In this document: positions 1 through 64,000 of the stretch, one piece after another
Position numbering within the stretch: the first letter of the stretch is position 1
Layout: each line of letters begins with the position of its first letter
Assembly (NCBI GenBank): GCA_001628005.1
Contig: LUQU01000004.1
Span: forward strand, 1 to 64,000
Source: SAR86 cluster bacterium REDSEA-S09_B4
GTDB lineage: Bacteria > Pseudomonadota > Gammaproteobacteria > Magnimaribacterales > Magnimaribacteraceae
Direction: 5' to 3'
Length of the DNA stretch: 64,000 nt
Made by a program: the position numbers and the translations under genes
Notes under the pieces: model-generated
The model's input: the letters and a program-made list of their open reading frames with translations, nothing else
Told to the model about the DNA's origin: nothing
The model's database searches: none

Positions 1-75
1 TTTGAAAAGATTCACTCGGAGCTTAAAGCTGATGGTCCCGATACTGCAGCCAAGGTTATTGCTGAGATGATTTGA
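1..75 (+). CDS. lpxB: Lipid-A-disaccharide synthase LpxB, C-terminal end (partial)
   Basis: Only the last 24 codons and a TGA stop are present. The tail (FEKIHSELKADG...AAKVIAEMI) resembles the alanine-rich C-terminal helix of LpxB, which joins two acylated glucosamines during lipid A synthesis at the inner membrane. The identification rests mainly on position: lpxB-rnhB-dnaE-accA is a conserved gammaproteobacterial order and the next three genes fit it. The stop overlaps the start codon of rnhB, indicating translational coupling. The remainder lies outside the window. Confidence 0.75.
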   Translation, partial: FEKIHSELKADGPDTAAKVIAEMI

Positions 76-629
76 AATTTATAGCTGGAGTAGACGAAGC
101 GGGCAGAGGACCTTTGGCAGGGCCTGTTGTGGCAGCAGCAGTTATACTGCCAAAAAATTATTCTTTCAATGAATTAGCTGATTCTAAGTCTCTATCAGAA
201 AAACAAAGGAGAGAGTTATACTTTCTTATAAAGGAGAAAGCCTTGTCATGGAACACTGCTTTTATTTCATCAAAGAAGATAGACAGCATAAATATTCTAC
301 AAGCTACTCTCTTGGCTATGAAAAAGGCTGTGGAAGGTCTAAAAATAAAACCGGATAAAGTAGTTATTGATGGTATTAGTAAGCCTGATCTGCATGTACC
401 TTCTACTACAATAATCAAAGGTGATACAAAGCATAAAAGCATAATGGCAGCTTCAATCATAGCTAAAGTAACAAGAGATGAGTTCATGAAGAAATTAGAT
501 AAAAAATTTCCTCAATATGGATTTTTAAAGCACAAAGGTTACCCAACAAAATTGCATTTCAATGCGCTAGAAATGTATGGACCTTGTGAGCAACATAGAG
601 CATCATTTAGGCCATTAAAAGATAAATAA
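72..629 (+). CDS. rnhB: Ribonuclease HII
   Basis: RNase HII cleaves RNA in RNA/DNA hybrids and removes misincorporated ribonucleotides. The 185-residue protein has the expected family length. The N-terminal GVDEAGRGPLAG motif supplies Asp8 and Glu9, VIDG supplies Asp100, and KGD supplies Asp118; these align by spacing with the four catalytic acidic residues of the E. coli enzyme. The AASIIAKVTRDE and QYGFLKHKGYPT blocks are also typical. The start is TTG at 72, overlapping the lpxB stop; no in-frame ATG lies close enough to preserve the conserved N-terminus. dnaE follows after 8 bases, consistent with one operon. Confidence 0.97.
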   Translation: MKFIAGVDEAGRGPLAGPVVAAAVILPKNYSFNELADSKSLSEKQRRELYFLIKEKALSWNTAFISSKKIDSINILQATLLAMKKAVEGLKIKPDKVVIDGISKPDLHVPSTTIIKGDTKHKSIMAASIIAKVTRDEFMKKLDKKFPQYGFLKHKGYPTKLHFNALEMYGPCEQHRASFRPLKDK

Positions 630-637
630 TTTTAATT

Positions 638-3600
638 ATGCAACCTCAGGATTTTGTTCATTTACATTTACACTCTGAGTATTCATTGTCAGATGGAATC
701 ATAAGAATAGAGGATCTAATAGATCGTTCTTCTGAATACAATTTTCCAGCTGTCGCATTAACAGATTTAACCAACCTTTTTGGACTTGTTAAGTTTTATC
801 GGATAGCAAGGGAGAAGGGTATAAAGCCTATAGTGGGTTGTGAAATAAGATTGATTAAAGATGAAGGAAGTAATGGTGCGCCGTTTGTTTTATTAGTTAA
901 AAACAAAAAAGGTTATACCAATTTAACGAAACTGGTTTCTAAGGCTTACATAGAGGGACAAGAAACAGGAAACCCACTGGTTAAGATAGAGTGGTTAGCA
1001 GATTATTCGGAAGGACTAATTGCTTTATCTGGCGGACAAAATGGGCATATTGGGCAAGCTCTTTTATTGAAAAATAATAATTTAGCTAAGAAGAGAGTAG
1101 ATTACTTTAAAAAAATTTATGGAGATGATTTCTTTATAGAGGTTCAAAGAATAGGCAGGGAAGATGAAGAGCAGTACAACCTTTCAGCCGTAAATTTAGC
1201 CGAAGAATTAGCTATACCAATAGTCGCTACAAATGATGTTAGATTTCTTAGTCCGATAGATCCAGATGATGAAAGCCCCTCTGATTTTGAAGCACATGAA
1301 GCAAGAGTTTGTATACAAAAAGGAGAGGTTTTATCTGATTCTACAAGAACAAAACATTATCTAGAAGATCAATACTTCTCTTCTACTGAAGAGATGATTG
1401 AAAAATTCTCTGATATACCGGAAGCTATAGAAAATACAGTCTTAATCTCAAAAAAATGTAATCTGGAATTAGAATTGGGAGAGTTTTACCTACCTGATTT
1501 CGAAGTTCCTGGAGAAATTACCACTAAAGAACATTTAAGAAAGAAAGCTACAGAAGGCTTAAAAACAAGGTTTAACGAGATCTCTAAATCAGTTAATTTT
1601 TATGAAATCGATGAAAAGATTTATATGGAAAGATTAGAGTACGAATTGGACATGATATGTAAGCTTGGATTTGAGGGATACTTTCTTATTGTCGCTGATT
1701 TTGTAAATTGGGCTCAAAAAAATGAGATTCCAGTAGGTCCTGGTCGTGGTTCAGGTGCGGGTTCTATTACTGCCTATGCTTTGGGTATAACGGCAATAGA
1801 TCCAATTAAGTACGATTTACTTTTCGAAAGATTTTTAAATCCAGATAGGGTAAGTAATCCAGATTTCGATATTGATTTCTGCATGGAAGGCAGAGATAAA
1901 GTTCTTGAATATGTAACAGAAAAATATGGCAAAGACTCAGTGGCTCAAATAAGCACAAGAGGCACTATGGCAGCAAGAGCTGTTTTACGCGATGTTGTTC
2001 GGGTTCTAGGAAAACCCTATGGTTTTGGAGACAGATTAGCTAAGGCAATACCAGATGTACTAGGTATCTCTTTAGAGGATGCTTATAAGGAAAAGGAATT
2101 TAAGGAGCTTATAGACGCAAATGAAGAGAGCAAAGAGGTCTTTGATATGTCTCTAAAATTAGAAGGACTATCAAGAAGTGTTGGCACGCATGCAGCCGGA
2201 GTTGTTATTGCGCCTACTGCTTTAACAGATTTTACACCGCTTGTAGTTGATCAAGAAAGAGGAACTGTAGCTACACAATTTGATATGGGGGATGTTGAGT
2301 CTGCTGGGTTAGTTAAATTTGATTTTTTAGGTTTAAAAACTTTAACCGTAATAGATCGATCACTGAAAAGAATAAATCAAAAAAGAAAGAAAGAGCCTAT
2401 AGATATAAATAATCTACCCTTAAATGATAAAGAGACCTTCAAGCTTCTTCAAAGAGGTCTAACAACAGGAGTTTTTCAGCTTGAATCGCGAGGAATGAAA
2501 GAATATCTGAAACAGTTAAAACCAAATGACTTCGAAGACATAGTTAGCATGAATGCTCTTTATAGGCCAGGTGCACTGGGCATGAATATGGTGGATTCGT
2601 ATATTGATAGAAAACACGGACGTGAAGAAGTAACTTATGGCCATGAATCTGTAAAGAAGGTTCTGAGTTCGACTTATGGAGTCATTGTCTATCAAGAACA
2701 AGTGATGCAAATTGCACAAGAGCTGTCTGGCTTTAGCTTAGGTCAAGCCGATATCTTAAGAAGAGCAATGGGAAAAAAGAAAAAAGATGAAATGGAAAAA
2801 ATGCGAAAGGATTTTATTGATGGCGCAGTAAATAAAAAAGTAAATAAAAGGTATGCAGAAAATTTATTTGATCAAATAGAACAGTTTGCTGGATACGGGT
2901 TTAATAGATGTCATTCTGTGCCTTATGCCTTAATTGCTTATCAGACAGCTTGGTTAAAAGCGCATTATCCATCTGAGTTTATGTCTTCAACACTTTCAGC
3001 TGAACTAGATTCTACTGACAGAATACAAATGTTTGTTGATGATTGTCGTTCAATTGGATTACAAGTTCTTAAACCAGATATTAATTTAAGTTTTTTTGAA
3101 TTTCAGGACCTTGACGAAAAAACTATTCTTTATGGATTGGGTGCAATTAAAGGTATCGGTGAATCCTTAGTTAACTCAATTATCAGTGCAAGAGAGAGAG
3201 GCCCATTCAAAGATTTTTATGATTTCTGTATAAGAGTGGGTAGTAATAGACTCAATAAGAGAGCGCTAACTACTTTAATAGGGTCCGGAGCGATGGACTC
3301 TATAGGAGATAGAAAAAAACTTTATAATTTAATTGATCCTGTTTTAAAGAAAGCTGAACAATCCCAAGAACGTTCTGAGAGCCAAATACAAGACTTGTTT
3401 AGTGATGATCTTAGTGAAGAGAAAGAAATAGATTTAAAAGGTAGGAAAGAAGAAGACTTTGATATCCTTGCTAATGAATGGAGTTCCCTGGGCTTCTATT
3501 TAGAATCACACCCGATTGAAGGAAAGAGGGAAGAAGTTAGAAAAATGTGTGGGCTATTCATATCCGAGCTTGAAGAAGCGACTCACAAACAAAGAGTTGC

Positions 3601-4120
3601 CGGAATGCTAATGCATTTAAACGTTAGACAGGGAAGGCATGGACGATATGCTTTTGCTACTTTAGATGATTCAACAAGCAGATTAGAAATTTCAGTTTGG
3701 TCTGAAGCATTTGATACGTACAGGAGCGTCTTAAAGAAAGGACAAATAATAGTAGCTGAAGGGGTGATTGAAAAAGACAGCTATTCCGGTGACAAAAATA
3801 ACCCTTCGTACAAGATGGTGGCAGAAAGAATTCTTTCATTTGATCAAGCACGAAAAGAGTTTATAAAATTCATTAAAATCTCTGTTAATAAGGACTTTAA
3901 AGAAGTCGATTACTTAACTTCTCAGTTAAGAGAGATGTCTTCTAATGGCTCAGGAAGCCCCGTAGTTATTTCTTACTCTGGAGATAAAGCTAGAGCTGAT
4001 ATTAAATTACCTGAAGAGCTAACAGTTAATGTAGACGATGCCTCTTACAGATCTTTAGAAAGCATATGTGGAAAGGGTAATGTTCATTTGGTGTATTATG
4101 CTCGACCTCATATTCATTAA
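638..4120 (+). CDS. dnaE: DNA polymerase III alpha subunit
   Basis: Replicative polymerase catalytic subunit, 1160 residues, the same length as the E. coli protein. The order is an N-terminal PHP domain (FVHLHLHSEYSLSDG), the C-family palm with GPGRGSGAGS and the catalytic PDFDIDF block near residues 407-413, the fingers motif YGFNRCHSVPYALIAYQTAW, then helix-hairpin-helix and OB-fold regions. The PHP domain keeps HLHLH where E. coli has HLRVH. It has TDL where active PHP domains usually have TDH, so exonuclease activity is unlikely. The gene sits between rnhB and accA in conserved order, with short spacers on both sides. Confidence 0.98.
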   Translation: MQPQDFVHLHLHSEYSLSDGIIRIEDLIDRSSEYNFPAVALTDLTNLFGLVKFYRIAREKGIKPIVGCEIRLIKDEGSNGAPFVLLVKNKKGYTNLTKLVSKAYIEGQETGNPLVKIEWLADYSEGLIALSGGQNGHIGQALLLKNNNLAKKRVDYFKKIYGDDFFIEVQRIGREDEEQYNLSAVNLAEELAIPIVATNDVRFLSPIDPDDESPSDFEAHEARVCIQKGEVLSDSTRTKHYLEDQYFSSTEEMIEKFSDIPEAIENTVLISKKCNLELELGEFYLPDFEVPGEITTKEHLRKKATEGLKTRFNEISKSVNFYEIDEKIYMERLEYELDMICKLGFEGYFLIVADFVNWAQKNEIPVGPGRGSGAGSITAYALGITAIDPIKYDLLFERFLNPDRVSNPDFDIDFCMEGRDKVLEYVTEKYGKDSVAQISTRGTMAARAVLRDVVRVLGKPYGFGDRLAKAIPDVLGISLEDAYKEKEFKELIDANEESKEVFDMSLKLEGLSRSVGTHAAGVVIAPTALTDFTPLVVDQERGTVATQFDMGDVESAGLVKFDFLGLKTLTVIDRSLKRINQKRKKEPIDINNLPLNDKETFKLLQRGLTTGVFQLESRGMKEYLKQLKPNDFEDIVSMNALYRPGALGMNMVDSYIDRKHGREEVTYGHESVKKVLSSTYGVIVYQEQVMQIAQELSGFSLGQADILRRAMGKKKKDEMEKMRKDFIDGAVNKKVNKRYAENLFDQIEQFAGYGFNRCHSVPYALIAYQTAWLKAHYPSEFMSSTLSAELDSTDRIQMFVDDCRSIGLQVLKPDINLSFFEFQDLDEKTILYGLGAIKGIGESLVNSIISARERGPFKDFYDFCIRVGSNRLNKRALTTLIGSGAMDSIGDRKKLYNLIDPVLKKAEQSQERSESQIQDLFSDDLSEEKEIDLKGRKEEDFDILANEWSSLGFYLESHPIEGKREEVRKMCGLFISELEEATHKQRVAGMLMHLNVRQGRHGRYAFATLDDSTSRLEISVWSEAFDTYRSVLKKGQIIVAEGVIEKDSYSGDKNNPSYKMVAERILSFDQARKEFIKFIKISVNKDFKEVDYLTSQLREMSSNGSGSPVVISYSGDKARADIKLPEELTVNVDDASYRSLESICGKGNVHLVYYARPHIH

Positions 4121-4129
4121 TGCATTGTT

Positions 4130-5080
4130 ATGTCCAACGATTATTTAGACTTTGAAGAACCAATTGGTGCTTTGGAGAATAAGATTCAAGAATTGCAATC
4201 TTCTGATCAGACGCAAGGGCAAGACTTGAAGAAGGAAATATCGAAACTCAATGACTCTATTATTAAATTAACTGAACAAATCTACAAAAATTTAAACATC
4301 TGGCAGTGTGTTCAAGTAGCCAGACACCCTCAAAGACCGCATTTTATAGATATTGTAGATAAGATTTGTACAGATTTTGATGAGCTTCATGGAGATAGGC
4401 ATTACGGAGATGATAAGGCTTTAATAGGAGGATTAGCGCAAATAGGAGATCATCGATTGGTGCTGATAGGCCATGAAAAGGGAAGATCCACTGATGATAA
4501 GATTGAAAGGAATTTTGGCATGTCCCAACCTGAAGGGTATAGAAAAGCTGGAAGGCTAATGAAATTAGCTGAACAATTTGGCTTACCAGTGGTAACACTA
4601 GTTGATACCCCTGGGGCTTACCCAGGAATAGATAGTGAAGAAAGAGGTCAAAGTGAAGCTATAGCTAATAACTTATTGCTTATGTCTTCACTTAGAACCC
4701 CTTTACTTGTAAATATCATAGGCGAGGGAGGATCTGGAGGAGCTTTGGCCATAGCCGTAGGTGACCACATTTCTATGATGAAATATGCTACTTATTCTGT
4801 TGCTTCTCCTGAAGCTTGTGCGTCAATAGTTTGGCGTGATGCTGAAAAGGCCTCTGATGCTGCTGAGGCTATGCTTATGGATGCTGAGAGCATATTGAAG
4901 TTAAAACTAATTGATGAAATCATCGATGAACCTTTGGGGGGTGCGCACAGGAATCCAGATCAAGCTGCTCTTATGTTAAAAAAGTCAATAATTGATAATC
5001 TAGATAATTTAAGAACAAAACCTATTTCTTCTCTCTTAGAAACCAGATACAAAAGGTTAATGTCTTATGGGCATAAGTAG
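4130..5080 (+). CDS. accA: Acetyl-CoA carboxylase carboxyltransferase subunit alpha
   Basis: AccA pairs with AccD to transfer carboxyl from carboxybiotin to acetyl-CoA, the committed step of fatty acid synthesis. The 316 residues match the E. coli length. Diagnostic segments are HPQRPHFIDIVD near residue 66, DTPGAYPG near 159 and GEGGSGGALA near 198, the last two lining the acyl-CoA and oxyanion region. The N-terminal helical part (ENKIQELQ...) is typical. The gene lies 9 bases after dnaE and 3 bases before tilS, so the group is probably co-transcribed. accD, accB and accC are not in this window. Confidence 0.98.
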   Translation: MSNDYLDFEEPIGALENKIQELQSSDQTQGQDLKKEISKLNDSIIKLTEQIYKNLNIWQCVQVARHPQRPHFIDIVDKICTDFDELHGDRHYGDDKALIGGLAQIGDHRLVLIGHEKGRSTDDKIERNFGMSQPEGYRKAGRLMKLAEQFGLPVVTLVDTPGAYPGIDSEERGQSEAIANNLLLMSSLRTPLLVNIIGEGGSGGALAIAVGDHISMMKYATYSVASPEACASIVWRDAEKASDAAEAMLMDAESILKLKLIDEIIDEPLGGAHRNPDQAALMLKKSIIDNLDNLRTKPISSLLETRYKRLMSYGHK

Positions 5081-5083
5081 AAC

Positions 5084-6424
5084 ATGTTTGTTCCAGATAA
5101 CTTAAGAGAAATTAATTTAGAGAATTACAGTCGAATTGCAGTAGCTTTTTCTGGAGGCTTAGATTCTTCAGTTCTATTGCATAGTTTGGTTAGCATTCCG
5201 GAATTCAAGGAAAGAGTCTTTGCAATACATGTAAATCATGGCTTAAGCCCTAATAGTAAATCTTGGATTAAACATTGTGAAAAATTTTGTAGTGTTTTAG
5301 GAGTAAATTTTATTCCATTAACAATTGAGTTAGAGAACTCAAAGACCAATGAAAATATTTTAAGACAAGCACGTTACGAAGCATTTTTTTCTTGCTTAGA
5401 AAAGGGTGATGTTTTGTGTACAGCCCATCATCAAGACGATCACATTGAGACAATTTTATTTAGGATTCTAAGAGGGACAGGCATTAAAGGTCTAGCAGGA
5501 ATAGAGAAATATTCTCAAATTGAAGGTATTGATCTTATAAGGCCACTAATAAGTTATTCTAAGAAAGACCTTTTAGATTATGGGAATAAATTTAATGTTA
5601 ACTGGATAGAAGATGAGTCTAATGAAGATTTATCGATTTCAAGAAATTTTATCCGAAAAAAAGTTATTCCAAACTTGAAGAACGACAATTGGCCTGAATA
5701 TAAGAATTCAATTTCTTACTTATCAAGTAAAGCAAAAGAAGCTAATGAAATTCTAGATGAAATAGCTTTTCTAGATTTAAAGAGATGTGCCTCTGAATCT
5801 CTTGATAGGCTTTCAATACTTAAAATAAAAGAGCTAAGTCATGCAAGGGCAATGAATGTTCTATTTACTTGGCTAGGCATTAATACTCATCTTGGTGTAT
5901 CCAACAAAATAACTGATCAAGTTTACAAGAGCATTGTTCTTGCCAGTGAGAACTCTAATCCTGTTGTTACTTTTGGAAAAAGAGGGGAAAGTGGATCATT
6001 TCAAATTAGAAGGTTTAATAATTTTCTTCGTCACTTGCCTTTAACTGAAACAGAAACATTGAGTAATAAGAAGGTTTGGAAATGGAATACAAATAATCCT
6101 TTGGAGCTACCAACTGGAACCCTTTCTATGCAGTTAAGTTTAGGTAAAGGTATTTCTACTCAGTTAACTGAGCCTGGTATTTCTATTAAAGGAAGGATTG
6201 GAGGAGAAAGGTGTAAACCAGAAGGTAGATCTAAATCTCAAAAATTAAAAAAACTTTTTCAAGAATATAGGGTGCCTCCCTGGGTAAGAGACAGGATACC
6301 TCTAGTATATGTAGGAGATCAGTTAGCTGCAGTTTCTGATTTGTGGGTTTGCGAAGAGTTTGTAGCTAAAAAAGATGAAAGAGGAATCGTATTAAGCTGG
6401 GCAGATAATCTTGATAATCAATGA
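5084..6424 (+). CDS. tilS: tRNA(Ile)-lysidine synthase
   Basis: TilS converts C34 of the CAU-anticodon tRNA-Ile to lysidine, enabling AUA decoding; this matters in an AT-rich genome that uses many AUA codons. The PP-loop SGGLDSS lies at residues 23-29. TAHHQDDHIETILFRILRGTGIKGLAGI is the expected N-type ATPase block, and ESNEDLSISRNFIR matches the conserved DxSN..RN.IR segment. At 446 residues it has the longer form with the C-terminal TilS domain (RIGGERCKPEGRSKSQKLKKLFQE). E. coli has ldcC between accA and tilS; here the genes are adjacent. Confidence 0.96.
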   Translation: MFVPDNLREINLENYSRIAVAFSGGLDSSVLLHSLVSIPEFKERVFAIHVNHGLSPNSKSWIKHCEKFCSVLGVNFIPLTIELENSKTNENILRQARYEAFFSCLEKGDVLCTAHHQDDHIETILFRILRGTGIKGLAGIEKYSQIEGIDLIRPLISYSKKDLLDYGNKFNVNWIEDESNEDLSISRNFIRKKVIPNLKNDNWPEYKNSISYLSSKAKEANEILDEIAFLDLKRCASESLDRLSILKIKELSHARAMNVLFTWLGINTHLGVSNKITDQVYKSIVLASENSNPVVTFGKRGESGSFQIRRFNNFLRHLPLTETETLSNKKVWKWNTNNPLELPTGTLSMQLSLGKGISTQLTEPGISIKGRIGGERCKPEGRSKSQKLKKLFQEYRVPPWVRDRIPLVYVGDQLAAVSDLWVCEEFVAKKDERGIVLSWADNLDNQ

Positions 6425-6431
6425 GTCTAAT

Positions 6432-7853
6432 TCAGTCTGCAGATGTAACTTCAGTTTCTGCATTTTGACTTTCTAACTGAGCTCTTAATTCTTTATGTTT
6501 TTCTTTTGTTAAAGGATAAAACCATGTTAAGAAAAGTGCTGGAACAAAAAAAGCAGCGCATCCAAGACAATAATAAACTCTTAATGCAAGCATTGCTGAG
6601 TCAGTATTTTCAGTACCGGGAACAAAGCCTGAAAAGGCTACTAATATGGCTGCTGCCCAAACAGCAATCATTGCTGAAACCTTTGCTATCATTCCATTTA
6701 AGGCAAAGAAAGTACCTGCTCGTCTGCCACCCGTCTTAAGAGAATCTAGATCTACTACATCAGCAAGCATAGAGGCAGGAAGAAATTGTAGTCCACCAAA
6801 ACAGAATCCTTTGATAAGGAATAAAGCATGGAACTGATTAAAATCTCCTCTTTCTAGAAAGAAACATAAAAAACTAACTGTACCTGTTCCTACGAGAGTA
6901 ATACAAAAAGCTTTGTGCTTACCTAAAGTTTTCCCCAGCCAGAGCCAAAAAGGTATACCTATTAATCCAGCTATAAAGTATCTGGCATAAGACGCTCCTA
7001 CAGTTTCAATTCCAATAACGTCTCTAACAAACCATAGAGATAAAGTATTTCTAAATGACTCTCCTGCTATAACTAGGAATATGATTAATAAAATCCTTAT
7101 AAGAAGCGGGTTCTCTGCAGCATATTTAAGACCTTGAACTAAAGGAATCTTTTTTTCTACTTTAGGCATTGGATCCGGAACTTTCCAAAGTGCCAACCCA
7201 GCGAATATTGGTAACAAAATGACAATACCTAATCCCATACTGGCCAGGATGTCAGTCATTTTTCCGGATGTTGAAAAATCTTGAAAAATAAATATAGCCG
7301 CTAGCATTCTTTTGATAGAGTCAGAAAAACTAATTCCTTGTCCTGAAACTTCTATCGCAAGAGGTATTAGGGCTGAAATCAATAAACCAATTAGAGTCCA
7401 TCCCTCTCTTCCACCAACAACTCTAGATCTCTGGTGGTAGTCAGGTGATATTTCAGCTCCCCAAGCGCCATAAGGAATACCAATTATTGTTGAACCTAGA
7501 TACATGAGCATCATCCAAATAACAAAGTAGGCGATTGAAACTTCAGTTCCAGGTATAAATAACTTATATATGGCTAGCATCATCAAAGGAACACCTAGAA
7601 TAATCCAGGGCTTCCTTCTTCCGATTGGTGTTCTTGTAGAATCACCTAATTGACCAAGAATTGGATCGGTAATGACGTCAGTGAATCTCGCAATTAAAAG
7701 TATATTAGCAACTATATAAAGTGGAATGCCGACGACTTCAGAATAGAAAGGAATTAACCAGATAGCTATAGGATAGCCAATCATAGCGAGTGGAGTAGCT
7801 AATCCTCCATAAGCTAAAATATTTCCTCTTGTAACTGATGATAAAGAAGTCAT
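6432..7853 (-). CDS. MFS transporter, glycoside-pentoside-hexuronide:cation symporter family
   Basis: A 473-residue polytopic protein with about 12 predicted hydrophobic segments. The segment FTDVITDPILGQLGDSTRTPIGRRKPWIILG near residues 53-83 is the signature loop of MelB-type GPH symporters, with its conserved Asp and the R-P-W. The family imports sugars or other carbon compounds with Na+ or H+; the substrate cannot be told from sequence. It is read on the minus strand after leuA, with a strong purine-rich ribosome-binding site (GGGGGAAAGG) just before ATG. It ends 7 bases from the tilS stop, facing it. Membership in a leuA transcript is possible but not shown. Confidence 0.88.
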   Translation of the reverse strand: MTSLSSVTRGNILAYGGLATPLAMIGYPIAIWLIPFYSEVVGIPLYIVANILLIARFTDVITDPILGQLGDSTRTPIGRRKPWIILGVPLMMLAIYKLFIPGTEVSIAYFVIWMMLMYLGSTIIGIPYGAWGAEISPDYHQRSRVVGGREGWTLIGLLISALIPLAIEVSGQGISFSDSIKRMLAAIFIFQDFSTSGKMTDILASMGLGIVILLPIFAGLALWKVPDPMPKVEKKIPLVQGLKYAAENPLLIRILLIIFLVIAGESFRNTLSLWFVRDVIGIETVGASYARYFIAGLIGIPFWLWLGKTLGKHKAFCITLVGTGTVSFLCFFLERGDFNQFHALFLIKGFCFGGLQFLPASMLADVVDLDSLKTGGRRAGTFFALNGMIAKVSAMIAVWAAAILVAFSGFVPGTENTDSAMLALRVYYCLGCAAFFVPALFLTWFYPLTKEKHKELRAQLESQNAETEVTSAD

Positions 7854-7859
7854 CCTTTC

Positions 7860-7873
7860 CCCCTTAGAAGGGT
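7860..7873 (-). other. Small hairpin and strong Shine-Dalgarno before the GPH transporter
   Basis: In the 46-base gap between leuA and the transporter, the minus-strand RNA reads ACCCTTCTAAGGGGGAAAGG followed by ATG. CCCTT and AAGGG can pair, partly covering the very purine-rich ribosome-binding site. It has no T-tract, so it is not a convincing terminator. It may modulate translation initiation of the transporter; this is inference only. Confidence 0.3.
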
Positions 7874-7899
7874 AATTAGACTATATTGAAAAAAGAGTT

Positions 7900-9594
<1,695 letters not shown>

Positions 9595-9603
9595 TTACCT
9601 AAA

Positions 9604-9619
9604 ATCCTTCTTTAAGGAT
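9604..9619 (-). promoter_or_regulatory. Hairpin near the leuA ribosome-binding region
   Basis: On the minus strand ATCCTT and AAGGAT form a 6-base stem around AAAG, followed by TTTTAGG, about 22 bases before the leuA ATG. It could be a weak terminator or could sequester purines upstream of the start. It belongs to the leader described at 9654-9746. The stem is short and the T-tract is interrupted, so its function is uncertain. Confidence 0.4.
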
Positions 9620-9653
9620 GGTATCTTTCGTTTAATTCGAGATATTATTAGAA

Positions 9654-9746
9654 CTAGAGATATATAGAAGGGCCCGGCAAACTCTGCAATACAGAGACCG
9701 GGTAAGTAAGTCGTAGGCTTAAAATGTTCAATACATCTAAAAACAT
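9654..9746 (-). CDS. Putative leucine leader peptide upstream of leuA
   Basis: A 30-codon ORF (ATG at 9746, TAG at 9654-9656) lies between the leuA promoter and leuA. Eight of 30 residues are leucine (positions 3, 6, 9, 11, 13, 20, 23, 30), and three of them (9, 11, 13) come immediately before a GC-rich hairpin at 9673-9702. The last of these codons ends 5 bases before the stem. That geometry is what ribosome-stalling attenuation requires. There is almost no room for a ribosome-binding site: the -10 box ends 8 bases before the ATG, so the message probably begins at or next to the start codon. The function is inferred; the ORF and leucine count are read directly. Its composition differs from the E. 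coli leuL run of four leucines. Confidence 0.6.
   Translation of the reverse strand: MFLDVLNILSLRLTYPVSVLQSLPGPSIYL
9673..9702 (-). promoter_or_regulatory. Leader hairpin inside the leu leader ORF
   Basis: Minus-strand RNA forms CCCGG / CCGGG closing an inner CTCTG / CAGAG stem with loop TATTG, giving ten paired bases with small internal bulges. It lies within leader codons 15-25, so a translating ribosome would disrupt it and a ribosome stalled at Leu9-Leu13 would leave it free. It is unusually GC-rich for this genome. It lacks a T-tract, so it is more likely a pause or antiterminator element than the terminator itself. Confidence 0.55.
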
Positions 9747-9754
9747 GGAAACGC

Positions 9755-9782
9755 AGTATATATAGGCAATGGTAAGGGTCAA
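9755..9782 (-). promoter_or_regulatory. Sigma-70-type promoter for leu leader/leuA
   Basis: Minus-strand TTGACC (9782-9777) and TATACT (9760-9755) are separated by 16 bases, close to consensus at both boxes. The predicted start falls near 9748-9746, at the leader ATG. The divergent holD start at 9804 is only 22 bases beyond the -35 box. Confidence 0.65.
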
Positions 9783-9803
9783 GTTAACTTAAAAAACATT
9801 TAT

Positions 9804-10193
9804 ATGTCTAAACTAGATTTAAATAAATTAACAAGATTAGGGTACCAGCTTTGGGTCCCAAAAAGATCAGAAACTAGTTCTTCTGAAGAAAACTTAGTTT
9901 TTTATGTCCTGGATGATAAAACCTTAATTACTGGTAAGGAGGATGAATTTAAAACCTACCCTAGAATATTGCCGTCTATAAAGAAAATTTTGGGTCAGGC
10001 AGACAAAGAAATAAAGCAAATAGACCAAACAGAAACAGTATCTAAAGAATTTAATCTAGTAATAGATTTCTCTCAAGGCTTGTCTTATAAAGCAGGCAAA
10101 ACCTTAAAATTTGATTCTCTAAAACTTTTAATAAAAGACGGTGCCCTGAAAGAAAGATTTTATAGTGAATTAAGAGGATCAATTGATTTATGA
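9804..10193 (+). CDS. holD: DNA polymerase III psi subunit, divergent (HolD-like)
   Basis: A 129-residue soluble protein. Psi bridges the chi subunit to the clamp-loader complex and strengthens contact with SSB. Sequence similarity is weak but placed correctly: LTRLGYQLWVPKR resembles the N-terminal QLG..QW.LRRP helix of E. coli HolD that contacts chi, and the C-terminal LKLLIKDGALKERFYSEL matches the final helix pattern. Support also comes from the neighbour: it overlaps rimI by 4 bases, reproducing the holD-rimI pair of E. coli. Its partner holC is also in the window (17559-18005). HolD is among the fastest-diverging replisome proteins, so a sequence-only search may miss it. Confidence 0.7.
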   Translation: MSKLDLNKLTRLGYQLWVPKRSETSSSEENLVFYVLDDKTLITGKEDEFKTYPRILPSIKKILGQADKEIKQIDQTETVSKEFNLVIDFSQGLSYKAGKTLKFDSLKLLIKDGALKERFYSELRGSIDL

Positions 10194-10666
10194 ACCAAGT
10201 GATGACTCCTAGCTATAGGTATATGAGTGAGACTGATATCGAAGTTAGTAGAGATATAGAAATTAACTCTAACCCTGTCCCCTGGACAGAAAAAAACTTC
10301 TTAGATTGCTTGAGAAAAGATTATTACTGCTTAGTTCAAGAAGTTGATCAAGAATTTTCTGGATTTGCTATACAAACTATATCTCTAGATCAATCGCATC
10401 TTCTTAACATAGGGATAAAAGAAAAATTTAGAAACAAAGGATTGGGTCAAGAGCTTTTAGAACAGATTGTGCATGCTTCAAAATCCATGGGATGTAAAAA
10501 AATCTTTTTAGAAGTAAGGGTCTCTAACAGCCCAGCTATAGAGCTATACAATAAAACAGGATTTAAGAGGGTTTCTATCAGAAAAAATTACTATCGCTTA
10601 CCTGATGGAAGAGAGGATGCACTGGTGATGTCAAAAAGACTTAAGAAACCTTGGAGATTATTTTAG
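10190..10666 (+). CDS. rimI: Ribosomal protein S18-alanine N-acetyltransferase
   Basis: A GNAT-fold acetyltransferase of 158 residues that acetylates the N-terminal alanine of S18. The acetyl-CoA loop RNKGLG is at residues 81-86 after the beta-4 strand LLNIGIK, and VRVSNSPAIELYNKTGFKRVSIRKNYY is the typical RimI C-terminal block. The ATG at 10190 overlaps the end of holD; Met5 is an alternative start. The end overlaps the convergent glutathione peroxidase stop by 4 bases. tsaB, a frequent neighbour elsewhere, is absent here. Confidence 0.9.
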   Translation: MNQVMTPSYRYMSETDIEVSRDIEINSNPVPWTEKNFLDCLRKDYYCLVQEVDQEFSGFAIQTISLDQSHLLNIGIKEKFRNKGLGQELLEQIVHASKSMGCKKIFLEVRVSNSPAIELYNKTGFKRVSIRKNYYRLPDGREDALVMSKRLKKPWRLF

Positions 10667-11163
10667 TTCGTTCCTTCTAACAAATCCTTAACATCAGAAG
10701 ATATTTGTTCCGGAGTGGTTTGAGGAGAATATCTTTTTACAGTTTGTCCATTTTGATCAATTAAAAACTTAGTAAAATTCCATTTTATTTTCTCTGTTCC
10801 CAATAACCCAGGCTTACTAGAAGTTAGGAATCCAAATAATGGGTCAGCAGTAGGTCCTTTTACATCAATTTTTGAAAATATTGGAAATGTAATGCTGTAA
10901 TTTATGCTACAAAACTCTGAGATTTCTTCTTCTGTACCTGGTTCTTGACTACCAAATTGGTTGCAGGGAAATCCAAGTACTTCAAACCCTTCACTTGAAT
11001 ATTCCTCATAAAGTTCCTGCAAACCCTTGTATTGTGGGGTAAATCCACATTTACTGGCTGTATTAACTATTAAAAGGGCTTTCCCCGAATAGTCGGATAG
11101 GCTGACTTCCTCTCCATTTAAATTCTTGCAAGAAAAGTTATAAATATTTTTTATTTCATCCAT
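10663..11163 (-). CDS. Glutathione peroxidase family protein (cysteine type)
   Basis: A thioredoxin-fold peroxidase of 166 residues that reduces hydroperoxides. The catalytic set is visible: Cys39 in NTASKCGFTPQ, Gln69 in FPCNQFG, and Trp128-Asn129 in KWNF. Cysteine replaces selenocysteine, as usual in bacteria, and these enzymes often use thioredoxin rather than glutathione. No signal peptide is seen, so it is cytoplasmic. It is divergent from the aldo/keto reductase at 11239; the 75-base gap holds a perfect minus-strand TATAAT (11193-11188) but no good -35 box. Confidence 0.94.
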   Translation of the reverse strand: MDEIKNIYNFSCKNLNGEEVSLSDYSGKALLIVNTASKCGFTPQYKGLQELYEEYSSEGFEVLGFPCNQFGSQEPGTEEEISEFCSINYSITFPIFSKIDVKGPTADPLFGFLTSSKPGLLGTEKIKWNFTKFLIDQNGQTVKRYSPQTTPEQISSDVKDLLEGTN

Positions 11164-11238
11164 GTCTTTCTTAAATTAGCCATGCCTATTATAGTTTTAG
11201 TTCGATAAATTTTCTTGATAAAGATTCAGGAGGAAAAC

Positions 11239-12276
11239 ATGGAATATAGAAAATTAGGAAATACCGATCTAGACGTAAGTCTTATTTGTTTAGGAACTAT
11301 GACTTGGGGTCAGCAAAATACTGAAGCTGAGGGACACGAACAAATGGACTACGCCCTTGATAGAGGAATTAACTTTTTTGACACTGCAGAAATGTACTCT
11401 ATTCCCCCGATGGCTGAAACTCAGGGGAGTACTGAAAAAATTATTGGAACTTGGTTTAAAAAAAGTGGAAATAGAGAAAAAGTTATTTTGGCTTCTAAAG
11501 TTGCTGGTAGAGGCAGAATGGATTGGATCAGAGGTGAAGAAACAAAGCTGGATAGAGAAAATATAGAAAAAGCGGTGGAAGAAAGTTTGAAAAGACTACA
11601 AACAGATTACATAGATGTTTACCAATTGCATTGGCCTGACCGTCCTATCAATATATTTGGTGGAGGTTTGGGTTATAAGCACATCGAAAGTGAAACTATA
11701 GAAATCTCAGAAACTTTAAATGTATTAAATGATCTAGTTAAACAAGGGAAAATAAGGTATGTGGGTTTGTCTAATGAAACCCCATGGGGAGTATCTGAAT
11801 TCTTAAAGTTCTCAGATTTAAATAATTTACCAAGAATTGTTTCTGTTCAAAATGCTTACAATCTTCTTAACAGAACCTATGAACAAGGATTATCAGAATT
11901 TTATTTCAGATCTTCCGTAGGACTCTTAGCCTACTCCCCTATAGCTCAAGGGTATTTAAGTGGCAAGTACTTAGATGGTGCTAGGCCAGAAGGAGCTCGT
12001 ACTACTTTGTTTGAAAGAGGGCAAAGATATGAGACAAAACATGCAGAAGGGGCAATTAGGGCCTACGTAAATTATGCTAAAGAGAGACAAATTGATCCCT
12101 CCGTATTTGCCAATGCTTTTGTTAATTCAAGAAAATTTGTTACCTCTAACATTATAGGTGCTACCAACATGGATCAGCTTAAATTAGCGATAGATAGTTA
12201 CGAAGTACAATTAACAGATGAAGATTTTAAGAAAATTGATGAAATTCATTACCGTTCACCCAATCCTTGTCCTTAA
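11239..12276 (+). CDS. Aldo/keto reductase (Tas-like)
   Basis: An NADP(H)-dependent TIM-barrel oxidoreductase of 345 residues. FFDTAEMYSIPP holds the catalytic Tyr, VILASKVAGR the Lys, and YQLHWPDRP the His. The tail SNIIGATNMDQL is the cofactor phosphate-binding region. The SIPPMAETQGSTE segment resembles E. coli Tas and plant Kv-beta-like reductases. An upstream TTG at 11215 is in frame, but ATG at 11239 is preferred because AGGAGG sits 5 bases before it, one of the best ribosome-binding sites in the window. The substrate is unknown. Confidence 0.9.
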   Translation: MEYRKLGNTDLDVSLICLGTMTWGQQNTEAEGHEQMDYALDRGINFFDTAEMYSIPPMAETQGSTEKIIGTWFKKSGNREKVILASKVAGRGRMDWIRGEETKLDRENIEKAVEESLKRLQTDYIDVYQLHWPDRPINIFGGGLGYKHIESETIEISETLNVLNDLVKQGKIRYVGLSNETPWGVSEFLKFSDLNNLPRIVSVQNAYNLLNRTYEQGLSEFYFRSSVGLLAYSPIAQGYLSGKYLDGARPEGARTTLFERGQRYETKHAEGAIRAYVNYAKERQIDPSVFANAFVNSRKFVTSNIIGATNMDQLKLAIDSYEVQLTDEDFKKIDEIHYRSPNPCP

Positions 12277-12309
12277 TTAGATTAAAGGGTTAATTCTTCT
12301 TCATAAAAA

Positions 12310-13164
12310 ATGAATAAGGAGAGATTAATAAACACTCTATTGGTATTAGGGGTTTTTATTGGTATCTCCTTAGCTCTTTTTTCTTCTATACGAGATACAA
12401 ACTTCGATGACAGTAGAGACTGGGCTGCTAGAGTAGGCGGTGCTGAAATTAGTAAGGAAAAATACCTTTTACAATTGGACGGCCTAAATTCAGATAAAAG
12501 GGTACCTTTAAATAAAGAAGACAAGGCTTTTGTTCTAGAAAGAATGATTGAAGAGGAGTTGCTTATTCAAAGAGCAAAAGATTTAGGACTATTCTCAACG
12601 AATACAATGATCAGAGGAACAATAGTTCAACAAATGATAAACATGGTTATTTCAGAAAACTCTCTCGATATAGTTTCTAATTCAGAGTTAGAAAGTTTTT
12701 ATAAGGAGAATAAAGGTTTTTTTACCAATGCGGACAGGTTGAGGTTGAAGCAAATTTACTTTTCAGAAGAAAAGGGCACCGCACTTGAAAGGGCCGAAAA
12801 CTTCTACTTAGAACTTATTCAGGGAAAAAAGGCAGATCAGATTGATGCAGAAGGCGATAAAAGTGCTTTAGAGATACCAGATACATTAATGACTTTAGCT
12901 AAGGTAAGGGAATATATAGGACCATCTTTAATGCAAGTAGCAAAAATGCTTCAACCAGGAGAATTTACCGCTCCTAAAAAGGTTATTGGTGGCTATAAAA
13001 TTATTATCTTATTAGAAAGGAGAGATGCTTCACCACCAAAATTTGAATTTATAAGAGAAAGGGTTAAATCTGAATATCAAAAGAGAAAAGATGATCAAGC
13101 GTTAAGAGATTATTTAAATAAATTGAAGAAAAGGTATGAGATCGATCGCAATTCAGAGATTTAA
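12310..13164 (+). CDS. Membrane-anchored PpiC-type peptidyl-prolyl isomerase
   Basis: A 284-residue protein with one hydrophobic segment at about residues 9-26 and a polar remainder, suggesting an inner-membrane anchor with a periplasmic domain. The middle (Lys/Glu-rich helices, LNKEDKAFVLERMIEEELLIQRAKDLGL) looks like the SurA/PrsA chaperone helices. Residues about 140-245 (LRLKQIYFSE...GPSLMQVAKMLQPGEF...GGYKIIILLERRD) fit the parvulin rotamase fold. It overlaps the next gene by 29 bases, a strong sign of translational coupling to the HupE/UreJ-like membrane protein, perhaps its folding client. That partnership is inference. Confidence 0.82.
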   Translation: MNKERLINTLLVLGVFIGISLALFSSIRDTNFDDSRDWAARVGGAEISKEKYLLQLDGLNSDKRVPLNKEDKAFVLERMIEEELLIQRAKDLGLFSTNTMIRGTIVQQMINMVISENSLDIVSNSELESFYKENKGFFTNADRLRLKQIYFSEEKGTALERAENFYLELIQGKKADQIDAEGDKSALEIPDTLMTLAKVREYIGPSLMQVAKMLQPGEFTAPKKVIGGYKIIILLERRDASPPKFEFIRERVKSEYQKRKDDQALRDYLNKLKKRYEIDRNSEI

Positions 13165-14359
13165 ATCTAAGATCTCTCTCATAATTTTTGCTCTCCTTTT
13201 ACTTGCTCTGTCTTTAGATTTATCTTCACATCAAAGGAGTGAGTCTTACTCAAAATGGGTAGTTGAGAAACAAGGGAATGAAAGCCTCATAAGTATTGCA
13301 TTTACTATTAGATTATCCAATCTCAACAGATTAGAGGGGCCTTTAATAGGAGAGTGGCAGAAAAGAGTTTCTGATAAAATCAGTTCATCATTTTTGACCA
13401 ATACTGAATGTTCTGTTGAAGAAAAGCCGATATCCGTTACGTCTAAAGAAGATGATATTTTTAGGGTCTCTTGGACTTTATTATGTTCATCCGAATTAGA
13501 AAAGATCAATACCGTTATCTTCTTTAACCAAGATCCTACTCATTCTCATATAGCTAGATATATTTATAGCTCAAATTTATCTATTGAGAAGTTATTTACT
13601 TCTCAAACTAGGGCCTGGAATCTTAAAGATATTAAGTCAGAAAAGAATGCAGTAAATTCTTCTTTTAAAGAATATGTTCTTTTAGGGATAAAGCATATTT
13701 CGACTGGTTATGATCATCTTGCTTTCCTTCTAGGATTGCTTCTTTTAAATCAAGGGATCAGAAGACTTTTATTGGCGGTTACTGGTTTTACTTTAGGCCA
13801 TAGCCTTACCCTAAGCCTGGCAGTTCTTGATTTAGTAAGACCAGTAGGTAGCTTTGTTGAAGCTCTTATAGGATATTCGATAGCTTTACTTGGTTTGGAG
13901 TTATTAATTAGAAGAAGCAAAGATAGTTCAGTTTATATTTATAGTGCCGCTTCTTTCTTGGCTTTATTTTTTCTTTTGTATTTAGTTTTCTTTGATGGAA
14001 GTTTTGCTTTAGGTCTCTTCGGATTATTTCTTTTTAGTATCTGTTACTTCATATTAGTTAAGGATGATCGTTCTATATTTTTCTCATTAATCATAGCTTC
14101 TATCTTTGGACTGATACATGGGTTTGGATTCGGAGGTTTTCTTTTTGAAGTAGGGTTTTCTGAAGACAACCTTTTAAAGACTCTTTTCGGATTTAATCTT
14201 GGTGTAGAAGTAGGGCAGATAATGGCTATTATTTTATTTCTAACCCTATTTTATGTATTGGGTAAATTAAAAATTATGAACCAAGGCTACCTTAATCCGA
14301 TTTTGGCAACTTTCTTAGTTAGCCTGGGAACATACTGGTTTGTATATAGAATTATTTAA
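13136..14359 (+). CDS. HupE/UreJ-like membrane protein
   Basis: A 407-residue protein with a signal-like hydrophobic N-terminus (about 11-28), an extracytoplasmic domain to about residue 180, then six or seven membrane segments. The first membrane helix carries KHISTGYDHLAFLLG near residues 186-200, and a later one has IFGLIHGFGFGGFLFE near 322-337. These His/Asp-containing helices are the hallmark of the HupE/UreJ group, proposed to transport nickel or cobalt. No urease or hydrogenase genes are in the window, so the metal role is unproven. It is coupled by overlap to the PpiC-like gene upstream and converges with the cold-shock protein at 14362. Confidence 0.78.
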   Translation: MRSIAIQRFKSKISLIIFALLLLALSLDLSSHQRSESYSKWVVEKQGNESLISIAFTIRLSNLNRLEGPLIGEWQKRVSDKISSSFLTNTECSVEEKPISVTSKEDDIFRVSWTLLCSSELEKINTVIFFNQDPTHSHIARYIYSSNLSIEKLFTSQTRAWNLKDIKSEKNAVNSSFKEYVLLGIKHISTGYDHLAFLLGLLLLNQGIRRLLLAVTGFTLGHSLTLSLAVLDLVRPVGSFVEALIGYSIALLGLELLIRRSKDSSVYIYSAASFLALFFLLYLVFFDGSFALGLFGLFLFSICYFILVKDDRSIFFSLIIASIFGLIHGFGFGGFLFEVGFSEDNLLKTLFGFNLGVEVGQIMAIILFLTLFYVLGKLKIMNQGYLNPILATFLVSLGTYWFVYRII

Positions 14360-14361
14360 TT

Positions 14362-14745
14362 CTAAATAATTGTAATATTTTCAGCTTGTGGTCCTTTTTC
14401 TGTATCTTCCACAGTGAATTTTACTCTAGTGTTTTCTCGTAGTTTCCTTCTATCTTCAGGTCTAACTGATCTAAGGTGGACAAATAAATCTCCTCCCTTA
14501 TCTCTTATCAAAAACCCATAACCCTTGCTTGGGTCAAACCACTTGATAGTTCCTGTTTCGCCTTTGAAGGCCTTTTTTAACCTTCTTCCATACACGAAGC
14601 CTAGAATAGATAAAAAACCTAAACTCCACAGTAAGGCGAATGATATTAACCATATATTTCTTGCTATACCAGGAACTAAACTTGCAAAAATAAAACCATA
14701 AATGGCAGCAAAAATTGCACTTGTTACTAGTGATCTAAAAAGCAT
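14362..14745 (-). CDS. Membrane-anchored cold-shock-domain protein
   Basis: A 127-residue fusion of two N-terminal hydrophobic segments (about 5-24 and 31-52) and a C-terminal cold-shock domain (about 63-127). The nucleic-acid-binding motifs are intact: KGYGFL at 74-79 and DLFVHL at 86-91, preceded by GTIKWFDPSKG. A basic stretch (GRRLKKAFKG) follows the second helix, so by the positive-inside rule the domain should face the cytoplasm. It would tether RNA or single-stranded DNA binding to the membrane. It lies downstream of valS on the same strand, with a minus-strand TATAAT at 14765-14760 that may give it its own promoter. No gene name is assigned. Confidence 0.85.
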   Translation of the reverse strand: MLFRSLVTSAIFAAIYGFIFASLVPGIARNIWLISFALLWSLGFLSILGFVYGRRLKKAFKGETGTIKWFDPSKGYGFLIRDKGGDLFVHLRSVRPEDRRKLRENTRVKFTVEDTEKGPQAENITII

Positions 14746-14793
14746 CTCATCACCTACAATTATTATAGTTGATTAAGATAAATTGTTCTTAGA

Positions 14794-17556
14794 TCAAAGA
14801 AGTTTTTGTATCTCTTGAATTTGAATAGCTTGCAGATTAAGTTCTTGTGAGATCTCTTGAAACCTTTTCTTTTGATTACTAACCAGTTCCTTAGGAGCAT
14901 TGTTGATGAATTTCTTGTTTTTAAGTTGTTTCGAAATAGATTCACTTTCCCGAGTAAGTTTTAGAATATTCTTTTCAATTCTATTCTTTTCTTCTTCAGC
15001 TTTTATTAATCCTTCTAAAGGAATTAAAACTTTTAGTTTTTTATGAAAATTTATTGCTGAAGCAGGTAATTCTTCTTTTTGGTTATGCCATTCAAGGGAC
15101 CCGAGTCCTGATAATTCTGAAATAAGGTACTCAAAGTCTTTCGATCTTCGCTTGTCATTATTATCACCCTGTTGAAGTAGTGCTGAAATCTTAACGGAAG
15201 GCTTAATTCTCATTTCTCCTCTAATATTTCTTATACCAGAGATAATCTCTTTGACCCACTCGATATCCTTATACTCTTTAGAAGCCCTTTTAGTTTTGTC
15301 AGTAGGATATTCACTTATCATAATGCTCAAACTCTTATTTTTATGCTCTGATTTGAATTGTTGCCACAATTCTTCTGTAATAAAAGGCATTATTGGGTGG
15401 GCTAGCCTCAAAGATTTTTCTAAAGTAGAGATAAGAGATTGAAGAATGGCCCTCTTTTCCTTTACCCCATAAGCTTTACTGGAAAGTCGAATTTTGCATA
15501 TTTCAATATACCAGTCACAGAATTCGTTCCAAATAAAGTCATAAATAGTCAATGTAACAAGATCAAACCTAAATTCTTCAAAATAAGAATTAACCTTCTG
15601 TGAAGTTTCATTTAGTTTTTCTTTTATCCATAAATCTGGTGAGTCTTTTGACTCTCTTCCCCCTGGTCCATCATTATCAGCAAGTTGTAGTTTTATAAAC
15701 CTTGCTGCATTCCAGAGCTTGTTACAAAAGTTTCTGTAACCTTCTACTCGCTTCATATCAAAATTAACATCTCTAGAACCAGAAGCTAGGGAACAATAGG
15801 TAAGCCTTAGTGCATCTGTGCCATGTGATTGAATGCCTTCTGGGAATTCTTTAATAGTTTGTTTCTCTATTTTTTCTTTCATCTTTGGTTGCAGTAAACC
15901 CTCAGTTCTTTTTTTAATCAGGGCCTCAGTGCTAATTCCATCTATGATATCTAAGGGATCTAAGATATTTCCCTTGGATTTTGACATCTTTTGACCTTCA
16001 GAGTCTTTTACTAAACCATGTATAAATATTTTCTTAAAAGGTACCTCAGAAATAAAATGCGTGGTCATCATTATCATTCTTGCTACCCAGAAAAAGATAA
16101 TATCGAACCCTGTCACTAAAACATTGGTGGGGTGATATTTTTTTAATAAATTATCTTTTGACGGCCACCCAAGAGTGGAAAATGTCCACAGTGCCGAAGA
16201 GAACCAAGTATCCAGCACATCTTCTTCTTGGGTAATCTTTTTCTTAGAATCAAGACCATACTTCTCCCTTACCTTTTTTTCATTTTCCGCAACAAAAATA
16301 TTTCCTTCATCATCTAACCAAGCAGGAATTCTGTGCCCCCACCAAATCTGTCGGCTTATGCACCAGTCTTGAATATCATTCATCCAAGCAAAGTAAGTAT
16401 TCTCCCAATTTTTAGGGACAAATTCAGTTTCTCCTTTTTTAACTGCTTTTATAGCTACTTTTGACATCTTCTTAACATCTAAGAACCACTGATAGGTTAG
16501 CAATGGTTCGAGAATAGAATTACTCCTATCACCTCTTGGGATTTTTGTTTTATAGGGCTCAATTTTTTCTAAAAGTTTGAGCCCTTCCATTTCTTGTATT
16601 ACCTTCTTTCTTGCTTCTAGTACTTTTAATCCCTGAAAGGAGTGGGGCACTTCATTATTTAAAGTTCCATCTAAATTAAAAATGGTAATAAAAGGAAGTT
16701 TGTGTTTTTTACCTATATCAAAATCATTAAAGTCATGTGCAGGAGTAATTTTTACGCATCCAGTTCCAAATTCAGGATCAACATGGACATCCCCAATGAT
16801 TGGTATTTCTCTATTTGAGAGAGGAAGTGCTACCTTTTTTCCTATTAGTTTATTAAACCTTTTATCTTTTGGGTTTACAGCTACAGCTGTATCCCCAAGC
16901 ATAGTTTCTGGTCTGGTTGTAGCTATGGTTATATGACCTTTATCTACCAGCGGGTATTTAAAGAACCAAAGATTTCCATTTCCTTCTTCATTTGATACCT
17001 CTAGATCTGAGAGCGCTGTTTGAAGAACTATGTCCCAATTAACCATTCTTTTACCTCTATAGATCATACCTTGATCATAAAGGCGGATAAAAACCTCTTG
17101 GACTGCTGTACTCATTTCAGGGCTCATTGTGAAAGCTTCTCTTGACCAATCAACGGAAGCGCCCAACCTTCTTAATTGGTTGGTTATATTATTTCCAGAC
17201 TTATCTTTCCATTGCCAAACTTTATCTATGAATTTTTCTCTACCTAAACCTTCACGAGTAAGCCCTTCCTTCTCGAGCTCTCTTTCAACTACCATTTGCG
17301 TAACGATACCCGCATGATCAGTTCCCACTTGCCACAAAGCGTCGTAACCTGACATCCTTTTATGCCTTATAAGAGCATCCATTAATGTATTTTGAAAACC
17401 ATGCCCCATATGCAGTGAACCAGTTACATTGGGAGGAGGGATCATGATGCTAAAAGAAGGTCTCTTGCTTTTTGGGTCTGCATTGAAATAACCAGATACT
17501 TCCCATTCCTTATACCACTTCTGCTCGATACTTTTAGGACTGAAAGTTTTTTTCAT
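14794..17556 (-). CDS. valS: Valyl-tRNA synthetase
   Basis: Class I synthetase charging tRNA-Val, 920 residues (E. coli 951). The HIGH-type motif occurs in PPPNVTGSLHMGHGFQNT near residues 38-55, KMSKSKGN near 525, and the editing domain lies between them (TTRPETMLGDTAV). The C-terminal coiled-coil arm (EKNRIEKNILKLTRESESISKQL...) that stabilises tRNA binding is present. It follows holC by 2 bases, reproducing the conserved pepA-holC-valS operon. No T-box or other leader is seen. Confidence 0.98.
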   Translation of the reverse strand: MKKTFSPKSIEQKWYKEWEVSGYFNADPKSKRPSFSIMIPPPNVTGSLHMGHGFQNTLMDALIRHKRMSGYDALWQVGTDHAGIVTQMVVERELEKEGLTREGLGREKFIDKVWQWKDKSGNNITNQLRRLGASVDWSREAFTMSPEMSTAVQEVFIRLYDQGMIYRGKRMVNWDIVLQTALSDLEVSNEEGNGNLWFFKYPLVDKGHITIATTRPETMLGDTAVAVNPKDKRFNKLIGKKVALPLSNREIPIIGDVHVDPEFGTGCVKITPAHDFNDFDIGKKHKLPFITIFNLDGTLNNEVPHSFQGLKVLEARKKVIQEMEGLKLLEKIEPYKTKIPRGDRSNSILEPLLTYQWFLDVKKMSKVAIKAVKKGETEFVPKNWENTYFAWMNDIQDWCISRQIWWGHRIPAWLDDEGNIFVAENEKKVREKYGLDSKKKITQEEDVLDTWFSSALWTFSTLGWPSKDNLLKKYHPTNVLVTGFDIIFFWVARMIMMTTHFISEVPFKKIFIHGLVKDSEGQKMSKSKGNILDPLDIIDGISTEALIKKRTEGLLQPKMKEKIEKQTIKEFPEGIQSHGTDALRLTYCSLASGSRDVNFDMKRVEGYRNFCNKLWNAARFIKLQLADNDGPGGRESKDSPDLWIKEKLNETSQKVNSYFEEFRFDLVTLTIYDFIWNEFCDWYIEICKIRLSSKAYGVKEKRAILQSLISTLEKSLRLAHPIMPFITEELWQQFKSEHKNKSLSIMISEYPTDKTKRASKEYKDIEWVKEIISGIRNIRGEMRIKPSVKISALLQQGDNNDKRRSKDFEYLISELSGLGSLEWHNQKEELPASAINFHKKLKVLIPLEGLIKAEEEKNRIEKNILKLTRESESISKQLKNKKFINNAPKELVSNQKKRFQEISQELNLQAIQIQEIQKLL

Positions 17557-17558
17557 TG

Positions 17559-18005
17559 TTAGTTTTCGATAAAACTCGGATTAAGTCCCATTGATTTACA
17601 TTCTTGCCAGGTACTAGCAGCTCTTTCTCTCATTTTAGAGTTATCAGAGATAACTAACTGGTAGTAATAGAGGTATTCAGCGATTTGATTAGGTAAGTCA
17701 GGATTTAGATTTAGTAACATTTTCTTATCCTCTTTAAGAAAAGTGCTACCTGGATAACCTATTTCAATAAATACGTCTTCTTGAGTTTTATGAGTCAAGC
17801 TATGTGGCAAGATAATATCTTCTGGGTAATCCCATAGCAATTTATCAAGTTCTTCTGCCTCTTTTGCTGACTCACAACGAATATCTATTTTCTCTACCCT
17901 TGGATAATTGGAATCTTCTAAAAATATATTTGAAACTAATTCACAAGTGTATTTTAGAGCTTCCTTTTTACTTGAACCTGCTGACAGGAATTTAGTCTGA
18001 AGCAT
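17559..18005 (-). CDS. holC: DNA polymerase III chi subunit
   Basis: Chi links the clamp loader to SSB on the lagging strand. The 148 residues match the family. The central block (AEELDKLLWDYPEDIILPHSL) corresponds to the conserved LLW.fpd..FiPH segment, and TQEDVFIEIGYPG to the strand before the SSB-binding pocket. It sits between pepA (9-base gap) and valS (2-base gap), its standard position. With HolD-like at 9804 the chi-psi pair is retained, unlike in many reduced genomes. Confidence 0.92.
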   Translation of the reverse strand: MLQTKFLSAGSSKKEALKYTCELVSNIFLEDSNYPRVEKIDIRCESAKEAEELDKLLWDYPEDIILPHSLTHKTQEDVFIEIGYPGSTFLKEDKKMLLNLNPDLPNQIAEYLYYYQLVISDNSKMRERAASTWQECKSMGLNPSFIEN

Positions 18006-18014
18006 TTTTAGTAA

Positions 18015-19520
18015 TTAAGACTGATCTAGCAGATAATTACTTAGGAGTGGTACAGGTCTTCCAGAAGCTCCTTTAGCTGCGCCACCTAAATGGGCTGTTC
18101 CAGCAACATCTAAATGGGCCCAACTATAATCTTCAGTAAATCTAGAAAGAAAGCATGCTGCTGTAATAGTTCCAGCTCTTCCACCAATATTGGCAATATC
18201 AGCAAAATTACTATTCAGATCCTTTTGATAAACATCCCATATTGGCAGTTGCCATGCTCTATCGTTAGAAGTTGTTCCAGCTTTAAGAAGCTTTTGGGCT
18301 AGCCTTTCATCATTGCTCATCAGTCCAGAGGTTGAATGCCCTAAAGCAACAATACAGGCACCAGTTAAGGTAGCTATATCTACAACAGATTTAGGTTTAA
18401 ATCTTTTTGCATAAGTGAGTGCATCAGCCAAAACTAGTCGACCCTCTGCATCTGTATTTAAAACTTCAACTGTTAAACCAGACATTGTTTTGACTACATC
18501 TCCGGGTTTTGTGGCCTTACTTCCAGGCATATTTTCTGCGCTTGCTACCATACCAACAACATTTAAAGGAACTTTTAATTCAGCCATGACCTGTAAGGTC
18601 CCTATAACGCTAGCAGCTCCACACATATCAAATTTCATCTCATCCATTGCACCACCAGGTTTAAGGCTAATTCCACCAGTATCAAAAGTGATTCCTTTTC
18701 CAACTATCACATAAGGCTGATCTCCCTTTTTCCCACCCTGATAATTTAAGGTGATTAATTTAGATTCTTGAGCACTTCCATTTCCAACTGACAAAAGACA
18801 ATCCATTCCTAATTTCTTCATTTGTTTTTCACCCAGAACTGTACATTTTAATGAAGAGTATTTATTTGCGGCTGATCTAGATTCTTTTGCTAAGTGGGAA
18901 GGGGTACAGACGTTACCAGGAAGATTGCCTAAGTCTTTAGCAGCATTTGATCCTCTCCCTATAGCTTGTCCAATTTTGATGTTTCGATTTAATTTTGTGT
19001 CAGGTATAGGAGAATCAATAGTTAGAGAAACTCTTTTTAAGGAAATCTTTTTTTGATTTTTCTTATTTAACTTAGCATCGTAGGTGTAACTGTTATTTTC
19101 ACAAAGATAAGCTAATTGCTGAACTATCCAATCATCTCCTTCTCCTGTTACATTTAATTTAGGTAGAGAGATAAATGCACTCGAAGATTTACTAGAAATC
19201 GCAGCGCTCACCATTTTAGTTAAAATCTTAATCGCATCCTGTCTTGTTAGTTTTTTCCCCTTCTTACCACAGCCCACTAAATAAGTTCTTTGGGCACGAA
19301 TCCCCATTAGAGCAGGAAGGTAATTTCCTTGACCTAATTTCCCATTTAATTCACCTAGTTTTCTAAGTTTCTTCAGTTGGCCCTTACTAACTTCATCAAT
19401 TTTTTTAAGTTCTTCCGTAAAAGGTCCTTCGTATGCACCGACTATTAAGCTACCAGAGCTTACTTTTAGCAGTTCTACTGTGCTTTTTTTATTAAGATTT
19501 ATAGTTAATCGCTTTTTCAT
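18015..19520 (-). CDS. pepA: Leucyl aminopeptidase PepA (M17)
   Basis: Dizinc/manganese exopeptidase, 501 residues. The C-terminal catalytic domain contains GKGITFDTGGISLKPGGAMDEMKFDMCGAA, with metal-binding Lys and Asp residues, and the family signature NTDAEGRL. In E. coli PepA is also a DNA-binding architectural protein in carAB control and Xer recombination. Whether that applies here is unknown, but carAB is in the same window. It is divergent from lptF, with 142 bases of AT-rich intergenic sequence in which I could not identify a convincing promoter pair. Confidence 0.97.
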   Translation of the reverse strand: MKKRLTINLNKKSTVELLKVSSGSLIVGAYEGPFTEELKKIDEVSKGQLKKLRKLGELNGKLGQGNYLPALMGIRAQRTYLVGCGKKGKKLTRQDAIKILTKMVSAAISSKSSSAFISLPKLNVTGEGDDWIVQQLAYLCENNSYTYDAKLNKKNQKKISLKRVSLTIDSPIPDTKLNRNIKIGQAIGRGSNAAKDLGNLPGNVCTPSHLAKESRSAANKYSSLKCTVLGEKQMKKLGMDCLLSVGNGSAQESKLITLNYQGGKKGDQPYVIVGKGITFDTGGISLKPGGAMDEMKFDMCGAASVIGTLQVMAELKVPLNVVGMVASAENMPGSKATKPGDVVKTMSGLTVEVLNTDAEGRLVLADALTYAKRFKPKSVVDIATLTGACIVALGHSTSGLMSNDERLAQKLLKAGTTSNDRAWQLPIWDVYQKDLNSNFADIANIGGRAGTITAACFLSRFTEDYSWAHLDVAGTAHLGGAAKGASGRPVPLLSNYLLDQS

Positions 19521-19662
19521 ACAGCTCTCCTTACATTCATTTATACTCAGGCTTTATCTTAGTAATTTAGTATTTAAACTTTTTTAATTGAAACAATATT
19601 ACCCTTTTCTTGTCGAATTTATATTTCAAGAGCAAAATAAATCACTTAAATTATAGAAAAGC

Positions 19663-20694
19663 ATGATCTTACAACGCTACTTATTGAAAGATATTTTCTC
19701 ACATACAGGTGCAGTAGGTTTAGTTTTTCTGCTTGTAATTCTTGCTTCAAGATCAATCCAGTACTTAGAACAGGTATCAAGAGGAGAGCTAAGCTTAGAA
19801 CTGGTTTTCTGGGTTATATTATTTAGGTTACCTGAATTCTTAGAACTTATTATTCCTTTTAGTTTCTTTCTTAGCATAGTGCTTGTTATAGGCAGGTTGT
19901 GTTCAGATAATGAAATGATAATTCTCGAACAGAATGGTTACTCAAATTCAAGATTACTTAAGTTATTTTTTGTAGCTTCTTTATTTTTTGCTTTATTAAC
20001 AAGCTTGTTTTCTTTTTGGGTAACTCCTACCTTCAAATCCAATTTAGATAATATTTATAAACAAACTTCCTTTAAAGAGGATTTTAATTCCATCCAACCT
20101 GGAAAATTTATAATTTTGAAAGACGGCTCAGTTTTTTATGCTGAGGAAAAGAACAATGAAATTTTCTCTGATATCTTTCTTAATTTTTCAATCTCAGAAT
20201 CAAAAAAATCTGAGAATTTCTTAACTGCTAAAAAATCTTTTGTTTCCTCAGAAGATCCAAATTTAGTTCTTTTTGAAGATGGCCAATCATTTTCTAAGGA
20301 TGGGAAAAATCAAGTCAAAATGAACTTTGAATTATTATCAATGAACGCCGGAAAAAACTTTTTCTTAGGCGAAACCTCAAACCAAAAAAATGTAAATGAA
20401 GTTCAATTATCCGGACTTAATAACATTTGGAAAATGTCTTTGCCTTTACTTACATTAATTGCAGTTTTCCTAGCTTTGCCGCTTAGCAAAATAAAGCCAA
20501 GACAGGGGAGGTATTCTAAGGTGCTACCTTGTCTTATTGTTTTTTTAGTCTATTTGGGATTACTGCTTTTAGTAAAAGGCTGGCTAGATGAAGGACGGAT
20601 AACTTTTGCTCCTAGCCTATTGTTAGTTCATTTATCTTTTCTTCTTTTGGGCTTAATTCTGATGTCTAAATTTTCGCCACTGAGGACTGATTAA
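19663..20694 (+). CDS. lptF: LPS export permease LptF
   Basis: Inner-membrane permease of the LptB2FG ABC transporter that extracts lipopolysaccharide. 343 residues: membrane helices at about 15-35, 45-75 and 100-122, a periplasmic beta-jellyroll (about 125-255), then three C-terminal helices. The N-terminal MILQRYLLKDIFSHT and the coupling helix region (IGRLCSDNEMIILEQNGYS) are typical. Its stop codon TAA/start overlap with lptG (shared base at 20694) indicates coupled synthesis. The opposite orientation to pepA-holC-valS is the usual gammaproteobacterial arrangement. Confidence 0.95.
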   Translation: MILQRYLLKDIFSHTGAVGLVFLLVILASRSIQYLEQVSRGELSLELVFWVILFRLPEFLELIIPFSFFLSIVLVIGRLCSDNEMIILEQNGYSNSRLLKLFFVASLFFALLTSLFSFWVTPTFKSNLDNIYKQTSFKEDFNSIQPGKFIILKDGSVFYAEEKNNEIFSDIFLNFSISESKKSENFLTAKKSFVSSEDPNLVLFEDGQSFSKDGKNQVKMNFELLSMNAGKNFFLGETSNQKNVNEVQLSGLNNIWKMSLPLLTLIAVFLALPLSKIKPRQGRYSKVLPCLIVFLVYLGLLLLVKGWLDEGRITFAPSLLLVHLSFLLLGLILMSKFSPLRTD

Positions 20695-21740
20695 TGAACT
20701 ATATTTTGGGGGATTTAATTGAAAGAAATATAAGTTTCCAAGTTCTTATTTCGTTACTGATAGTATTGGTTGCAATATCAGGTATAGATTTAATCTTTCT
20801 TTTTTTGAATGAATTATCTGATCTGACTGAATCCTATACACTAAATGCTATTTTTATTTACTGTCTTAAAAGCTTTCCCTATCGGATATATGATTTAACT
20901 TCTTACATTTGCTTAATAGGGCTAATCATTGGTATGGGATCCTTAATAGATAAAGGTGAACTTATAGGCGCTCAAATTCTTGGAAAATCATTAACATCAA
21001 TTGCCATTGCAGCTTTTAGACCAGTTTTATTAATAATGATTATTGGTCTTTTCTCTTCTCAGTTTTTTATACCTTCTTTGTCTCAATCTGCAGAAGAAAC
21101 TAGATCTCAGTTACAAGAGAGAATTTCTTATGACCAAGGCTATTGGAATAAAAATGATGAAAACATTAGCTTCTTTCTTTCGACACCTGAAAGAGATCAC
21201 ATTCTTGATCTAACGGTCTATGAATTAGATAAGGACAAAAAAATCTCTAAGATAATTTTTGCAAAAGAAGCCTTTTTTAAAGAGGGTGTGTGGGAAGCAA
21301 CTAACGGACAGATAATTGGTTTAAGTGATAACATTTCTAGTAATGCCTCTCAAGTTTCATTACCAAAACTGAGTATAGATTTTAATCAAATGTTGTCTCC
21401 CAAGTACCTTTCCTTAACAAATTTGTATACCCAGTCAAAAGAAACTTTCTCAAAATATAGAAAGAATCAATTATCTCTGGAATTTTGGAGAAAGGTTCTG
21501 CAACCACTAGTTACTTTTTCTTTAGTTTTATTGGCAATGTCTTTCTTATTTGGACCTATGAGGGAGCAGAAAACAGGCCAGAGGATATTGATTGCAATAG
21601 GGGTAGCTTTTACAGTAGATCTAAGTCAGAAATTATTAGGCAGTATTTCTGTAGTATCAGAAATACCAACAATTGTTTCAGTACTCTTACCTGCAATTTT
21701 GCTTATTTGTCTTTCTTTAATGTTATTAAAGAGAGCTTAG
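20694..21740 (+). CDS. lptG: LPS export permease LptG
   Basis: Partner of LptF in LPS extraction, 348 residues with the same 3 + jellyroll + 3 topology. LIGLIIGMGSLIDKGELIGAQILGKS is the coupling-helix segment contacting the ATPase LptB, and FLFGPMREQKTGQRILIAIGVAF is the conserved start of the C-terminal membrane half. It begins within the last base of lptF. It converges with the RDD protein, with an 11-base gap. LptB, LptA and LptC are not in this window. Confidence 0.95.
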   Translation: MNYILGDLIERNISFQVLISLLIVLVAISGIDLIFLFLNELSDLTESYTLNAIFIYCLKSFPYRIYDLTSYICLIGLIIGMGSLIDKGELIGAQILGKSLTSIAIAAFRPVLLIMIIGLFSSQFFIPSLSQSAEETRSQLQERISYDQGYWNKNDENISFFLSTPERDHILDLTVYELDKDKKISKIIFAKEAFFKEGVWEATNGQIIGLSDNISSNASQVSLPKLSIDFNQMLSPKYLSLTNLYTQSKETFSKYRKNQLSLEFWRKVLQPLVTFSLVLLAMSFLFGPMREQKTGQRILIAIGVAFTVDLSQKLLGSISVVSEIPTIVSVLLPAILLICLSLMLLKRA

Positions 21741-21750
21741 GAAGAGTTTT

Positions 21751-22167
21751 CTAATTCGTCTTTATAACCTTGGTTTTGGTGAGTATATCTGACCAAGATA
21801 GATTATCTTTATCATAAAGAATCCAGAGGTAGCCCATTCCAAAACAAGCAAAAGAAATAGTTGAAATTAAGCACCTTAGCATAGTCTTTTTTATATTAAG
21901 TTCAGTTTCATCTATGGTAACTAGTTGGATTTTCCAAGCCTGCATGCCTGTGGTTTGTCCTTTATTAGCAATCCAGAAATAGCTATAAAAAATTGGTCCA
22001 GCGAAGACTAAAATAAAGAATTGTATAAAAGATACAAATGAGCCAGATTCTGGGTATCCGCTATTAACAAAAACAAGTAATAAGCTTAGAACTAGAACTA
22101 TTGCACCTATCAATAGTGAGTCATAGACTAAGGCTAAAATTCTTTTTAAAAATCCAGCTGGTTGCAT
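21751..22167 (-). CDS. RDD family membrane protein
   Basis: A 138-residue protein with three hydrophobic segments (about 12-33, 43-62, 100-120). The first helix contains R..AL.YD, the R-D pattern that names the RDD family, and GQTTGMQAWKIQLV is the conserved loop. Function is not established; some members act in ion or osmotic homeostasis. RDD genes commonly lie beside lptFG in gammaproteobacteria, as here. It is divergent from the peptide transporter with a 57-base gap. Confidence 0.85.
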   Translation of the reverse strand: MQPAGFLKRILALVYDSLLIGAIVLVLSLLLVFVNSGYPESGSFVSFIQFFILVFAGPIFYSYFWIANKGQTTGMQAWKIQLVTIDETELNIKKTMLRCLISTISFACFGMGYLWILYDKDNLSWSDILTKTKVIKTN

Positions 22168-22224
22168 AAATAGTTTGGTCCTAAAAGGATAATTGATTAT
22201 TCTAGAGTATTACAAAGTAACTTT

Positions 22225-23724
22225 ATGTCTACAGATTTACAAGATTCAAACAACACAGCTTTTTTTGGTCACCCTATAGGTCTTCGAACACTTTTCTTTA
22301 CAGAGATGTGGGAGCGGATGTCTTACTATGGGATGCGGGGGCTATTAGTTCTCTATATGACCATAGGAGTTACAGGAAATCCCGGAATGGATTGGTCAAA
22401 TGTTCAAGCCAATGCCATATACGGGATTTACGCTGGGATGGTTTATTTTTTAGCTGTTCCGGGAGGCTGGATTGCAGATAATATTTTAGGCTACCAAAGG
22501 TCAGTATTAATAGGTGCTTTGATAATCACTTTAGGCCATTTCACTTTAGCAATTCCTCTGGAGCAAACCTTTATCCTCGGTTTGGTATTCGTAGCTCTAG
22601 GGACAGGTCTTTTAAAACCAAACATATCTTCAATAGTAGGACAGCTCTACAGTCAAAATGATACAAGGAGAGATTCAGGATTTACTATTTTCTACATGTC
22701 CATAAACATAGGATCTATGTTGGGTTTTGCTGTTTGTGGTTGGCTGGGAGAGAAGGTAGGTTGGCACATTGGTTTTGGTGCTGCTGGAGTAGGGATGCTC
22801 TTTGGTGTAACTCAATTTATCCTTTTTAGACATCATTTAGGAGAAGCAGGAAAGTATCCTAATAAGATTAAAGAAGAAACTAGAAGAAACTACATAAGAG
22901 GACTGGGTTTGGTAGTTTTTTTGGTAGCTGCAATTGTCATTACTGGTATGGCTGGCTTTTGGACAATTGATCCAGTTTATTTCGCTGAGAGGTTCAGAGA
23001 TTTCTTAGTAATAATTTCAATAATATACTTTATTTATCTTCTTTTCTTTGCAGGACTTTCTGCAGACGAGAAGAAAAATGTCTTAATGTTATTGCTTCTT
23101 TTTATTGGAGCAGCTGCTTTTTGGTCTGGGTTTGATCAATCAGCCGGTTCTCTAACTATTTTTACCAGAGATTATGTCAGCTTAACTTTCGGTTCTTTTA
23201 CAGCGCCTGTTAGTTGGACTCAGTTTTTAAATCCTTTATTTGTGGTGATGTTTGCCCCATTTTTCGCTTATCTTTGGGTTTTTCTTGGTAGAAGGAATTT
23301 AGACCCCAATATGCCAATTAAATTTGGTATAGGTCTCATTCTGATGGCGCTTGGTTTCATTGTAATGATCTTTGCTGTTAAGTTTGCATTAGTATCTTCT
23401 CCTGTTGGAGTTCAGTGGCTATTGTTAACCTACCTGCTTCATACTTTCGGAGAATTAACTCTTTCACCTGTAGGCTTATCAGCTTTTTCAAAATACTCAC
23501 CAAAAAAGTATCTTGGTCAGATGATGGGTATCTGGTTTTTAGCATCTTCGCTTGGAGGTGTATTAGCAGGTCTCTTAGGTGGTGAAGCAACTGCATCAGG
23601 TCTAGAGTCTATGTCTCCAATCTTCACGCAATTGGTTTACTACTGCTTAGGAATAGCAGCAGTGCTCATAGTTCTCTCCTTTTTCATAAAAGGAGTTAAA
23701 GCCAAAGCTATTTCAGATGAATGA
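22225..23724 (+). CDS. Proton-dependent oligopeptide transporter (POT/PTR2 family)
   Basis: A 499-residue MFS protein with about 14 hydrophobic segments, as usual for bacterial POT proteins. Helix 1 carries the proton-coupling motif EMWERMSYYGMRGLL (ExxERxxYY), and FYMSINIGSMLG plus GTGLLKPNISSIVG are the PTR2 signatures. It imports di- and tripeptides with protons. This suits a peptide-using marine heterotroph and complements the aminopeptidase PepA nearby. It overlaps the PPOX-fold gene by 4 bases (ATGA). Confidence 0.94.
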   Translation: MSTDLQDSNNTAFFGHPIGLRTLFFTEMWERMSYYGMRGLLVLYMTIGVTGNPGMDWSNVQANAIYGIYAGMVYFLAVPGGWIADNILGYQRSVLIGALIITLGHFTLAIPLEQTFILGLVFVALGTGLLKPNISSIVGQLYSQNDTRRDSGFTIFYMSINIGSMLGFAVCGWLGEKVGWHIGFGAAGVGMLFGVTQFILFRHHLGEAGKYPNKIKEETRRNYIRGLGLVVFLVAAIVITGMAGFWTIDPVYFAERFRDFLVIISIIYFIYLLFFAGLSADEKKNVLMLLLLFIGAAAFWSGFDQSAGSLTIFTRDYVSLTFGSFTAPVSWTQFLNPLFVVMFAPFFAYLWVFLGRRNLDPNMPIKFGIGLILMALGFIVMIFAVKFALVSSPVGVQWLLLTYLLHTFGELTLSPVGLSAFSKYSPKKYLGQMMGIWFLASSLGGVLAGLLGGEATASGLESMSPIFTQLVYYCLGIAAVLIVLSFFIKGVKAKAISDE

Positions 23725-24107
23725 TTTCCAATAAAGAAAAGTACGTTAATCTATCAACTCAAAAAAAGGATGGCAGTCTTGTTAATACCCCCGTTTGGTT
23801 TGCTCAAGATGGAGACAAAAATGACTTTTACATTTTTTCAGCAGGAGAAGCAGGAAAAGTTAAAAGGATAAGAAACTTTTCTTCAGTAAAGGTTGCAATA
23901 TGCGATGCTAGGGGTAATTTACAGGGGAAGTGGATTTCAGCTCAAGCTGAATTAATAGATGAAGAAGAGTCTAAGATAAGAGCTTACAGACAATTCCACA
24001 AGAAGTATGGTCTTACAATTAAAGTTTTTGATTTTTTCTCTAAGTTATTTGGTAAATATAAGCAAAGACAAGTAATAAAATTCAAAATTCAAGACAGCAA
24101 AAATTAA
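23721..24107 (+). CDS. Pyridoxamine 5'-phosphate oxidase-fold protein (PPOX class)
   Basis: A 128-residue split-barrel flavin-binding-type protein: KYVNLSTQKKDGSLVNTPVWFA, FYIFSAGEAGKVKRIRNFSSVKVAICDARG and WISAQAELID are the typical strands. Short proteins of this type bind FMN, F420 or heme, and which one cannot be decided here; it is not a genuine PdxH. It starts inside the stop of the POT gene, so the two are probably co-expressed. It converges with dapE, overlapping by 4 bases. Confidence 0.8.
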   Translation: MISNKEKYVNLSTQKKDGSLVNTPVWFAQDGDKNDFYIFSAGEAGKVKRIRNFSSVKVAICDARGNLQGKWISAQAELIDEEESKIRAYRQFHKKYGLTIKVFDFFSKLFGKYKQRQVIKFKIQDSKN

Positions 24108-25234
24108 GTTAGGAGTTTTGTTATCACTTTTAGATAAATATCTGGGAGCATTTCTAGTTCTTGGATACTCACGGCTTCATCTATCTTATGAATGGAAGCA
24201 TTCAATGGGCCAACTTCTACAACCTCGCTACCTGTAGGGGCAATAAATCTACCGTCAGAGGTTCCTCCCTCAGTAGATTGATCTACTTCATTTATGCCCG
24301 TTACATTAGATATGGATTCGATAACTGAATTTATTAGTTTAGTAGAGGTCGTCAGGAATGGAGAGCCACTGTCTTCCCATTCTGAATCAAAGTTTAGTTT
24401 ATATTTTTGAAGAATTCCTTCCACGGCATCAATTACAGTTTGAGGAGATATAGAAGGGGAATATCTAACATTAAGTTTTAAACTTAATTCTCCAGGGATG
24501 ACATTGTGCGCTCCTGTTCCTGAGTTAATATTAGAAACTTGAAGGATGCTATCTGGAAATTTTCCTGTTTCATCAGGCCACTGAAGTGCCACAATTTCAT
24601 TTAAAGCTTTAGAGCTTGTATGGATAGGATTTTCTGCATTGTGAGGGTACGCTGCATGGCCTTGAATTCCTTGTACCTTAATCATGCCATTAATAGAGCC
24701 TCTTCTTCCTATCTTAACTACATCTCCGAGTTTTCTTTCCGCTGTAGGTTCACCGACCAAACACCAGTCTATTTTCTCACCCTGATCAGTTAAATGTTTG
24801 ATAACTTTCTTTACACCATCCTTTGCAGGACCTTCTTCATCACTCGTTAGCATAATGCTGAGTCTGCCATTAGGCCTGGGGTTTTTCTGACAAAATTCTT
24901 CGGCAGCAACCACAAACGCAGCTACACTTCCTTTCATGTCTGCTGCTCCTCTACCATATAACAAACCATCTCTTTCAGTTGGTTCAAAAGGGCCATTAGT
25001 CCATTTTTCAACAGGACCTGTAGGGACAACATCAGTATGTCCTAGTAAAGTAAGAGTTTTTTCACCTTCTCCAAAGGTCGCCCATAGATTTGATACTTCT
25101 CCGAAAGGTAAATGATTTATTTCAAAGCCTAATTTTTTTAGGCGAGAAGCTATTAAATCCTGACAACCTTCATCTAAAGGTGTAACAGAGGGTTTTTTGA
25201 TGAGTTCCTTTGTTAGCTCTAATACTTTTGACAT
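24104..25234 (-). CDS. dapE: Succinyl-diaminopimelate desuccinylase
   Basis: Dizinc M20 hydrolase releasing LL-diaminopimelate for lysine and peptidoglycan. 376 residues, normal length. Metal-site motifs are GHTDVVPTG, YGRGAADMKG and TSDEEGPAKDG, with the C-terminal EVGPLNASIHKIDE holding the last histidine; GGTSDGRFIAP is the DapE-specific strand. It follows dapD by 2 bases, forming the succinylase branch pair. Its 3' end overlaps the convergent PPOX gene. Confidence 0.96.
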   Translation of the reverse strand: MSKVLELTKELIKKPSVTPLDEGCQDLIASRLKKLGFEINHLPFGEVSNLWATFGEGEKTLTLLGHTDVVPTGPVEKWTNGPFEPTERDGLLYGRGAADMKGSVAAFVVAAEEFCQKNPRPNGRLSIMLTSDEEGPAKDGVKKVIKHLTDQGEKIDWCLVGEPTAERKLGDVVKIGRRGSINGMIKVQGIQGHAAYPHNAENPIHTSSKALNEIVALQWPDETGKFPDSILQVSNINSGTGAHNVIPGELSLKLNVRYSPSISPQTVIDAVEGILQKYKLNFDSEWEDSGSPFLTTSTKLINSVIESISNVTGINEVDQSTEGGTSDGRFIAPTGSEVVEVGPLNASIHKIDEAVSIQELEMLPDIYLKVITKLLT

Positions 25235-25236
25235 AT

Positions 25237-26229
25237 TTAATTATTAGAGTGTAAATCCTCATTTAAGTTAACTGATTTTGTATTCGGCCTACACTGAACT
25301 GTTCCAGTAAGGGAATTTCTAACAAAAAGAAGGTCGTCTTTAAAAGCAAGTTCTGAAGCCTTGACTTCCTTTACTTCGTCTTTAGATTTAATTAGTTCTA
25401 CCTTAGTTCCCGCCGTAATATACAAACCTGCTTCAATGATGCATCTGTCTCCTAAAGGAATTCCAAGGCCTGAATTTGCTCCGAGCAAGCAATCTTTACC
25501 TACTGAAATAAGCTCTTCATTGCCCCCAGAAAGAGTGCCCATAGTGCTAGAGCTTCCTCCAAGGTCACTTCCTTCGCCAACAACCACCCCTTGTGAAATC
25601 CTTCCTTCAACCATACTTTTTCCTAGAGTACCCGCATTAAAATTAATAAATCCTTCGTGCATAACTGTAGTTCCTGCACCCAAATATGCACCTAATCTCA
25701 CTCTATGGCTATCAGCTATCCTTACTCCTTCCGGAATAACATAATCTGTCATACACGGAAATTTATCTAGAGAATGGATGTGTAAAGTTTCATTATTAAT
25801 TCTTTTTCTGGAAAGAATATCATTTAGTTCCTTAGGGTCTTTAGGACCATCTGATGTCCATGCCACTGTAGGCAAAAGACTAAAGATACCATCTAAATTT
25901 ATTTCATTTGGTTTTACTAATCTATGAGAGAGGAGGTGGAGTCTAAGATAAGAAGAGGGGACATCATTAGGAGGCTCTTCAGAATCCACTATAACTAAGA
26001 CACTTTTTTCGTCATTAAGCTTTGAAAAATCCTTAATTAGATCATTAAGCTCTACTAGTAATTCTTTAGGTACAGAGCTAGTAAAATTACCATTTTTATA
26101 TCCTATCAGTTCTTTGGCTTTACTAATAACAGACTCCGAAGGGTTTATAAGGCTTTTTGGATAATAGACTTCCAACCACTCTCCTTCAGAGTTCTTAGAA
26201 CCCATTCCTATAGCAAACCAAGTAGCCAT
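25237..26229 (-). CDS. dapD: Tetrahydrodipicolinate N-succinyltransferase (long form)
   Basis: Transfers succinyl from succinyl-CoA to tetrahydrodipicolinate in lysine/DAP synthesis. 330 residues, the longer DapD class of Pseudomonas and actinobacteria rather than the 274-residue E. coli type. The C-terminal left-handed beta helix shows hexapeptide-like repeats (RIADSHRVRLGAYLGAGTTVMHEGFINFNAGTLG...GRISQGVVVGEGSDLGGSSS). It has its own promoter (26268-26295) in a 108-base gap after glnD and leads into dapE. dapC, often between glnD and dapD, is absent. Confidence 0.94.
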   Translation of the reverse strand: MATWFAIGMGSKNSEGEWLEVYYPKSLINPSESVISKAKELIGYKNGNFTSSVPKELLVELNDLIKDFSKLNDEKSVLVIVDSEEPPNDVPSSYLRLHLLSHRLVKPNEINLDGIFSLLPTVAWTSDGPKDPKELNDILSRKRINNETLHIHSLDKFPCMTDYVIPEGVRIADSHRVRLGAYLGAGTTVMHEGFINFNAGTLGKSMVEGRISQGVVVGEGSDLGGSSSTMGTLSGGNEELISVGKDCLLGANSGLGIPLGDRCIIEAGLYITAGTKVELIKSKDEVKEVKASELAFKDDLLFVRNSLTGTVQCRPNTKSVNLNEDLHSNN

Positions 26230-26267
26230 CTTTTACCTAGTAGATTATCTTTTTATTGAGCCGCAGC

Positions 26268-26295
26268 ATGATAGTCTCCATTTAGAGGTAGTCAA
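26268..26295 (-). promoter_or_regulatory. Promoter for dapD-dapE
   Basis: Minus-strand TTGACT (26295-26290) and TATCAT (26273-26268) with a 16-base spacer, each one or two bases from consensus. It lies in the largest gap of the map-glnD-dapD-dapE cluster and predicts a short 5' leader of about 30 bases before the dapD ATG. No hairpin or operator repeat is obvious. Confidence 0.5.
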
Positions 26296-26337
26296 CTTTT
26301 TAAAAGTTTAATATCTGAGAATTGTAAGAGAATTATT

Positions 26338-28950
26338 TTATACAGCTTCAACGTCAAGAGATTCCTTTAATTCTGATATTAACTTGTCCAATTCTGATTT
26401 TTTAAGAAAAGGAGTTTCTTCTAGAGAAGAAATACAGAACCTATCTTCTGCTCTTTCTCCATAAGTTGATATTCTAGCTTTTTTTATTGAAGCATTATTT
26501 TTTGCAAAAACACTACAAATAGAAGATAGCAAGCCAGGACGGTCAGCAGTTTTTATATCTAATTGTGTCCACCTATTTACCATGTCATGGTTGATTTCTA
26601 TTTGGGTATCTTTCTTTAAAGTTAAGAAATGTCTGGGTAGCTTCTTTTTAACAAGTTTAGGTTTAAGCTTATCTTTTTCTAAAGAACGAGTAATTCGTAA
26701 TTCAATGTCTCGAATTTGGTCTTTATTTAATTGTAGTGGATCACCTTTAGGGTCAGAAATAATAATATGATCCAAACAGTAACCATTTTTTGTTCCATAC
26801 AGGCTTGCTTCTAAAACATTTATGTTTTGAGAGTCTAATTCTCCAACTATAGTTCTAAAAACATTTAGTCTGTCTTTTGTGTAGACCAAAAGAGAGTCAG
26901 TATTAAAGGTTTCATTTTTAGGGAAAACCTTAACCACGGTATCTGATTTTCTTTTTGTAATAACTAGGCTGTGATCTTTTATTAATTCAGGTGAATGACT
27001 TTGAAAATAAGAGGGGTAGAAATTTTTCCATAATTCCCTCACTTTTAACTGATCTGACTTTGTCTTTGAGGAAAATTGTTTTTCAGCTGCACTTTTTGAA
27101 AACCTAAATGATTCTTGTTTAAAATTTATAGTATTCAGAGTTTTAAAGTACAGGTCATTTAATAAGGATTCATTCCAAGAATTCCATAAGTTTGGATTAG
27201 TAGCTGAAATATCAGCAACTGTTAAGCAGTATAAATAATTCAATCTTTCTTCATTCCCTATAATTTCCGTAAAATTATTTATGATCTTAGGGTTACTAAG
27301 ATCCTCTTTCTGTGAAGTAATTGACATTTTTAAGTGATTTTTTACTAACCATTTAATTAGGTCTGTATCTTTCTTTGTGAGTCTATGCCTTTCACAAAAT
27401 CTTTTAACAATTTTCATTCCAAGACCTGAATGATCTTTCCCTCTGCCTTTACCAATATCATGATATAAACCTGCAATATAAAGGATTTCCAGTTTTGGTA
27501 ATTTTTGGGTTAGATTTGAAGCAAAGGGATAAGTATCTTTGGAAGTTCCTAAAAGCAATCTTCTCATATTTCTTAGGACTTGAAGTGTATGAGCATCTAC
27601 GGTGTAGATATGAAATAGATCGTATTGCATTTGACCTGTAACCCTTCCAAATTCGGGTAAATACCTTCCTAAAATTCCCAGCTGCTTCATCTGTTCCAGT
27701 TGAGTAACCATAAGTCGTTTAGAACGTAATAGTTTCATGAAAAGATCATTGTTCTTTTTCTTCTTTCTAAATGATGAATCAATCAAATGCCTGCTTTCCT
27801 TTAACTTCATTAAAGTGTCAGAATGTATGCCAGTGATTTTTGGGTTTTCACAGAGTTTTACAAAAACTTCTAACATCAAAGAAGGATTTTTCTTAAAAGC
27901 ATTCAAATTCTTTAATTCAATTAGATTATTTATAACCTTAAAATTTTTATCTCTAAGGGCCGTCTTTGATTTTGTTGGTTTTACTAGATTTTCTTTAAAT
28001 CTTTGTACAGTTGTAGTATTTATTTCTGAGATATTTAATGCTGATCTAAAATATCTATGCATTAACTTCTCAGCTGCTGAGTTACTATTTTTAATTTTTG
28101 GAAATAATTGTTTTGCTATGGACAGTTGATAATTTAGTAAGAGTCGATCTTCTTCTCTTCCAGCTTCTTTATGAAGTAAATAGCGAAGAGTCCAAAGCCA
28201 AAGCTTACTTTTTTTCAGTTCTCTTCTTTCGGCTTCATTTAATATTTTTTCTAAGTTTCTTAATCGGTGATTTTTTCTTGAATAATTGAGCAACAACCAA
28301 TTCAAAATATGAATATCCCTCAAAGCTCCCGGTGAAGATTTAATGTTTGGTTCAAGGTTATACTCGGTGTTGTCGTATTTTCTGTGTCTTTGCTCCTGTT
28401 CTTCTATTTTATTTAGTAAAAACTTATCTCTTTTCCAGATACTTTTTTTCTCAATAATTTCTTTGGACACTGATTCTAATCTTTGATCACCCAATAAATA
28501 TCTTGATTCAAGCAAATTTGTGAAGGCCTCTAAATCTGAAGTGACAATCTTTTCCTCTTCATCAGTACTTCTGACACTATGCCCTAGATCTAATTCAAGA
28601 TCCCAAAGTTGGCTAATAAAGGATTCTATTGAAGTTCTAGTATTTTTATTTATTTTTCCTTTATAAAGGATTAATAGATCAATATCTGAGTAAGGGTGCA
28701 GTTCTTGTCTTCCATAACCTCCAACTGCAAAAAGACAAATGTTTTCCTTTTCAGAAAGGTTTGAAGTAACCCAGATAGAAGAAATTAAATTATCTATACT
28801 GTTAGATCTATTTCTTAAGAATTGTTCAATTCCAGAAACTCCTGATTTTCTTTTTTTTAACCAGTTTATAAATTCATGATCCGAATTTTTCTTTGACAGT
28901 ATTGAAGCTTTTCGTATCTCTTGATTACTTAAAATTAGATTTGAAGACAT
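26338..28950 (-). CDS. glnD: Bifunctional uridylyltransferase/uridylyl-removing enzyme GlnD
   Basis: Nitrogen sensor that uridylylates PII proteins when glutamine is low. 870 residues, near E. coli's 890. Domains in order: nucleotidyltransferase (GGYGRQELHPYSDIDLLI at about 77-94, metal Asp89 and Asp91), PII-UT helical region, HD phosphohydrolase (GLYHDIGKGRGKDHSGLG), and two C-terminal ACT domains that bind glutamine (about 690-760 and 795-865). It follows map by 3 bases, as in E. coli. Its presence implies a complete PII signalling route despite the compact genome; glnB and glnE are not in view. Confidence 0.96.
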   Translation of the reverse strand: MSSNLILSNQEIRKASILSKKNSDHEFINWLKKRKSGVSGIEQFLRNRSNSIDNLISSIWVTSNLSEKENICLFAVGGYGRQELHPYSDIDLLILYKGKINKNTRTSIESFISQLWDLELDLGHSVRSTDEEEKIVTSDLEAFTNLLESRYLLGDQRLESVSKEIIEKKSIWKRDKFLLNKIEEQEQRHRKYDNTEYNLEPNIKSSPGALRDIHILNWLLLNYSRKNHRLRNLEKILNEAERRELKKSKLWLWTLRYLLHKEAGREEDRLLLNYQLSIAKQLFPKIKNSNSAAEKLMHRYFRSALNISEINTTTVQRFKENLVKPTKSKTALRDKNFKVINNLIELKNLNAFKKNPSLMLEVFVKLCENPKITGIHSDTLMKLKESRHLIDSSFRKKKKNNDLFMKLLRSKRLMVTQLEQMKQLGILGRYLPEFGRVTGQMQYDLFHIYTVDAHTLQVLRNMRRLLLGTSKDTYPFASNLTQKLPKLEILYIAGLYHDIGKGRGKDHSGLGMKIVKRFCERHRLTKKDTDLIKWLVKNHLKMSITSQKEDLSNPKIINNFTEIIGNEERLNYLYCLTVADISATNPNLWNSWNESLLNDLYFKTLNTINFKQESFRFSKSAAEKQFSSKTKSDQLKVRELWKNFYPSYFQSHSPELIKDHSLVITKRKSDTVVKVFPKNETFNTDSLLVYTKDRLNVFRTIVGELDSQNINVLEASLYGTKNGYCLDHIIISDPKGDPLQLNKDQIRDIELRITRSLEKDKLKPKLVKKKLPRHFLTLKKDTQIEINHDMVNRWTQLDIKTADRPGLLSSICSVFAKNNASIKKARISTYGERAEDRFCISSLEETPFLKKSELDKLISELKESLDVEAV

Positions 28951-28953
28951 GAT

Positions 28954-29715
28954 CTAAAAGATTTCTTCAGATCTTTTTGTTAATACTTCATATCCTGACG
29001 AAGTAACAACAAGCGTATGTTCCCATTGAGCTGAGTTTCTTCCATCTTTCGTTTCAACAGTCCAGCCATCAGCTAGAGCTTTAGTATATTTTGTGCCTAG
29101 GTTAATCATTGGTTCTATGGTGAAGCACATACCTTCTCTTAACTCTAAGCCTGTTCCAGCTTGGCCATAGTGAAGTACTTGAGGGTCTTCATGATAAATC
29201 TCTCCAATTCCATGACCACAATAGTCTTCTACAACTGAATAGTGATTGTTTTCAGCATGAACTTGAATGGCATTACCAATGTCCCCCAAATAGGCACCTG
29301 GCTTTACTTGCTCTATGCCTTTATAAAGGCATTCTTGGGTGATATTAACCAATCTTTCATTGTGAGGTTGTGACTTGCCTACTAAAAACATCTTAGATGT
29401 ATCACCATGCCATCCATCCTTTTTTACCGTTACATCAATATTTAAAATATCTCCATCCTTTAATTTTCTTTGAAAATCAGGAATGCCATGGCAAACAACC
29501 TGATTTAGGCTACTACAAATTGTTTTTTCATACCCTTTATAGCCTACATTAGCTGGAATAGCATCTTGCTCATTGACTATGAAGTCATGACAGATTTTAT
29601 CTAACTCACCTGTTGATATACCTGGTTTGACTAATGGAGTTACCATTTCTAGAACTTCAGAAGCTAGCTTTCCAGCTAATCTCATTTTTTCTATCTGCTC
29701 AGTTGTTTTGATCAT
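28954..29715 (-). CDS. map: Methionine aminopeptidase, type I
   Basis: Removes the initiator methionine from nascent proteins. 253 residues. All five metal ligands are in register with E. coli at minus 3: Asp94, Asp105, His168, Glu201, Glu232, and CGHGIGEIYHEDP is the conserved active-site segment. The usual divergent partner rpsB is absent; carAB lies opposite instead, sharing a 162-base regulatory region. The upstream sequence has TATAAT on the minus strand (29767-29762) that could serve map, without a clear -35. Confidence 0.97.
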   Translation of the reverse strand: MIKTTEQIEKMRLAGKLASEVLEMVTPLVKPGISTGELDKICHDFIVNEQDAIPANVGYKGYEKTICSSLNQVVCHGIPDFQRKLKDGDILNIDVTVKKDGWHGDTSKMFLVGKSQPHNERLVNITQECLYKGIEQVKPGAYLGDIGNAIQVHAENNHYSVVEDYCGHGIGEIYHEDPQVLHYGQAGTGLELREGMCFTIEPMINLGTKYTKALADGWTVETKDGRNSAQWEHTLVVTSSGYEVLTKRSEEIF

Positions 29716-29740
29716 TTTTGTAAATTATCAATCTTTTAAA

Positions 29741-29769
29741 TAGACAGTGCTCCGCTTATTTATTATAGT
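29741..29769 (+). promoter_or_regulatory. Sigma-70-type promoter for carAB leader
   Basis: TAGACA (29741-29746) and TATAGT (29764-29769) with a 17-base spacer, each one base from consensus. It predicts transcription beginning at about 29776-29779, that is at the leader ORF start codon and more than 90 bases before carA. The same AT-rich stretch holds a minus-strand TATAAT, so map and carAB may use overlapping divergent promoters. Confidence 0.6.
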
Positions 29770-29773
29770 GCGG

Positions 29774-29797
29774 TTTTAATGCCTAAAAGCATTAAAA
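29774..29797. repeat. Perfect 9-base inverted repeat at the carAB transcription start
   Basis: TTTTAATGC, a 6-base CTAAAA loop, then GCATTAAAA. There is no T-tract on either strand after it, so it is not a terminator. As DNA it would be a symmetric operator spanning the predicted carAB start; as RNA it would be the first hairpin of the leader and would enclose the leader ATG (29779-29781). It does not match the ArgR box pattern that I know from E. coli. Confidence 0.55.
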
Positions 29798-29865
29798 TCA
29801 TACCTGCGAACTTCAGATATTTAACTGGTTCGCTTTTTTTTATCAACTTTTCCTTCAATTTTTAG
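29779..29865 (+). CDS. Putative carAB leader peptide
   Basis: A 28-codon ORF (ATG 29779, TAG 29863-29865) runs straight through the terminator at 29806-29841 and stops 12 bases before carA. Its second half is rich in phenylalanine (12, 20, 21, 24, 26, 28) because it reads the T-tract. A translating ribosome close behind RNA polymerase would prevent the terminator from forming, the logic of the E. coli pyrBI leader. There is no ribosome-binding site, and the ATG lies at or within 3 bases of the predicted transcript start, so translation would be leaderless. Function is inferred from geometry. Confidence 0.5.
   Translation: MPKSIKIIPANFRYLTGSLFFINFSFNF
29806..29841 (+). terminator. Intrinsic terminator (attenuator) upstream of carA
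   Basis: GCGAAC pairs with GTTCGC, with an inner CAG/CTG stem closing an ATATTTAA loop, directly followed by eight T residues. No plus-strand gene precedes it: map is on the other strand and ends its upstream region here. The terminator therefore can only act on the short transcript from the carAB promoter, making it an attenuator rather than a gene-end signal. Confidence 0.75.
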
Positions 29866-29877
29866 GCTCTAAATAAG

Positions 29878-30996
29878 ATGAGCTTTGATAAAGCCGTACT
29901 AGCATTAGCAGACGGCACTACCTTCTTTGGTAAGAGTATTGGTTTCTTAGGAGAAACAAATGGGGAGGTAGTTTTTAATACCGCCATGACTGGCTATCAA
30001 GAAATTCTTACTGATCCTTCTTATGCAAAACAAATTGTTACCTTAACTTACCCCCATATTGGTAACACCGGAGTGAATTCTGAAGATGTCGAATCAGATA
30101 GGGTCTGGGCTTCAGGTTTAGTTATCAAAGACCTTTCAGTTTTTGCTAGTAATTGGCGTAAAGAAACTGACCTTACAGAATACTTAATTGCGAAAGAGAC
30201 TGTAGCTATTTCAGATATAGATACTAGAAAGCTCACATCAAGAATTCGCAAAGAAGGTGCTCAATCAGCAGCAATTATCACAGGAAAAAATATTTCAGAA
30301 CAAAAAGCTATTTCTTTAGCTCAAAAGTTTTCAGGTCTAAAAGGATTAGACTTAGCTAAGAAAGTAACTACTAAGAAGCCTTATTCATGGGATCAAAGTG
30401 AATGGAGACAAGGCGAGTCTAGGAAAGCATTTAAAGTTGTCGCTTTAGATTTTGGAATAAAAAAGAATATTCTTAGGATTCTTTTTCAAAAAGGTTGTGA
30501 AGTTACTATTCTGCCTGCTAAGACAACTTACAAAGAGATAACAAAACTTAACCCAGATGGAGTTTTTCTTTCTAATGGTCCAGGAGATCCTGAACCTTGT
30601 GATTATGCCATACAGACTATTAAGAGATTAATAGAAAGAGAAATGCCTATATTCGGCATATGTCTAGGGCACCAGCTCTTATCTCTTGCCTTGGGAGGCA
30701 AAACAGAAAAGATGAAATTTGGTCATCACGGCGCCAATCACCCAGTTAAGAATTTAACAAACAATGAAGTTTTTATAACCAGTCAAAATCATGGTTTTAC
30801 TGTTAAAGAAAGTTCGTTGCCAAAGGAGGTATTGGTTACTCACAGATCGCTATTTGATGGAACAATTCAAGGGATCAAACACGAAGAATTGCCTTTTTTT
30901 AGTTTCCAAGGTCACCCAGAGGCTAGTCCAGGACCACATGACATAAAGTTACTTTTCGAACAATTTTTAGAAAATATGAGAAAGGCTAATGCCTAA
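29878..30996 (+). CDS. carA: Carbamoyl-phosphate synthase small subunit
   Basis: Glutaminase subunit supplying ammonia to CarB for carbamoyl phosphate, the shared precursor of pyrimidines and arginine. 372 residues. The class I amidotransferase nucleophile is Cys262 in FGICLGHQ, with the His/Glu pair in [11 protein letters not shown]. It overlaps carB by 8 bases. Upstream are a promoter, a leader ORF and a terminator at 29741-29865 that suggest transcription attenuation. Confidence 0.98.
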
Positions 30997-33900
30997 ACGA
31001 ACGGATATAAATTCAGTTTTAATTTTAGGAGCAGGACCCATTGTAATAGGCCAGGCTTGTGAATTTGATTATTCAGGAGCTCAGGCTTGTAAAGCTCTAA
31101 AAGAAGATGGATTTAGGGTAATTTTAGTCAATTCAAATCCAGCTACCATCATGACTGATCCCTCTTTAGCTGATGCTACCTATATAGAACCAATTCAGTG
31201 GCAAACAGTGGAAAAAATTATAGAAAAAGAAAAACCAGATGTAATTTTACCAACTATGGGTGGTCAGACGGGATTAAATACTGCCTTGGATTTAGATAGA
31301 GAAGGGGTTCTAAAAAAACATAAAGTTGAAATGATTGGAGCCACCAAAGATGCAATAGATAAAGCTGAAGACAGAGACCGATTTTCTGAAGCAATGAAGA
31401 AGATTGGTTTAAGAACTCCCAAGGCAGCTTTAGCACACAATTTAAAAGAAGCTAAAAAAATAGTAAAAGATATTGGGTTTCCCTGTGTCTTAAGGCCCAA
31501 CTTTACTATGGGAGGGGCAGGAGGTGGAGTTGCCTATAATCAAGATGAATTCGAAGAGATCTGTTCCAGAGGTTTTGATCTATCTCCAACCTCTGAGATT
31601 TATATAGATGAATATCTCGAAGGTTGGAAGGAATACGAAATGGAAGTGGTAAGGGATAAAAATGATAACTGCATCATAGTTTGCAGTATTGAAAACCTAG
31701 ATCCTATGGGTGTACATACTGGAGATTCCATAACAGTTGCACCTGCTCAAACCCTAACAGATAAAGAGTATCAGCTAATGAGAAATGCAGCTATGGACAT
31801 TCTTAGAGAAATTGGTGTGGAGACTGGCGGTTCTAATGTTCAATTTACTGTTAATCCTGAAGATGGAGAAATGCTGGTAATTGAAATGAACCCAAGAGTT
31901 TCTAGGTCTTCAGCTTTAGCCTCGAAAGCTACTGGATTTCCGATTGCAAAAGTAGCAGCTAAGTTAGCAGTAGGATACACACTGGATGAGCTTAGAAATG
32001 ATATTACTGGAGGTATCATTCCTTCATCCTTTGAACCATCTATAGATTATGTAGTTACGAAGATTCCCAGATTTAATTTCGAGAAGTTTCCACAAGCAGA
32101 ACCTATTTTGACAACGCAAATGAAATCAGTTGGTGAAGTCATGGCAATAGGTAGAACCTTTCAGGAGTCATTTCAAAAGGCTATAAGAGGATTAGAAATT
32201 GGAAAGGATGGGCTTAACGAAATATATGATTGTTCAAATCAAGACTTGGCTGATCTAAAGAAAGAACTTTCAACACCAAGCCCAGACAGGATTTGGTTCC
32301 TGGCTGATGCACTAAGAAATGGCATGACAGTTCAAGAAGTTTTTAATACAACAAAAATTGATCCTTGGTTTATTTCACAAATTGAGGATTTAATAATTGA
32401 GGAAGATACTTTAAAAAATTTGTCCTTAAACGCAATAGACAAAGATTATTTATTGGATGTAAAGAAAAAAGGGTTTTCAGATAGTAGATTGGCTTTTTTG
32501 TTAAAGACTCAAGAAAGAGAGGTCAGAGAAAAAAGGAAAGAGCTTAAGGTAATACCGGTATTTAAAAGAGTGGATACTTGCGCGGCTGAATTTGAATCAT
32601 CAACCGCCTACATGTACTCAACCTATGAAGAAGAATGTGAATCTAAACCTAGCAGTAAAAAGAAGGTGATAGTTTTGGGAGGAGGTCCAAACAGAATCGG
32701 TCAGGGGATAGAGTTTGATTATTGCTGTGTTCATGCAGCTCTAGCTATGAAAGAAGAAGGATACGAATCAATAATGGTAAATTGCAATCCAGAAACTGTT
32801 TCTACTGACTATGATGTTTCCGATAGATTATATTTTGAACCCATCACTATGGAAGATGTGCTTACTATTACTGAGTTGGAGAAACCACTTGGAGTTATAG
32901 TCCAATACGGAGGGCAAACTCCTTTAAAATTAGCTAAAGAACTAGAAAAGAATGGTGTGCCTATATGGGGAACATCTCCCGATTCAATAGACTTGGCTGA
33001 AGACAGAGGAAGATTTCAAAAGTTCGTTCACAAACTAAAACTAACTCAGCCCCCAAATGGGTTAGCCACTAATCAGGAAGAGGCTATGAAAGTTTCAACT
33101 GAAATAGGGTTTCCTTTGGTAGTTAGGCCTTCTTATGTTCTTGGAGGAAGAGCTATGGAAATAGTTTACAACCAAAAAGATTTAGAAAATTATTTAGTTG
33201 ATGCAGTAGAGGCAAGTGAAGAAAGCCCAGTTTTATTAGATAGTTTTTTAAATCAAGCAATTGAATTAGATATTGAAGCAGTTTGTGATGGCAAGGAAGT
33301 AGTTATTGGAGGTATTCTTCAACATATTGAACAAGCTGGTATCCATTCCGGGGACTCTGCTTGCTCTTTACCTCCTTATAACTTGGACAGTAAGTTAATT
33401 TCAGAAATTCATACCATGGTTAAATCTATAGCCTTGGAAATAAAGGCAGTTGGACTTATAAATGTCCAGTTAGCTCTTTGTGATGATATTCTTTATTTAC
33501 TTGAGGTAAATCCTAGGGCCTCTAGAACCATCCCTTTTGTCTCAAAGTGCATTGGGAATTCTTTAGCTAAAGTAGGTGCAAAATGCATGTCAGGAATTTC
33601 TTTAAAAAGACAAGGATTTACTAAAGAGATTATCCCTAAATATTTTTCTGTGAAAGAGGCAGTACTTCCATTTTCAAAATTTCAAGGGGTAGATCCGATA
33701 CTTGGTCCTGAAATGAAATCCACTGGAGAAGTTATGGGGATAGGCAAAAGTTTTGCTGAAGCCTATGCTAAAGCTCAAATAGGAGCGGGCGAAAATATAT
33801 CTTCTGAGGGATGTATTTTTCTCAGTGTGCGAAACTCTGATCAGGAATTTGTTGCAGAATTAGCTAAAGAGTTTCACGATCTAGGTTTCACTATAGTTGC

Positions 33901-34201
33901 CACTAAAGGGACAGCAACTTTCATTTCTGAAAGCGACCTTCCTGTAACAATTGTAAAGAAAGTTGCAGAAGGAAGACCTCATGTTGTAGATATGATGAAA
34001 AATGGCGAAATTCAAATAGTAGTTAACACCACCGAAGGAAGGCAATCAATTTTGGATTCTGCTTCCATAAGAAGAACAGCTTTAGAAGAGAAAATCTACT
34101 GCACTACAACTTTGGAAGGAGGAAGGGCAGTTTGTTCGGTTCTAAGAAATAAAGAAGATTGGGATGTAGATCGATTACAAGACCTTCATGCTAAACTGTA
34201 A
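30989..34201 (+). CDS. carB: Carbamoyl-phosphate synthase large subunit
   Basis: Synthetase subunit, 1070 residues, with two homologous ATP-grasp halves (about 1-400 and 550-930), an oligomerisation region between them and a C-terminal MGS-like allosteric domain (about 935-1070). Each half opens with a dinucleotide-like loop ([22 protein letters not shown] and [22 protein letters not shown]), and both carry the ATP-grasp [16 protein letters not shown] segments. The C-terminal domain binds UMP and ornithine in E. coli. It starts inside carA and is followed by greA after 20 bases. Confidence 0.98.
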
Positions 34202-34221
34202 ATTTACAAGAAACTAAACTA

Positions 34222-34698
34222 ATGCCTCGTTATCCCATGACAAAAGAGGGTGAGTCCTCTCTCAGAGAAGAGCTCCAAAAGCTTAAATCTGTTGATCGAA
34301 ACAATGTAGTAAAAGCTATAGCTGAAGCTAGAGAGCATGGCGATTTGAAAGAAAATGCAGAATATCATGCTGCAAAAGAACAACAGGGACTAATTGAATC
34401 ACGGATCAGAGATATTGAAAGTAAGTTGGCTAATTCTCAAATTATAGATGTGTCAGATATAGAGCCTACTGGGAAGGTAATTTTTGGAACTACGGTAGAA
34501 ATACAAGACTTGAAAGATAGTAACTTAATTTCTTATAAGATAGTGGGGGAAGATGAAGCAGATGCTAAGTTGAGTAAGATATCTGTTAATTCACCCTTAG
34601 CCAGAAGTCTAATTGGAAAATGTGAAGGGGATCTTGTAAATTTGGAGACCCCTGGTGGAAAAAAGGAATATGAAATCTTGTCTATTCATCACATCTAA
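34222..34698 (+). CDS. greA: Transcription elongation factor GreA
   Basis: 158 residues: an N-terminal antiparallel coiled coil that enters the RNA polymerase secondary channel and a C-terminal globular domain. Tip acidic residues lie in [19 protein letters not shown] (the DxxE pattern required for stimulating RNA cleavage), near residues 38-56. [14 protein letters not shown] is the conserved C-terminal block. carAB-greA order is shared with Pseudomonas. It is followed by rlmE after 2 bases; yhbY, usual in this spot, is absent. Confidence 0.97.
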
Positions 34699-34700
34699 AT

Positions 34701-35309
34701 TTGACCAAATCATCTAAAGCTATATACAAAAAAGCAGATACTTTTTCTAAGTTAGCTAAAGCTCATGGTTATAGGTCAAGGTCCGCCATTAAGCTTCTAG
34801 AGATACAAAAAAAAGACAACTTTATAAAACCCCATGCAAAAGTCTTAGATCTAGGTAGTAGCCCAGGAGGATGGTCTCAAGTCTGTAAAGAAATAGTAGG
34901 TAAAAAAGGCATAGTTTTTGGAGTAGATAAAAAGATTATGCAGCCATTGAAGCCAGTTCATTTCATAAATAAAGGCCTAGAAAACCTTTGTGTAAGTGAT
35001 TTCGAAGTCTTAAATAAAAATATTCTGCCATTTGATGTTGTTTTATCTGATATTGCCCCAAATATAAGTGGTATAAGAGACAGAGATAATGCCTTAATGG
35101 AAGCTATTCTTATAGATATTAGGCTATGTATTGATAATTTTTTAAAAGTAAGAGGAACTGCTTTATGTAAAGTATTTCATGGTGAAAATTTTGACAAATT
35201 AATGATTTATATGAAAACTAACTTCCAAAAGGTTAAAATTAGAAAACCAGATTCTTCGAGAGCAAATTCTAAAGAAACCTATATCCTAGGGGTTGGTAAG
35301 AAAAAATGA
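34701..35309 (+). CDS. rlmE: 23S rRNA (uridine-2552-2'-O)-methyltransferase
   Basis: FtsJ/RlmE methylates U2552 of the 23S A-loop, aiding large-subunit assembly. 202 residues. The K-D-K-E catalytic tetrad is visible at Lys31, Asp117 (LSDIAPN), Lys157 (CKVFHGE) and Glu192 (KETYIL), and [12 protein letters not shown] is the SAM-binding loop. The start is TTG at 34701, two bases after greA; no nearby ATG retains the conserved N-terminal region. The end overlaps ftsH by 4 bases. Confidence 0.95.
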
Positions 35310-37207
35310 GTGAATTAGTAAAAAATATCTTAATGTGGCTTTTTATAGTAGTGACCTTGTTCACTGTTTTCAGCAACTTTTCTTCTGAATCCAAAAGCGA
35401 GGTAATTAGTTATTCTGAATTCATAGCTCAAGTTGAGAGTGATCAAGTTTTAAGTGTGGAATTTCAGAATGATAATTACACCATTACAGGAAAAACAGTA
35501 AATGGAAAAAGCTTTGAAACCGTTAAACCTCCTTTTTTACAAGATGATCTAAGTGAAGTACTTAAAGACCACAGAGTCTCTGTTATTGGAGAGAAGCCTG
35601 AACAGCAATCAATCTTAAAACAACTCTTAATTGCTAGTTTTCCAATATTAATAATTCTTGCTGTATTTATTTTCTTTATGCGTCAAATGCAAGGAGGAAT
35701 ATCTGGAAAATCAGGACCCATGAGCTTTGGCAGAAGCAAGGCAAAGATGCTAGAGGGAGGTAAAGTTAAAACAAACTTTTCGGATGTAGCAGGTATAGAA
35801 GAGGCTAAGGAAGAAGTTCAGGAAATAGTAGACTTTCTGAAGGATCCATCAAAATTTCAAAAACTTGGAGGGAAGATACCTACTGGGATACTCATGGTAG
35901 GGTCACCAGGAACAGGTAAAACTCTTTTATCCAGAGCAATTGCAGGAGAAGCTCAAGTTCCATTCTTTACAATCTCAGGATCTGATTTTGTTGAGATGTT
36001 TGTAGGAGTAGGGGCTTCAAGAGTAAGGGATATGTTTGAACAAGCAAAGAGGCAAGCACCTTGTATAGTTTTTATAGATGAAATAGATGCAGTTGGAAGA
36101 CATAGGGGTGCAGGTTTAGGTGGAGGTCATGATGAAAGAGAGCAGACTTTAAATCAACTTCTTGTAGAAATGGACGGTTTTGAACAAAACGAAGGAATAA
36201 TTATCATTGCTGCTACAAACAGACCAGATGTATTAGATCCAGCTTTATTAAGGCCAGGCAGGTTTGATAGACAAGTAGTAGTCCCACTTCCTGATATTAG
36301 AGGAAGAGAACAAATCCTTAAGGTTCATATGAAAAAAGTTCCAATAGGAGAAGATGTAGATCCTTCTGTAATTGCTCGAGGAACTCCTGGTTTTTCGGGT
36401 GCTGATCTAGCAAATTTGGTAAATGAAGCAGCTTTAGTTGCAGCAAGATCTGGAAAGAAGCTTGTAGGGATGGAGCAAATGGATTTTGCTAAAGACAAGG
36501 TAATGATGGGCACTGAAAGAAGGTCCTTGGTTATGTCTGAAGAAGATAAACTTAAAACCGCATATCACGAGGCTGGTCACGCAATTGTAGGTAGATTGCT
36601 AGAGGAACATGATCCAGTTTATAAAGTGACTATTATTCCAAGAGGAAGGGCTTTAGGAATAACAGTTTTTCTACCTGAAGAGGATAAGTATAGCCATAGC
36701 CGTCAATATGTTTTAGACAGGATTTGTGGTTTATACGGAGGCAGAATTGCTGAAGAATTGATATATGGTGAAAAGGGAATAACTACTGGCGCTTCTAATG
36801 ACATAGAGAGGGCTACAGAGTTGGCACGTAATATGGTTACTAAATGGGGCCTCTCTCAAGAGTTAGGACCAATGCGTTATGGAGATGAGACCGATGAGCC
36901 TTTTTTAGGAAGATCGGTTGGAAGTGCCAAACAAGGTATTTCTGATGAAACCGCTTCAAAAATTGATAAAGAAGTTAAATTAATTATTTCTACTTGTTAT
37001 GAAAATGCAACGAATTTACTAAAAGAGAATTTAGAAAATCTTCATTTAATGGCGAAATCGTTAGTTGAATACGAAACTTTAGATTCAGAACAGATAGATG
37101 ACATTATGGCTGGTGCAAAACCTAGAGCTCCAGGGTCTAAAGAAAATAAGACTGAAAATAAAGAAAAGAATGACCCTTCAGTAGGGGATGCTGCTGAGCA
37201 AAGTTGA
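35306..37207 (+). CDS. ftsH: ATP-dependent zinc metalloprotease FtsH
   Basis: Membrane AAA+ protease that degrades misassembled membrane proteins and, in E. coli, LpxC. 633 residues. Two membrane helices (about 5-22 and 102-122) flank a periplasmic domain. The AAA domain has Walker A GSPGTGKT at 199-206, Walker [12 protein letters not shown] and the SRH segment [20 protein letters not shown]. The zinc motif HEAGH is at 421-425. The C-terminal tail is polar and Lys/Glu-rich. The gene order rlmE-ftsH matches E. coli, but folP is missing before glmM. Confidence 0.98.
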
Positions 37208-37236
37208 GGTAACTTTAACTTAACAACTTTAGATCA

Positions 37237-38598
37237 ATGTCTTTAAAAAAAATACCTGAATATTTTCCTTTAGATTGGCGTTTTGGTACCGATGGCATTA
37301 GAGGTCCAGTTGAATCTAAGATGAATCCTTTATTTATGGTTAAGCTAGGTTGGGCTGCAGGGAAGATTTTGCAAGAAAAAGGCATTGAAGGAATATTAAT
37401 AGGTAAAGACACAAGGATCTCCGGATACATGATCGAGTCTGCATTGGAATCAGGGTTCATTTCAGCTGGAGTAAATGTCACTTTAGTTGGACCTATGCCT
37501 ACTCCAGGTGTTGCGTATTTAGCAAAATCAACCAATCAGGCTGGTTTGGTTATTAGTGCTTCACATAATAGGTTTAGTGATAATGGAATTAAATTCTTTA
37601 CTGAAAAAGGTTTCAAGCCTGATTATCAGTTTGAGAAGGAAATAGAAGATGTTCTTTTAGACAAGAGTACAGTAGTAGATTCTCTAGAACTTGGAAAAGC
37701 GAAGAGGCTTGAAGACGCACAGTCTAGATATATTGAATTTTGTCTTTCTGCCTCTCCAAATCTTGATTTATCTGGACTTAATCTAGTTATTGATTGTGCA
37801 AATGGAGCTAATTATGCAATAGCTCCAAAAGTGTTTGGCGAATTGGGTTGTAAGGTAACCGAAATGTCTACTTCGCCAGATGGAATTAATATTAATGCAG
37901 ATTGTGGCTCTACTAATCCTGAAAAAATACAACAAGCAGTTATTTCTAATGAGGCAGATCTAGGTATTTCTTTTGATGGAGATGGGGATAGATTAGTGAT
38001 TGTTGATAAGAAAGGAATAATATTAGATGGAGATGATCTTCTATACACATTAGTCTCTAGGAATTCCATTAAGCAAGAAAATAAATCTTATGAGGGAGTA
38101 GTAGGAACTCTCATGACAAACAAGTCCTTAGAAGACTTCTTGGAAAATAAAGGAATAGGCTTCTTAAGAACCGATGTAGGTGATAAATATGTATTGAGGG
38201 CTTTAAGGGAAAGAAGCTGGATTTTGGGAGGAGAGCCTTCAGGGCATATCATTTGCTTAGACAAAACTACTACTGGAGATGCTCTTATCGCTTCAATTAA
38301 ATTACTGGAATCATTAAAGGATATAGATTTTGATATCTCAAAGGCTCTAGAGAACTTTACAAAATTACCACAGCAATTAATCAGTTTTGAAGTAAATGAT
38401 CCATATAAAATATTAATGAATTCTGAAATCAGATCTGAAATTTCTAAATTAGAAAAGAAACTGGGTAATAAAGGAAGAGTTCTTATTAGGCCTTCTGGTA
38501 CAGAAGAACTGTTAAGAGTTATGGTCGAAGCTTCAACAAAAGAACTAGCAGATGACTTGGCAAAAGAACTGTCTGAGTTTATACGCAAAGCTGCATAA
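37237..38598 (+). CDS. glmM: Phosphoglucosamine mutase
   Basis: Converts glucosamine-6-phosphate to glucosamine-1-phosphate for UDP-GlcNAc synthesis. 453 residues. The phosphoserine loop ISASHNRFSDNGIKFF has Ser near residue 109, FDGDGDR is the metal-binding loop, GGEPSGHI the sugar-binding loop, and RPSGTEELLRVM the phosphate-binding loop. It comes 29 bases after ftsH without the usual folP. tpiA follows after 5 bases. Confidence 0.97.
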   Translation: MSLKKIPEYFPLDWRFGTDGIRGPVESKMNPLFMVKLGWAAGKILQEKGIEGILIGKDTRISGYMIESALESGFISAGVNVTLVGPMPTPGVAYLAKSTNQAGLVISASHNRFSDNGIKFFTEKGFKPDYQFEKEIEDVLLDKSTVVDSLELGKAKRLEDAQSRYIEFCLSASPNLDLSGLNLVIDCANGANYAIAPKVFGELGCKVTEMSTSPDGININADCGSTNPEKIQQAVISNEADLGISFDGDGDRLVIVDKKGIILDGDDLLYTLVSRNSIKQENKSYEGVVGTLMTNKSLEDFLENKGIGFLRTDVGDKYVLRALRERSWILGGEPSGHIICLDKTTTGDALIASIKLLESLKDIDFDISKALENFTKLPQQLISFEVNDPYKILMNSEIRSEISKLEKKLGNKGRVLIRPSGTEELLRVMVEASTKELADDLAKELSEFIRKAA

Positions 38599-38603
38599 AA
38601 TTT

Positions 38604-39332
38604 ATGTTTATAGCAAATTGGAAAATGAATGGCTCCCAATCTATGCTTTCAGATTGGCTTGAAGGAGTTGGTAAAACATTGGATAAATCACTTCAAAAGC
38701 AGTGTCTACTTTGTCCACCCGTATGTTTTTTATCAGAAGCTTCCCAGCTTATAAGTAAATATAAGTTAAATATTTCTTTGGGTGCTCAAAATATAGATCC
38801 CAGTAGCTTTTCTCCTATAACTGGCGGCATAGATGGCGCAATGCTAAGAAGTATAGGCTCAGAGTTTGTAATAATTGGCCATTCTGAAAGAAGAGATATT
38901 TTTAAAGAAAGAGATTCCTTATTATTGGAAAAGCTTAAATCAGCTTCAGAGGATGGGTTAAAGGTTATTTTTTGTATTGGAGAGTCTCTGAAGGAAAAAG
39001 AAGAAAATCAAACCGCAAAGGTCCTCAAGCAACAATTACAAATAGTTAAGAATGCAGAGTTAAATGAATTTATGATAGCGTATGAGCCTGTTTGGGCTAT
39101 TGGATCTGGCACTGCAGCCAACATAGATTACATAAATAAAGTTCATAGAGAAATAAGTGATGAGGTTAGTTCTTATCAAAAAGAAGGATTCCTAGGAGTA
39201 TCCTACGGAGGTAGTGTAGATTCATCGAGTTCAAAGGATATACTCTTAATTAAAGGAGTACAGGGGTTACTTATAGGTGGTGCTTCTTTACAATATCAAG
39301 AATTTTGTAACATTGTCTTAAGTAATAATTAA
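38604..39332 (+). CDS. tpiA: Triosephosphate isomerase
   Basis: Interconverts dihydroxyacetone phosphate and glyceraldehyde-3-phosphate. 242 residues. Active-site residues are in ANWKMNG (Lys), VIIGHSERR (His near 93) and AYEPVWAIGSGTAA (Glu, with the flexible loop following); YGGSVD and LIGGASL form the phosphate site. The glmM-tpiA-secG order is that of Pseudomonas. Confidence 0.98.
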   Translation: MFIANWKMNGSQSMLSDWLEGVGKTLDKSLQKQCLLCPPVCFLSEASQLISKYKLNISLGAQNIDPSSFSPITGGIDGAMLRSIGSEFVIIGHSERRDIFKERDSLLLEKLKSASEDGLKVIFCIGESLKEKEENQTAKVLKQQLQIVKNAELNEFMIAYEPVWAIGSGTAANIDYINKVHREISDEVSSYQKEGFLGVSYGGSVDSSSSKDILLIKGVQGLLIGGASLQYQEFCNIVLSNN

Positions 39333-39348
39333 AACTAGGGAATCATTA

Positions 39349-39654
39349 ATGCAGACTTTATTAATCTTCTTTTATATTTTAACTGCACTATTAGTAATTG
39401 CACTTGTTTTGCTTCAACAAGGTAAAGGATCAGATATAGGCAGTGCTTTTGGTGGCGGTTCAGGTAATACAATGTTTGGACCCAATAGTTCCTTAAGCCC
39501 ATTAGCTAAGATTACTGCTGTTTTATCTCTTATTTTTCTTATTCTAAGTTTTTACTTAACTTTCCAATCTAGAACTATGGATAAGGAGGTTGAGTTAGAA
39601 CAAGAAATAATTAAGCCTAACGAAGGTATAGTCCCCGATTCTTTACCTGAATAG
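39349..39654 (+). CDS. secG: Preprotein translocase subunit SecG
   Basis: Small accessory subunit of SecYEG, 101 residues, with two hydrophobic helices (about 2-22 and 51-71) separated by the conserved loop QQGKGSDIGSAFGGGSGNTMFG. The C-terminal tail is acidic. It directly precedes the tRNA-Leu gene, as secG-leuU in E. coli, and translation ends 4 bases before the tRNA. Confidence 0.95.
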   Translation: MQTLLIFFYILTALLVIALVLLQQGKGSDIGSAFGGGSGNTMFGPNSSLSPLAKITAVLSLIFLILSFYLTFQSRTMDKEVELEQEIIKPNEGIVPDSLPE

Positions 39655-39658
39655 ACTT

Positions 39659-39745
39659 GCCGAAGTGGTGGAACTGGTAGACACGCTACCTTGAGGGGGT
39701 AGTGGGCTTTAGCCCGTGGAGGTTCGAATCCTCTCTTCGGCACCA
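39659..39745 (+). tRNA. leuU: tRNA-Leu(GAG)
   Basis: 87 bases including encoded CCA. Acceptor GCCGAAG pairs with CTTCGGC, discriminator A. The anticodon loop TTGAGGG holds GAG at 39693-39695. A long variable arm (GTGGGCTTTAGCCCGT), characteristic of class II tRNA-Leu, is present, and the T loop is GTTCGAATC. Its position after secG is that of E. coli leuU. Confidence 0.95.
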
Positions 39746-39793
39746 ATTTTCTTGACCACCATGATAGCTAGACCTATACTTCGCCAGCTTTGA

Positions 39794-39870
<77 letters not shown>

Positions 39871-39873
39871 ACT

Positions 39874-39896
39874 AAAAGCCCCTAGAGGGCTTTTTT
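39874..39896 (+). terminator. Terminator between initiator tRNA and rimP
   Basis: AAAAGCCC, loop CTAGA, GGGCTTTT followed by further T residues. It ends only about 15 bases before the rimP ATG. The rimP-nusA-infB operon must therefore be reached by readthrough from the tRNA transcript, or its promoter lies within the tRNA region. Confidence 0.8.
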
Positions 39897-39911
39897 GTTA
39901 GGTTAGTAAGA

Positions 39912-40376
39912 ATGGATAAAGAATATATAGAGACATTAATAAAAAAGGATATTAAAACCTTGGGGTACGATATTTGGGGTATAGAACTATTAGGTAGTAG
40001 CTTAAATCCCACTCTAAGGATATTTATTGATAATGAAAATGGGGTAACTGTAGAAGATTGTGAAAAAGTAAGTAAACATGTATCTAAAGTAATAGAGGCT
40101 GATGATACTTACTCTATAAATTCAATTTTAGAAGTTTCTTCACCAGGAATAGAAAGAAAATTCTTCAATAAAGATCAATATATAAATTACCTGGGGTACA
40201 CAATTAAAATTAGGTATAGAGATACAGAACAACAATTCAAGAGTGTCAAAGGAGTTCTTATTTCAGTCTCTGAAAAGGGCTTAATTATTAATGTTCGAGA
40301 TGAAGAGTGTTTTATCCAGTTTCAAGAAATTGAAAAAGCAAATCTAGAATTCACGGGGGTAAAAAATGCAAAATGA
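39912..40376 (+). CDS. rimP: Ribosome maturation factor RimP
   Basis: 30S assembly factor, 154 residues. The N-terminal domain shows GYDIWGIELLG, LRIFIDNENGVTVEDCEKVSKHVS and LEVSSPGIERKF, all diagnostic. The C-terminal half is an SH3-like barrel. It overlaps nusA by 11 bases. First gene of the rimP-nusA-infB-rbfA-truB-rpsO-pnp operon. Confidence 0.95.
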   Translation: MDKEYIETLIKKDIKTLGYDIWGIELLGSSLNPTLRIFIDNENGVTVEDCEKVSKHVSKVIEADDTYSINSILEVSSPGIERKFFNKDQYINYLGYTIKIRYRDTEQQFKSVKGVLISVSEKGLIINVRDEECFIQFQEIEKANLEFTGVKNAK

Positions 40377-41847
40377 GATTTTATTAGTAGCTGAGTCAGT
40401 TTCTGGTGAAAAGGGACTGCCTCAAGAAGTAATCTTTGAAGCTATTGAGTCAGCATTGGCTACTGCTACTAAAAGAAGATATTCAGAACCTTCTAATATA
40501 GAAGTTAATATTGATAAATCTTCAGGCGAATACGAGACTTTTAGATTTTGGGAAGTTGTTGATGAAGAGGAATTTGAGGATCCAGGATTACACATTCTTT
40601 TAGATGAAGCTAAAAAGAAAGATTCTAAATTTGAACTCGGATCAAGAATAGAAGAAAAAGTTGATAATGTAGAATTTGGAAGAATAGCTGCCCAAGCTGC
40701 AAAACAAGTAATAGTTCAAAAAGTTAGAGAAGCTGAAAGGGCCAAGATAGTAGATCAATACAGATCATTTCTTGGAGAGTTAGTTAATGGGACTGTAAAA
40801 AAAGTTACAAGAGAGTTCTTAATTGTAGATCTGGGTGATGGAGCAGAAGCCATCCTCCCTAGAACTGAATTGATACCGGGTGAAGTATATAGAATAGGAG
40901 ATAGATTAAGGGCTGTCTTACAAGAAGAGGAAAGAGAAAATAGAGGATCTCAACTTTCATTGAGTCGGAAATGTCCCGAAATGGTTGGAGAGCTATTTAG
41001 GTTAGAGGTTCCTGAAATAGCTGAACAAGTAATAGAAATTAAAGCTATCGCAAGAGATGCAGGTTCTAGAGCCAAAATAGCAGTGAAAACAAATGACAAT
41101 AGAATTGATCCTGTGGGAGCCTGTGTAGGCATGAGAGGATCTAGGGTGCAAGCAGTTTCTGCCGAGCTTGGAAATGAGAGATTAGATATTGTTATTTGGG
41201 ATGATGATCCAGCAGAATTACTTATAAATGCAATCGGCCCAGCTGAGATAGACTCAATTGTCTTAGATGAAGAAAATCAGATAATGGAAGTTGCGGTAGA
41301 TAAGGATTCATTGGCACAGGCTATAGGCAGAAGTGGGCAAAATGTCAGATTATGTAGCTTAATTACTGGTTGGAAATTAAATGTGGTAGATAAAGACGAA
41401 GCTGGGCAAGAGGAGAACACCTCTGCTGCCAGTTTGCAAGTTCTGATAGATTATCTGGATGTAGATAAAGATTTAGCAAGTGTTTTGATTAGTGAAGGAT
41501 ATTCATCATTAGACTTGATTGCTGCTGCTAAAGAGTCTGACCTAAATAAAATAGAAGGTTTTGATGAAGAAATATCAGAACTTCTAATTAATAGATCTAA
41601 AGAAGCTCTTTTGACTTTAACAATGGAGATTTCTTCTGAAGCCGAAGATGATGAAAATGATTTAATGGCTGTTAAGTCAGTGGATATGACTTTAGCACTA
41701 GAATTAAATCAAAAAGGGATTAAGACAAGAGAGGATTTGGCTGAGTTATCTGTAGAAGAACTAACTGATGTAATTGAGATGGATGAAAAATCTGCAGCGG
41801 ATTTAATTATGGAAGCTAGGGAACATTGGTTTAAAGAGGATGAATAG
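40366..41847 (+). CDS. nusA: Transcription termination/antitermination factor NusA
   Basis: 493 residues: N-terminal RNA polymerase-binding domain (1-125), S1 domain (GTVKKVTREFLIVDLGDGAEAILP, about 135-200), two KH domains (DPVGACVGMRGSRVQAV and AIGRSGQNVRLC), and two C-terminal acidic helix-hairpin-helix repeats (about 365-490), as in E. coli. It starts within the end of rimP and is 6 bases before infB. Confidence 0.97.
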   Translation: MQNEILLVAESVSGEKGLPQEVIFEAIESALATATKRRYSEPSNIEVNIDKSSGEYETFRFWEVVDEEEFEDPGLHILLDEAKKKDSKFELGSRIEEKVDNVEFGRIAAQAAKQVIVQKVREAERAKIVDQYRSFLGELVNGTVKKVTREFLIVDLGDGAEAILPRTELIPGEVYRIGDRLRAVLQEEERENRGSQLSLSRKCPEMVGELFRLEVPEIAEQVIEIKAIARDAGSRAKIAVKTNDNRIDPVGACVGMRGSRVQAVSAELGNERLDIVIWDDDPAELLINAIGPAEIDSIVLDEENQIMEVAVDKDSLAQAIGRSGQNVRLCSLITGWKLNVVDKDEAGQEENTSAASLQVLIDYLDVDKDLASVLISEGYSSLDLIAAAKESDLNKIEGFDEEISELLINRSKEALLTLTMEISSEAEDDENDLMAVKSVDMTLALELNQKGIKTREDLAELSVEELTDVIEMDEKSAADLIMEAREHWFKEDE

Positions 41848-41853
41848 GAATAG

Positions 41854-44214
41854 ATGAAAGATATTTCGGTTGAAGAGTTAGCTAAGATTGTAGGTACTCC
41901 AGAAGACAAAATTCTGTCACAAATGAAAGAGGCAGGATTGAATCAAACTTTAGCTTCTGACTTAGTTACGGATCAAGACAAGAAAATACTTTTAAATTTT
42001 TTAAAAGGTCAACAAGGAAAGTACTCCAAGACAATCTCACTTAAAAGAAAAAAACCAGCAGAAAGCGCAGTCAAACAGACGACTATAGCTATAAAGAGAA
42101 AGAAGGCTAAGACTTCTGGAGCGGAAGAAGACATTAGAGATGACTCTAAAAGAATCGATTTTGAAAAAATAGAGAAAAAAAGAATTGAAGGAGAGGAATT
42201 TAAGAAATCAGAAGAAGAGAGAAGACAAAAAGAGTCTGAAAAGAAAGTTTCTGTTAAAAGAAGAGCAAAGCCTTCTCAAACTGTAGTCAAGAGAACTAAA
42301 CCTTCTGTAGCACCTAAAGTAATAGAAAAGAAAAAGAAAGTTCAGAAAGATAAGGTTGTTATTTCCAAAAAAGAACTAAAAGAACTTGAGGGAGAAGAGT
42401 TCTTAAGCAAAGAAGAAGGAAAGATTACCGAGCACAGGTTTGAAAAACCAGCTGAATTTGTTTCAAAAAATGTAAAAGTTCCTGAAACTATAACTGTCAG
42501 TGACTTAGCAAAAGAAATTTCAATTAAATCGTCAGAAGTAGTAAAAAAATTGATGGATATGGGAGTGATGGCTACTGTAAATCAAACACTAGATCAAGAT
42601 ACTGCTATTTTGGTCACAGAGGAAATGGGGCATAAGGCCGAACCAGCTCAAGAAGAACTTGCAGAAGATAAGTTAGATGAATTAGTTTCTTATGAAGGTA
42701 CTCAGGAACCTAGAAATCCAGTTATCTCCGTTTTAGGTCATGTAGATCATGGGAAGACCACTCTTTTAGACACAATACGAAATAGTAATGTAACTAACCA
42801 AGAAGAAGGAGGTATTACTCAGAAGATTGGGGCTTATCAGACTGAAACAAAATATGGAAACATGACATTTATTGATACTCCTGGTCACGCAGCTTTTAGT
42901 GAAGTAAGAGCTAGAGGGGCTAATTCTACAGACATTGTTATATTAGTAGTTGCAGCTGATGACGGTCTTCAGCCGCAAACTGAAGAAGCAATCAGTCATG
43001 CTAATGCAGCTGAAGTTCCAATCATTGTAGCGGTTAATAAAATTGACCTTGAAGGATCAGATATAGAAAGAGTAAAGAATGAGCTCTCTTCTAAGGAACT
43101 TGTCCCTGACGATTGGGGAGGAAATACACAGTTTATTCCAGTTTCAGCTTTAAAGGGTGATGGGGTGGATTCTTTATTAGAAGCAGTTTCTTTAGAAGCT
43201 GAAGTACTTGAATTGAAGTCTTATCATCAGGGTCCTGCTCATGGGATAGTTCTAGACTCTAGCATAGAGAAAGGGAAGGGTGCTGTTGCAACAGTTCTTG
43301 TACAAGAAGGGACCTTAGAAATAGGGGATATGATGTTAGTAGGAGAACAAACTAAGAAGATAAGAAGCTTAATGGATGAAAACTCTGTATCTCTAAAATC
43401 TGCAGGTCCTTCAGTGCCTGTATTAATAAGTGGTCTAGATTTACCTCCAAAAGCTGGAGAAGATTTTGTAGTTGTAACAAGTGAAAAAATGGCAAAAGAA
43501 ATTTCTACTGAAAGATCTAAGAAGGCAAGGGAGACTAAACTTGCAAGACAACAAATAACTAATTTGGAATCATTGTTTGATTCTGAATTTACTAATACAA
43601 AAACTCTTAATTTATTAATTAAATCTGATACTTATGGTTCCCTTGAAGCAATATTAGGTTCTTTAAAAAACTTTGAGTCTGAAGAAGTGAAACTAAATGT
43701 CGTTCATGACTCTGTAGGAGGAATAAATACCAATGATGTGAATCTAGCAATGACAACTAATTCTTCGATCATTGGTTTTAATGTTAGAGCTGACAGCCCT
43801 TCTAAAAAACTCGCTGAATCTGAGTCGATTAATATTTCTTACTACGGAATAATTTATGATCTTTTAGATGGAGTAAAAGAAATAATAGAAGGTGAGCTAG
43901 AACCTGAAATAAAAGAAGAAATTTTAGGTACAGCCGAAGTGAAAGATACATTTAAGTCACCAAAGTTCGGTTTGATAGCTGGTTCAATGGTTATTGAAGG
44001 AACAATAAAAGTAAATCAATTTGTAAGGGTAATCAGAGACGACATAGTTATATTTGAAGGTCTTTTGGACTCTCTTCGAAGATTTAAAGATGAAGCTTCT
44101 GAAGTACAGACAGGTACAGAATGTGGAATAGGGATAGAAAATTATTCTGATGTAAAAGTTGGAGATAAGATAGAGGTATTTGACAAAAAAGAAATTAGAA
44201 GAACATTAGGTTAA
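41854..44214 (+). CDS. infB: Translation initiation factor IF-2
   Basis: GTPase placing fMet-tRNA on the 30S subunit. 786 residues, shorter than E. coli's 890 because the charged Lys/Glu N-terminal linker (about 60-200) is reduced. G motifs: GHVDHGKTT, DTPGHAAFSE, NKIDLEG. The C-terminal domains end with VRVIRDDIVIFEG and GTECGIGIENY, contacting the initiator tRNA acceptor end. This is relevant because the initiator tRNA here has an atypical 1-72 pair. It shares its last base with the start of rbfA. Confidence 0.97.
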   Translation: MKDISVEELAKIVGTPEDKILSQMKEAGLNQTLASDLVTDQDKKILLNFLKGQQGKYSKTISLKRKKPAESAVKQTTIAIKRKKAKTSGAEEDIRDDSKRIDFEKIEKKRIEGEEFKKSEEERRQKESEKKVSVKRRAKPSQTVVKRTKPSVAPKVIEKKKKVQKDKVVISKKELKELEGEEFLSKEEGKITEHRFEKPAEFVSKNVKVPETITVSDLAKEISIKSSEVVKKLMDMGVMATVNQTLDQDTAILVTEEMGHKAEPAQEELAEDKLDELVSYEGTQEPRNPVISVLGHVDHGKTTLLDTIRNSNVTNQEEGGITQKIGAYQTETKYGNMTFIDTPGHAAFSEVRARGANSTDIVILVVAADDGLQPQTEEAISHANAAEVPIIVAVNKIDLEGSDIERVKNELSSKELVPDDWGGNTQFIPVSALKGDGVDSLLEAVSLEAEVLELKSYHQGPAHGIVLDSSIEKGKGAVATVLVQEGTLEIGDMMLVGEQTKKIRSLMDENSVSLKSAGPSVPVLISGLDLPPKAGEDFVVVTSEKMAKEISTERSKKARETKLARQQITNLESLFDSEFTNTKTLNLLIKSDTYGSLEAILGSLKNFESEEVKLNVVHDSVGGINTNDVNLAMTTNSSIIGFNVRADSPSKKLAESESINISYYGIIYDLLDGVKEIIEGELEPEIKEEILGTAEVKDTFKSPKFGLIAGSMVIEGTIKVNQFVRVIRDDIVIFEGLLDSLRRFKDEASEVQTGTECGIGIENYSDVKVGDKIEVFDKKEIRRTLG

Positions 44215-44534
44215 TGAAGTCTTCAGATTTTAATCGCTCTGATCGCCTTTCAGATCAAATAAGAACTGAGATAGCTGCAATTCTAAGAAATGAAGTAAAA
44301 GACCCCAGACTTAAAGGTATTACAATAATAAGAGTAGAGCTTTCAAAAGATATTAGTAAAGCTTATATAATTTTCTCAAGCTTAAATAGTTTTACTCAAA
44401 TAAGTTCGTTAGAGGTTGAAAAAGGCTTAAAAAAAGCTAAAGGCTTTATTAGAAGTAATTTAGGAAAAAGGTTAAATGTTAAGCGACTACCAGAGCTTTC
44501 ATTCCAGGAAGATCAGACAAGCTCCTTTTTATGA
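44214..44534 (+). CDS. rbfA: Ribosome-binding factor A, short C-terminus
   Basis: 30S maturation factor with a single KH-like fold. 106 residues against 133 in E. coli; it stops soon after the LPELSFQED segment and lacks the flexible tail. The core features RLSDQIRTEIAAILRNEVKDPRL and AKGFIRSNLGKRLN are clear. It overlaps infB by 1 base and truB by 4. The shortening lies in the tail region, so the KH core appears intact. Confidence 0.9.
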   Translation: MKSSDFNRSDRLSDQIRTEIAAILRNEVKDPRLKGITIIRVELSKDISKAYIIFSSLNSFTQISSLEVEKGLKKAKGFIRSNLGKRLNVKRLPELSFQEDQTSSFL

Positions 44535-45187
44535 ATGGCTTCTTACTGATTGATAAACCATCTGGTATTTCTTCAAGGGGCTGTTTAGATCTTGTAAAAA
44601 AAATCTTAAACGAAAAAAAAGTTGGTCATTGCGGAACATTGGATCCCTTAGCTACTGGAATGCTTCCTATATCAATAGGTGAAGCAACTAAGTTTAGTTA
44701 TTATGTTAGCAGTCTGCCCAAAACATATAACGTAAAAATCCTTTTTGGATTAGAAACGGATACTGGAGATATTACTGGTATAGAAATATGCAAAGCTGAT
44801 GTTAAATTTTCTAAAAAAGAGTTATCTAAGGCTCTGGAGAGTTTTATTGGAAAGCAGGATCAAATACCCCCCATGTATTCTGCACTGAAGAGGGATGGTA
44901 AACCACTGTACTACTGGGCAAGAAAAGGAGTATCTTTAAAGAGAGAACCTAGACATATTGAAGTTCAAGGTTTGAATTTAAAGTCAGTAACAAAAATGAA
45001 AGAAATCGAGATAGAAATATCTTGTACAAAAGGAACTTATATAAGGGCGTTAGTTCAATCGATCGGAAAATCTTTGAACTCTGCAGCTACTGTCTTAGAA
45101 CTAAGAAGGACACATATAGGGTCATTTAATGAAGAAAACTTGGTAAACAAGTGGACTATAATGCGCGGCAAGAAAAAGAAGGAATAG
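44531..45187 (+). CDS. truB: tRNA pseudouridine-55 synthase, catalytic domain only
   Basis: TruB makes the T-loop pseudouridine of tRNAs. The catalytic domain is intact: GHCGTLDPLATGMLPI holds the active Asp, KTYNVKILFGLETDTGDITG and GTYIRALVQSIG are present, ending at ELRRTHIGSF. The frame then ends at residue 218, whereas E. coli TruB has 314. What follows at 45133-45309 in the -1 frame encodes the expected PUA-type C-terminus, so about 50 residues have been lost and the rest is out of frame. The catalytic domain alone may still work, with weaker tRNA binding. Confidence 0.9.
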   Translation: MNGFLLIDKPSGISSRGCLDLVKKILNEKKVGHCGTLDPLATGMLPISIGEATKFSYYVSSLPKTYNVKILFGLETDTGDITGIEICKADVKFSKKELSKALESFIGKQDQIPPMYSALKRDGKPLYYWARKGVSLKREPRHIEVQGLNLKSVTKMKEIEIEISCTKGTYIRALVQSIGKSLNSAATVLELRRTHIGSFNEENLVNKWTIMRGKKKKE

Positions 45188-45309
45188 TAAGATTATACGA
45201 AGAAGAAGGTTCGTTTATAGGAATCGGTAGTGTTGATTCATCTATGAAGGTCTCGCCTAAAAGGCTTTTTAATACTCAAAAATACTCTGCTTCACCTTCA
45301 AAAATTTAG
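45133..45309 (+). pseudogene. truB: Out-of-frame remnant of the TruB C-terminal PUA domain
   Basis: Read in the frame one base behind truB, this stretch encodes 58 residues including LGKQV, EGIVRLYEEEG, SFIGIGSVD and VSPKRLF. Those correspond to the NGNPV, EGLVRVTEGEN, KFIGMGEID and VAPRRLV segments at the end of E. coli TruB. It has no start codon of its own and an in-frame TGA at 45130. About 50 residues that normally link it to the catalytic domain are missing. A deletion plus frame change explains it; an assembly error cannot be excluded. Confidence 0.75.
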
Positions 45310-45317
45310 GAAAAATT

Positions 45318-45587
45318 TTGGTTTTAGATAATTCTAGTAAGAAAGAAATAGTAACAAAGTTTGGTAGGTCCAGTTCAGATACTGGATCTGCAGAAGTTCA
45401 AATAGCACTTTTGTCAGCTAATATTGATTCACTCCAATCTCATTTCTCAGAAAACTCTAAAGATCACCATTCAAGAACTGGTTTGATAAGGATGGTAAAT
45501 AAAAGACGGAAACTCCTAGATTATTTGAAAGAGAAGAAGCCCGAAACTTATTCTAAGCTTTTAAGTGAGCTTGGTTTAAGAAGATAA
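45318..45587 (+). CDS. rpsO: 30S ribosomal protein S15
   Basis: 89 residues, exactly the family length, binding 16S rRNA helix 22. FGRSSSDTGSAEVQIALLSANI, KDHHSRTGLIRMVNKRRKLLDYL and GLRR at the end are conserved. The start is TTG at 45318; no ATG is available and the N-terminus aligns with E. coli S15. AGGA at 45308-45311 is the probable ribosome-binding site and overlaps the stop of the truB remnant. Confidence 0.97.
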   Translation: MVLDNSSKKEIVTKFGRSSSDTGSAEVQIALLSANIDSLQSHFSENSKDHHSRTGLIRMVNKRRKLLDYLKEKKPETYSKLLSELGLRR

Positions 45588-45608
45588 ATCTATTTATTTC
45601 CTTTTTAT

Positions 45609-45630
45609 AAAACCCTTAGGGGGTATTTTT
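45609..45630 (+). terminator. Weak terminator-like hairpin between rpsO and pnp
   Basis: AAAACCC, TTA(G), GGGGGTATTTTT: a short stem with a following T-rich run. It could partially terminate rpsO messages or be an RNase processing site, as in the E. coli rpsO-pnp spacer. It is imperfect, so confidence is low. Confidence 0.4.
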
Positions 45631-45649
45631 ATTAATAATTAAAAAACAT

Positions 45650-47737
45650 ATGGAAAATTACAAGAAAATTACAAAAATTGGCAATAATGAAATTGTCTTT
45701 GAAACAGGAAAAGTAGCGAGACAAGCTACCGGTGCGGTATTAGTATCCTCAGGTAATACTCAGGTTCTATCTACGGTGGTTGTAGGAAAGCCACCAGGAG
45801 AACGTCAAGATTTCTTTCCGCTTACAGTTAACTATTTAGAAAAAACTTATGCTACAGGAAAAATTCCAGGAGGATTCTTCAAGAGAGAGGGAAGGCCTAC
45901 CGAAAAAGAAACTTTAACCTCAAGATTAATTGATAGACCAATACGACCACTTTTTGAAAATGACTTCTTATATGAAGTTCAAGTCATTTGTACTGTGCTT
46001 TCATCTGATAAAGATGAAGATCCAGATATCCTCTCTTTCTTGGGTGCTTCAGCTGCTTTAGCTATTTCAGGTCTTCCATTTAAAGGTCCTTTAGGGGCTG
46101 CAAGGGTAGGATTTATAGAAGGTCAGTATGTTATCAATCCTCTACGAAGTGAAATGGAGAATTCTTATTTAGATATGGTAATTGCTGGCAGTGACTCAGC
46201 TGTGATCATGGTGGAATCTGAAGCCAAGGAGCTAACTGAGGATCAGATGTTAGGAGGAATCCTTTTTGCCCATCAAGAAATGCAAGAGTCTATTAAAGCT
46301 ATAGAGGAAATGGCAAAAGAAGTTGGGAAAGAGCCTTTTGAGTATGAACCAAAAACTATAGATGAAAATCTATTAAAGACTGTAGAGAAAAATTTTACCG
46401 ACAAGATCACCGAAGCATATTCAATTAAAGATAAGCAAGAAAGAGTGCAATTTATAGCTGGAATCAAAGAAAAACTGATTGAAGAAAAAATACCAGAAGA
46501 TGAAGACTCCGAAATCTCTGAATCAGATTTACTGGATGCTTTTAAAAAGGTAGAAAAAAAGATTGTAAGGACAAGACTCCTAAATGGTGAGGCTAGAATT
46601 GATGGTAGAGACCTGGATACGGTAAGACCTATTTTTGTTGAAGCTGGTCTTTTACACAATACACACGGTTCCGCTTTATTTACGAGAGGTGAAACTCAAG
46701 CCATAGTGGCTGCAACATTAGGTTCTCCCAGGCAAGCTCAATTAATTGATGCACTTGAAGGAGAGTTTAAGGATCAATTTATGCTTCACTATAATTTCCC
46801 ACCATATTCAGTAGGAGAAGCTAGCTTTTTAGCTGGTCCTAAACGTAGAGAAATAGGCCATGGAAAACTGGCGAGAAGAGCTTTAGAAGCGGTACTTCCT
46901 GATCCTGAAGAATTTCCTTATACGATCAGGGTTGTTTCTGAAATAACTGAATCTAATGGTTCTAGCTCTATGGCGTCTGTTTGCGGATCTAGCTTGGCTC
47001 TCATGGATGCCGGTATACCAATTAAAAAATCAGTAGCAGGAGTAGCGATGGGCTTGGTAAAAGAAAATGAAGATTTCGCTGTTATTACTGACATTTTAGG
47101 TGATGAAGATCATTTAGGAGATATGGATTTTAAAGTTGCAGGAACTGCTGATGGAATAACAGCTCTTCAAATGGATATTAAGATAGATGGCATAACAGAA
47201 GAAATCTTTGATGACGCCTTAAAAAAGGCTAATAAGGCTAGGTCTGTAATTCTTGAAAAGATGAATGAAGAGCTTTCTAAACCCAGAGAAGAACTATCCT
47301 CAAAAGCTCCTCAAGCTGTAATAATTCAGATTGATACTAAGAAGATTAGAGATGTTATTGGAAAAGGCGGAGAGACAATTAGAGGGTTAGTTGAAGAGAC
47401 AGGAGCACAGATTGATGTTGATGACTCAGGTAAAGTAACAGTTTATGGAGACACTCCTGAATCAAGGTCTATGGCGGTTGAAAGGATAAATGCGCTGACT
47501 GAAGAGCCTGAGGTTAATAAGATTTACACAGGGAAAGTAGCAAACATAGTTGATTTTGGTGCTTTTGTGACAATCATGCCTGGAAGAGATGGTCTAGTTC
47601 ATGTTTCAGAAATTTCTGAAGAAAGAGTTGAAAATGTGTCAGATTATTTCGTAGAAGGAGAAGAAGTGAAGGTAAAAGTGTTAGAAGTAGACAGACAAGG
47701 TAAGATCAGATTAACCATGAAAGGACTGGACGATTAA
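45650..47737 (+). CDS. pnp: Polyribonucleotide nucleotidyltransferase
   Basis: Phosphorolytic 3'-5' exonuclease of the degradosome, 695 residues. Two RNase PH-like domains (about 1-220 and 310-540, the second with FPPYSVGEASFLAGPKRREIGHGKLARRAL), an alpha-helical linker, a KH domain (IRDVIGKGGETIRGLVEETGAQIDV) and an S1 domain (YTGKVANIVDFGAFVTIMPG). Last gene of the nusA operon. Confidence 0.98.
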   Translation: MENYKKITKIGNNEIVFETGKVARQATGAVLVSSGNTQVLSTVVVGKPPGERQDFFPLTVNYLEKTYATGKIPGGFFKREGRPTEKETLTSRLIDRPIRPLFENDFLYEVQVICTVLSSDKDEDPDILSFLGASAALAISGLPFKGPLGAARVGFIEGQYVINPLRSEMENSYLDMVIAGSDSAVIMVESEAKELTEDQMLGGILFAHQEMQESIKAIEEMAKEVGKEPFEYEPKTIDENLLKTVEKNFTDKITEAYSIKDKQERVQFIAGIKEKLIEEKIPEDEDSEISESDLLDAFKKVEKKIVRTRLLNGEARIDGRDLDTVRPIFVEAGLLHNTHGSALFTRGETQAIVAATLGSPRQAQLIDALEGEFKDQFMLHYNFPPYSVGEASFLAGPKRREIGHGKLARRALEAVLPDPEEFPYTIRVVSEITESNGSSSMASVCGSSLALMDAGIPIKKSVAGVAMGLVKENEDFAVITDILGDEDHLGDMDFKVAGTADGITALQMDIKIDGITEEIFDDALKKANKARSVILEKMNEELSKPREELSSKAPQAVIIQIDTKKIRDVIGKGGETIRGLVEETGAQIDVDDSGKVTVYGDTPESRSMAVERINALTEEPEVNKIYTGKVANIVDFGAFVTIMPGRDGLVHVSEISEERVENVSDYFVEGEEVKVKVLEVDRQGKIRLTMKGLDD

Positions 47738-47810
47738 ATATTTGAAAGTTTAAGTCTTTTATGCTAAGTCCTTATTTGTTTATTTAATTACTTTACTGTT
47801 AAATACCGGA

Positions 47811-47836
47811 GTCCGGGTTCTGCCTGGACGTTTGTT
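47811..47836 (+). terminator. Hairpin after pnp
   Basis: GTCCGGG pairs with CCTGGAC (one G-U) around TTCTG, followed by GTTTGTTT. It may terminate the nusA-pnp operon, or be a leader structure of the small hydrophobic protein that starts 22 bases later. The T-run is interrupted by G, so the terminator call is tentative. The rest of the 121-base gap shows only AT-rich sequence. Confidence 0.5.
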
Positions 47837-47858
47837 TAGCTAAATTAATGGGTGAAAT

Positions 47859-48077
47859 ATGAATGCACTTAATATGGTAAAAGATCTAATAGGTCAATTA
47901 ACTGGCATCATAGTATCTCTAATCGCACTTGGAGTTGCTGCTGGAGTAGTATTCGGCGGTGGTCTTCCTTTTGTAGGTGGAGTTCTTGATGGCCTTCTTG
48001 GACTAGTTAACACTCTTGGTGATAACGGTCTAGTAGGTTTAATCGTACTAGCGGTTTTACTTGACCTTTATAGATAA
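47859..48077 (+). CDS. Small hydrophobic protein, tandem copy A
   Basis: 72 residues, not recognised. A charged start (MNALNMVKDLIG) leads into hydrophobic segments at about 14-34 and 57-70, joined by a Gly-rich loop with FGGG, PFVGGV and NTLGDNGL. It aligns without gaps over about 66 residues with the next gene (about 30% identity: FG..P.F.G.V and TLG..GL are shared). It looks like an ordinary small membrane protein: two short helices, no Cys, no cleavage site that I can see. It is flanked by a hairpin and a strong terminator, so it is a single-gene transcript. It could be a membrane stress peptide, holin-like protein or bacteriocin-like peptide; none is supported specifically. Confidence 0.7.
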   Translation: MNALNMVKDLIGQLTGIIVSLIALGVAAGVVFGGGLPFVGGVLDGLLGLVNTLGDNGLVGLIVLAVLLDLYR

Positions 48078-48100
48078 GTTTTTACTTAGCTATTGCATAG

Positions 48101-48135
48101 AAAGGGGGCCTCTAAAGGTACCCCTTTCTTTTTTT
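48101..48135 (+). terminator. Strong terminator after small protein A
   Basis: AAAGGGG and CCCCTTT close a hairpin with an inner CCT/AGG stem, followed by CTTTTTTT. It is among the best intrinsic terminators in the window and separates the two small paralogous genes. Confidence 0.85.
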
Positions 48136-48155
48136 AGGGTTACTTAGGGGGTGAT

Positions 48156-48383
48156 ATGGATCTTGTAGAAAGAATAAAACGTTGGTTGTGGGAAGCAACT
48201 AAGCTTTTAGCTTTGATAGTAGCTGTTTCAGTATTGGTTTCTGTTCTGTTTGGACCTTCAGCACCATTTTTTGGTAATGTTATGACAAACTTGGGACCGG
48301 TTATTGATACACTGGGATCTGAAGGATTGGCTGTCATCATAGCTCTAATAATAATTTTAGGGATTTGGAACGGCAGATCATAA
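48156..48383 (+). CDS. Small hydrophobic protein, tandem copy B
   Basis: 75 residues, paralogue of the gene at 47859. The amphipathic N-terminus (MDLVERIKRWLWEATK) is more basic and Trp-rich than in copy A, followed by hydrophobic segments at about 17-34 and 57-71 and the same loop pattern FGPSAPFFGNV and DTLGSEGL. GGGGGTGAT provides a good ribosome-binding site before ATG 48156. It is bounded by terminators on both sides, so it is separately transcribed or reached by readthrough. Function unknown. Confidence 0.7.
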   Translation: MDLVERIKRWLWEATKLLALIVAVSVLVSVLFGPSAPFFGNVMTNLGPVIDTLGSEGLAVIIALIIILGIWNGRS

Positions 48384-48397
48384 AAAAGGATTAAAAT

Positions 48398-48426
48398 AAA
48401 AAAGGCATCTTTAAGGTGCCTTTTTT
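48398..48426 (+). terminator. Strong terminator after small protein B
   Basis: AAAAAAGGCA pairs with TGCCTTTTTT around a 9-base loop. It is symmetrical enough to act in both directions and separates the small-protein pair from the hydrolase starting 16 bases later. Confidence 0.85.
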
Positions 48427-48441
48427 ATTTGGGAAAAAAAT

Positions 48442-49242
48442 ATGAAGATACAAGAAGGAAGGGTCTCGATTGAAGAGGCAGTTGAAATAGGAACAGGGGG
48501 TCAAAAAGTCTTATTTGCAGATATATTCTTACCTCCTAAAGAAGAGCTTAATAGACCTGCAATTTTGTTTGTTCACGGAGGAGGGTGGATAGAAGGTGAT
48601 AGATCTCAACTTAGAGGGTATGGCATTTTATTAGCTAGATTGGGATTCGTAACCATGTGTAATTCTTATAGATTATCTAATGAAGCACATTGGCCAGCTC
48701 AAATCCAAGATGTTAAGTGTGCTATTAGGTATCTAAGAGCTAATGCACAGAAGTTAGGCATTGACCCTGAGAGAATTGGTGTATCGGGTAATTCAGCTGG
48801 TGGTCATTTATCTTTAATGGCTGCTGCGACTTCATATGATGATAGCTTTGAGGGTGATGGGGGTAACAACGATGTATCATCAAAAGTAAAAGCTACTTGT
48901 GCTATTTATCCTCCCACCACAATTCGTCAGTTGGACCTTGATCCTCTTGAAAATGCTTATGCCATGCTCATGGGTTCAGAAGCTAACGAAGAGGATTATA
49001 AGAAAGCAAGCCCTATGAATTACGTATCCCAAGATTTTCCACCTTGTATGTTGGTTCATGGGTCCACGGATAGTGTTGTCCCTTTAAAAGAAAGTACAGG
49101 CTTCTACGATAAACTGAAAGAAAAAAATATACCTGCTTCTCTGCATGTCTATTCGGAAGAAGATCATGCCTTTGATGGTGAAAGTGAGAAGGGAAGGAGT
49201 GTGGCAGACTTACAGGCCTTATTCTTTAAAAAATACCTTTAA
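48442..49242 (+). CDS. Alpha/beta hydrolase (carboxylesterase, HSL/BD-FAE-like)
   Basis: 266 residues, no signal peptide. The oxyanion-hole motif HGGGW is at 45-49, the nucleophile elbow GNSAGG places Ser near residue 118, Asp in GSTDSVVP near 210 and His in EEDHAFDG near 242 complete the triad. This matches esterases of the hormone-sensitive-lipase or kynurenine formamidase-like group; the substrate cannot be named. It stands alone after a strong terminator and converges with tRNA-Met, suggesting its own promoter that I could not place. Confidence 0.88.
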   Translation: MKIQEGRVSIEEAVEIGTGGQKVLFADIFLPPKEELNRPAILFVHGGGWIEGDRSQLRGYGILLARLGFVTMCNSYRLSNEAHWPAQIQDVKCAIRYLRANAQKLGIDPERIGVSGNSAGGHLSLMAAATSYDDSFEGDGGNNDVSSKVKATCAIYPPTTIRQLDLDPLENAYAMLMGSEANEEDYKKASPMNYVSQDFPPCMLVHGSTDSVVPLKESTGFYDKLKEKNIPASLHVYSEEDHAFDGESEKGRSVADLQALFFKKYL

Positions 49243-49262
49243 AATTTCTAAAAGGAAAAAGC

Positions 49263-49340
49263 TGGTGGCTATGGGTAGACTTGAACTACCGACCTCAGCA
49301 TTATGAATGCTGCGCTCTAAACCAGCTGAGCTACATAGCC
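49263..49340 (-). tRNA. tRNA-Met(CAT), elongator
   Basis: 78 bases including CCA. Acceptor GGCTATG pairs with CATAGCC, discriminator A. The anticodon stem CAGCA/TGCTG encloses TTCATAA with anticodon CAT. It lacks the three G-C pairs of the initiator and has a fully paired acceptor, so it is an elongator. The lysidine-modified tRNA-Ile(CAT) was considered; the acceptor resembles E. coli elongator tRNA-Met (GGCTACG) rather than tRNA-Ile2. Confidence 0.9.
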
Positions 49341-49386
49341 AAGGGTCAGGATTGTCAAAGCCTAGCTTCGGAAAGTCAAGTTTGTA

Positions 49387-50472
49387 TTAGACATTAAACA
49401 AGAAATGCATAATGTCTCCATCCTTAACTAAGTAATCTACACCTTCAGTTCTTAGTTTCCCAGCAGATTTTGCTCCAGCTTCTCCTTTGTAAGTCATAAA
49501 GTCATCAAAAGAGATTGTTTCAGCTTTAATAAAGCCCCTTTCAAAATCAGTATGTATTTGACCTGCTGCCTCCGGAGCTGTCATACCTTTTTTTAAATTC
49601 CAAGCTCTAACCTCCTTAGGACCAGCAGTAAAGAAAGTTATTAAATTAAGCATGGAGTAGCTTTCTCTTATTAATTTATTTAAACCCGGTTCATTCATGT
49701 CCATGTGTTTAAGCATCTCAAGACGTTCTTCTGTTTTTAACTCAGCTATTTCTGCTTCAATTTGATTACACAAAGCAAGCCCTCTAGACCCTTTGGATTC
49801 AGCATATTCTTTTAATTCTTGTAGTAAAGAGCTTGTTTTTTGGGGCTCTTCTACATTTGCAATGTATAGGCAAGGTTTTATGGTTATTAGTTGGAGATCT
49901 TTAAAGTCATCTTTATATATACTCATAGTAGAATCTCTTCCAAGGATTCCTTCCCCCATCTCTTTTGCAAGAATTTCTAACTTTTCTAGTTGAGAGGCAG
50001 CAGATTTATCACCGGTTTTAGAAACTCTTTCTAATTTATCTTTAGCATTTGAAACTGTTTCAATATCAGCTAGAAGCAATTCAGTTTCCACTACTTCTAA
50101 ATCTACTATAGGATCAATTTCATCATGTACGTGACTTATGTTCTTATCTTCAAAACATCTAACTACATGGATTATGGCTTGCGTTTCTCTTATATGAGAC
50201 AAAAATTGATTACCTAAGCCCTCTCCCTTGCTCGCACCTTTTACTAACCCTGCTATGTCTACAAATTCTGTTGTTGTTGGGATGGTTGATAAGGGACTCA
50301 CTATTGTTGAAATTTTTTTCAGGCGATCATCAGGAACGGAAACCATTCCTTGGTTTGGTTCTATAGTACAAAAAGGAAAATTTTCAGCGTCTATGCCAGC
50401 GGCAGTTAAAGCATTAAATAAGGTTGATTTACCTACGTTTGGTAATCCTACGATTCCACATTTCAGACTCAT
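49387..50472 (-). CDS. ychF: Redox-regulated ATPase YchF (Obg family)
   Basis: 361 residues, P-loop protein with preference for ATP over GTP in the family. G1 GLPNVGKSTLFN is at the N-terminus, DIAGLVKGASKGEGLGNQFL the G3 region, a coiled-coil insertion follows, and a C-terminal TGS domain (YKGEAGAKSAGKLRTEGVDYLVKDGDIMHF). It associates with ribosomes. It follows pth by 9 bases, the pth-ychF pair being conserved. Confidence 0.97.
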   Translation of the reverse strand: MSLKCGIVGLPNVGKSTLFNALTAAGIDAENFPFCTIEPNQGMVSVPDDRLKKISTIVSPLSTIPTTTEFVDIAGLVKGASKGEGLGNQFLSHIRETQAIIHVVRCFEDKNISHVHDEIDPIVDLEVVETELLLADIETVSNAKDKLERVSKTGDKSAASQLEKLEILAKEMGEGILGRDSTMSIYKDDFKDLQLITIKPCLYIANVEEPQKTSSLLQELKEYAESKGSRGLALCNQIEAEIAELKTEERLEMLKHMDMNEPGLNKLIRESYSMLNLITFFTAGPKEVRAWNLKKGMTAPEAAGQIHTDFERGFIKAETISFDDFMTYKGEAGAKSAGKLRTEGVDYLVKDGDIMHFLFNV

Positions 50473-50481
50473 CTAAAAATT

Positions 50482-51060
50482 TTATGTATGCAATTCAAGC
50501 ATTGCCTGCTGCCATTTACTTTTGATAATTAAATCTAATATGTCTAATGTATTCTCAAAAGAGGTATCTAATATTTTTCTATCTGTTTTATTTACCTTAC
50601 TTAAAACATATTTAACTACATCCGCACCTTTTCTTGGGTGGTCAATACCGATTCTCATCCTTAAAAAAGAAGCATCACCCTTTTGACTGTCAATTATGTT
50701 TCTTAGACCGTTATGTCCGCCATGGCCACCACCTTCTTTTAATTTGATTTTGCCTAAAGGCAAATCAAGTTCATCATGAACAATTAGAATATCTTCATTA
50801 GATAGCTTTAAAAAATTTTTTATGGCAGAAACTGTTTTACCACTTTCATTAACATAAACAGTAGGTATGCAAAGATGTATATTCTTTTTTCCTATTTTTT
50901 TGCTACCGTATAAAGCAAAGAACTTATCTTCTTTAGAGAGGGAGATTTTTATCCTGTCAGAAAGAAAGTTGACATAGTCAGCACCACAATTGTGACGGCT
51001 TCCTTGATACTCTTTATCTGGATTGCCCAATCCAACTATGAGCAAATTTTTAGATAACAT
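50482..51060 (-). CDS. pth: Peptidyl-tRNA hydrolase
   Basis: Recycles peptidyl-tRNA, 192 residues. GLGNPDKEYQGSRHNCGADYVNFL contains the catalytic His, HDELDLPLGKIKLKEGGGHGGHNGLRNI the central loop with Asp and Asn, and RMRIGIDHP the last conserved strand. The order rplY-pth-ychF is standard. The spacer to rplY is 13 bases. Confidence 0.97.
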   Translation of the reverse strand: MLSKNLLIVGLGNPDKEYQGSRHNCGADYVNFLSDRIKISLSKEDKFFALYGSKKIGKKNIHLCIPTVYVNESGKTVSAIKNFLKLSNEDILIVHDELDLPLGKIKLKEGGGHGGHNGLRNIIDSQKGDASFLRMRIGIDHPRKGADVVKYVLSKVNKTDRKILDTSFENTLDILDLIIKSKWQQAMLELHT

Positions 51061-51073
51061 GCTTTAGGGGCAA

Positions 51074-51826
51074 TTACTCTTTTTGTTTTTCCTCAGAAGG
51101 ATCTGATTCTTTACTTTCGGTTGGAGTTTCCGAATCTTCTTCTGTACCTTCAGTTACTTCTGCTTCTCCTTCTTCTCCTTCTTCTCTTTCTCCTTCTTCT
51201 CCTTCTTCAAGTTCTAATTCCTCTTCCTCTTCTTCAATAATCATTTCTCTGGTTTCGGTTACTGATACAACAGCTTGGTCTCTATCTTCGTCTTGTTGAA
51301 GAATTGTAATTTCTACACCTTCAGGAAGCTTGATTTCACTTAGAGATATGGTGTCTCCAATGTCCATTTCTTGAACATCTATTTCTAACTGTTCTGGTAG
51401 ATTTGAGGCTAAACAGGAAATCTCTATATCATTTATTAAATGGTTAACCTGCCCACCGCTTACTTTGACTCCAATACAACTTTCATCGTTTAAAGTTCTT
51501 ATAGGTACTACAAGTGTAATTTTTGAATCAGGGTCCACTCTCATGAAATCTGCGTGTAGTACCCTAGAAGTAGCAGGGTGTCTCTGGATTTCTTTCACCA
51601 CAACATCAACATCTTTTCCATCCATTGAGATTCGAAGAATTTGTGTAGCAAAACCTGCAATCTCGGTAGCCTTTACAATATCTTTCTCCATAATCGAGAT
51701 TTTCTTTGGTTCATCCTTGCCCCCATACAGAACGCCTGGAATGTATCCAGACCTTCTAAGGTTTCTGTTAGCTGACTTTCCTTCAGATTGCCTTTCTGAA
51801 GCCGCCAAACTCACCTGCTCACTCAT
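51074..51826 (-). CDS. rplY: 50S ribosomal protein L25/CTC with acidic tail
   Basis: 250 residues, the long CTC form with an N-terminal 5S-rRNA-binding L25 domain (about 1-95) and a C-terminal TL5-type domain (about 96-190). The last 55-60 residues are almost all Glu with Gly, Ser and Thr (runs of Glu near residues 196-220), a low-complexity acidic extension absent from most homologues I know. It follows prs and precedes pth. The tail is encoded by a repetitive GA-rich stretch and could vary between strains. Confidence 0.94.
   Translation of the reverse strand: MSEQVSLAASERQSEGKSANRNLRRSGYIPGVLYGGKDEPKKISIMEKDIVKATEIAGFATQILRISMDGKDVDVVVKEIQRHPATSRVLHADFMRVDPDSKITLVVPIRTLNDESCIGVKVSGGQVNHLINDIEISCLASNLPEQLEIDVQEMDIGDTISLSEIKLPEGVEITILQQDEDRDQAVVSVTETREMIIEEEEEELELEEGEEGEREEGEEGEAEVTEGTEEDSETPTESKESDPSEEKQKE
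51162..51235. repeat. Low-complexity CTT/TCC-rich tract encoding the L25 acidic tail
   Basis: A run of short CTTCTC and CTTCTT units, reading GAA/GAG Glu codons on the minus strand. Such tracts can change length by slippage; multiples of three would only lengthen or shorten the tail. Confidence 0.7.
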
Positions 51827-51849
51827 CTATTTTTCTCCTAAATGCTAAA

Positions 51850-52806
51850 TTACAAGAACATAGCACTAATCGATTCTTCATTGTTAACCCTTCTAATTGC
51901 TTCCGCTAGTGTGGGCGCTAGAGATATAACTCTAATCTTTTTACAAGCTTTAGCTACATCAGAGAGCGGTATGGTATCTGTTACTACCAATTGATCAAGC
52001 TTTGATTTATTAATTTTTTTAATGGCATCTCCCGAGAGCACAGGATGGACAATGTAGGCATATACTTTCCTTGCTCCTCTTTCTTTTAAAGCCTTAGAAG
52101 CATTACAAAGGGTTCCAGCAGAATCAACCATGTCATCAACTAAGACACAATCTTTTCCTTTAACTTCTCCAATTACGTTCATAACTTCAGATTGATTGTC
52201 TTCATCCCTTCTCTTATCAATAATTGCTAAATCAGATAAATCTAATACTTTAGCTAAAGCTCTAGACCTTACTACCCCTCCAACATCAGGAGACACAATT
52301 AAAATATCATTTAGTTTTTGTTTAATAATGTCGTCATGAATTATTCTAGTTCCATAGACGTTATCCACTGGGATATCAAAGAAACCTTGAATTTGTTCAG
52401 AATGTAGTTCAACCGTTAGAACACGATCAATACCAGATCTTTCTAGTATATCCGCAACCACTTTAGCGCTGATAGGGACTCTTTCTGACCTGACTCTTCT
52501 GTCTTGTCTGGCATATCCATAGTACGGAATTACTGCAGTTATTCTACTAGCAGAAGATCTTTTAAGGGCATCTACCATAATTACTAGTTCCATTAGATTT
52601 TCATGAGCTGGCGGGCTTGTGGGTTGGATAAGAAAGACATCCATGCCTCTTACATTTTCTTCTATTTTTACACTAATTTCTCCGTCACTAAATCTCTCAA
52701 CCTTTGAATCTCCAAGCTTTAAGCTTAGTTTTTTTGAAATAGCTTCTGAAAGGGATCTATTGCCGTTTCCTGAGAAAAGGACTAAACCAGGTCTTCTTGA
52801 ATGCAT
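51850..52806 (-). CDS. prs: Ribose-phosphate pyrophosphokinase
   Basis: Makes PRPP from ribose-5-phosphate and ATP. 318 residues. [13 protein letters not shown] is the N-terminal start, [22 protein letters not shown] the ATP flag region, and [18 protein letters not shown] the PRPP-binding loop. Located between tRNA-Gln and rplY, as in E. coli and Pseudomonas. Its product feeds pyrimidine and purine routes, including the CarAB pathway here. Confidence 0.97.
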
Positions 52807-52829
52807 ATCATATCTCTACTTTATTTCAC

Positions 52830-52904
52830 TGGCTGGGGTGGCAGGATTCGAACCTGCGAATGGTGGCATCAAAAGCCACTGCCTTACCGCTTGGCCACAC
52901 CCCA
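52830..52904 (-). tRNA. tRNA-Gln(TTG)
   Basis: 75 bases with encoded CCA. Acceptor TGGGGTG pairs with CACCCCA apart from normal end pairing, discriminator G. The anticodon stem GTGGC/GCCAC surrounds TTTTGAT, anticodon TTG. The ispE-tRNA-Gln-prs arrangement is a widely conserved gammaproteobacterial order. It lies 18 bases after ispE and may be cut from the same transcript. Confidence 0.95.
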
Positions 52905-52922
52905 ACATTTTGCGTGCGTATT

Positions 52923-53729
52923 CTATTCCATTAACCCCGTTAAAGGCGAATGATCTAAACCTTTTACCAAAATTCCTTGAGGAAAAACTTCAAGACCCTT
53001 TTGAGCTTCTTTCTCATTTTTAAAGGATAAGAATAAAGTTGAACCTGTACCTGTTAGTTTAGGGTCACCTAAATTTTTTAACTGATCAAAGGTATTTTTT
53101 ACTTCAGGAAATTTTTCTTTAGCCCAGTCAGTAAAACTATTTTTTGAGCGACCATTTAAAAATTCCTGTTTGGTTATGGGTGAAGTTTTGGATATATGAA
53201 TATCATTAAATGCCATTCTGGTACTGATGTTAGTTTTAGGAAAAACTAAAAGAAACCATTGATTGGGTAGTATTAAAGGTTTAAAAATTTCTCCTCTTCC
53301 TTCTGCCCAAGAGTTTATACCATGAATAAAAAAGGGAATATCTGATCCTAATTCTAATCCAATTTCTATAAGTTCATCTTTGCTTAATTTAGTTTCCCAA
53401 AGTTTATTAAGAACAACCAATGTAGTAGCGGCATTTGAACTACCTCCACCAAGACCTTTTTCCATAGGTATTTTTTTATTTAAAAATATTTTTACCCCTT
53501 GAGTTGCTTTAGTTCTTTCTTTTAAAAGATGTGCTGCTTTAAGTATCAGATTATCTTTAATAGGTAGAGGGTTCTCAACAATATCAATTTTATTGCTTGT
53601 TATTTCAAATTCAATTTCATCTTGTAAATCAATAAGTTGAAAAACTGTTCTAAGTTCATGAAAACCATCTTTTCTTTTTTTTAATACTTCTAGATGTAAA
53701 TTCAGTTTTGCAGGAGACTTAACTTTCAT
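52923..53729 (-). CDS. ispE: 4-diphosphocytidyl-2-C-methyl-D-erythritol kinase
   Basis: GHMP kinase of the non-mevalonate isoprenoid pathway, 268 residues. SPAKLNLHLEVLKKRKDGFHEL carries the substrate site, PMEKGLGGGSSNAAT the ATP-binding loop, LGSDIPFFIHG the second motif, and LTGTGSTLFLSF the C-terminal motif. It follows lolB by 7 bases, as in E. coli. Confidence 0.96.
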   Translation of the reverse strand: MKVKSPAKLNLHLEVLKKRKDGFHELRTVFQLIDLQDEIEFEITSNKIDIVENPLPIKDNLILKAAHLLKERTKATQGVKIFLNKKIPMEKGLGGGSSNAATTLVVLNKLWETKLSKDELIEIGLELGSDIPFFIHGINSWAEGRGEIFKPLILPNQWFLLVFPKTNISTRMAFNDIHISKTSPITKQEFLNGRSKNSFTDWAKEKFPEVKNTFDQLKNLGDPKLTGTGSTLFLSFKNEKEAQKGLEVFPQGILVKGLDHSPLTGLME

Positions 53730-53736
53730 TAAACAA

Positions 53737-54267
53737 TCAAATTAAATCAAACTTCTTTAAGATAAACTCTATGGAAGAATCTCCAGAGACTAATAGTGTT
53801 TTTTGCGGGGCTTGAAATCCGTTAATCTCTTTTATACCTTGAGGGTAGTATATATACCAAGATTCTATTTGTTTTAGATCATTTTTTCCTAGTATTAGAG
53901 AGATAAGTTGTTCAACTCTTAAATTTTGTGGGAAAAGCTTGTATGTAAAATTTTTATCTTCTGTGTTAATTAATTCTGACAATACAATTAATCCTTTGTA
54001 ATCAAAAGATAGCTCTCTTTCAGGAAGTAAGTAATTCCTACCCAATGTAAGATTAACAGTGTTATTTTGTTTTTTTAGAAGAAAATACCCATTTTCACGA
54101 ATACTATTTATTTTGATTTTAAATTTTCCCTCTATAGTAAAATCTTCCTTTTGAAGGATAATTTGAGTAGAAGGAGTAAATTGATTAACTGAAGTACAGC
54201 TTATTAAAGCAGTTGTTATGATGAAAACAATAGAAATGTTTCTTAGATTTGTATTGTGTATGGTCAC
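53737..54267 (-). CDS. lolB: Outer-membrane lipoprotein LolB
   Basis: Receives lipoproteins from LolA and inserts them into the outer membrane. 176 residues with a lipoprotein signal: hydrophobic IVFIITTALISC with lipobox LISC and Cys24. The mature part shows a FTIEGKFKIK start and the beta-rich pattern of LolB, though similarity is low; the position before ispE supports the call. It diverges from prfA with only 33 bases between. hemA, normally in this junction, is absent. Confidence 0.85.
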   Translation of the reverse strand: MTIHNTNLRNISIVFIITTALISCTSVNQFTPSTQIILQKEDFTIEGKFKIKINSIRENGYFLLKKQNNTVNLTLGRNYLLPERELSFDYKGLIVLSELINTEDKNFTYKLFPQNLRVEQLISLILGKNDLKQIESWYIYYPQGIKEINGFQAPQKTLLVSGDSSIEFILKKFDLI

Positions 54268-54300
54268 TTCTTAATTATCTAATTTTTACAGACTAGACTA

Positions 54301-55386
54301 ATGAATGAAAGTATTTTAAATAAATTATCAGAAGTTTCAGAAAGATTTAGTGAAATAGAGACCTTGTTAAGTCAACCTGATGTGACGCAAGATCAGAAAA
54401 GATACATTAGTCTGACCAAAGAATACTCAGATCTTTCTCCAGTTGTAGAAGCTTTTAAAGAGATTTCTTTAATACAGGAAGCTATAAAAGAAGCTTCTCA
54501 AATGGCAGAAGACAAAGATGAAGATATTAGGAAATTAGCTGAATCTGAATCAGAAGAACTTAAAGTCAAACTTGATTTACTAGAGGTAGAACTCAAGAGC
54601 CTTTTGCTTCCCAAAGACCCAGACGACTCAAAAAATGTTTTTTTAGAAATAAGGGCAGGGACTGGGGGAGATGAAGCTGCCTTATTTTCTGGAGACCTCT
54701 TTAGAATGTATTCAAGAGTAGCAGAAAGAAGAGGATGGAAAATAGAAGTTGTTAGTGTAAGGGAAGGGGACCATGGAGGTTATAAAGAGCTAGTTACCAG
54801 AATAGAGGGTACCGATGTCTTTAAGGATCTTAAATTTGAAGCTGGAGTACACAGAGTACAAAGAGTCCCTGAAACTGAATCTCAGGGAAGAATCCATACC
54901 TCAGCCTGTTCAGTGGCAGTTCTTCCAGAGATGTCAGAAGTCTCTGAGATTGAGGTAGATAAGAATGAATTACGCGTAGATACTTTTAGGGCTTCTGGAG
55001 CTGGTGGCCAGCATGTAAATAAAACTGACTCAGCTGTTAGATTAACTCATATACCTTCAGGCATAGTTGTAGAGTGTCAAGATGGTCGCTCACAACATAA
55101 AAACAAAGAGAAGGCTTTGACCTTACTAAAAGCTAAATTATTAGACTCTGAAATAGAAAAGAAAGATGCAGAACAAGCAGAGAATAGGAAGGTTATGGTA
55201 GGTTCTGGAGATAGATCAGAAAAAATAAGAACTTACAACTTTCCTCAAAACAGAATAACAGACCACAGGATTGAAATGTCTATTCATAGCCTAGACTCCT
55301 TTCTTGACGGAGATATAGAAGAAATGACCTCTGCTCTGCTTGAAGCCAATCAAGCAAAAGCCTTAGCCAACTTAGAAACAGCTTAA
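54301..55386 (+). CDS. prfA: Peptide chain release factor 1
   Basis: Recognises UAA and UAG. 361 residues. The PxT anticodon-like tripeptide is in RVPETESQGRIHTS, and the catalytic GGQ in ASGAGGQHVNKTDSAVRL, near residues 230-245. The coiled-coil N-terminus is typical. prmC, which methylates the GGQ glutamine, follows after 2 bases. Confidence 0.98.
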   Translation: MNESILNKLSEVSERFSEIETLLSQPDVTQDQKRYISLTKEYSDLSPVVEAFKEISLIQEAIKEASQMAEDKDEDIRKLAESESEELKVKLDLLEVELKSLLLPKDPDDSKNVFLEIRAGTGGDEAALFSGDLFRMYSRVAERRGWKIEVVSVREGDHGGYKELVTRIEGTDVFKDLKFEAGVHRVQRVPETESQGRIHTSACSVAVLPEMSEVSEIEVDKNELRVDTFRASGAGGQHVNKTDSAVRLTHIPSGIVVECQDGRSQHKNKEKALTLLKAKLLDSEIEKKDAEQAENRKVMVGSGDRSEKIRTYNFPQNRITDHRIEMSIHSLDSFLDGDIEEMTSALLEANQAKALANLETA

Positions 55387-55388
55387 TT

Positions 55389-56222
55389 ATGAGTGAAACA
55401 GTTCAGTTTTTTATTAAAGAGACTATTGCTAGACAAGAAAATATACAACATCTAGAAACACTAGATTTGGAGCTCATGGCTTGTAGTTTGCTTGATGTTG
55501 AAAGATCAAAGTTATTAGCCTTTCCTATCACTCTAAATCAAGAGATAAAAGATGAGTTTCGGTCGATGATAAGAAGAAGAATAGATGGAGAACCTCTTGC
55601 CTACATATTAGGCAAGAAGAGTTTTTGGAGTTTAGATTTAGAAGTTAATAACCAGGTTCTTGTTCCTAGACCTGAAACAGAAGTGTTGTTAGAAGATATT
55701 TTATTAAATTTTAATCAAACTAACCTATCGCTATTAGATCTTGGAACGGGAAGTGGCGCTATAGGTTTATCTCTTAAAAAAGAAAAAAAAGAGTGGGATG
55801 TGTATTGCTCTGATATTTCGATTAATGCTTTGGAAGTTGCCAATAAAAATTCACTTAAAAACAACTTAGAAGTTAATTTTGTATGTTGTGATTGGTTAAA
55901 TGCTTTTAAAACTAATAGCTTTGATTTGCTAATCAGCAATCCCCCATATATTAAATCAGACGACATCAGGCTAAAGTCAGATGGTTTAAGTCATGAACCG
56001 CTTGAAGCTCTCGTTTCAGGTGCTACTGGAAAAGAGCATCTATTCGTTATTGCCATTTCATCAAAGAGATTTCTTAAGAAAGGAGGGTACTTGTATTTAG
56101 AGCACTCACCTTGCCAGGCCAACGAATTGAAGCTTTTCTTAAAAGAGTTAAATTTTAAAAATATTTCAGAAATTTTTGATTTAAATGGTGATAAAAGGGT
56201 GATAAAAGCTCAACTTTTATAA
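55389..56222 (+). CDS. prmC: Release factor glutamine methyltransferase PrmC
   Basis: Methylates the GGQ Gln of release factors using SAM. 277 residues. PLAYILGKKSFWSLDLEVNNQVLVPRPETE is the family N-terminal block, LDLGTGSGAIGLSL the SAM loop and ISNPPYI the NPPY substrate motif. Coupled to prfA in the usual order. Confidence 0.96.
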   Translation: MSETVQFFIKETIARQENIQHLETLDLELMACSLLDVERSKLLAFPITLNQEIKDEFRSMIRRRIDGEPLAYILGKKSFWSLDLEVNNQVLVPRPETEVLLEDILLNFNQTNLSLLDLGTGSGAIGLSLKKEKKEWDVYCSDISINALEVANKNSLKNNLEVNFVCCDWLNAFKTNSFDLLISNPPYIKSDDIRLKSDGLSHEPLEALVSGATGKEHLFVIAISSKRFLKKGGYLYLEHSPCQANELKLFLKELNFKNISEIFDLNGDKRVIKAQLL

Positions 56223-56226
56223 TTTC

Positions 56227-56964
56227 ATGAGAGACGATGAATTACTTCGCTACAGTAGGCAGATTGTATTGCCTGAAGTTGATATTGAAGGCCAAAGATC
56301 AATTAATAAAACAAGAGCTATTATTATTGGTTTAGGAGGCTTGGGAACGGTCATCTCTAATTATTTAGCCAGAATGGGGATTGGAAATATAACCGTTTGC
56401 GACTATGACAATATAGACATATCTAATCTACATAGGCAGGTTTTATTTAATTCAAAAGATATAGGGTTTAATAAGGCCAAAATTACAAAAGAAAAATTAA
56501 ATCAAATTAATCCTGATTTAGTGGTTAAAGCAGTTGATAAAAAATTAGATAAAAATAAATTAGATTCCTTAGTAACTAAAGAAAATATAGTAGTTGATGC
56601 AACTGATAATTTTAAAACTAGATACGAGATTAATGAGATTTGCGTTAACAATAAAAAGCCCCTCATTTCTGGATCTGCTATTGGATGGAAGGGTCATGTA
56701 TTGACCTTAGACTTTAGTAAGAAAGAATCACCTTGTTATCAATGTATTTATGGGGCTAATATGGAAGAAGAAGAGAGTTGTTCAGAATTGGGAATTCTTC
56801 CTCCTGTTACAGGCTTAATAGGCTCTTGGCAGGCGTTGGAAGTAATAAAAATAATTTTAAATAGAAAAACTACTCCTTTTAATTTAATTGAATTTGACGC
56901 TTTATCCAATTCTATTAGAAAATTTAATTTAGAAAAGGATCCAATTTGTAAAGTCTGTGGTTAA
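56227..56964 (+). CDS. ThiF/MoeB/HesA-family adenylyltransferase
   Basis: 245 residues, E1-like fold. The ATP loop is IIGLGGLGTVISNYLARMG, YDNIDISNLHRQVLF the Arg finger region, and two Cys pairs (CYQCIYG and CKVCG near the end) form the zinc site. It adenylates the C-terminus of a small sulfur carrier such as MoaD or ThiS; which one cannot be decided. It follows prmC by 4 bases; prmC-moeB is common in gammaproteobacteria. Confidence 0.9.
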   Translation: MRDDELLRYSRQIVLPEVDIEGQRSINKTRAIIIGLGGLGTVISNYLARMGIGNITVCDYDNIDISNLHRQVLFNSKDIGFNKAKITKEKLNQINPDLVVKAVDKKLDKNKLDSLVTKENIVVDATDNFKTRYEINEICVNNKKPLISGSAIGWKGHVLTLDFSKKESPCYQCIYGANMEEEESCSELGILPPVTGLIGSWQALEVIKIILNRKTTPFNLIEFDALSNSIRKFNLEKDPICKVCG

Positions 56965-56968
56965 TACA

Positions 56969-58096
56969 ATGCTTAAAAAAGGTTATATAGAAGGATTTTA
57001 TGGAAGACTTATGAGTCTGAATGACAGGACTATTCTACTTAAAAAACTTTCAGAGCTTTCTATGGATTTTTATATATATGGTCCTAAAGAGGACCCTTAC
57101 CATCGCTCTAAGTGGACTTCTATTTACCCAAAAGATAAGGCAATAGGTCTTCAGAATTTTAAAAATGAAGGAGAAAGATTAGGAATTAGAGCCTATATGG
57201 CTTTATCCCCTCTTATAAGTGCAGGCGATAACTTGGACAAAGCGACCAAGGCTGTTCTTAAGAAGATTAAACAGTTTAAAAAACTTGGTTTCACAGACTT
57301 CGCCATATTTTTTGATGATGTAGATTTTGAAAGGGACGATACTTTGGCTACCACTCATGCAGATATACTCTGCGCAGTTAATGAATTCACTGAAAAAGAA
57401 AATAGCCTAATTTTTTGCCCAACTGTTTATTGCAATAAATTTGCAAAAGGTAAGTTGAGTAATTCAACTTATCTTAAAACTTTATCTAAAAAAGTGCCTG
57501 AATCCATTCCCATGTTATGGACTGGAAAAGAGGTAGTTAGTAAGACTATTAGCGACGCTGATATTCTTGGTCTAAAAGAGGTACTTAATAATCCCGTAAT
57601 TATTTGGGATAACTACTACGCAAATGACTATTGCCCAAGGAAACTATTTATTGGTGATTATCAAGGGAGAGACTTTTCAGAAAATAGTCCAATAGGAATT
57701 GGAATTAATCCTACAGGTTTACCCATCACAGATTCAATCATTCTCTCACAAGTAGAGGGTTCTAGAAGTACTAAAGACCTTTTAAGAAAAAACAATGTAC
57801 CTGACTGTTTTGAAGAGATTTTACCTTTCTTTAATGGTCCTTTTACCAAAGTACCTACATTTGAAGGATTAGAAAATATTAAATCTTTGCTTAAACTTTC
57901 TACCCCACTATGCATAGACTGGAAAAGTGAATTGCAGTTGGAATGGGCACCTTATTTGTGGAATTTCTTTATTGATCTAAATTTTCTTATGAAACTCTAC
58001 AAGTCAGAAGATCAAAAGGGACTTGAAGAGTGGGCTTCTCAAAGATATTCTAATCCGTTAAACGAAATTATATTTGGAAGGAACACAGACAACTAA
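56969..58096 (+). CDS. GH84 family beta-N-acetylglucosaminidase (O-GlcNAcase-like)
   Basis: 375 residues from ATG 56969; an in-frame GTG at 56957 overlapping moeB is an alternative. No signal peptide, so predicted cytoplasmic. Motifs follow the human O-GlcNAcase catalytic domain in order: GYIEGFYGRLMS, YGPKEDPYHRSKW, ALSPLIS, AIFFDDVD (catalytic Asp pair near residues 116-117) and WDNYYANDYCPRKLFIGDY (Asn and Asp that hold the substrate). All known active residues appear present. The family releases GlcNAc from O-linked or terminal positions. No extra binding or anchoring domain is visible, unlike secreted bacterial GH84 enzymes. The physiological substrate is unknown. Confidence 0.85.
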   Translation: MLKKGYIEGFYGRLMSLNDRTILLKKLSELSMDFYIYGPKEDPYHRSKWTSIYPKDKAIGLQNFKNEGERLGIRAYMALSPLISAGDNLDKATKAVLKKIKQFKKLGFTDFAIFFDDVDFERDDTLATTHADILCAVNEFTEKENSLIFCPTVYCNKFAKGKLSNSTYLKTLSKKVPESIPMLWTGKEVVSKTISDADILGLKEVLNNPVIIWDNYYANDYCPRKLFIGDYQGRDFSENSPIGIGINPTGLPITDSIILSQVEGSRSTKDLLRKNNVPDCFEEILPFFNGPFTKVPTFEGLENIKSLLKLSTPLCIDWKSELQLEWAPYLWNFFIDLNFLMKLYKSEDQKGLEEWASQRYSNPLNEIIFGRNTDN

Positions 58097-58106
58097 GAGG
58101 AAAAAA

Positions 58107-59735
58107 ATGCTAGGAAATATGCAAGATGGCCAGTTATTGATATCTGGCTTAATTGAACATGCTGAGATATACCATACAGATACAGAGATTGTATCAAGAA
58201 CTGTAGAAGGCCCAATACATAGATATACACTCAAGGATGCTGCGAACAGATCTAGAAAATTAGCCAATGCACTAGGAAAACTTGGGTTACAGCAAGGTGA
58301 TGTTGTGGGTACTTTAGCTTGGAATACCTTTAGACACTTTGAGTTATATTTTGGTGTTTCTGGCATAGGCTGTGTGGTAAATACAGTTAATCCAAGACTT
58401 TTTCCAGAACAATTGACTTATATAATAAATCACGCTGCAAATAAGTATCTTTTTGTAGATTTAACTTTCGTACCGCTTGTTGAATCAATTAGTGATTCCC
58501 TTGAAGGCATAAAAGGAATAATCGTTCTTACAGACAAAGAAAATATGCCTGAAACCGAGCTAAAAAATGTAATTTGTTATGAAGAATTAATAGCTGATGA
58601 GCCAACTAAATATGATTGGCCAGTTTTTGATGAAAATACAGCTTCTAGTCTTTGTTATACATCTGGAACAACGGGTAACCCCAAAGGTGTACTGTACTCC
58701 CATAGATCAACGCTTTTGCATACTTGGATTGTTAGCTCTGGTAATGTTGGTAAGGTATCAAGTTCTTCTGTAATTTTACCTGTGGTCCCAATGTTTCATG
58801 TTAATGCTTGGGGCATCCCTTATGCTTCAGCAATGTTTGGTGCTAAATTGGTCTTACCCGGTCCTATGATGGATGGAGCTTCTATCTTTGAACTTATTGA
58901 TCAAGAAAAGCCTGATCTTTTGATGGGAGTGCCAACAGTTTGGCTTGGTCTTCTGCAATATTTAAAAGAAACAAACCAGACTCTAGATTCAGTTACCACT
59001 GCATTAGTCGGAGGGTCTGCAGCTCCAAGAGCTATGATTCAAGAATTCGAAGAAAAACATGATGTTTTTCTTATGCATGGTTGGGGTATGACTGAAATGA
59101 GTCCTTTGGGAACTGCCACAAGCCGAACAGCTGAAATGGATAACATGGACATTGAGAGTCGCTACGACCTCCAAGAGAAACAAGGGAAGGCTTTTTTTGG
59201 AGTAGAAATGACTATAGCAGACGATGAAGGTAATGAATTACCCAAAGACGGTATTGCTTTTGGTCGTCTACTTGTAAAAGGACCTACGATTGTTGAGAGA
59301 TATTTCAAAAGCAACGAAAGTTCTTTGGATGAGAATGGATGGTTTGATACCGGCGATGTAGCCAAGATTCACCCAGAGGGATCCATGGAAATAGTTGACA
59401 GAAGTAAAGATGTTATAAAATCAGGAGGGGAGTGGATAAGTTCTATAGATCTGGAAAACGCTGCAGTCGGTCATCCTGAGGTAGCTGAGGCCTGTGTAAT
59501 TGGAGTCTTACATAAAAAATGGGATGAAAGACCTTTATTATTAATTGTCAAAGTAGATGGTAAAGACCCTTCCAGAGAAGAAATATTAACTTTCTTGGAA
59601 GATAAGGTTGCTAAGTGGTGGATGCCAGATGACGTAATTTTTGTTTCAGAACTTCCTCACACTGCAACAGGAAAATTATTGAAAACAGATTTAAGAGATG
59701 AATATAAAGAACATTTAATTAAGTCAGGAGAATAA
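58107..59735 (+). CDS. Acyl-CoA ligase (AMP-forming), DmdB-like
   Basis: 542 residues starting at ATG 58107, with AGAGG ahead of it; an upstream in-frame TTG (58074) is less likely because it runs into the previous gene. The adenylation core has [18 protein letters not shown] and GWGMTEMSP, and [12 protein letters not shown] and [12 protein letters not shown] at the end. The N-terminus ([23 protein letters not shown]...) resembles the 3-methylmercaptopropionyl-CoA ligase DmdB from marine bacteria, used in DMSP demethylation. A medium-chain fatty acid ligase is also possible. It is followed 1 base later by a MaoC hydratase, likely co-expressed. Confidence 0.88.
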
Positions 59736-59736
59736 T

Positions 59737-60192
59737 ATGATAGGACTAGTACCGGCAGAAAAGTTAGTTGATTACGTGGGCAAAGAAATTGGTACTTCAG
59801 AATGGTTTGAGGTAGATCAAGAAAGAATCAATCAGTTCGCTGATACAACTTTAGATCATCAATTTATTCATGTTGATCCTGAAAAGGCAACACCACTATT
59901 CGGATCTACGATAGCTCATGGGTTTTTATCTCTTTCCCTGATTCCCCACTTAACTTCGCAGGCTGTTTTAGCCCCTGAGAATCTAAAACATGTTTTTAAT
60001 TATGGTTTGGATAAGGTGAGGTTCATTAATCCTGTAAATGTAGGCTCAAAAGTAAGAACTCTTAGTAAGGTAGTTTCTGTTGATGATAAAGGCGATGGAA
60101 GGTATCTAATGAAAACTGAAATAACTATGGAAATAGATGGAGTTGACAAGCCTGCTTTCGTTGCGGAATCTCTATCAATGTTTATTACCTAG
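59737..60192 (+). CDS. MaoC-family enoyl-CoA hydratase/dehydratase
   Basis: 151 residues, hot-dog fold. The catalytic D-H pair lies in DTTLDHQFIHVDPEKA, and the loop GSTIAHGFLSLSLIPHL is typical. It hydrates trans-2-enoyl-CoA. Next to the acyl-CoA ligase, it suggests a small pathway activating and hydrating an acyl-CoA of unknown chain. It converges with gatB with 36 bases between. Confidence 0.9.
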   Translation: MIGLVPAEKLVDYVGKEIGTSEWFEVDQERINQFADTTLDHQFIHVDPEKATPLFGSTIAHGFLSLSLIPHLTSQAVLAPENLKHVFNYGLDKVRFINPVNVGSKVRTLSKVVSVDDKGDGRYLMKTEITMEIDGVDKPAFVAESLSMFIT

Positions 60193-60228
60193 ATTAACTC
60201 ATGGTTTGAATTATCAATTACTTGAAGG

Positions 60229-61677
60229 TTATTCTTCTAATCTTTTCTTTAATAATTTATTAACCTGTTCTGGGTTGGCTTTACCTCTAGAAACTTTCAT
60301 AACCTGTCCAACAAAGAAACCAAATAACTTTTCTTTACCCGATTTATACTGTTGTAACTGAGTAGGGTTCTCCTCAAATACTTGATCAATAACCTTTTCA
60401 ATTTCTGTTGAGTCAGTTACTTGTTTAAGGCCTTTCTCTTCAATAATTTGATCTGGACCTTTCTCTGAAAGCCACATCTCTTCAAATACTTCTTTAGCTA
60501 TTTTTCCTGAAATTGTTGAATCTTCAATTCTAGCAAGAAGGGTTCCTAGATTTGTTGCATCTACTCTTGTGTCTAGAATAGATAAATTATCTTTATTAAG
60601 AAAAGCTGAAAGATCTCCCATTACCCAATTTGCTGCTAGTTTTGGATTACTTGAATTAGTAACAACTTCTTCAAAATATTTCGATAAATTCGGGTCTACA
60701 GAAAGAACATCAGCATCGTAATCACTTAATTTATATTCTGTGATCAATCTATTTTTCTTCTCTTCTGAAAGTTCAGGCATTTCACTTTTTACTGATTCGA
60801 TAAATTTCTTGTCTAAAACTACTGGTAGCAAGTCAGGTTCAGGAAAGTATCTATAATCATTAGCAAATTCTTTTGATCTCATGGATCTTGTTTCATCAAG
60901 CTGAGAATCGTACAGTCTTGTCTCTTGAGTAATTTTTTCTCCAGATTCTAGAATCTTTATTTGTCTTTTTATTTCATGGTTTATTGCTTTTTCAACAAAT
61001 CTGAATGAATTCACATTTTTTGTCTCTGTTCTTGTTCCTAACTCATCACTTCCTTTCTTTCTCACTGAAACATTTGCATCGCATCTCATCGAACCCTCAG
61101 CCATGTTCCCATCAGAAATCTCTAGGTGTCTTATGATGGAATGAATTTTCTTTAAATAGGAGACGGCTTCTTCAGAGGTATTTAATTCTGGTTCAGAGAC
61201 TATTTCTAGTAGGGGTGTTCCTGCCCTGTTTAGATCTATTCCGCTGTGATTTTCAAACTCTTCGTGTAAGGACTTACCTGCATCTTCTTCTAGATGAGCT
61301 CGTGTAATACCTATTTTTTTTGGTTTTTCGCCACCAATTTCTATTTGTAAAAAACCGCCTTCAACTATGGGACTATCCAGTTGACTTATTTGATACCCCT
61401 TAGGCAAGTCAGGGTAGAAATAATTCTTTCTAGCAAATTGAGTAGGGCTATTAATGCTGGCATTGATAGCGAGACCAAACTTGATTGCCATCTTTAAAAC
61501 TTCTTTGTTTAATACTGGAAGCACTCCCGGCATCCCTAGGTCTATATTGCAAGCCTGTGTGTTAGGTGGGGATCCAAAAAGAGTACTCGCCCCCGAAAAG
61601 ATTTTAGATTTTGTTGCTAATTGGACATGAACTTCAAGACCAATGACGGCTTCCCAATTAGACATTTCTTTCCCCAT
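60229..61677 (-). CDS. gatB: Aspartyl/glutamyl-tRNA amidotransferase subunit B
   Basis: Kinase/tRNA-binding subunit of GatCAB, which transamidates Glu-tRNA-Gln or Asp-tRNA-Asn. 482 residues. [21 protein letters not shown] and [15 protein letters not shown] start the catalytic domain, [12 protein letters not shown] carries metal ligands, and the C-terminal YqeY-like tail binds tRNA. It shares its first base with the gatA end. A glutaminyl-tRNA synthetase may be present elsewhere; this cannot be judged here. Confidence 0.97.
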
Positions 61678-63137
61678 TATTCAATTTCTGGCCAAGCTTC
61701 ATGCCAATCTGTATTTAATTGGAAATAGTGAGCCATTCTGAGCAATTTGCTCTCATTTAAATTATCTGCAACAAGTTGCACTCCTAAAGGCAGTCCTTGG
61801 TGTTCCCCACAAGGAAAAGAAATACCTGGTAGGCCAGCTAAGTTAGCAGGTATGGTAAAAATATCTTGTTTGTACATTTCAACTGGATCTGAGGTTTTGT
61901 CACCTAAGGAGAAAGAAGTATCGGGAGCTGTCGGAGAAAGAATAAAATCCACTGATTTAAAAGCTTTACTAAAGTCATCAGCTACAAGCCTTCTGCATTT
62001 TTGTGCCTTTAAATAGTAAGCATCATAATATCCTGCAGAAAGGGCATAGGTTCCAATCAATATTCTTCTTTTAACTTCTGCGCCAAAACCTTCTTCTCTT
62101 GTACGCATATAAAGGTCATCTAGATTGTTTGGGTCTTCGCATCTGTAACCAAACTTAACACCATCATATCTCGATAAATTCGCTGAACATTCAGCTGGAG
62201 CAATTACGTAATATATGGGTAAAGAAAGGTCTATATGAGGTAAATCCACATCTTCTACCTGAGCTCCAAGTTTCTCAAATATCTTAATGCTCTCGTCAAT
62301 ACTTTTTTCTACGTAATTGGGTAAATTCATAGAAAAAAATTGTTTAGGTAAACCAATTCTTAACCCCTTAATATCTTCATTAATTTCATCTACAAAGTCT
62401 GGAACATCTACATTTAAGCTTGTAGAGTCTCTGGGGTCATGACCTGACATGGCTTTAAGCATATATGCTGCATCTTCAGCTGATTTAGTCAAAACACCGC
62501 CTTGGTCTAAACTAGAAGCAAAAGCTATCATGCCGTATCTTGAAACCCTTCCATAAGTTGGTTTAATTCCTGTTAATCCACAAAGAGCGGCTGGTTGTCT
62601 TATTGAACCACCCGTGTCAGTAGCTGTAGCCCCCGAGGCTAGACCAGCAGAAACACAAGCTGCTGAACCCCCAGAAGAGCCACCTGGTACGTAATTTCTT
62701 TTCCAGGGATTATTTACTGCTCCAAAATAGCTTGTTTCATTAGAAGAGCCCATAGCAAACTCATCCATGTTGGTTTTTCCTAAAATAACGGAACCATTGG
62801 CTGAAAAATTCTTTACCACAGTTGAAGAATAAGGAGATACAAAATTGGATAGCATTTTAGAGCCACAAGTAGTGAGGATTCCTTCAGTACAGAAAATATC
62901 TTTATGTGCTATAGGAATCCCATCTAAGGGAAGGGCAGATCCTTCTTTGTATCTTTTATCAGATTCTCTTGCACTTTCTATAGCTTTGTCTTCAAGGACA
63001 GTAATAAAGCTATTTATCTTTTTATCTACTTTCTTGATTCTTTGAAGATAAGATTCAGTTAATTCCAGACTCGAAAAAGCAGATTCCTTCAACCCCTTTA
63101 ACTTTTCTTTTATAGAAAGTTTATAAAATTCCTCCAT
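61677..63137 (-). CDS. gatA: Aspartyl/glutamyl-tRNA amidotransferase subunit A
   Basis: Amidase subunit producing ammonia. 486 residues. The Ser-cisSer-Lys triad is visible: [11 protein letters not shown] (Lys), [11 protein letters not shown] (Ser) and [11 protein letters not shown] (nucleophile Ser). It overlaps gatC and gatB by one base each, so translation is coupled. Confidence 0.98.
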
Positions 63138-63433
63138 TAAGCATCCTCATCTATTACTTTTGGTACCATAAAGAGACCAGCTTTTTTTAGAGGGGCATTT
63201 TTTTGTAAATTCTTTCTATCATCTTTTTCTGTAACCTCATCTTTTCTAAGAGGCTGAGATATATCAAGAGGATGAGACATCGGAACTACTGATTCCGTGT
63301 TTACGGAATCCATCTTAGCCACTAGCTCTAAAATACTTTCTAGCTCTTTTTTTAAAGAAGGGAAGCTCTTTTTATTTATATTAATTCGAGCCAAATAAGC
63401 TATTTGTTCTAAATCTTTATTTTTAAGAGTCAT
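63137..63433 (-). CDS. gatC: Aspartyl/glutamyl-tRNA amidotransferase subunit C
   Basis: 98-residue stabilising subunit of GatCAB. IAYLARININ near the N-terminus and ELESILELVAKMDSVNTESVVPMSHPL are the signature blocks. First gene of gatCAB, divergent from mreB with a 112-base spacer, the usual gammaproteobacterial arrangement. Confidence 0.93.
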   Translation of the reverse strand: MTLKNKDLEQIAYLARININKKSFPSLKKELESILELVAKMDSVNTESVVPMSHPLDISQPLRKDEVTEKDDRKNLQKNAPLKKAGLFMVPKVIDEDA

Positions 63434-63542
63434 AAATAATAAGTTTTATATAGAAATGTGGCTAATGTAGCATATTGTTCCTTGCTCAAAAACTAAGCTG
63501 TTGCTAGAGTAGCCATCTTTTAAAAAATTCATTTTTTGGTAA

Positions 63543-64000
<458 letters not shown>

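Follow-up and report, generated by a model that had tools for sequence, protein, structure and literature searches.

Attenuation of carAB is already known from Pseudomonas. The pyrimidine response of P. aeruginosa requires a stem-loop in the carAB leader, for which a leader peptide has also been reported (PMC4997734). P. syringae makes a terminated leader RNA, named P32, that starts 118 nt before carA, and expression there is higher when the stem-loop is absent (PMC4997734). The leader examined here lies in a stretch of 64,000 nucleotides from SAR86 cluster bacterium REDSEA-S09_B4 (the window), and it resembles the Pseudomonas leader in having a single promoter and an intrinsic terminator between the start and carA. 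The gammaproteobacterial carA terminator, AGCGGGATG..CATCCCGCT, differs in sequence from that of SAR86, and about 40-70 nt separate its end from carA downstream. Upstream of carA outside SAR86, a terminator was found at 43 loci, again with a different sequence and with a frame that is not uniformly open. ArgR acts on Pseudomonas carAB, whereas a search for ArgR (PF01316) gave no match in the window genome, which is 88% complete. Likewise, a start-codon hairpin of the SAR86 type is not described for Pseudomonas carAB in the literature searched, and our search of open-access literature found no treatment of any SAR86 leader. A different sequence and a hairpin over the start codon are what distinguish the SAR86 leader.

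The comparison also turned up an observation on Pseudomonas itself. Several of its loci (L040, L059, L062, L063, L066, L075, L079) have a GTG at -119 that opens a frame crossing the carA terminator and closing at a TGA, which overlaps the TTG start of carA; this GTG adjoins the P. syringae start at -118. A leaderless leader ORF with a GTG start may have gone unrecognised in P32, and the remaining Pseudomonas have either an ATG near -94 or no such frame upstream of carA.

Two other pyrimidine systems resemble the SAR86 leader in some of their parts. In E. coli, pyrBI is controlled by UTP-dependent pausing coupled to attenuation (PMC7818426), and its leader ORF, pyrL, stops 3 nt before pyrB. The SAR86 leader shares with pyrL an ORF that crosses an intrinsic terminator and ends beside the structural gene. 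However, the Shine-Dalgarno start and the U-rich pause tract of pyrL are both missing from the SAR86 leader, in which a 5' hairpin instead covers an AUG close to the 5' terminus. That start region matches the layout of pyrC and pyrD in E. coli and Salmonella, where it depends on the nucleotide with which the transcript begins whether a 5' hairpin keeps the ribosome from binding (PMC7818426); start-site switching in SAR86 is a putative step. As in pyrC and pyrD, the SAR86 hairpin takes in the additional bases of an earlier start and conceals the start codon, with a small effect in leaders of the pyrF type (described below). The pyrC and pyrD hairpins control translation of the gene itself, whereas the ORF blocked in SAR86 is a leader that would act on a terminator and a coupled gene.

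Three more systems were compared. E. coli carAB P1 has a T run in its initially transcribed region and is under UTP control (PMC6245113); with two promoters, ArgR, PepA, PurR and other regulators but without an attenuator, the E. coli operon is unlike that of SAR86. The Polynucleobacter carA motif, a candidate RNA that immediately precedes carA (PMC8632094), differs in being one long imperfect hairpin, a proposed riboswitch for which a leader ORF is not described. Corynebacterium glutamicum ilvBNC has a leaderless leader peptide and a 5' hairpin that can block initiation and so lead to termination (PMC11857589), but this is an amino-acid attenuator read through its codons, in an unrelated operon and phylum. 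Against this background, we read the SAR86 leader as a translation-dependent attenuator of carAB (of pyrF-carAB in some genera) that works through a near-leaderless ORF, with pyrimidines as the most likely signal, and we give this reading a probability of roughly 0.6.

The carAB leader in the window

The window genome belongs to SAR86 family f1. On its minus strand lie dapE (named from its sequence only), dapD, glnD and map, followed on the plus strand by carA, carB, greA, rlmE and ftsH. Table 1 gives the coordinates of the leader and its neighbours. An earlier note on this DNA had claimed a promoter, an ATG near the predicted start and a 28-codon ORF that contains a terminator before carA, with no plus-strand gene upstream. 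All of these parts were located: the ATG lies nine bases after the -10 hexamer, and the only upstream gene is map. The divergent orientation of map and a T run on the plus side only reject the idea that the terminator serves an upstream gene. The note had overlooked the 5' hairpin, whose 5' arm contains the leader ATG.

Table 1. Coordinates of the carAB leader elements and adjoining genes in the window
Feature	Position	Strand	Details and basis
map, divergent neighbour of carA	28954..29715	-	NCBIfam TIGR00500
Sigma70-type promoter TAGACA-17-TATAGT	29741..29769	+	-35 29741-29746, -10 29764-29769; conserved geometry
5'-terminal hairpin	29774..29797	+	perfect 9 bp, TTTTAATGC-CTAAAA-GCATTAAAA; folding, covariation
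Transcription start zone, predicted	29775..29779	+	bases 6-10 past the -10 hexamer, YYY followed by the AA of AATG
Leader ORF	29779..29865	+	MPKSIKIIPANFRYLTGSLFFINFSFNF, 28 codons, in frame with carA; ATG 29779-29781, stop TAG 29863-29865
Intrinsic terminator GCGAAC-TT-CAG/CTG-GTTCGC + eight T	29806..29841	+	stem GCGAAC/GTTCGC 29806-29811/29828-29833; inner CAG/CTG 29814-29816/29825-29827; T run 29834-29841; -9.5 kcal/mol; covarying stem
carA, carbamoyl-phosphate synthase small subunit	29878..30996	+	NCBIfam TIGR01368
carB, overlaps carA	30989..34201	+	NCBIfam NF003671

Promoter-like matches in the window are not above chance (4 against 9.3 expected), and the promoter call is credible because it is conserved, not because of the match count. 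The arrangement T(A/G)GAC(A/T/G), 17 bp, TA(T/A/G)AGT, nine bases and ATG recurs in 85/85 leaders from families f1, f2 and f3, a count in which the 17 pyrF loci had their spacing and TAATG fixed beforehand by the search pattern, whereas the pattern for the 68 carA loci was (C/T)TAATG preceded within a few bases by a -10-like hexamer and did not demand exact spacing. After the -10, positions 6-8 are pyrimidines and positions 9-12 are AATG in all 85. The pyrC/pyrD-like layout, with pyrimidines at the usual start distance and a purine 2-3 nt later, is likewise present in 85/85.

In the window this start region reads GGTTTTAATG, which invites comparison with E. coli carAB P1, where the transcript begins GUUU and slips (PMC6245113). 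UTP-sensitive reiterative transcription at the TTTT of SAR86 could be imagined on that model. The T run is TTTT in f1 and f2; in most of f3 it is interrupted by C (TTCTA, CATCTA, CTCCTA), and in E. coli slippage is lost when T is changed to C (PMC6245113). Slippage would also leave the ORF and the terminator unexplained, and we consider it very unlikely as the basis of control.

The leader RNA (29776-29850) folds into two hairpins, and none of 200 dinucleotide shuffles folds as well (z -3.8). The 5' hairpin reaches into the start pyrimidines: at transcript position 7, the 47 rows have 24 UA, 18 CG and 5 UG pairs and none that is broken. If the hairpin is RNA, pairing that reaches position 7 and covaries means that the start pyrimidines must sometimes be in the transcript. 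The same inverted repeat might instead be a DNA operator for some repressor, or a hairpin that stabilises the mRNA, with terminator and ORF independent of it; the palindrome does span the predicted transcription start, and the data are comparative. But the distance between the arms varies across SAR86 leaders (5, 6 or about 19 nt), the arms change in complementary fashion and ArgR was not found in the window genome. Variable spacing and complementary changes speak against the operator, which we rejected on these grounds, and the whole alternative has little chance of being correct.

The terminator of the carA leader was not called by a simple terminator scan, for which a bulge of 2 nt in the stem is the probable reason. 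It is present in 61/61 leaders of f1 and f3 and in 1/24 of f2, and it lies about 27-33 nt after the leader ATG. Between them, nt 4-27 of the f1 and f3 leaders contain 19-25% U and 41-52% A. This composition bears on the pyrBI-type control that the earlier note had proposed, in which UTP-dependent pausing before the terminator would set the coupling of ribosome and polymerase. A leader ORF that crosses the terminator and stops beside the structural gene, as in pyrL, fits that model. In contrast, the U-rich tract of pyrL (GTTTTTCTTCCC) has no counterpart before the f1/f3 terminator, the SAR86 leader lacks a Shine-Dalgarno start, and the model leaves the conserved start-site pyrimidines and the hairpin unexplained. 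Pyrimidines remain the favoured signal, but pausing in a U-rich tract does not suit the A-rich stretch, and pyrBI-type control is improbable.

Conservation in SAR86 and capture of pyrF

Loci of carA were taken from 61 relatives and from additional genomes drawn from the order, mostly incomplete assemblies, and yielded 85 leaders in three of four families, between which carA identity is only about 50-60%. The relatives support the attenuator with a near-leaderless ORF through its terminator that had first been proposed: terminator and ORF persist in relatives, and the position of the stop beyond the terminator is conserved. Many of the 85 leaders come from close relatives, and the fairer count is of 32 diverse leaders (<80% identical), in which frame 0 is open in 30/32, the +1 frame in 1/32 and the +2 frame in 2/32. 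For single leaders, the probability of an open frame by chance is 0.05-0.44. Leader lengths range from 61 to 105 nt with differences that are not multiples of three, and in 74/85 the stop lies between -3 and +17 relative to the start of the downstream gene.

The exceptions in stop position are the window itself (-12), L084, L136 and eight f3 genomes of genus g13. The g13 frames close at codon 8 or 15, upstream of the terminator or within it. Since a ribosome protects about 10 nt downstream of its A site (PMC4824070), one halted at the early g13 stop would, on our analysis, still reach the 5' arm of the terminator stem. The 28-codon length is peculiar to the window genome; in the two closest species, the T run has nine T and the ORF has 32 codons and ends TAA-G-ATG at carA. 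Eight T at 29834-29841 instead of nine changes the ORF from 32 to 28 codons. This difference may be genuine or an error of assembly, or polymerase slippage may bridge it.

What the ORF encodes appears to matter little. Minimal changes at codon positions 1/2/3 number 30/27/31 in f1, 23/28/30 in f3 and 79/89/80 in f2, and 38/29/37 in the f1 leaders with pyrF. Near-equal change at the three positions in a frame that is nevertheless kept indicates that the act of translation is conserved and the peptide is free to vary. The operon feeds arginine synthesis as well, and a short ORF before a terminator would suit arginine (amino-acid) attenuation or a ribosome-arrest peptide. However, Arg makes up 2.8% of leader residues without enrichment of its codons, codon-position bias is absent and pyrF has been captured. 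Arginine content and the equality of codon positions leave both of these readings disfavoured and scarcely credible. The parallel once drawn with leuA also holds only in part: both genes have a leader ORF, but that of leuA is a Leu-codon leader, whereas the carA leader peptide is unconserved. The leader of leuA (7900-9582, minus strand) lies at 9583-9770, with TATACT, an ATG about 8 nt later, a near-leaderless, Leu-codon-rich ORF reading MFLDVLNILSLRLTYPVSVLQSLPGPSIYL to its stop, and a CCCGG..CCGGG hairpin without a following T run.

The families differ in which elements they retain. In f2, hairpin and ORF are kept without the terminator in 23/24 leaders and the frame is open in 24/24, which points, from sequence comparison, to translational coupling as a second output. 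In family f4 (L125-L132), the region 5' of carA is short and has no leader. In the f1 genera g3 and g6, carA mostly follows directly after pyrF to give a pyrF-carAB operon, and here the same promoter, hairpin, ORF and terminator stand between map and pyrF at 17/17 loci with enough sequence (L087, L088, L091, L092, L095-L107). The stop of this pyrF-type leader adjoins the pyrF start (-3..+16).

A covariance model, R1, was built from 32 leaders. Pairing holds in 89% of cells against 83% in shuffles, and the covariation score is 0.203 against 0.110 when shuffled and <=0.086 when slid. R1 detects 52/52 f1/f3 test loci at 56-86 bits (many of them training sequences), and each genome has one strong match, at carA or pyrF. 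Among 274 genomes of the class, R1 matched only two SAR86 genomes (f1/f3) and, weakly, one locus outside SAR86, an ordinary chance terminator at a choline transporter. Inspection by eye of pyrB and pyrE in five SAR86 genomes found no such leader. Rfam families, riboswitches included, gave no match to the leader at gathering score and only chance matches at a relaxed threshold, and a known Rfam element was rejected as its identity on that ground. Promoter geometry, hairpin, open frame, stop position, f1/f3 terminator and pyrF capture are established by this comparison.

A possible route from pyrimidine supply to readthrough

From these elements we infer the start site, the loading of ribosomes, the blocking of termination by translation with coupling to the next gene, the ligand and a start-site switch. 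If the RNA starts within a few bases of the ATG, the ORF would be read as a nearly leaderless message. Early loading of a ribosome would cover the terminator hairpin and let the polymerase read on, and the ribosome, finishing at or beside the start of the downstream gene, would aid initiation on carA or pyrF. Should loading fail, the terminator would form and transcription would end near 29841. The gate on loading would be the hairpin of the first ~24 bases, in which the ATG is buried.

What sets this gate is probably pyrimidine supply, perhaps through a pyrC-like choice of start site that determines hairpin strength. Predicted energies for the window hairpin depend on the 5' end: -6.5 kcal/mol for UUUAAUG, -3.3 for AAUG and -1.8 for AUG, with about -5.6 to -6.5 for the full hairpin from pyrimidine starts at positions 6-8. 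Ample UTP and CTP would favour these pyrimidine starts and the full hairpin. When pyrimidines are short, starts at A9 or A10 would put the AUG at the 5' terminus and make the hairpin much weaker (-3.3 to -1.8), with translation and readthrough as the outcome. The switch is proposed because YYY-AATG is invariant, pairing reaches position 7 and later starts weaken the hairpin. The gene pyrF serves pyrimidine synthesis only. Its capture in two genera, the failure to find ArgR in the window genome and the lack of Arg enrichment favour pyrimidine over arginine control.

As a rule, a terminator that lies less than 100 bp into a coding region escapes repression by ribosomes if nothing pauses the polymerase (PMC4824070). 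Because ribosomes rarely catch the polymerase in this interval, a pause may be needed too, and the hairpin could have a role in it. A variant of the attenuator makes this the main function: the 5' hairpin would be a pause signal, as in trp or his leaders, with the polymerase waiting about 10 nt past the hairpin for the ribosome, and readthrough would follow translation capacity or a pyrimidine-dependent release. Its attractions are a terminator about 27-33 nt past the ATG, where ribosomes normally fail to catch the polymerase (PMC4824070), and a linker between the 5' and terminator hairpins that is held at about 8-12 nt in all leaders. But a hairpin that hides the start codon would hinder the very ribosome being awaited, and f2 keeps its hairpin with no terminator to synchronise with. 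We regard the pause variant as unlikely.

The translation-dependent attenuator has its own difficulties. The early stops of g13, the window stop 12 nt short of carA and the lack of a leader in f4 all count against it. The start-site step has a further one in the pyrF-type hairpin, whose energy barely depends on the start (-4.6 to -3.2). Only tentatively do we suggest a composite pyrimidine switch of a kind not described before, in which start choice would set hairpin strength, hairpin strength would govern a sequence-neutral ORF, and the ORF would act on both terminator and coupled translation, with coupling as the one remaining output in f2.

Implications for SAR86

SAR86 bacteria are abundant in the ocean and have small genomes. 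Its carAB leader shows a possible means of controlling a central operon without a repressor, using promoter, ribosome and RNA only. We rate the interest of the finding as moderate because the principle of attenuation is established and the sensing step is one that we infer. Families with the terminator, without it (f2) and without the leader (f4), together with the capture of pyrF, make the contribution of each element testable. The leader is also a warning for annotation, as an ORF without a conserved peptide is liable to be missed or called a spurious gene. Judged from sequence conservation, the switch has been kept across much of the SAR86 order, and it probably lets the cell turn carAB on when pyrimidines are short.
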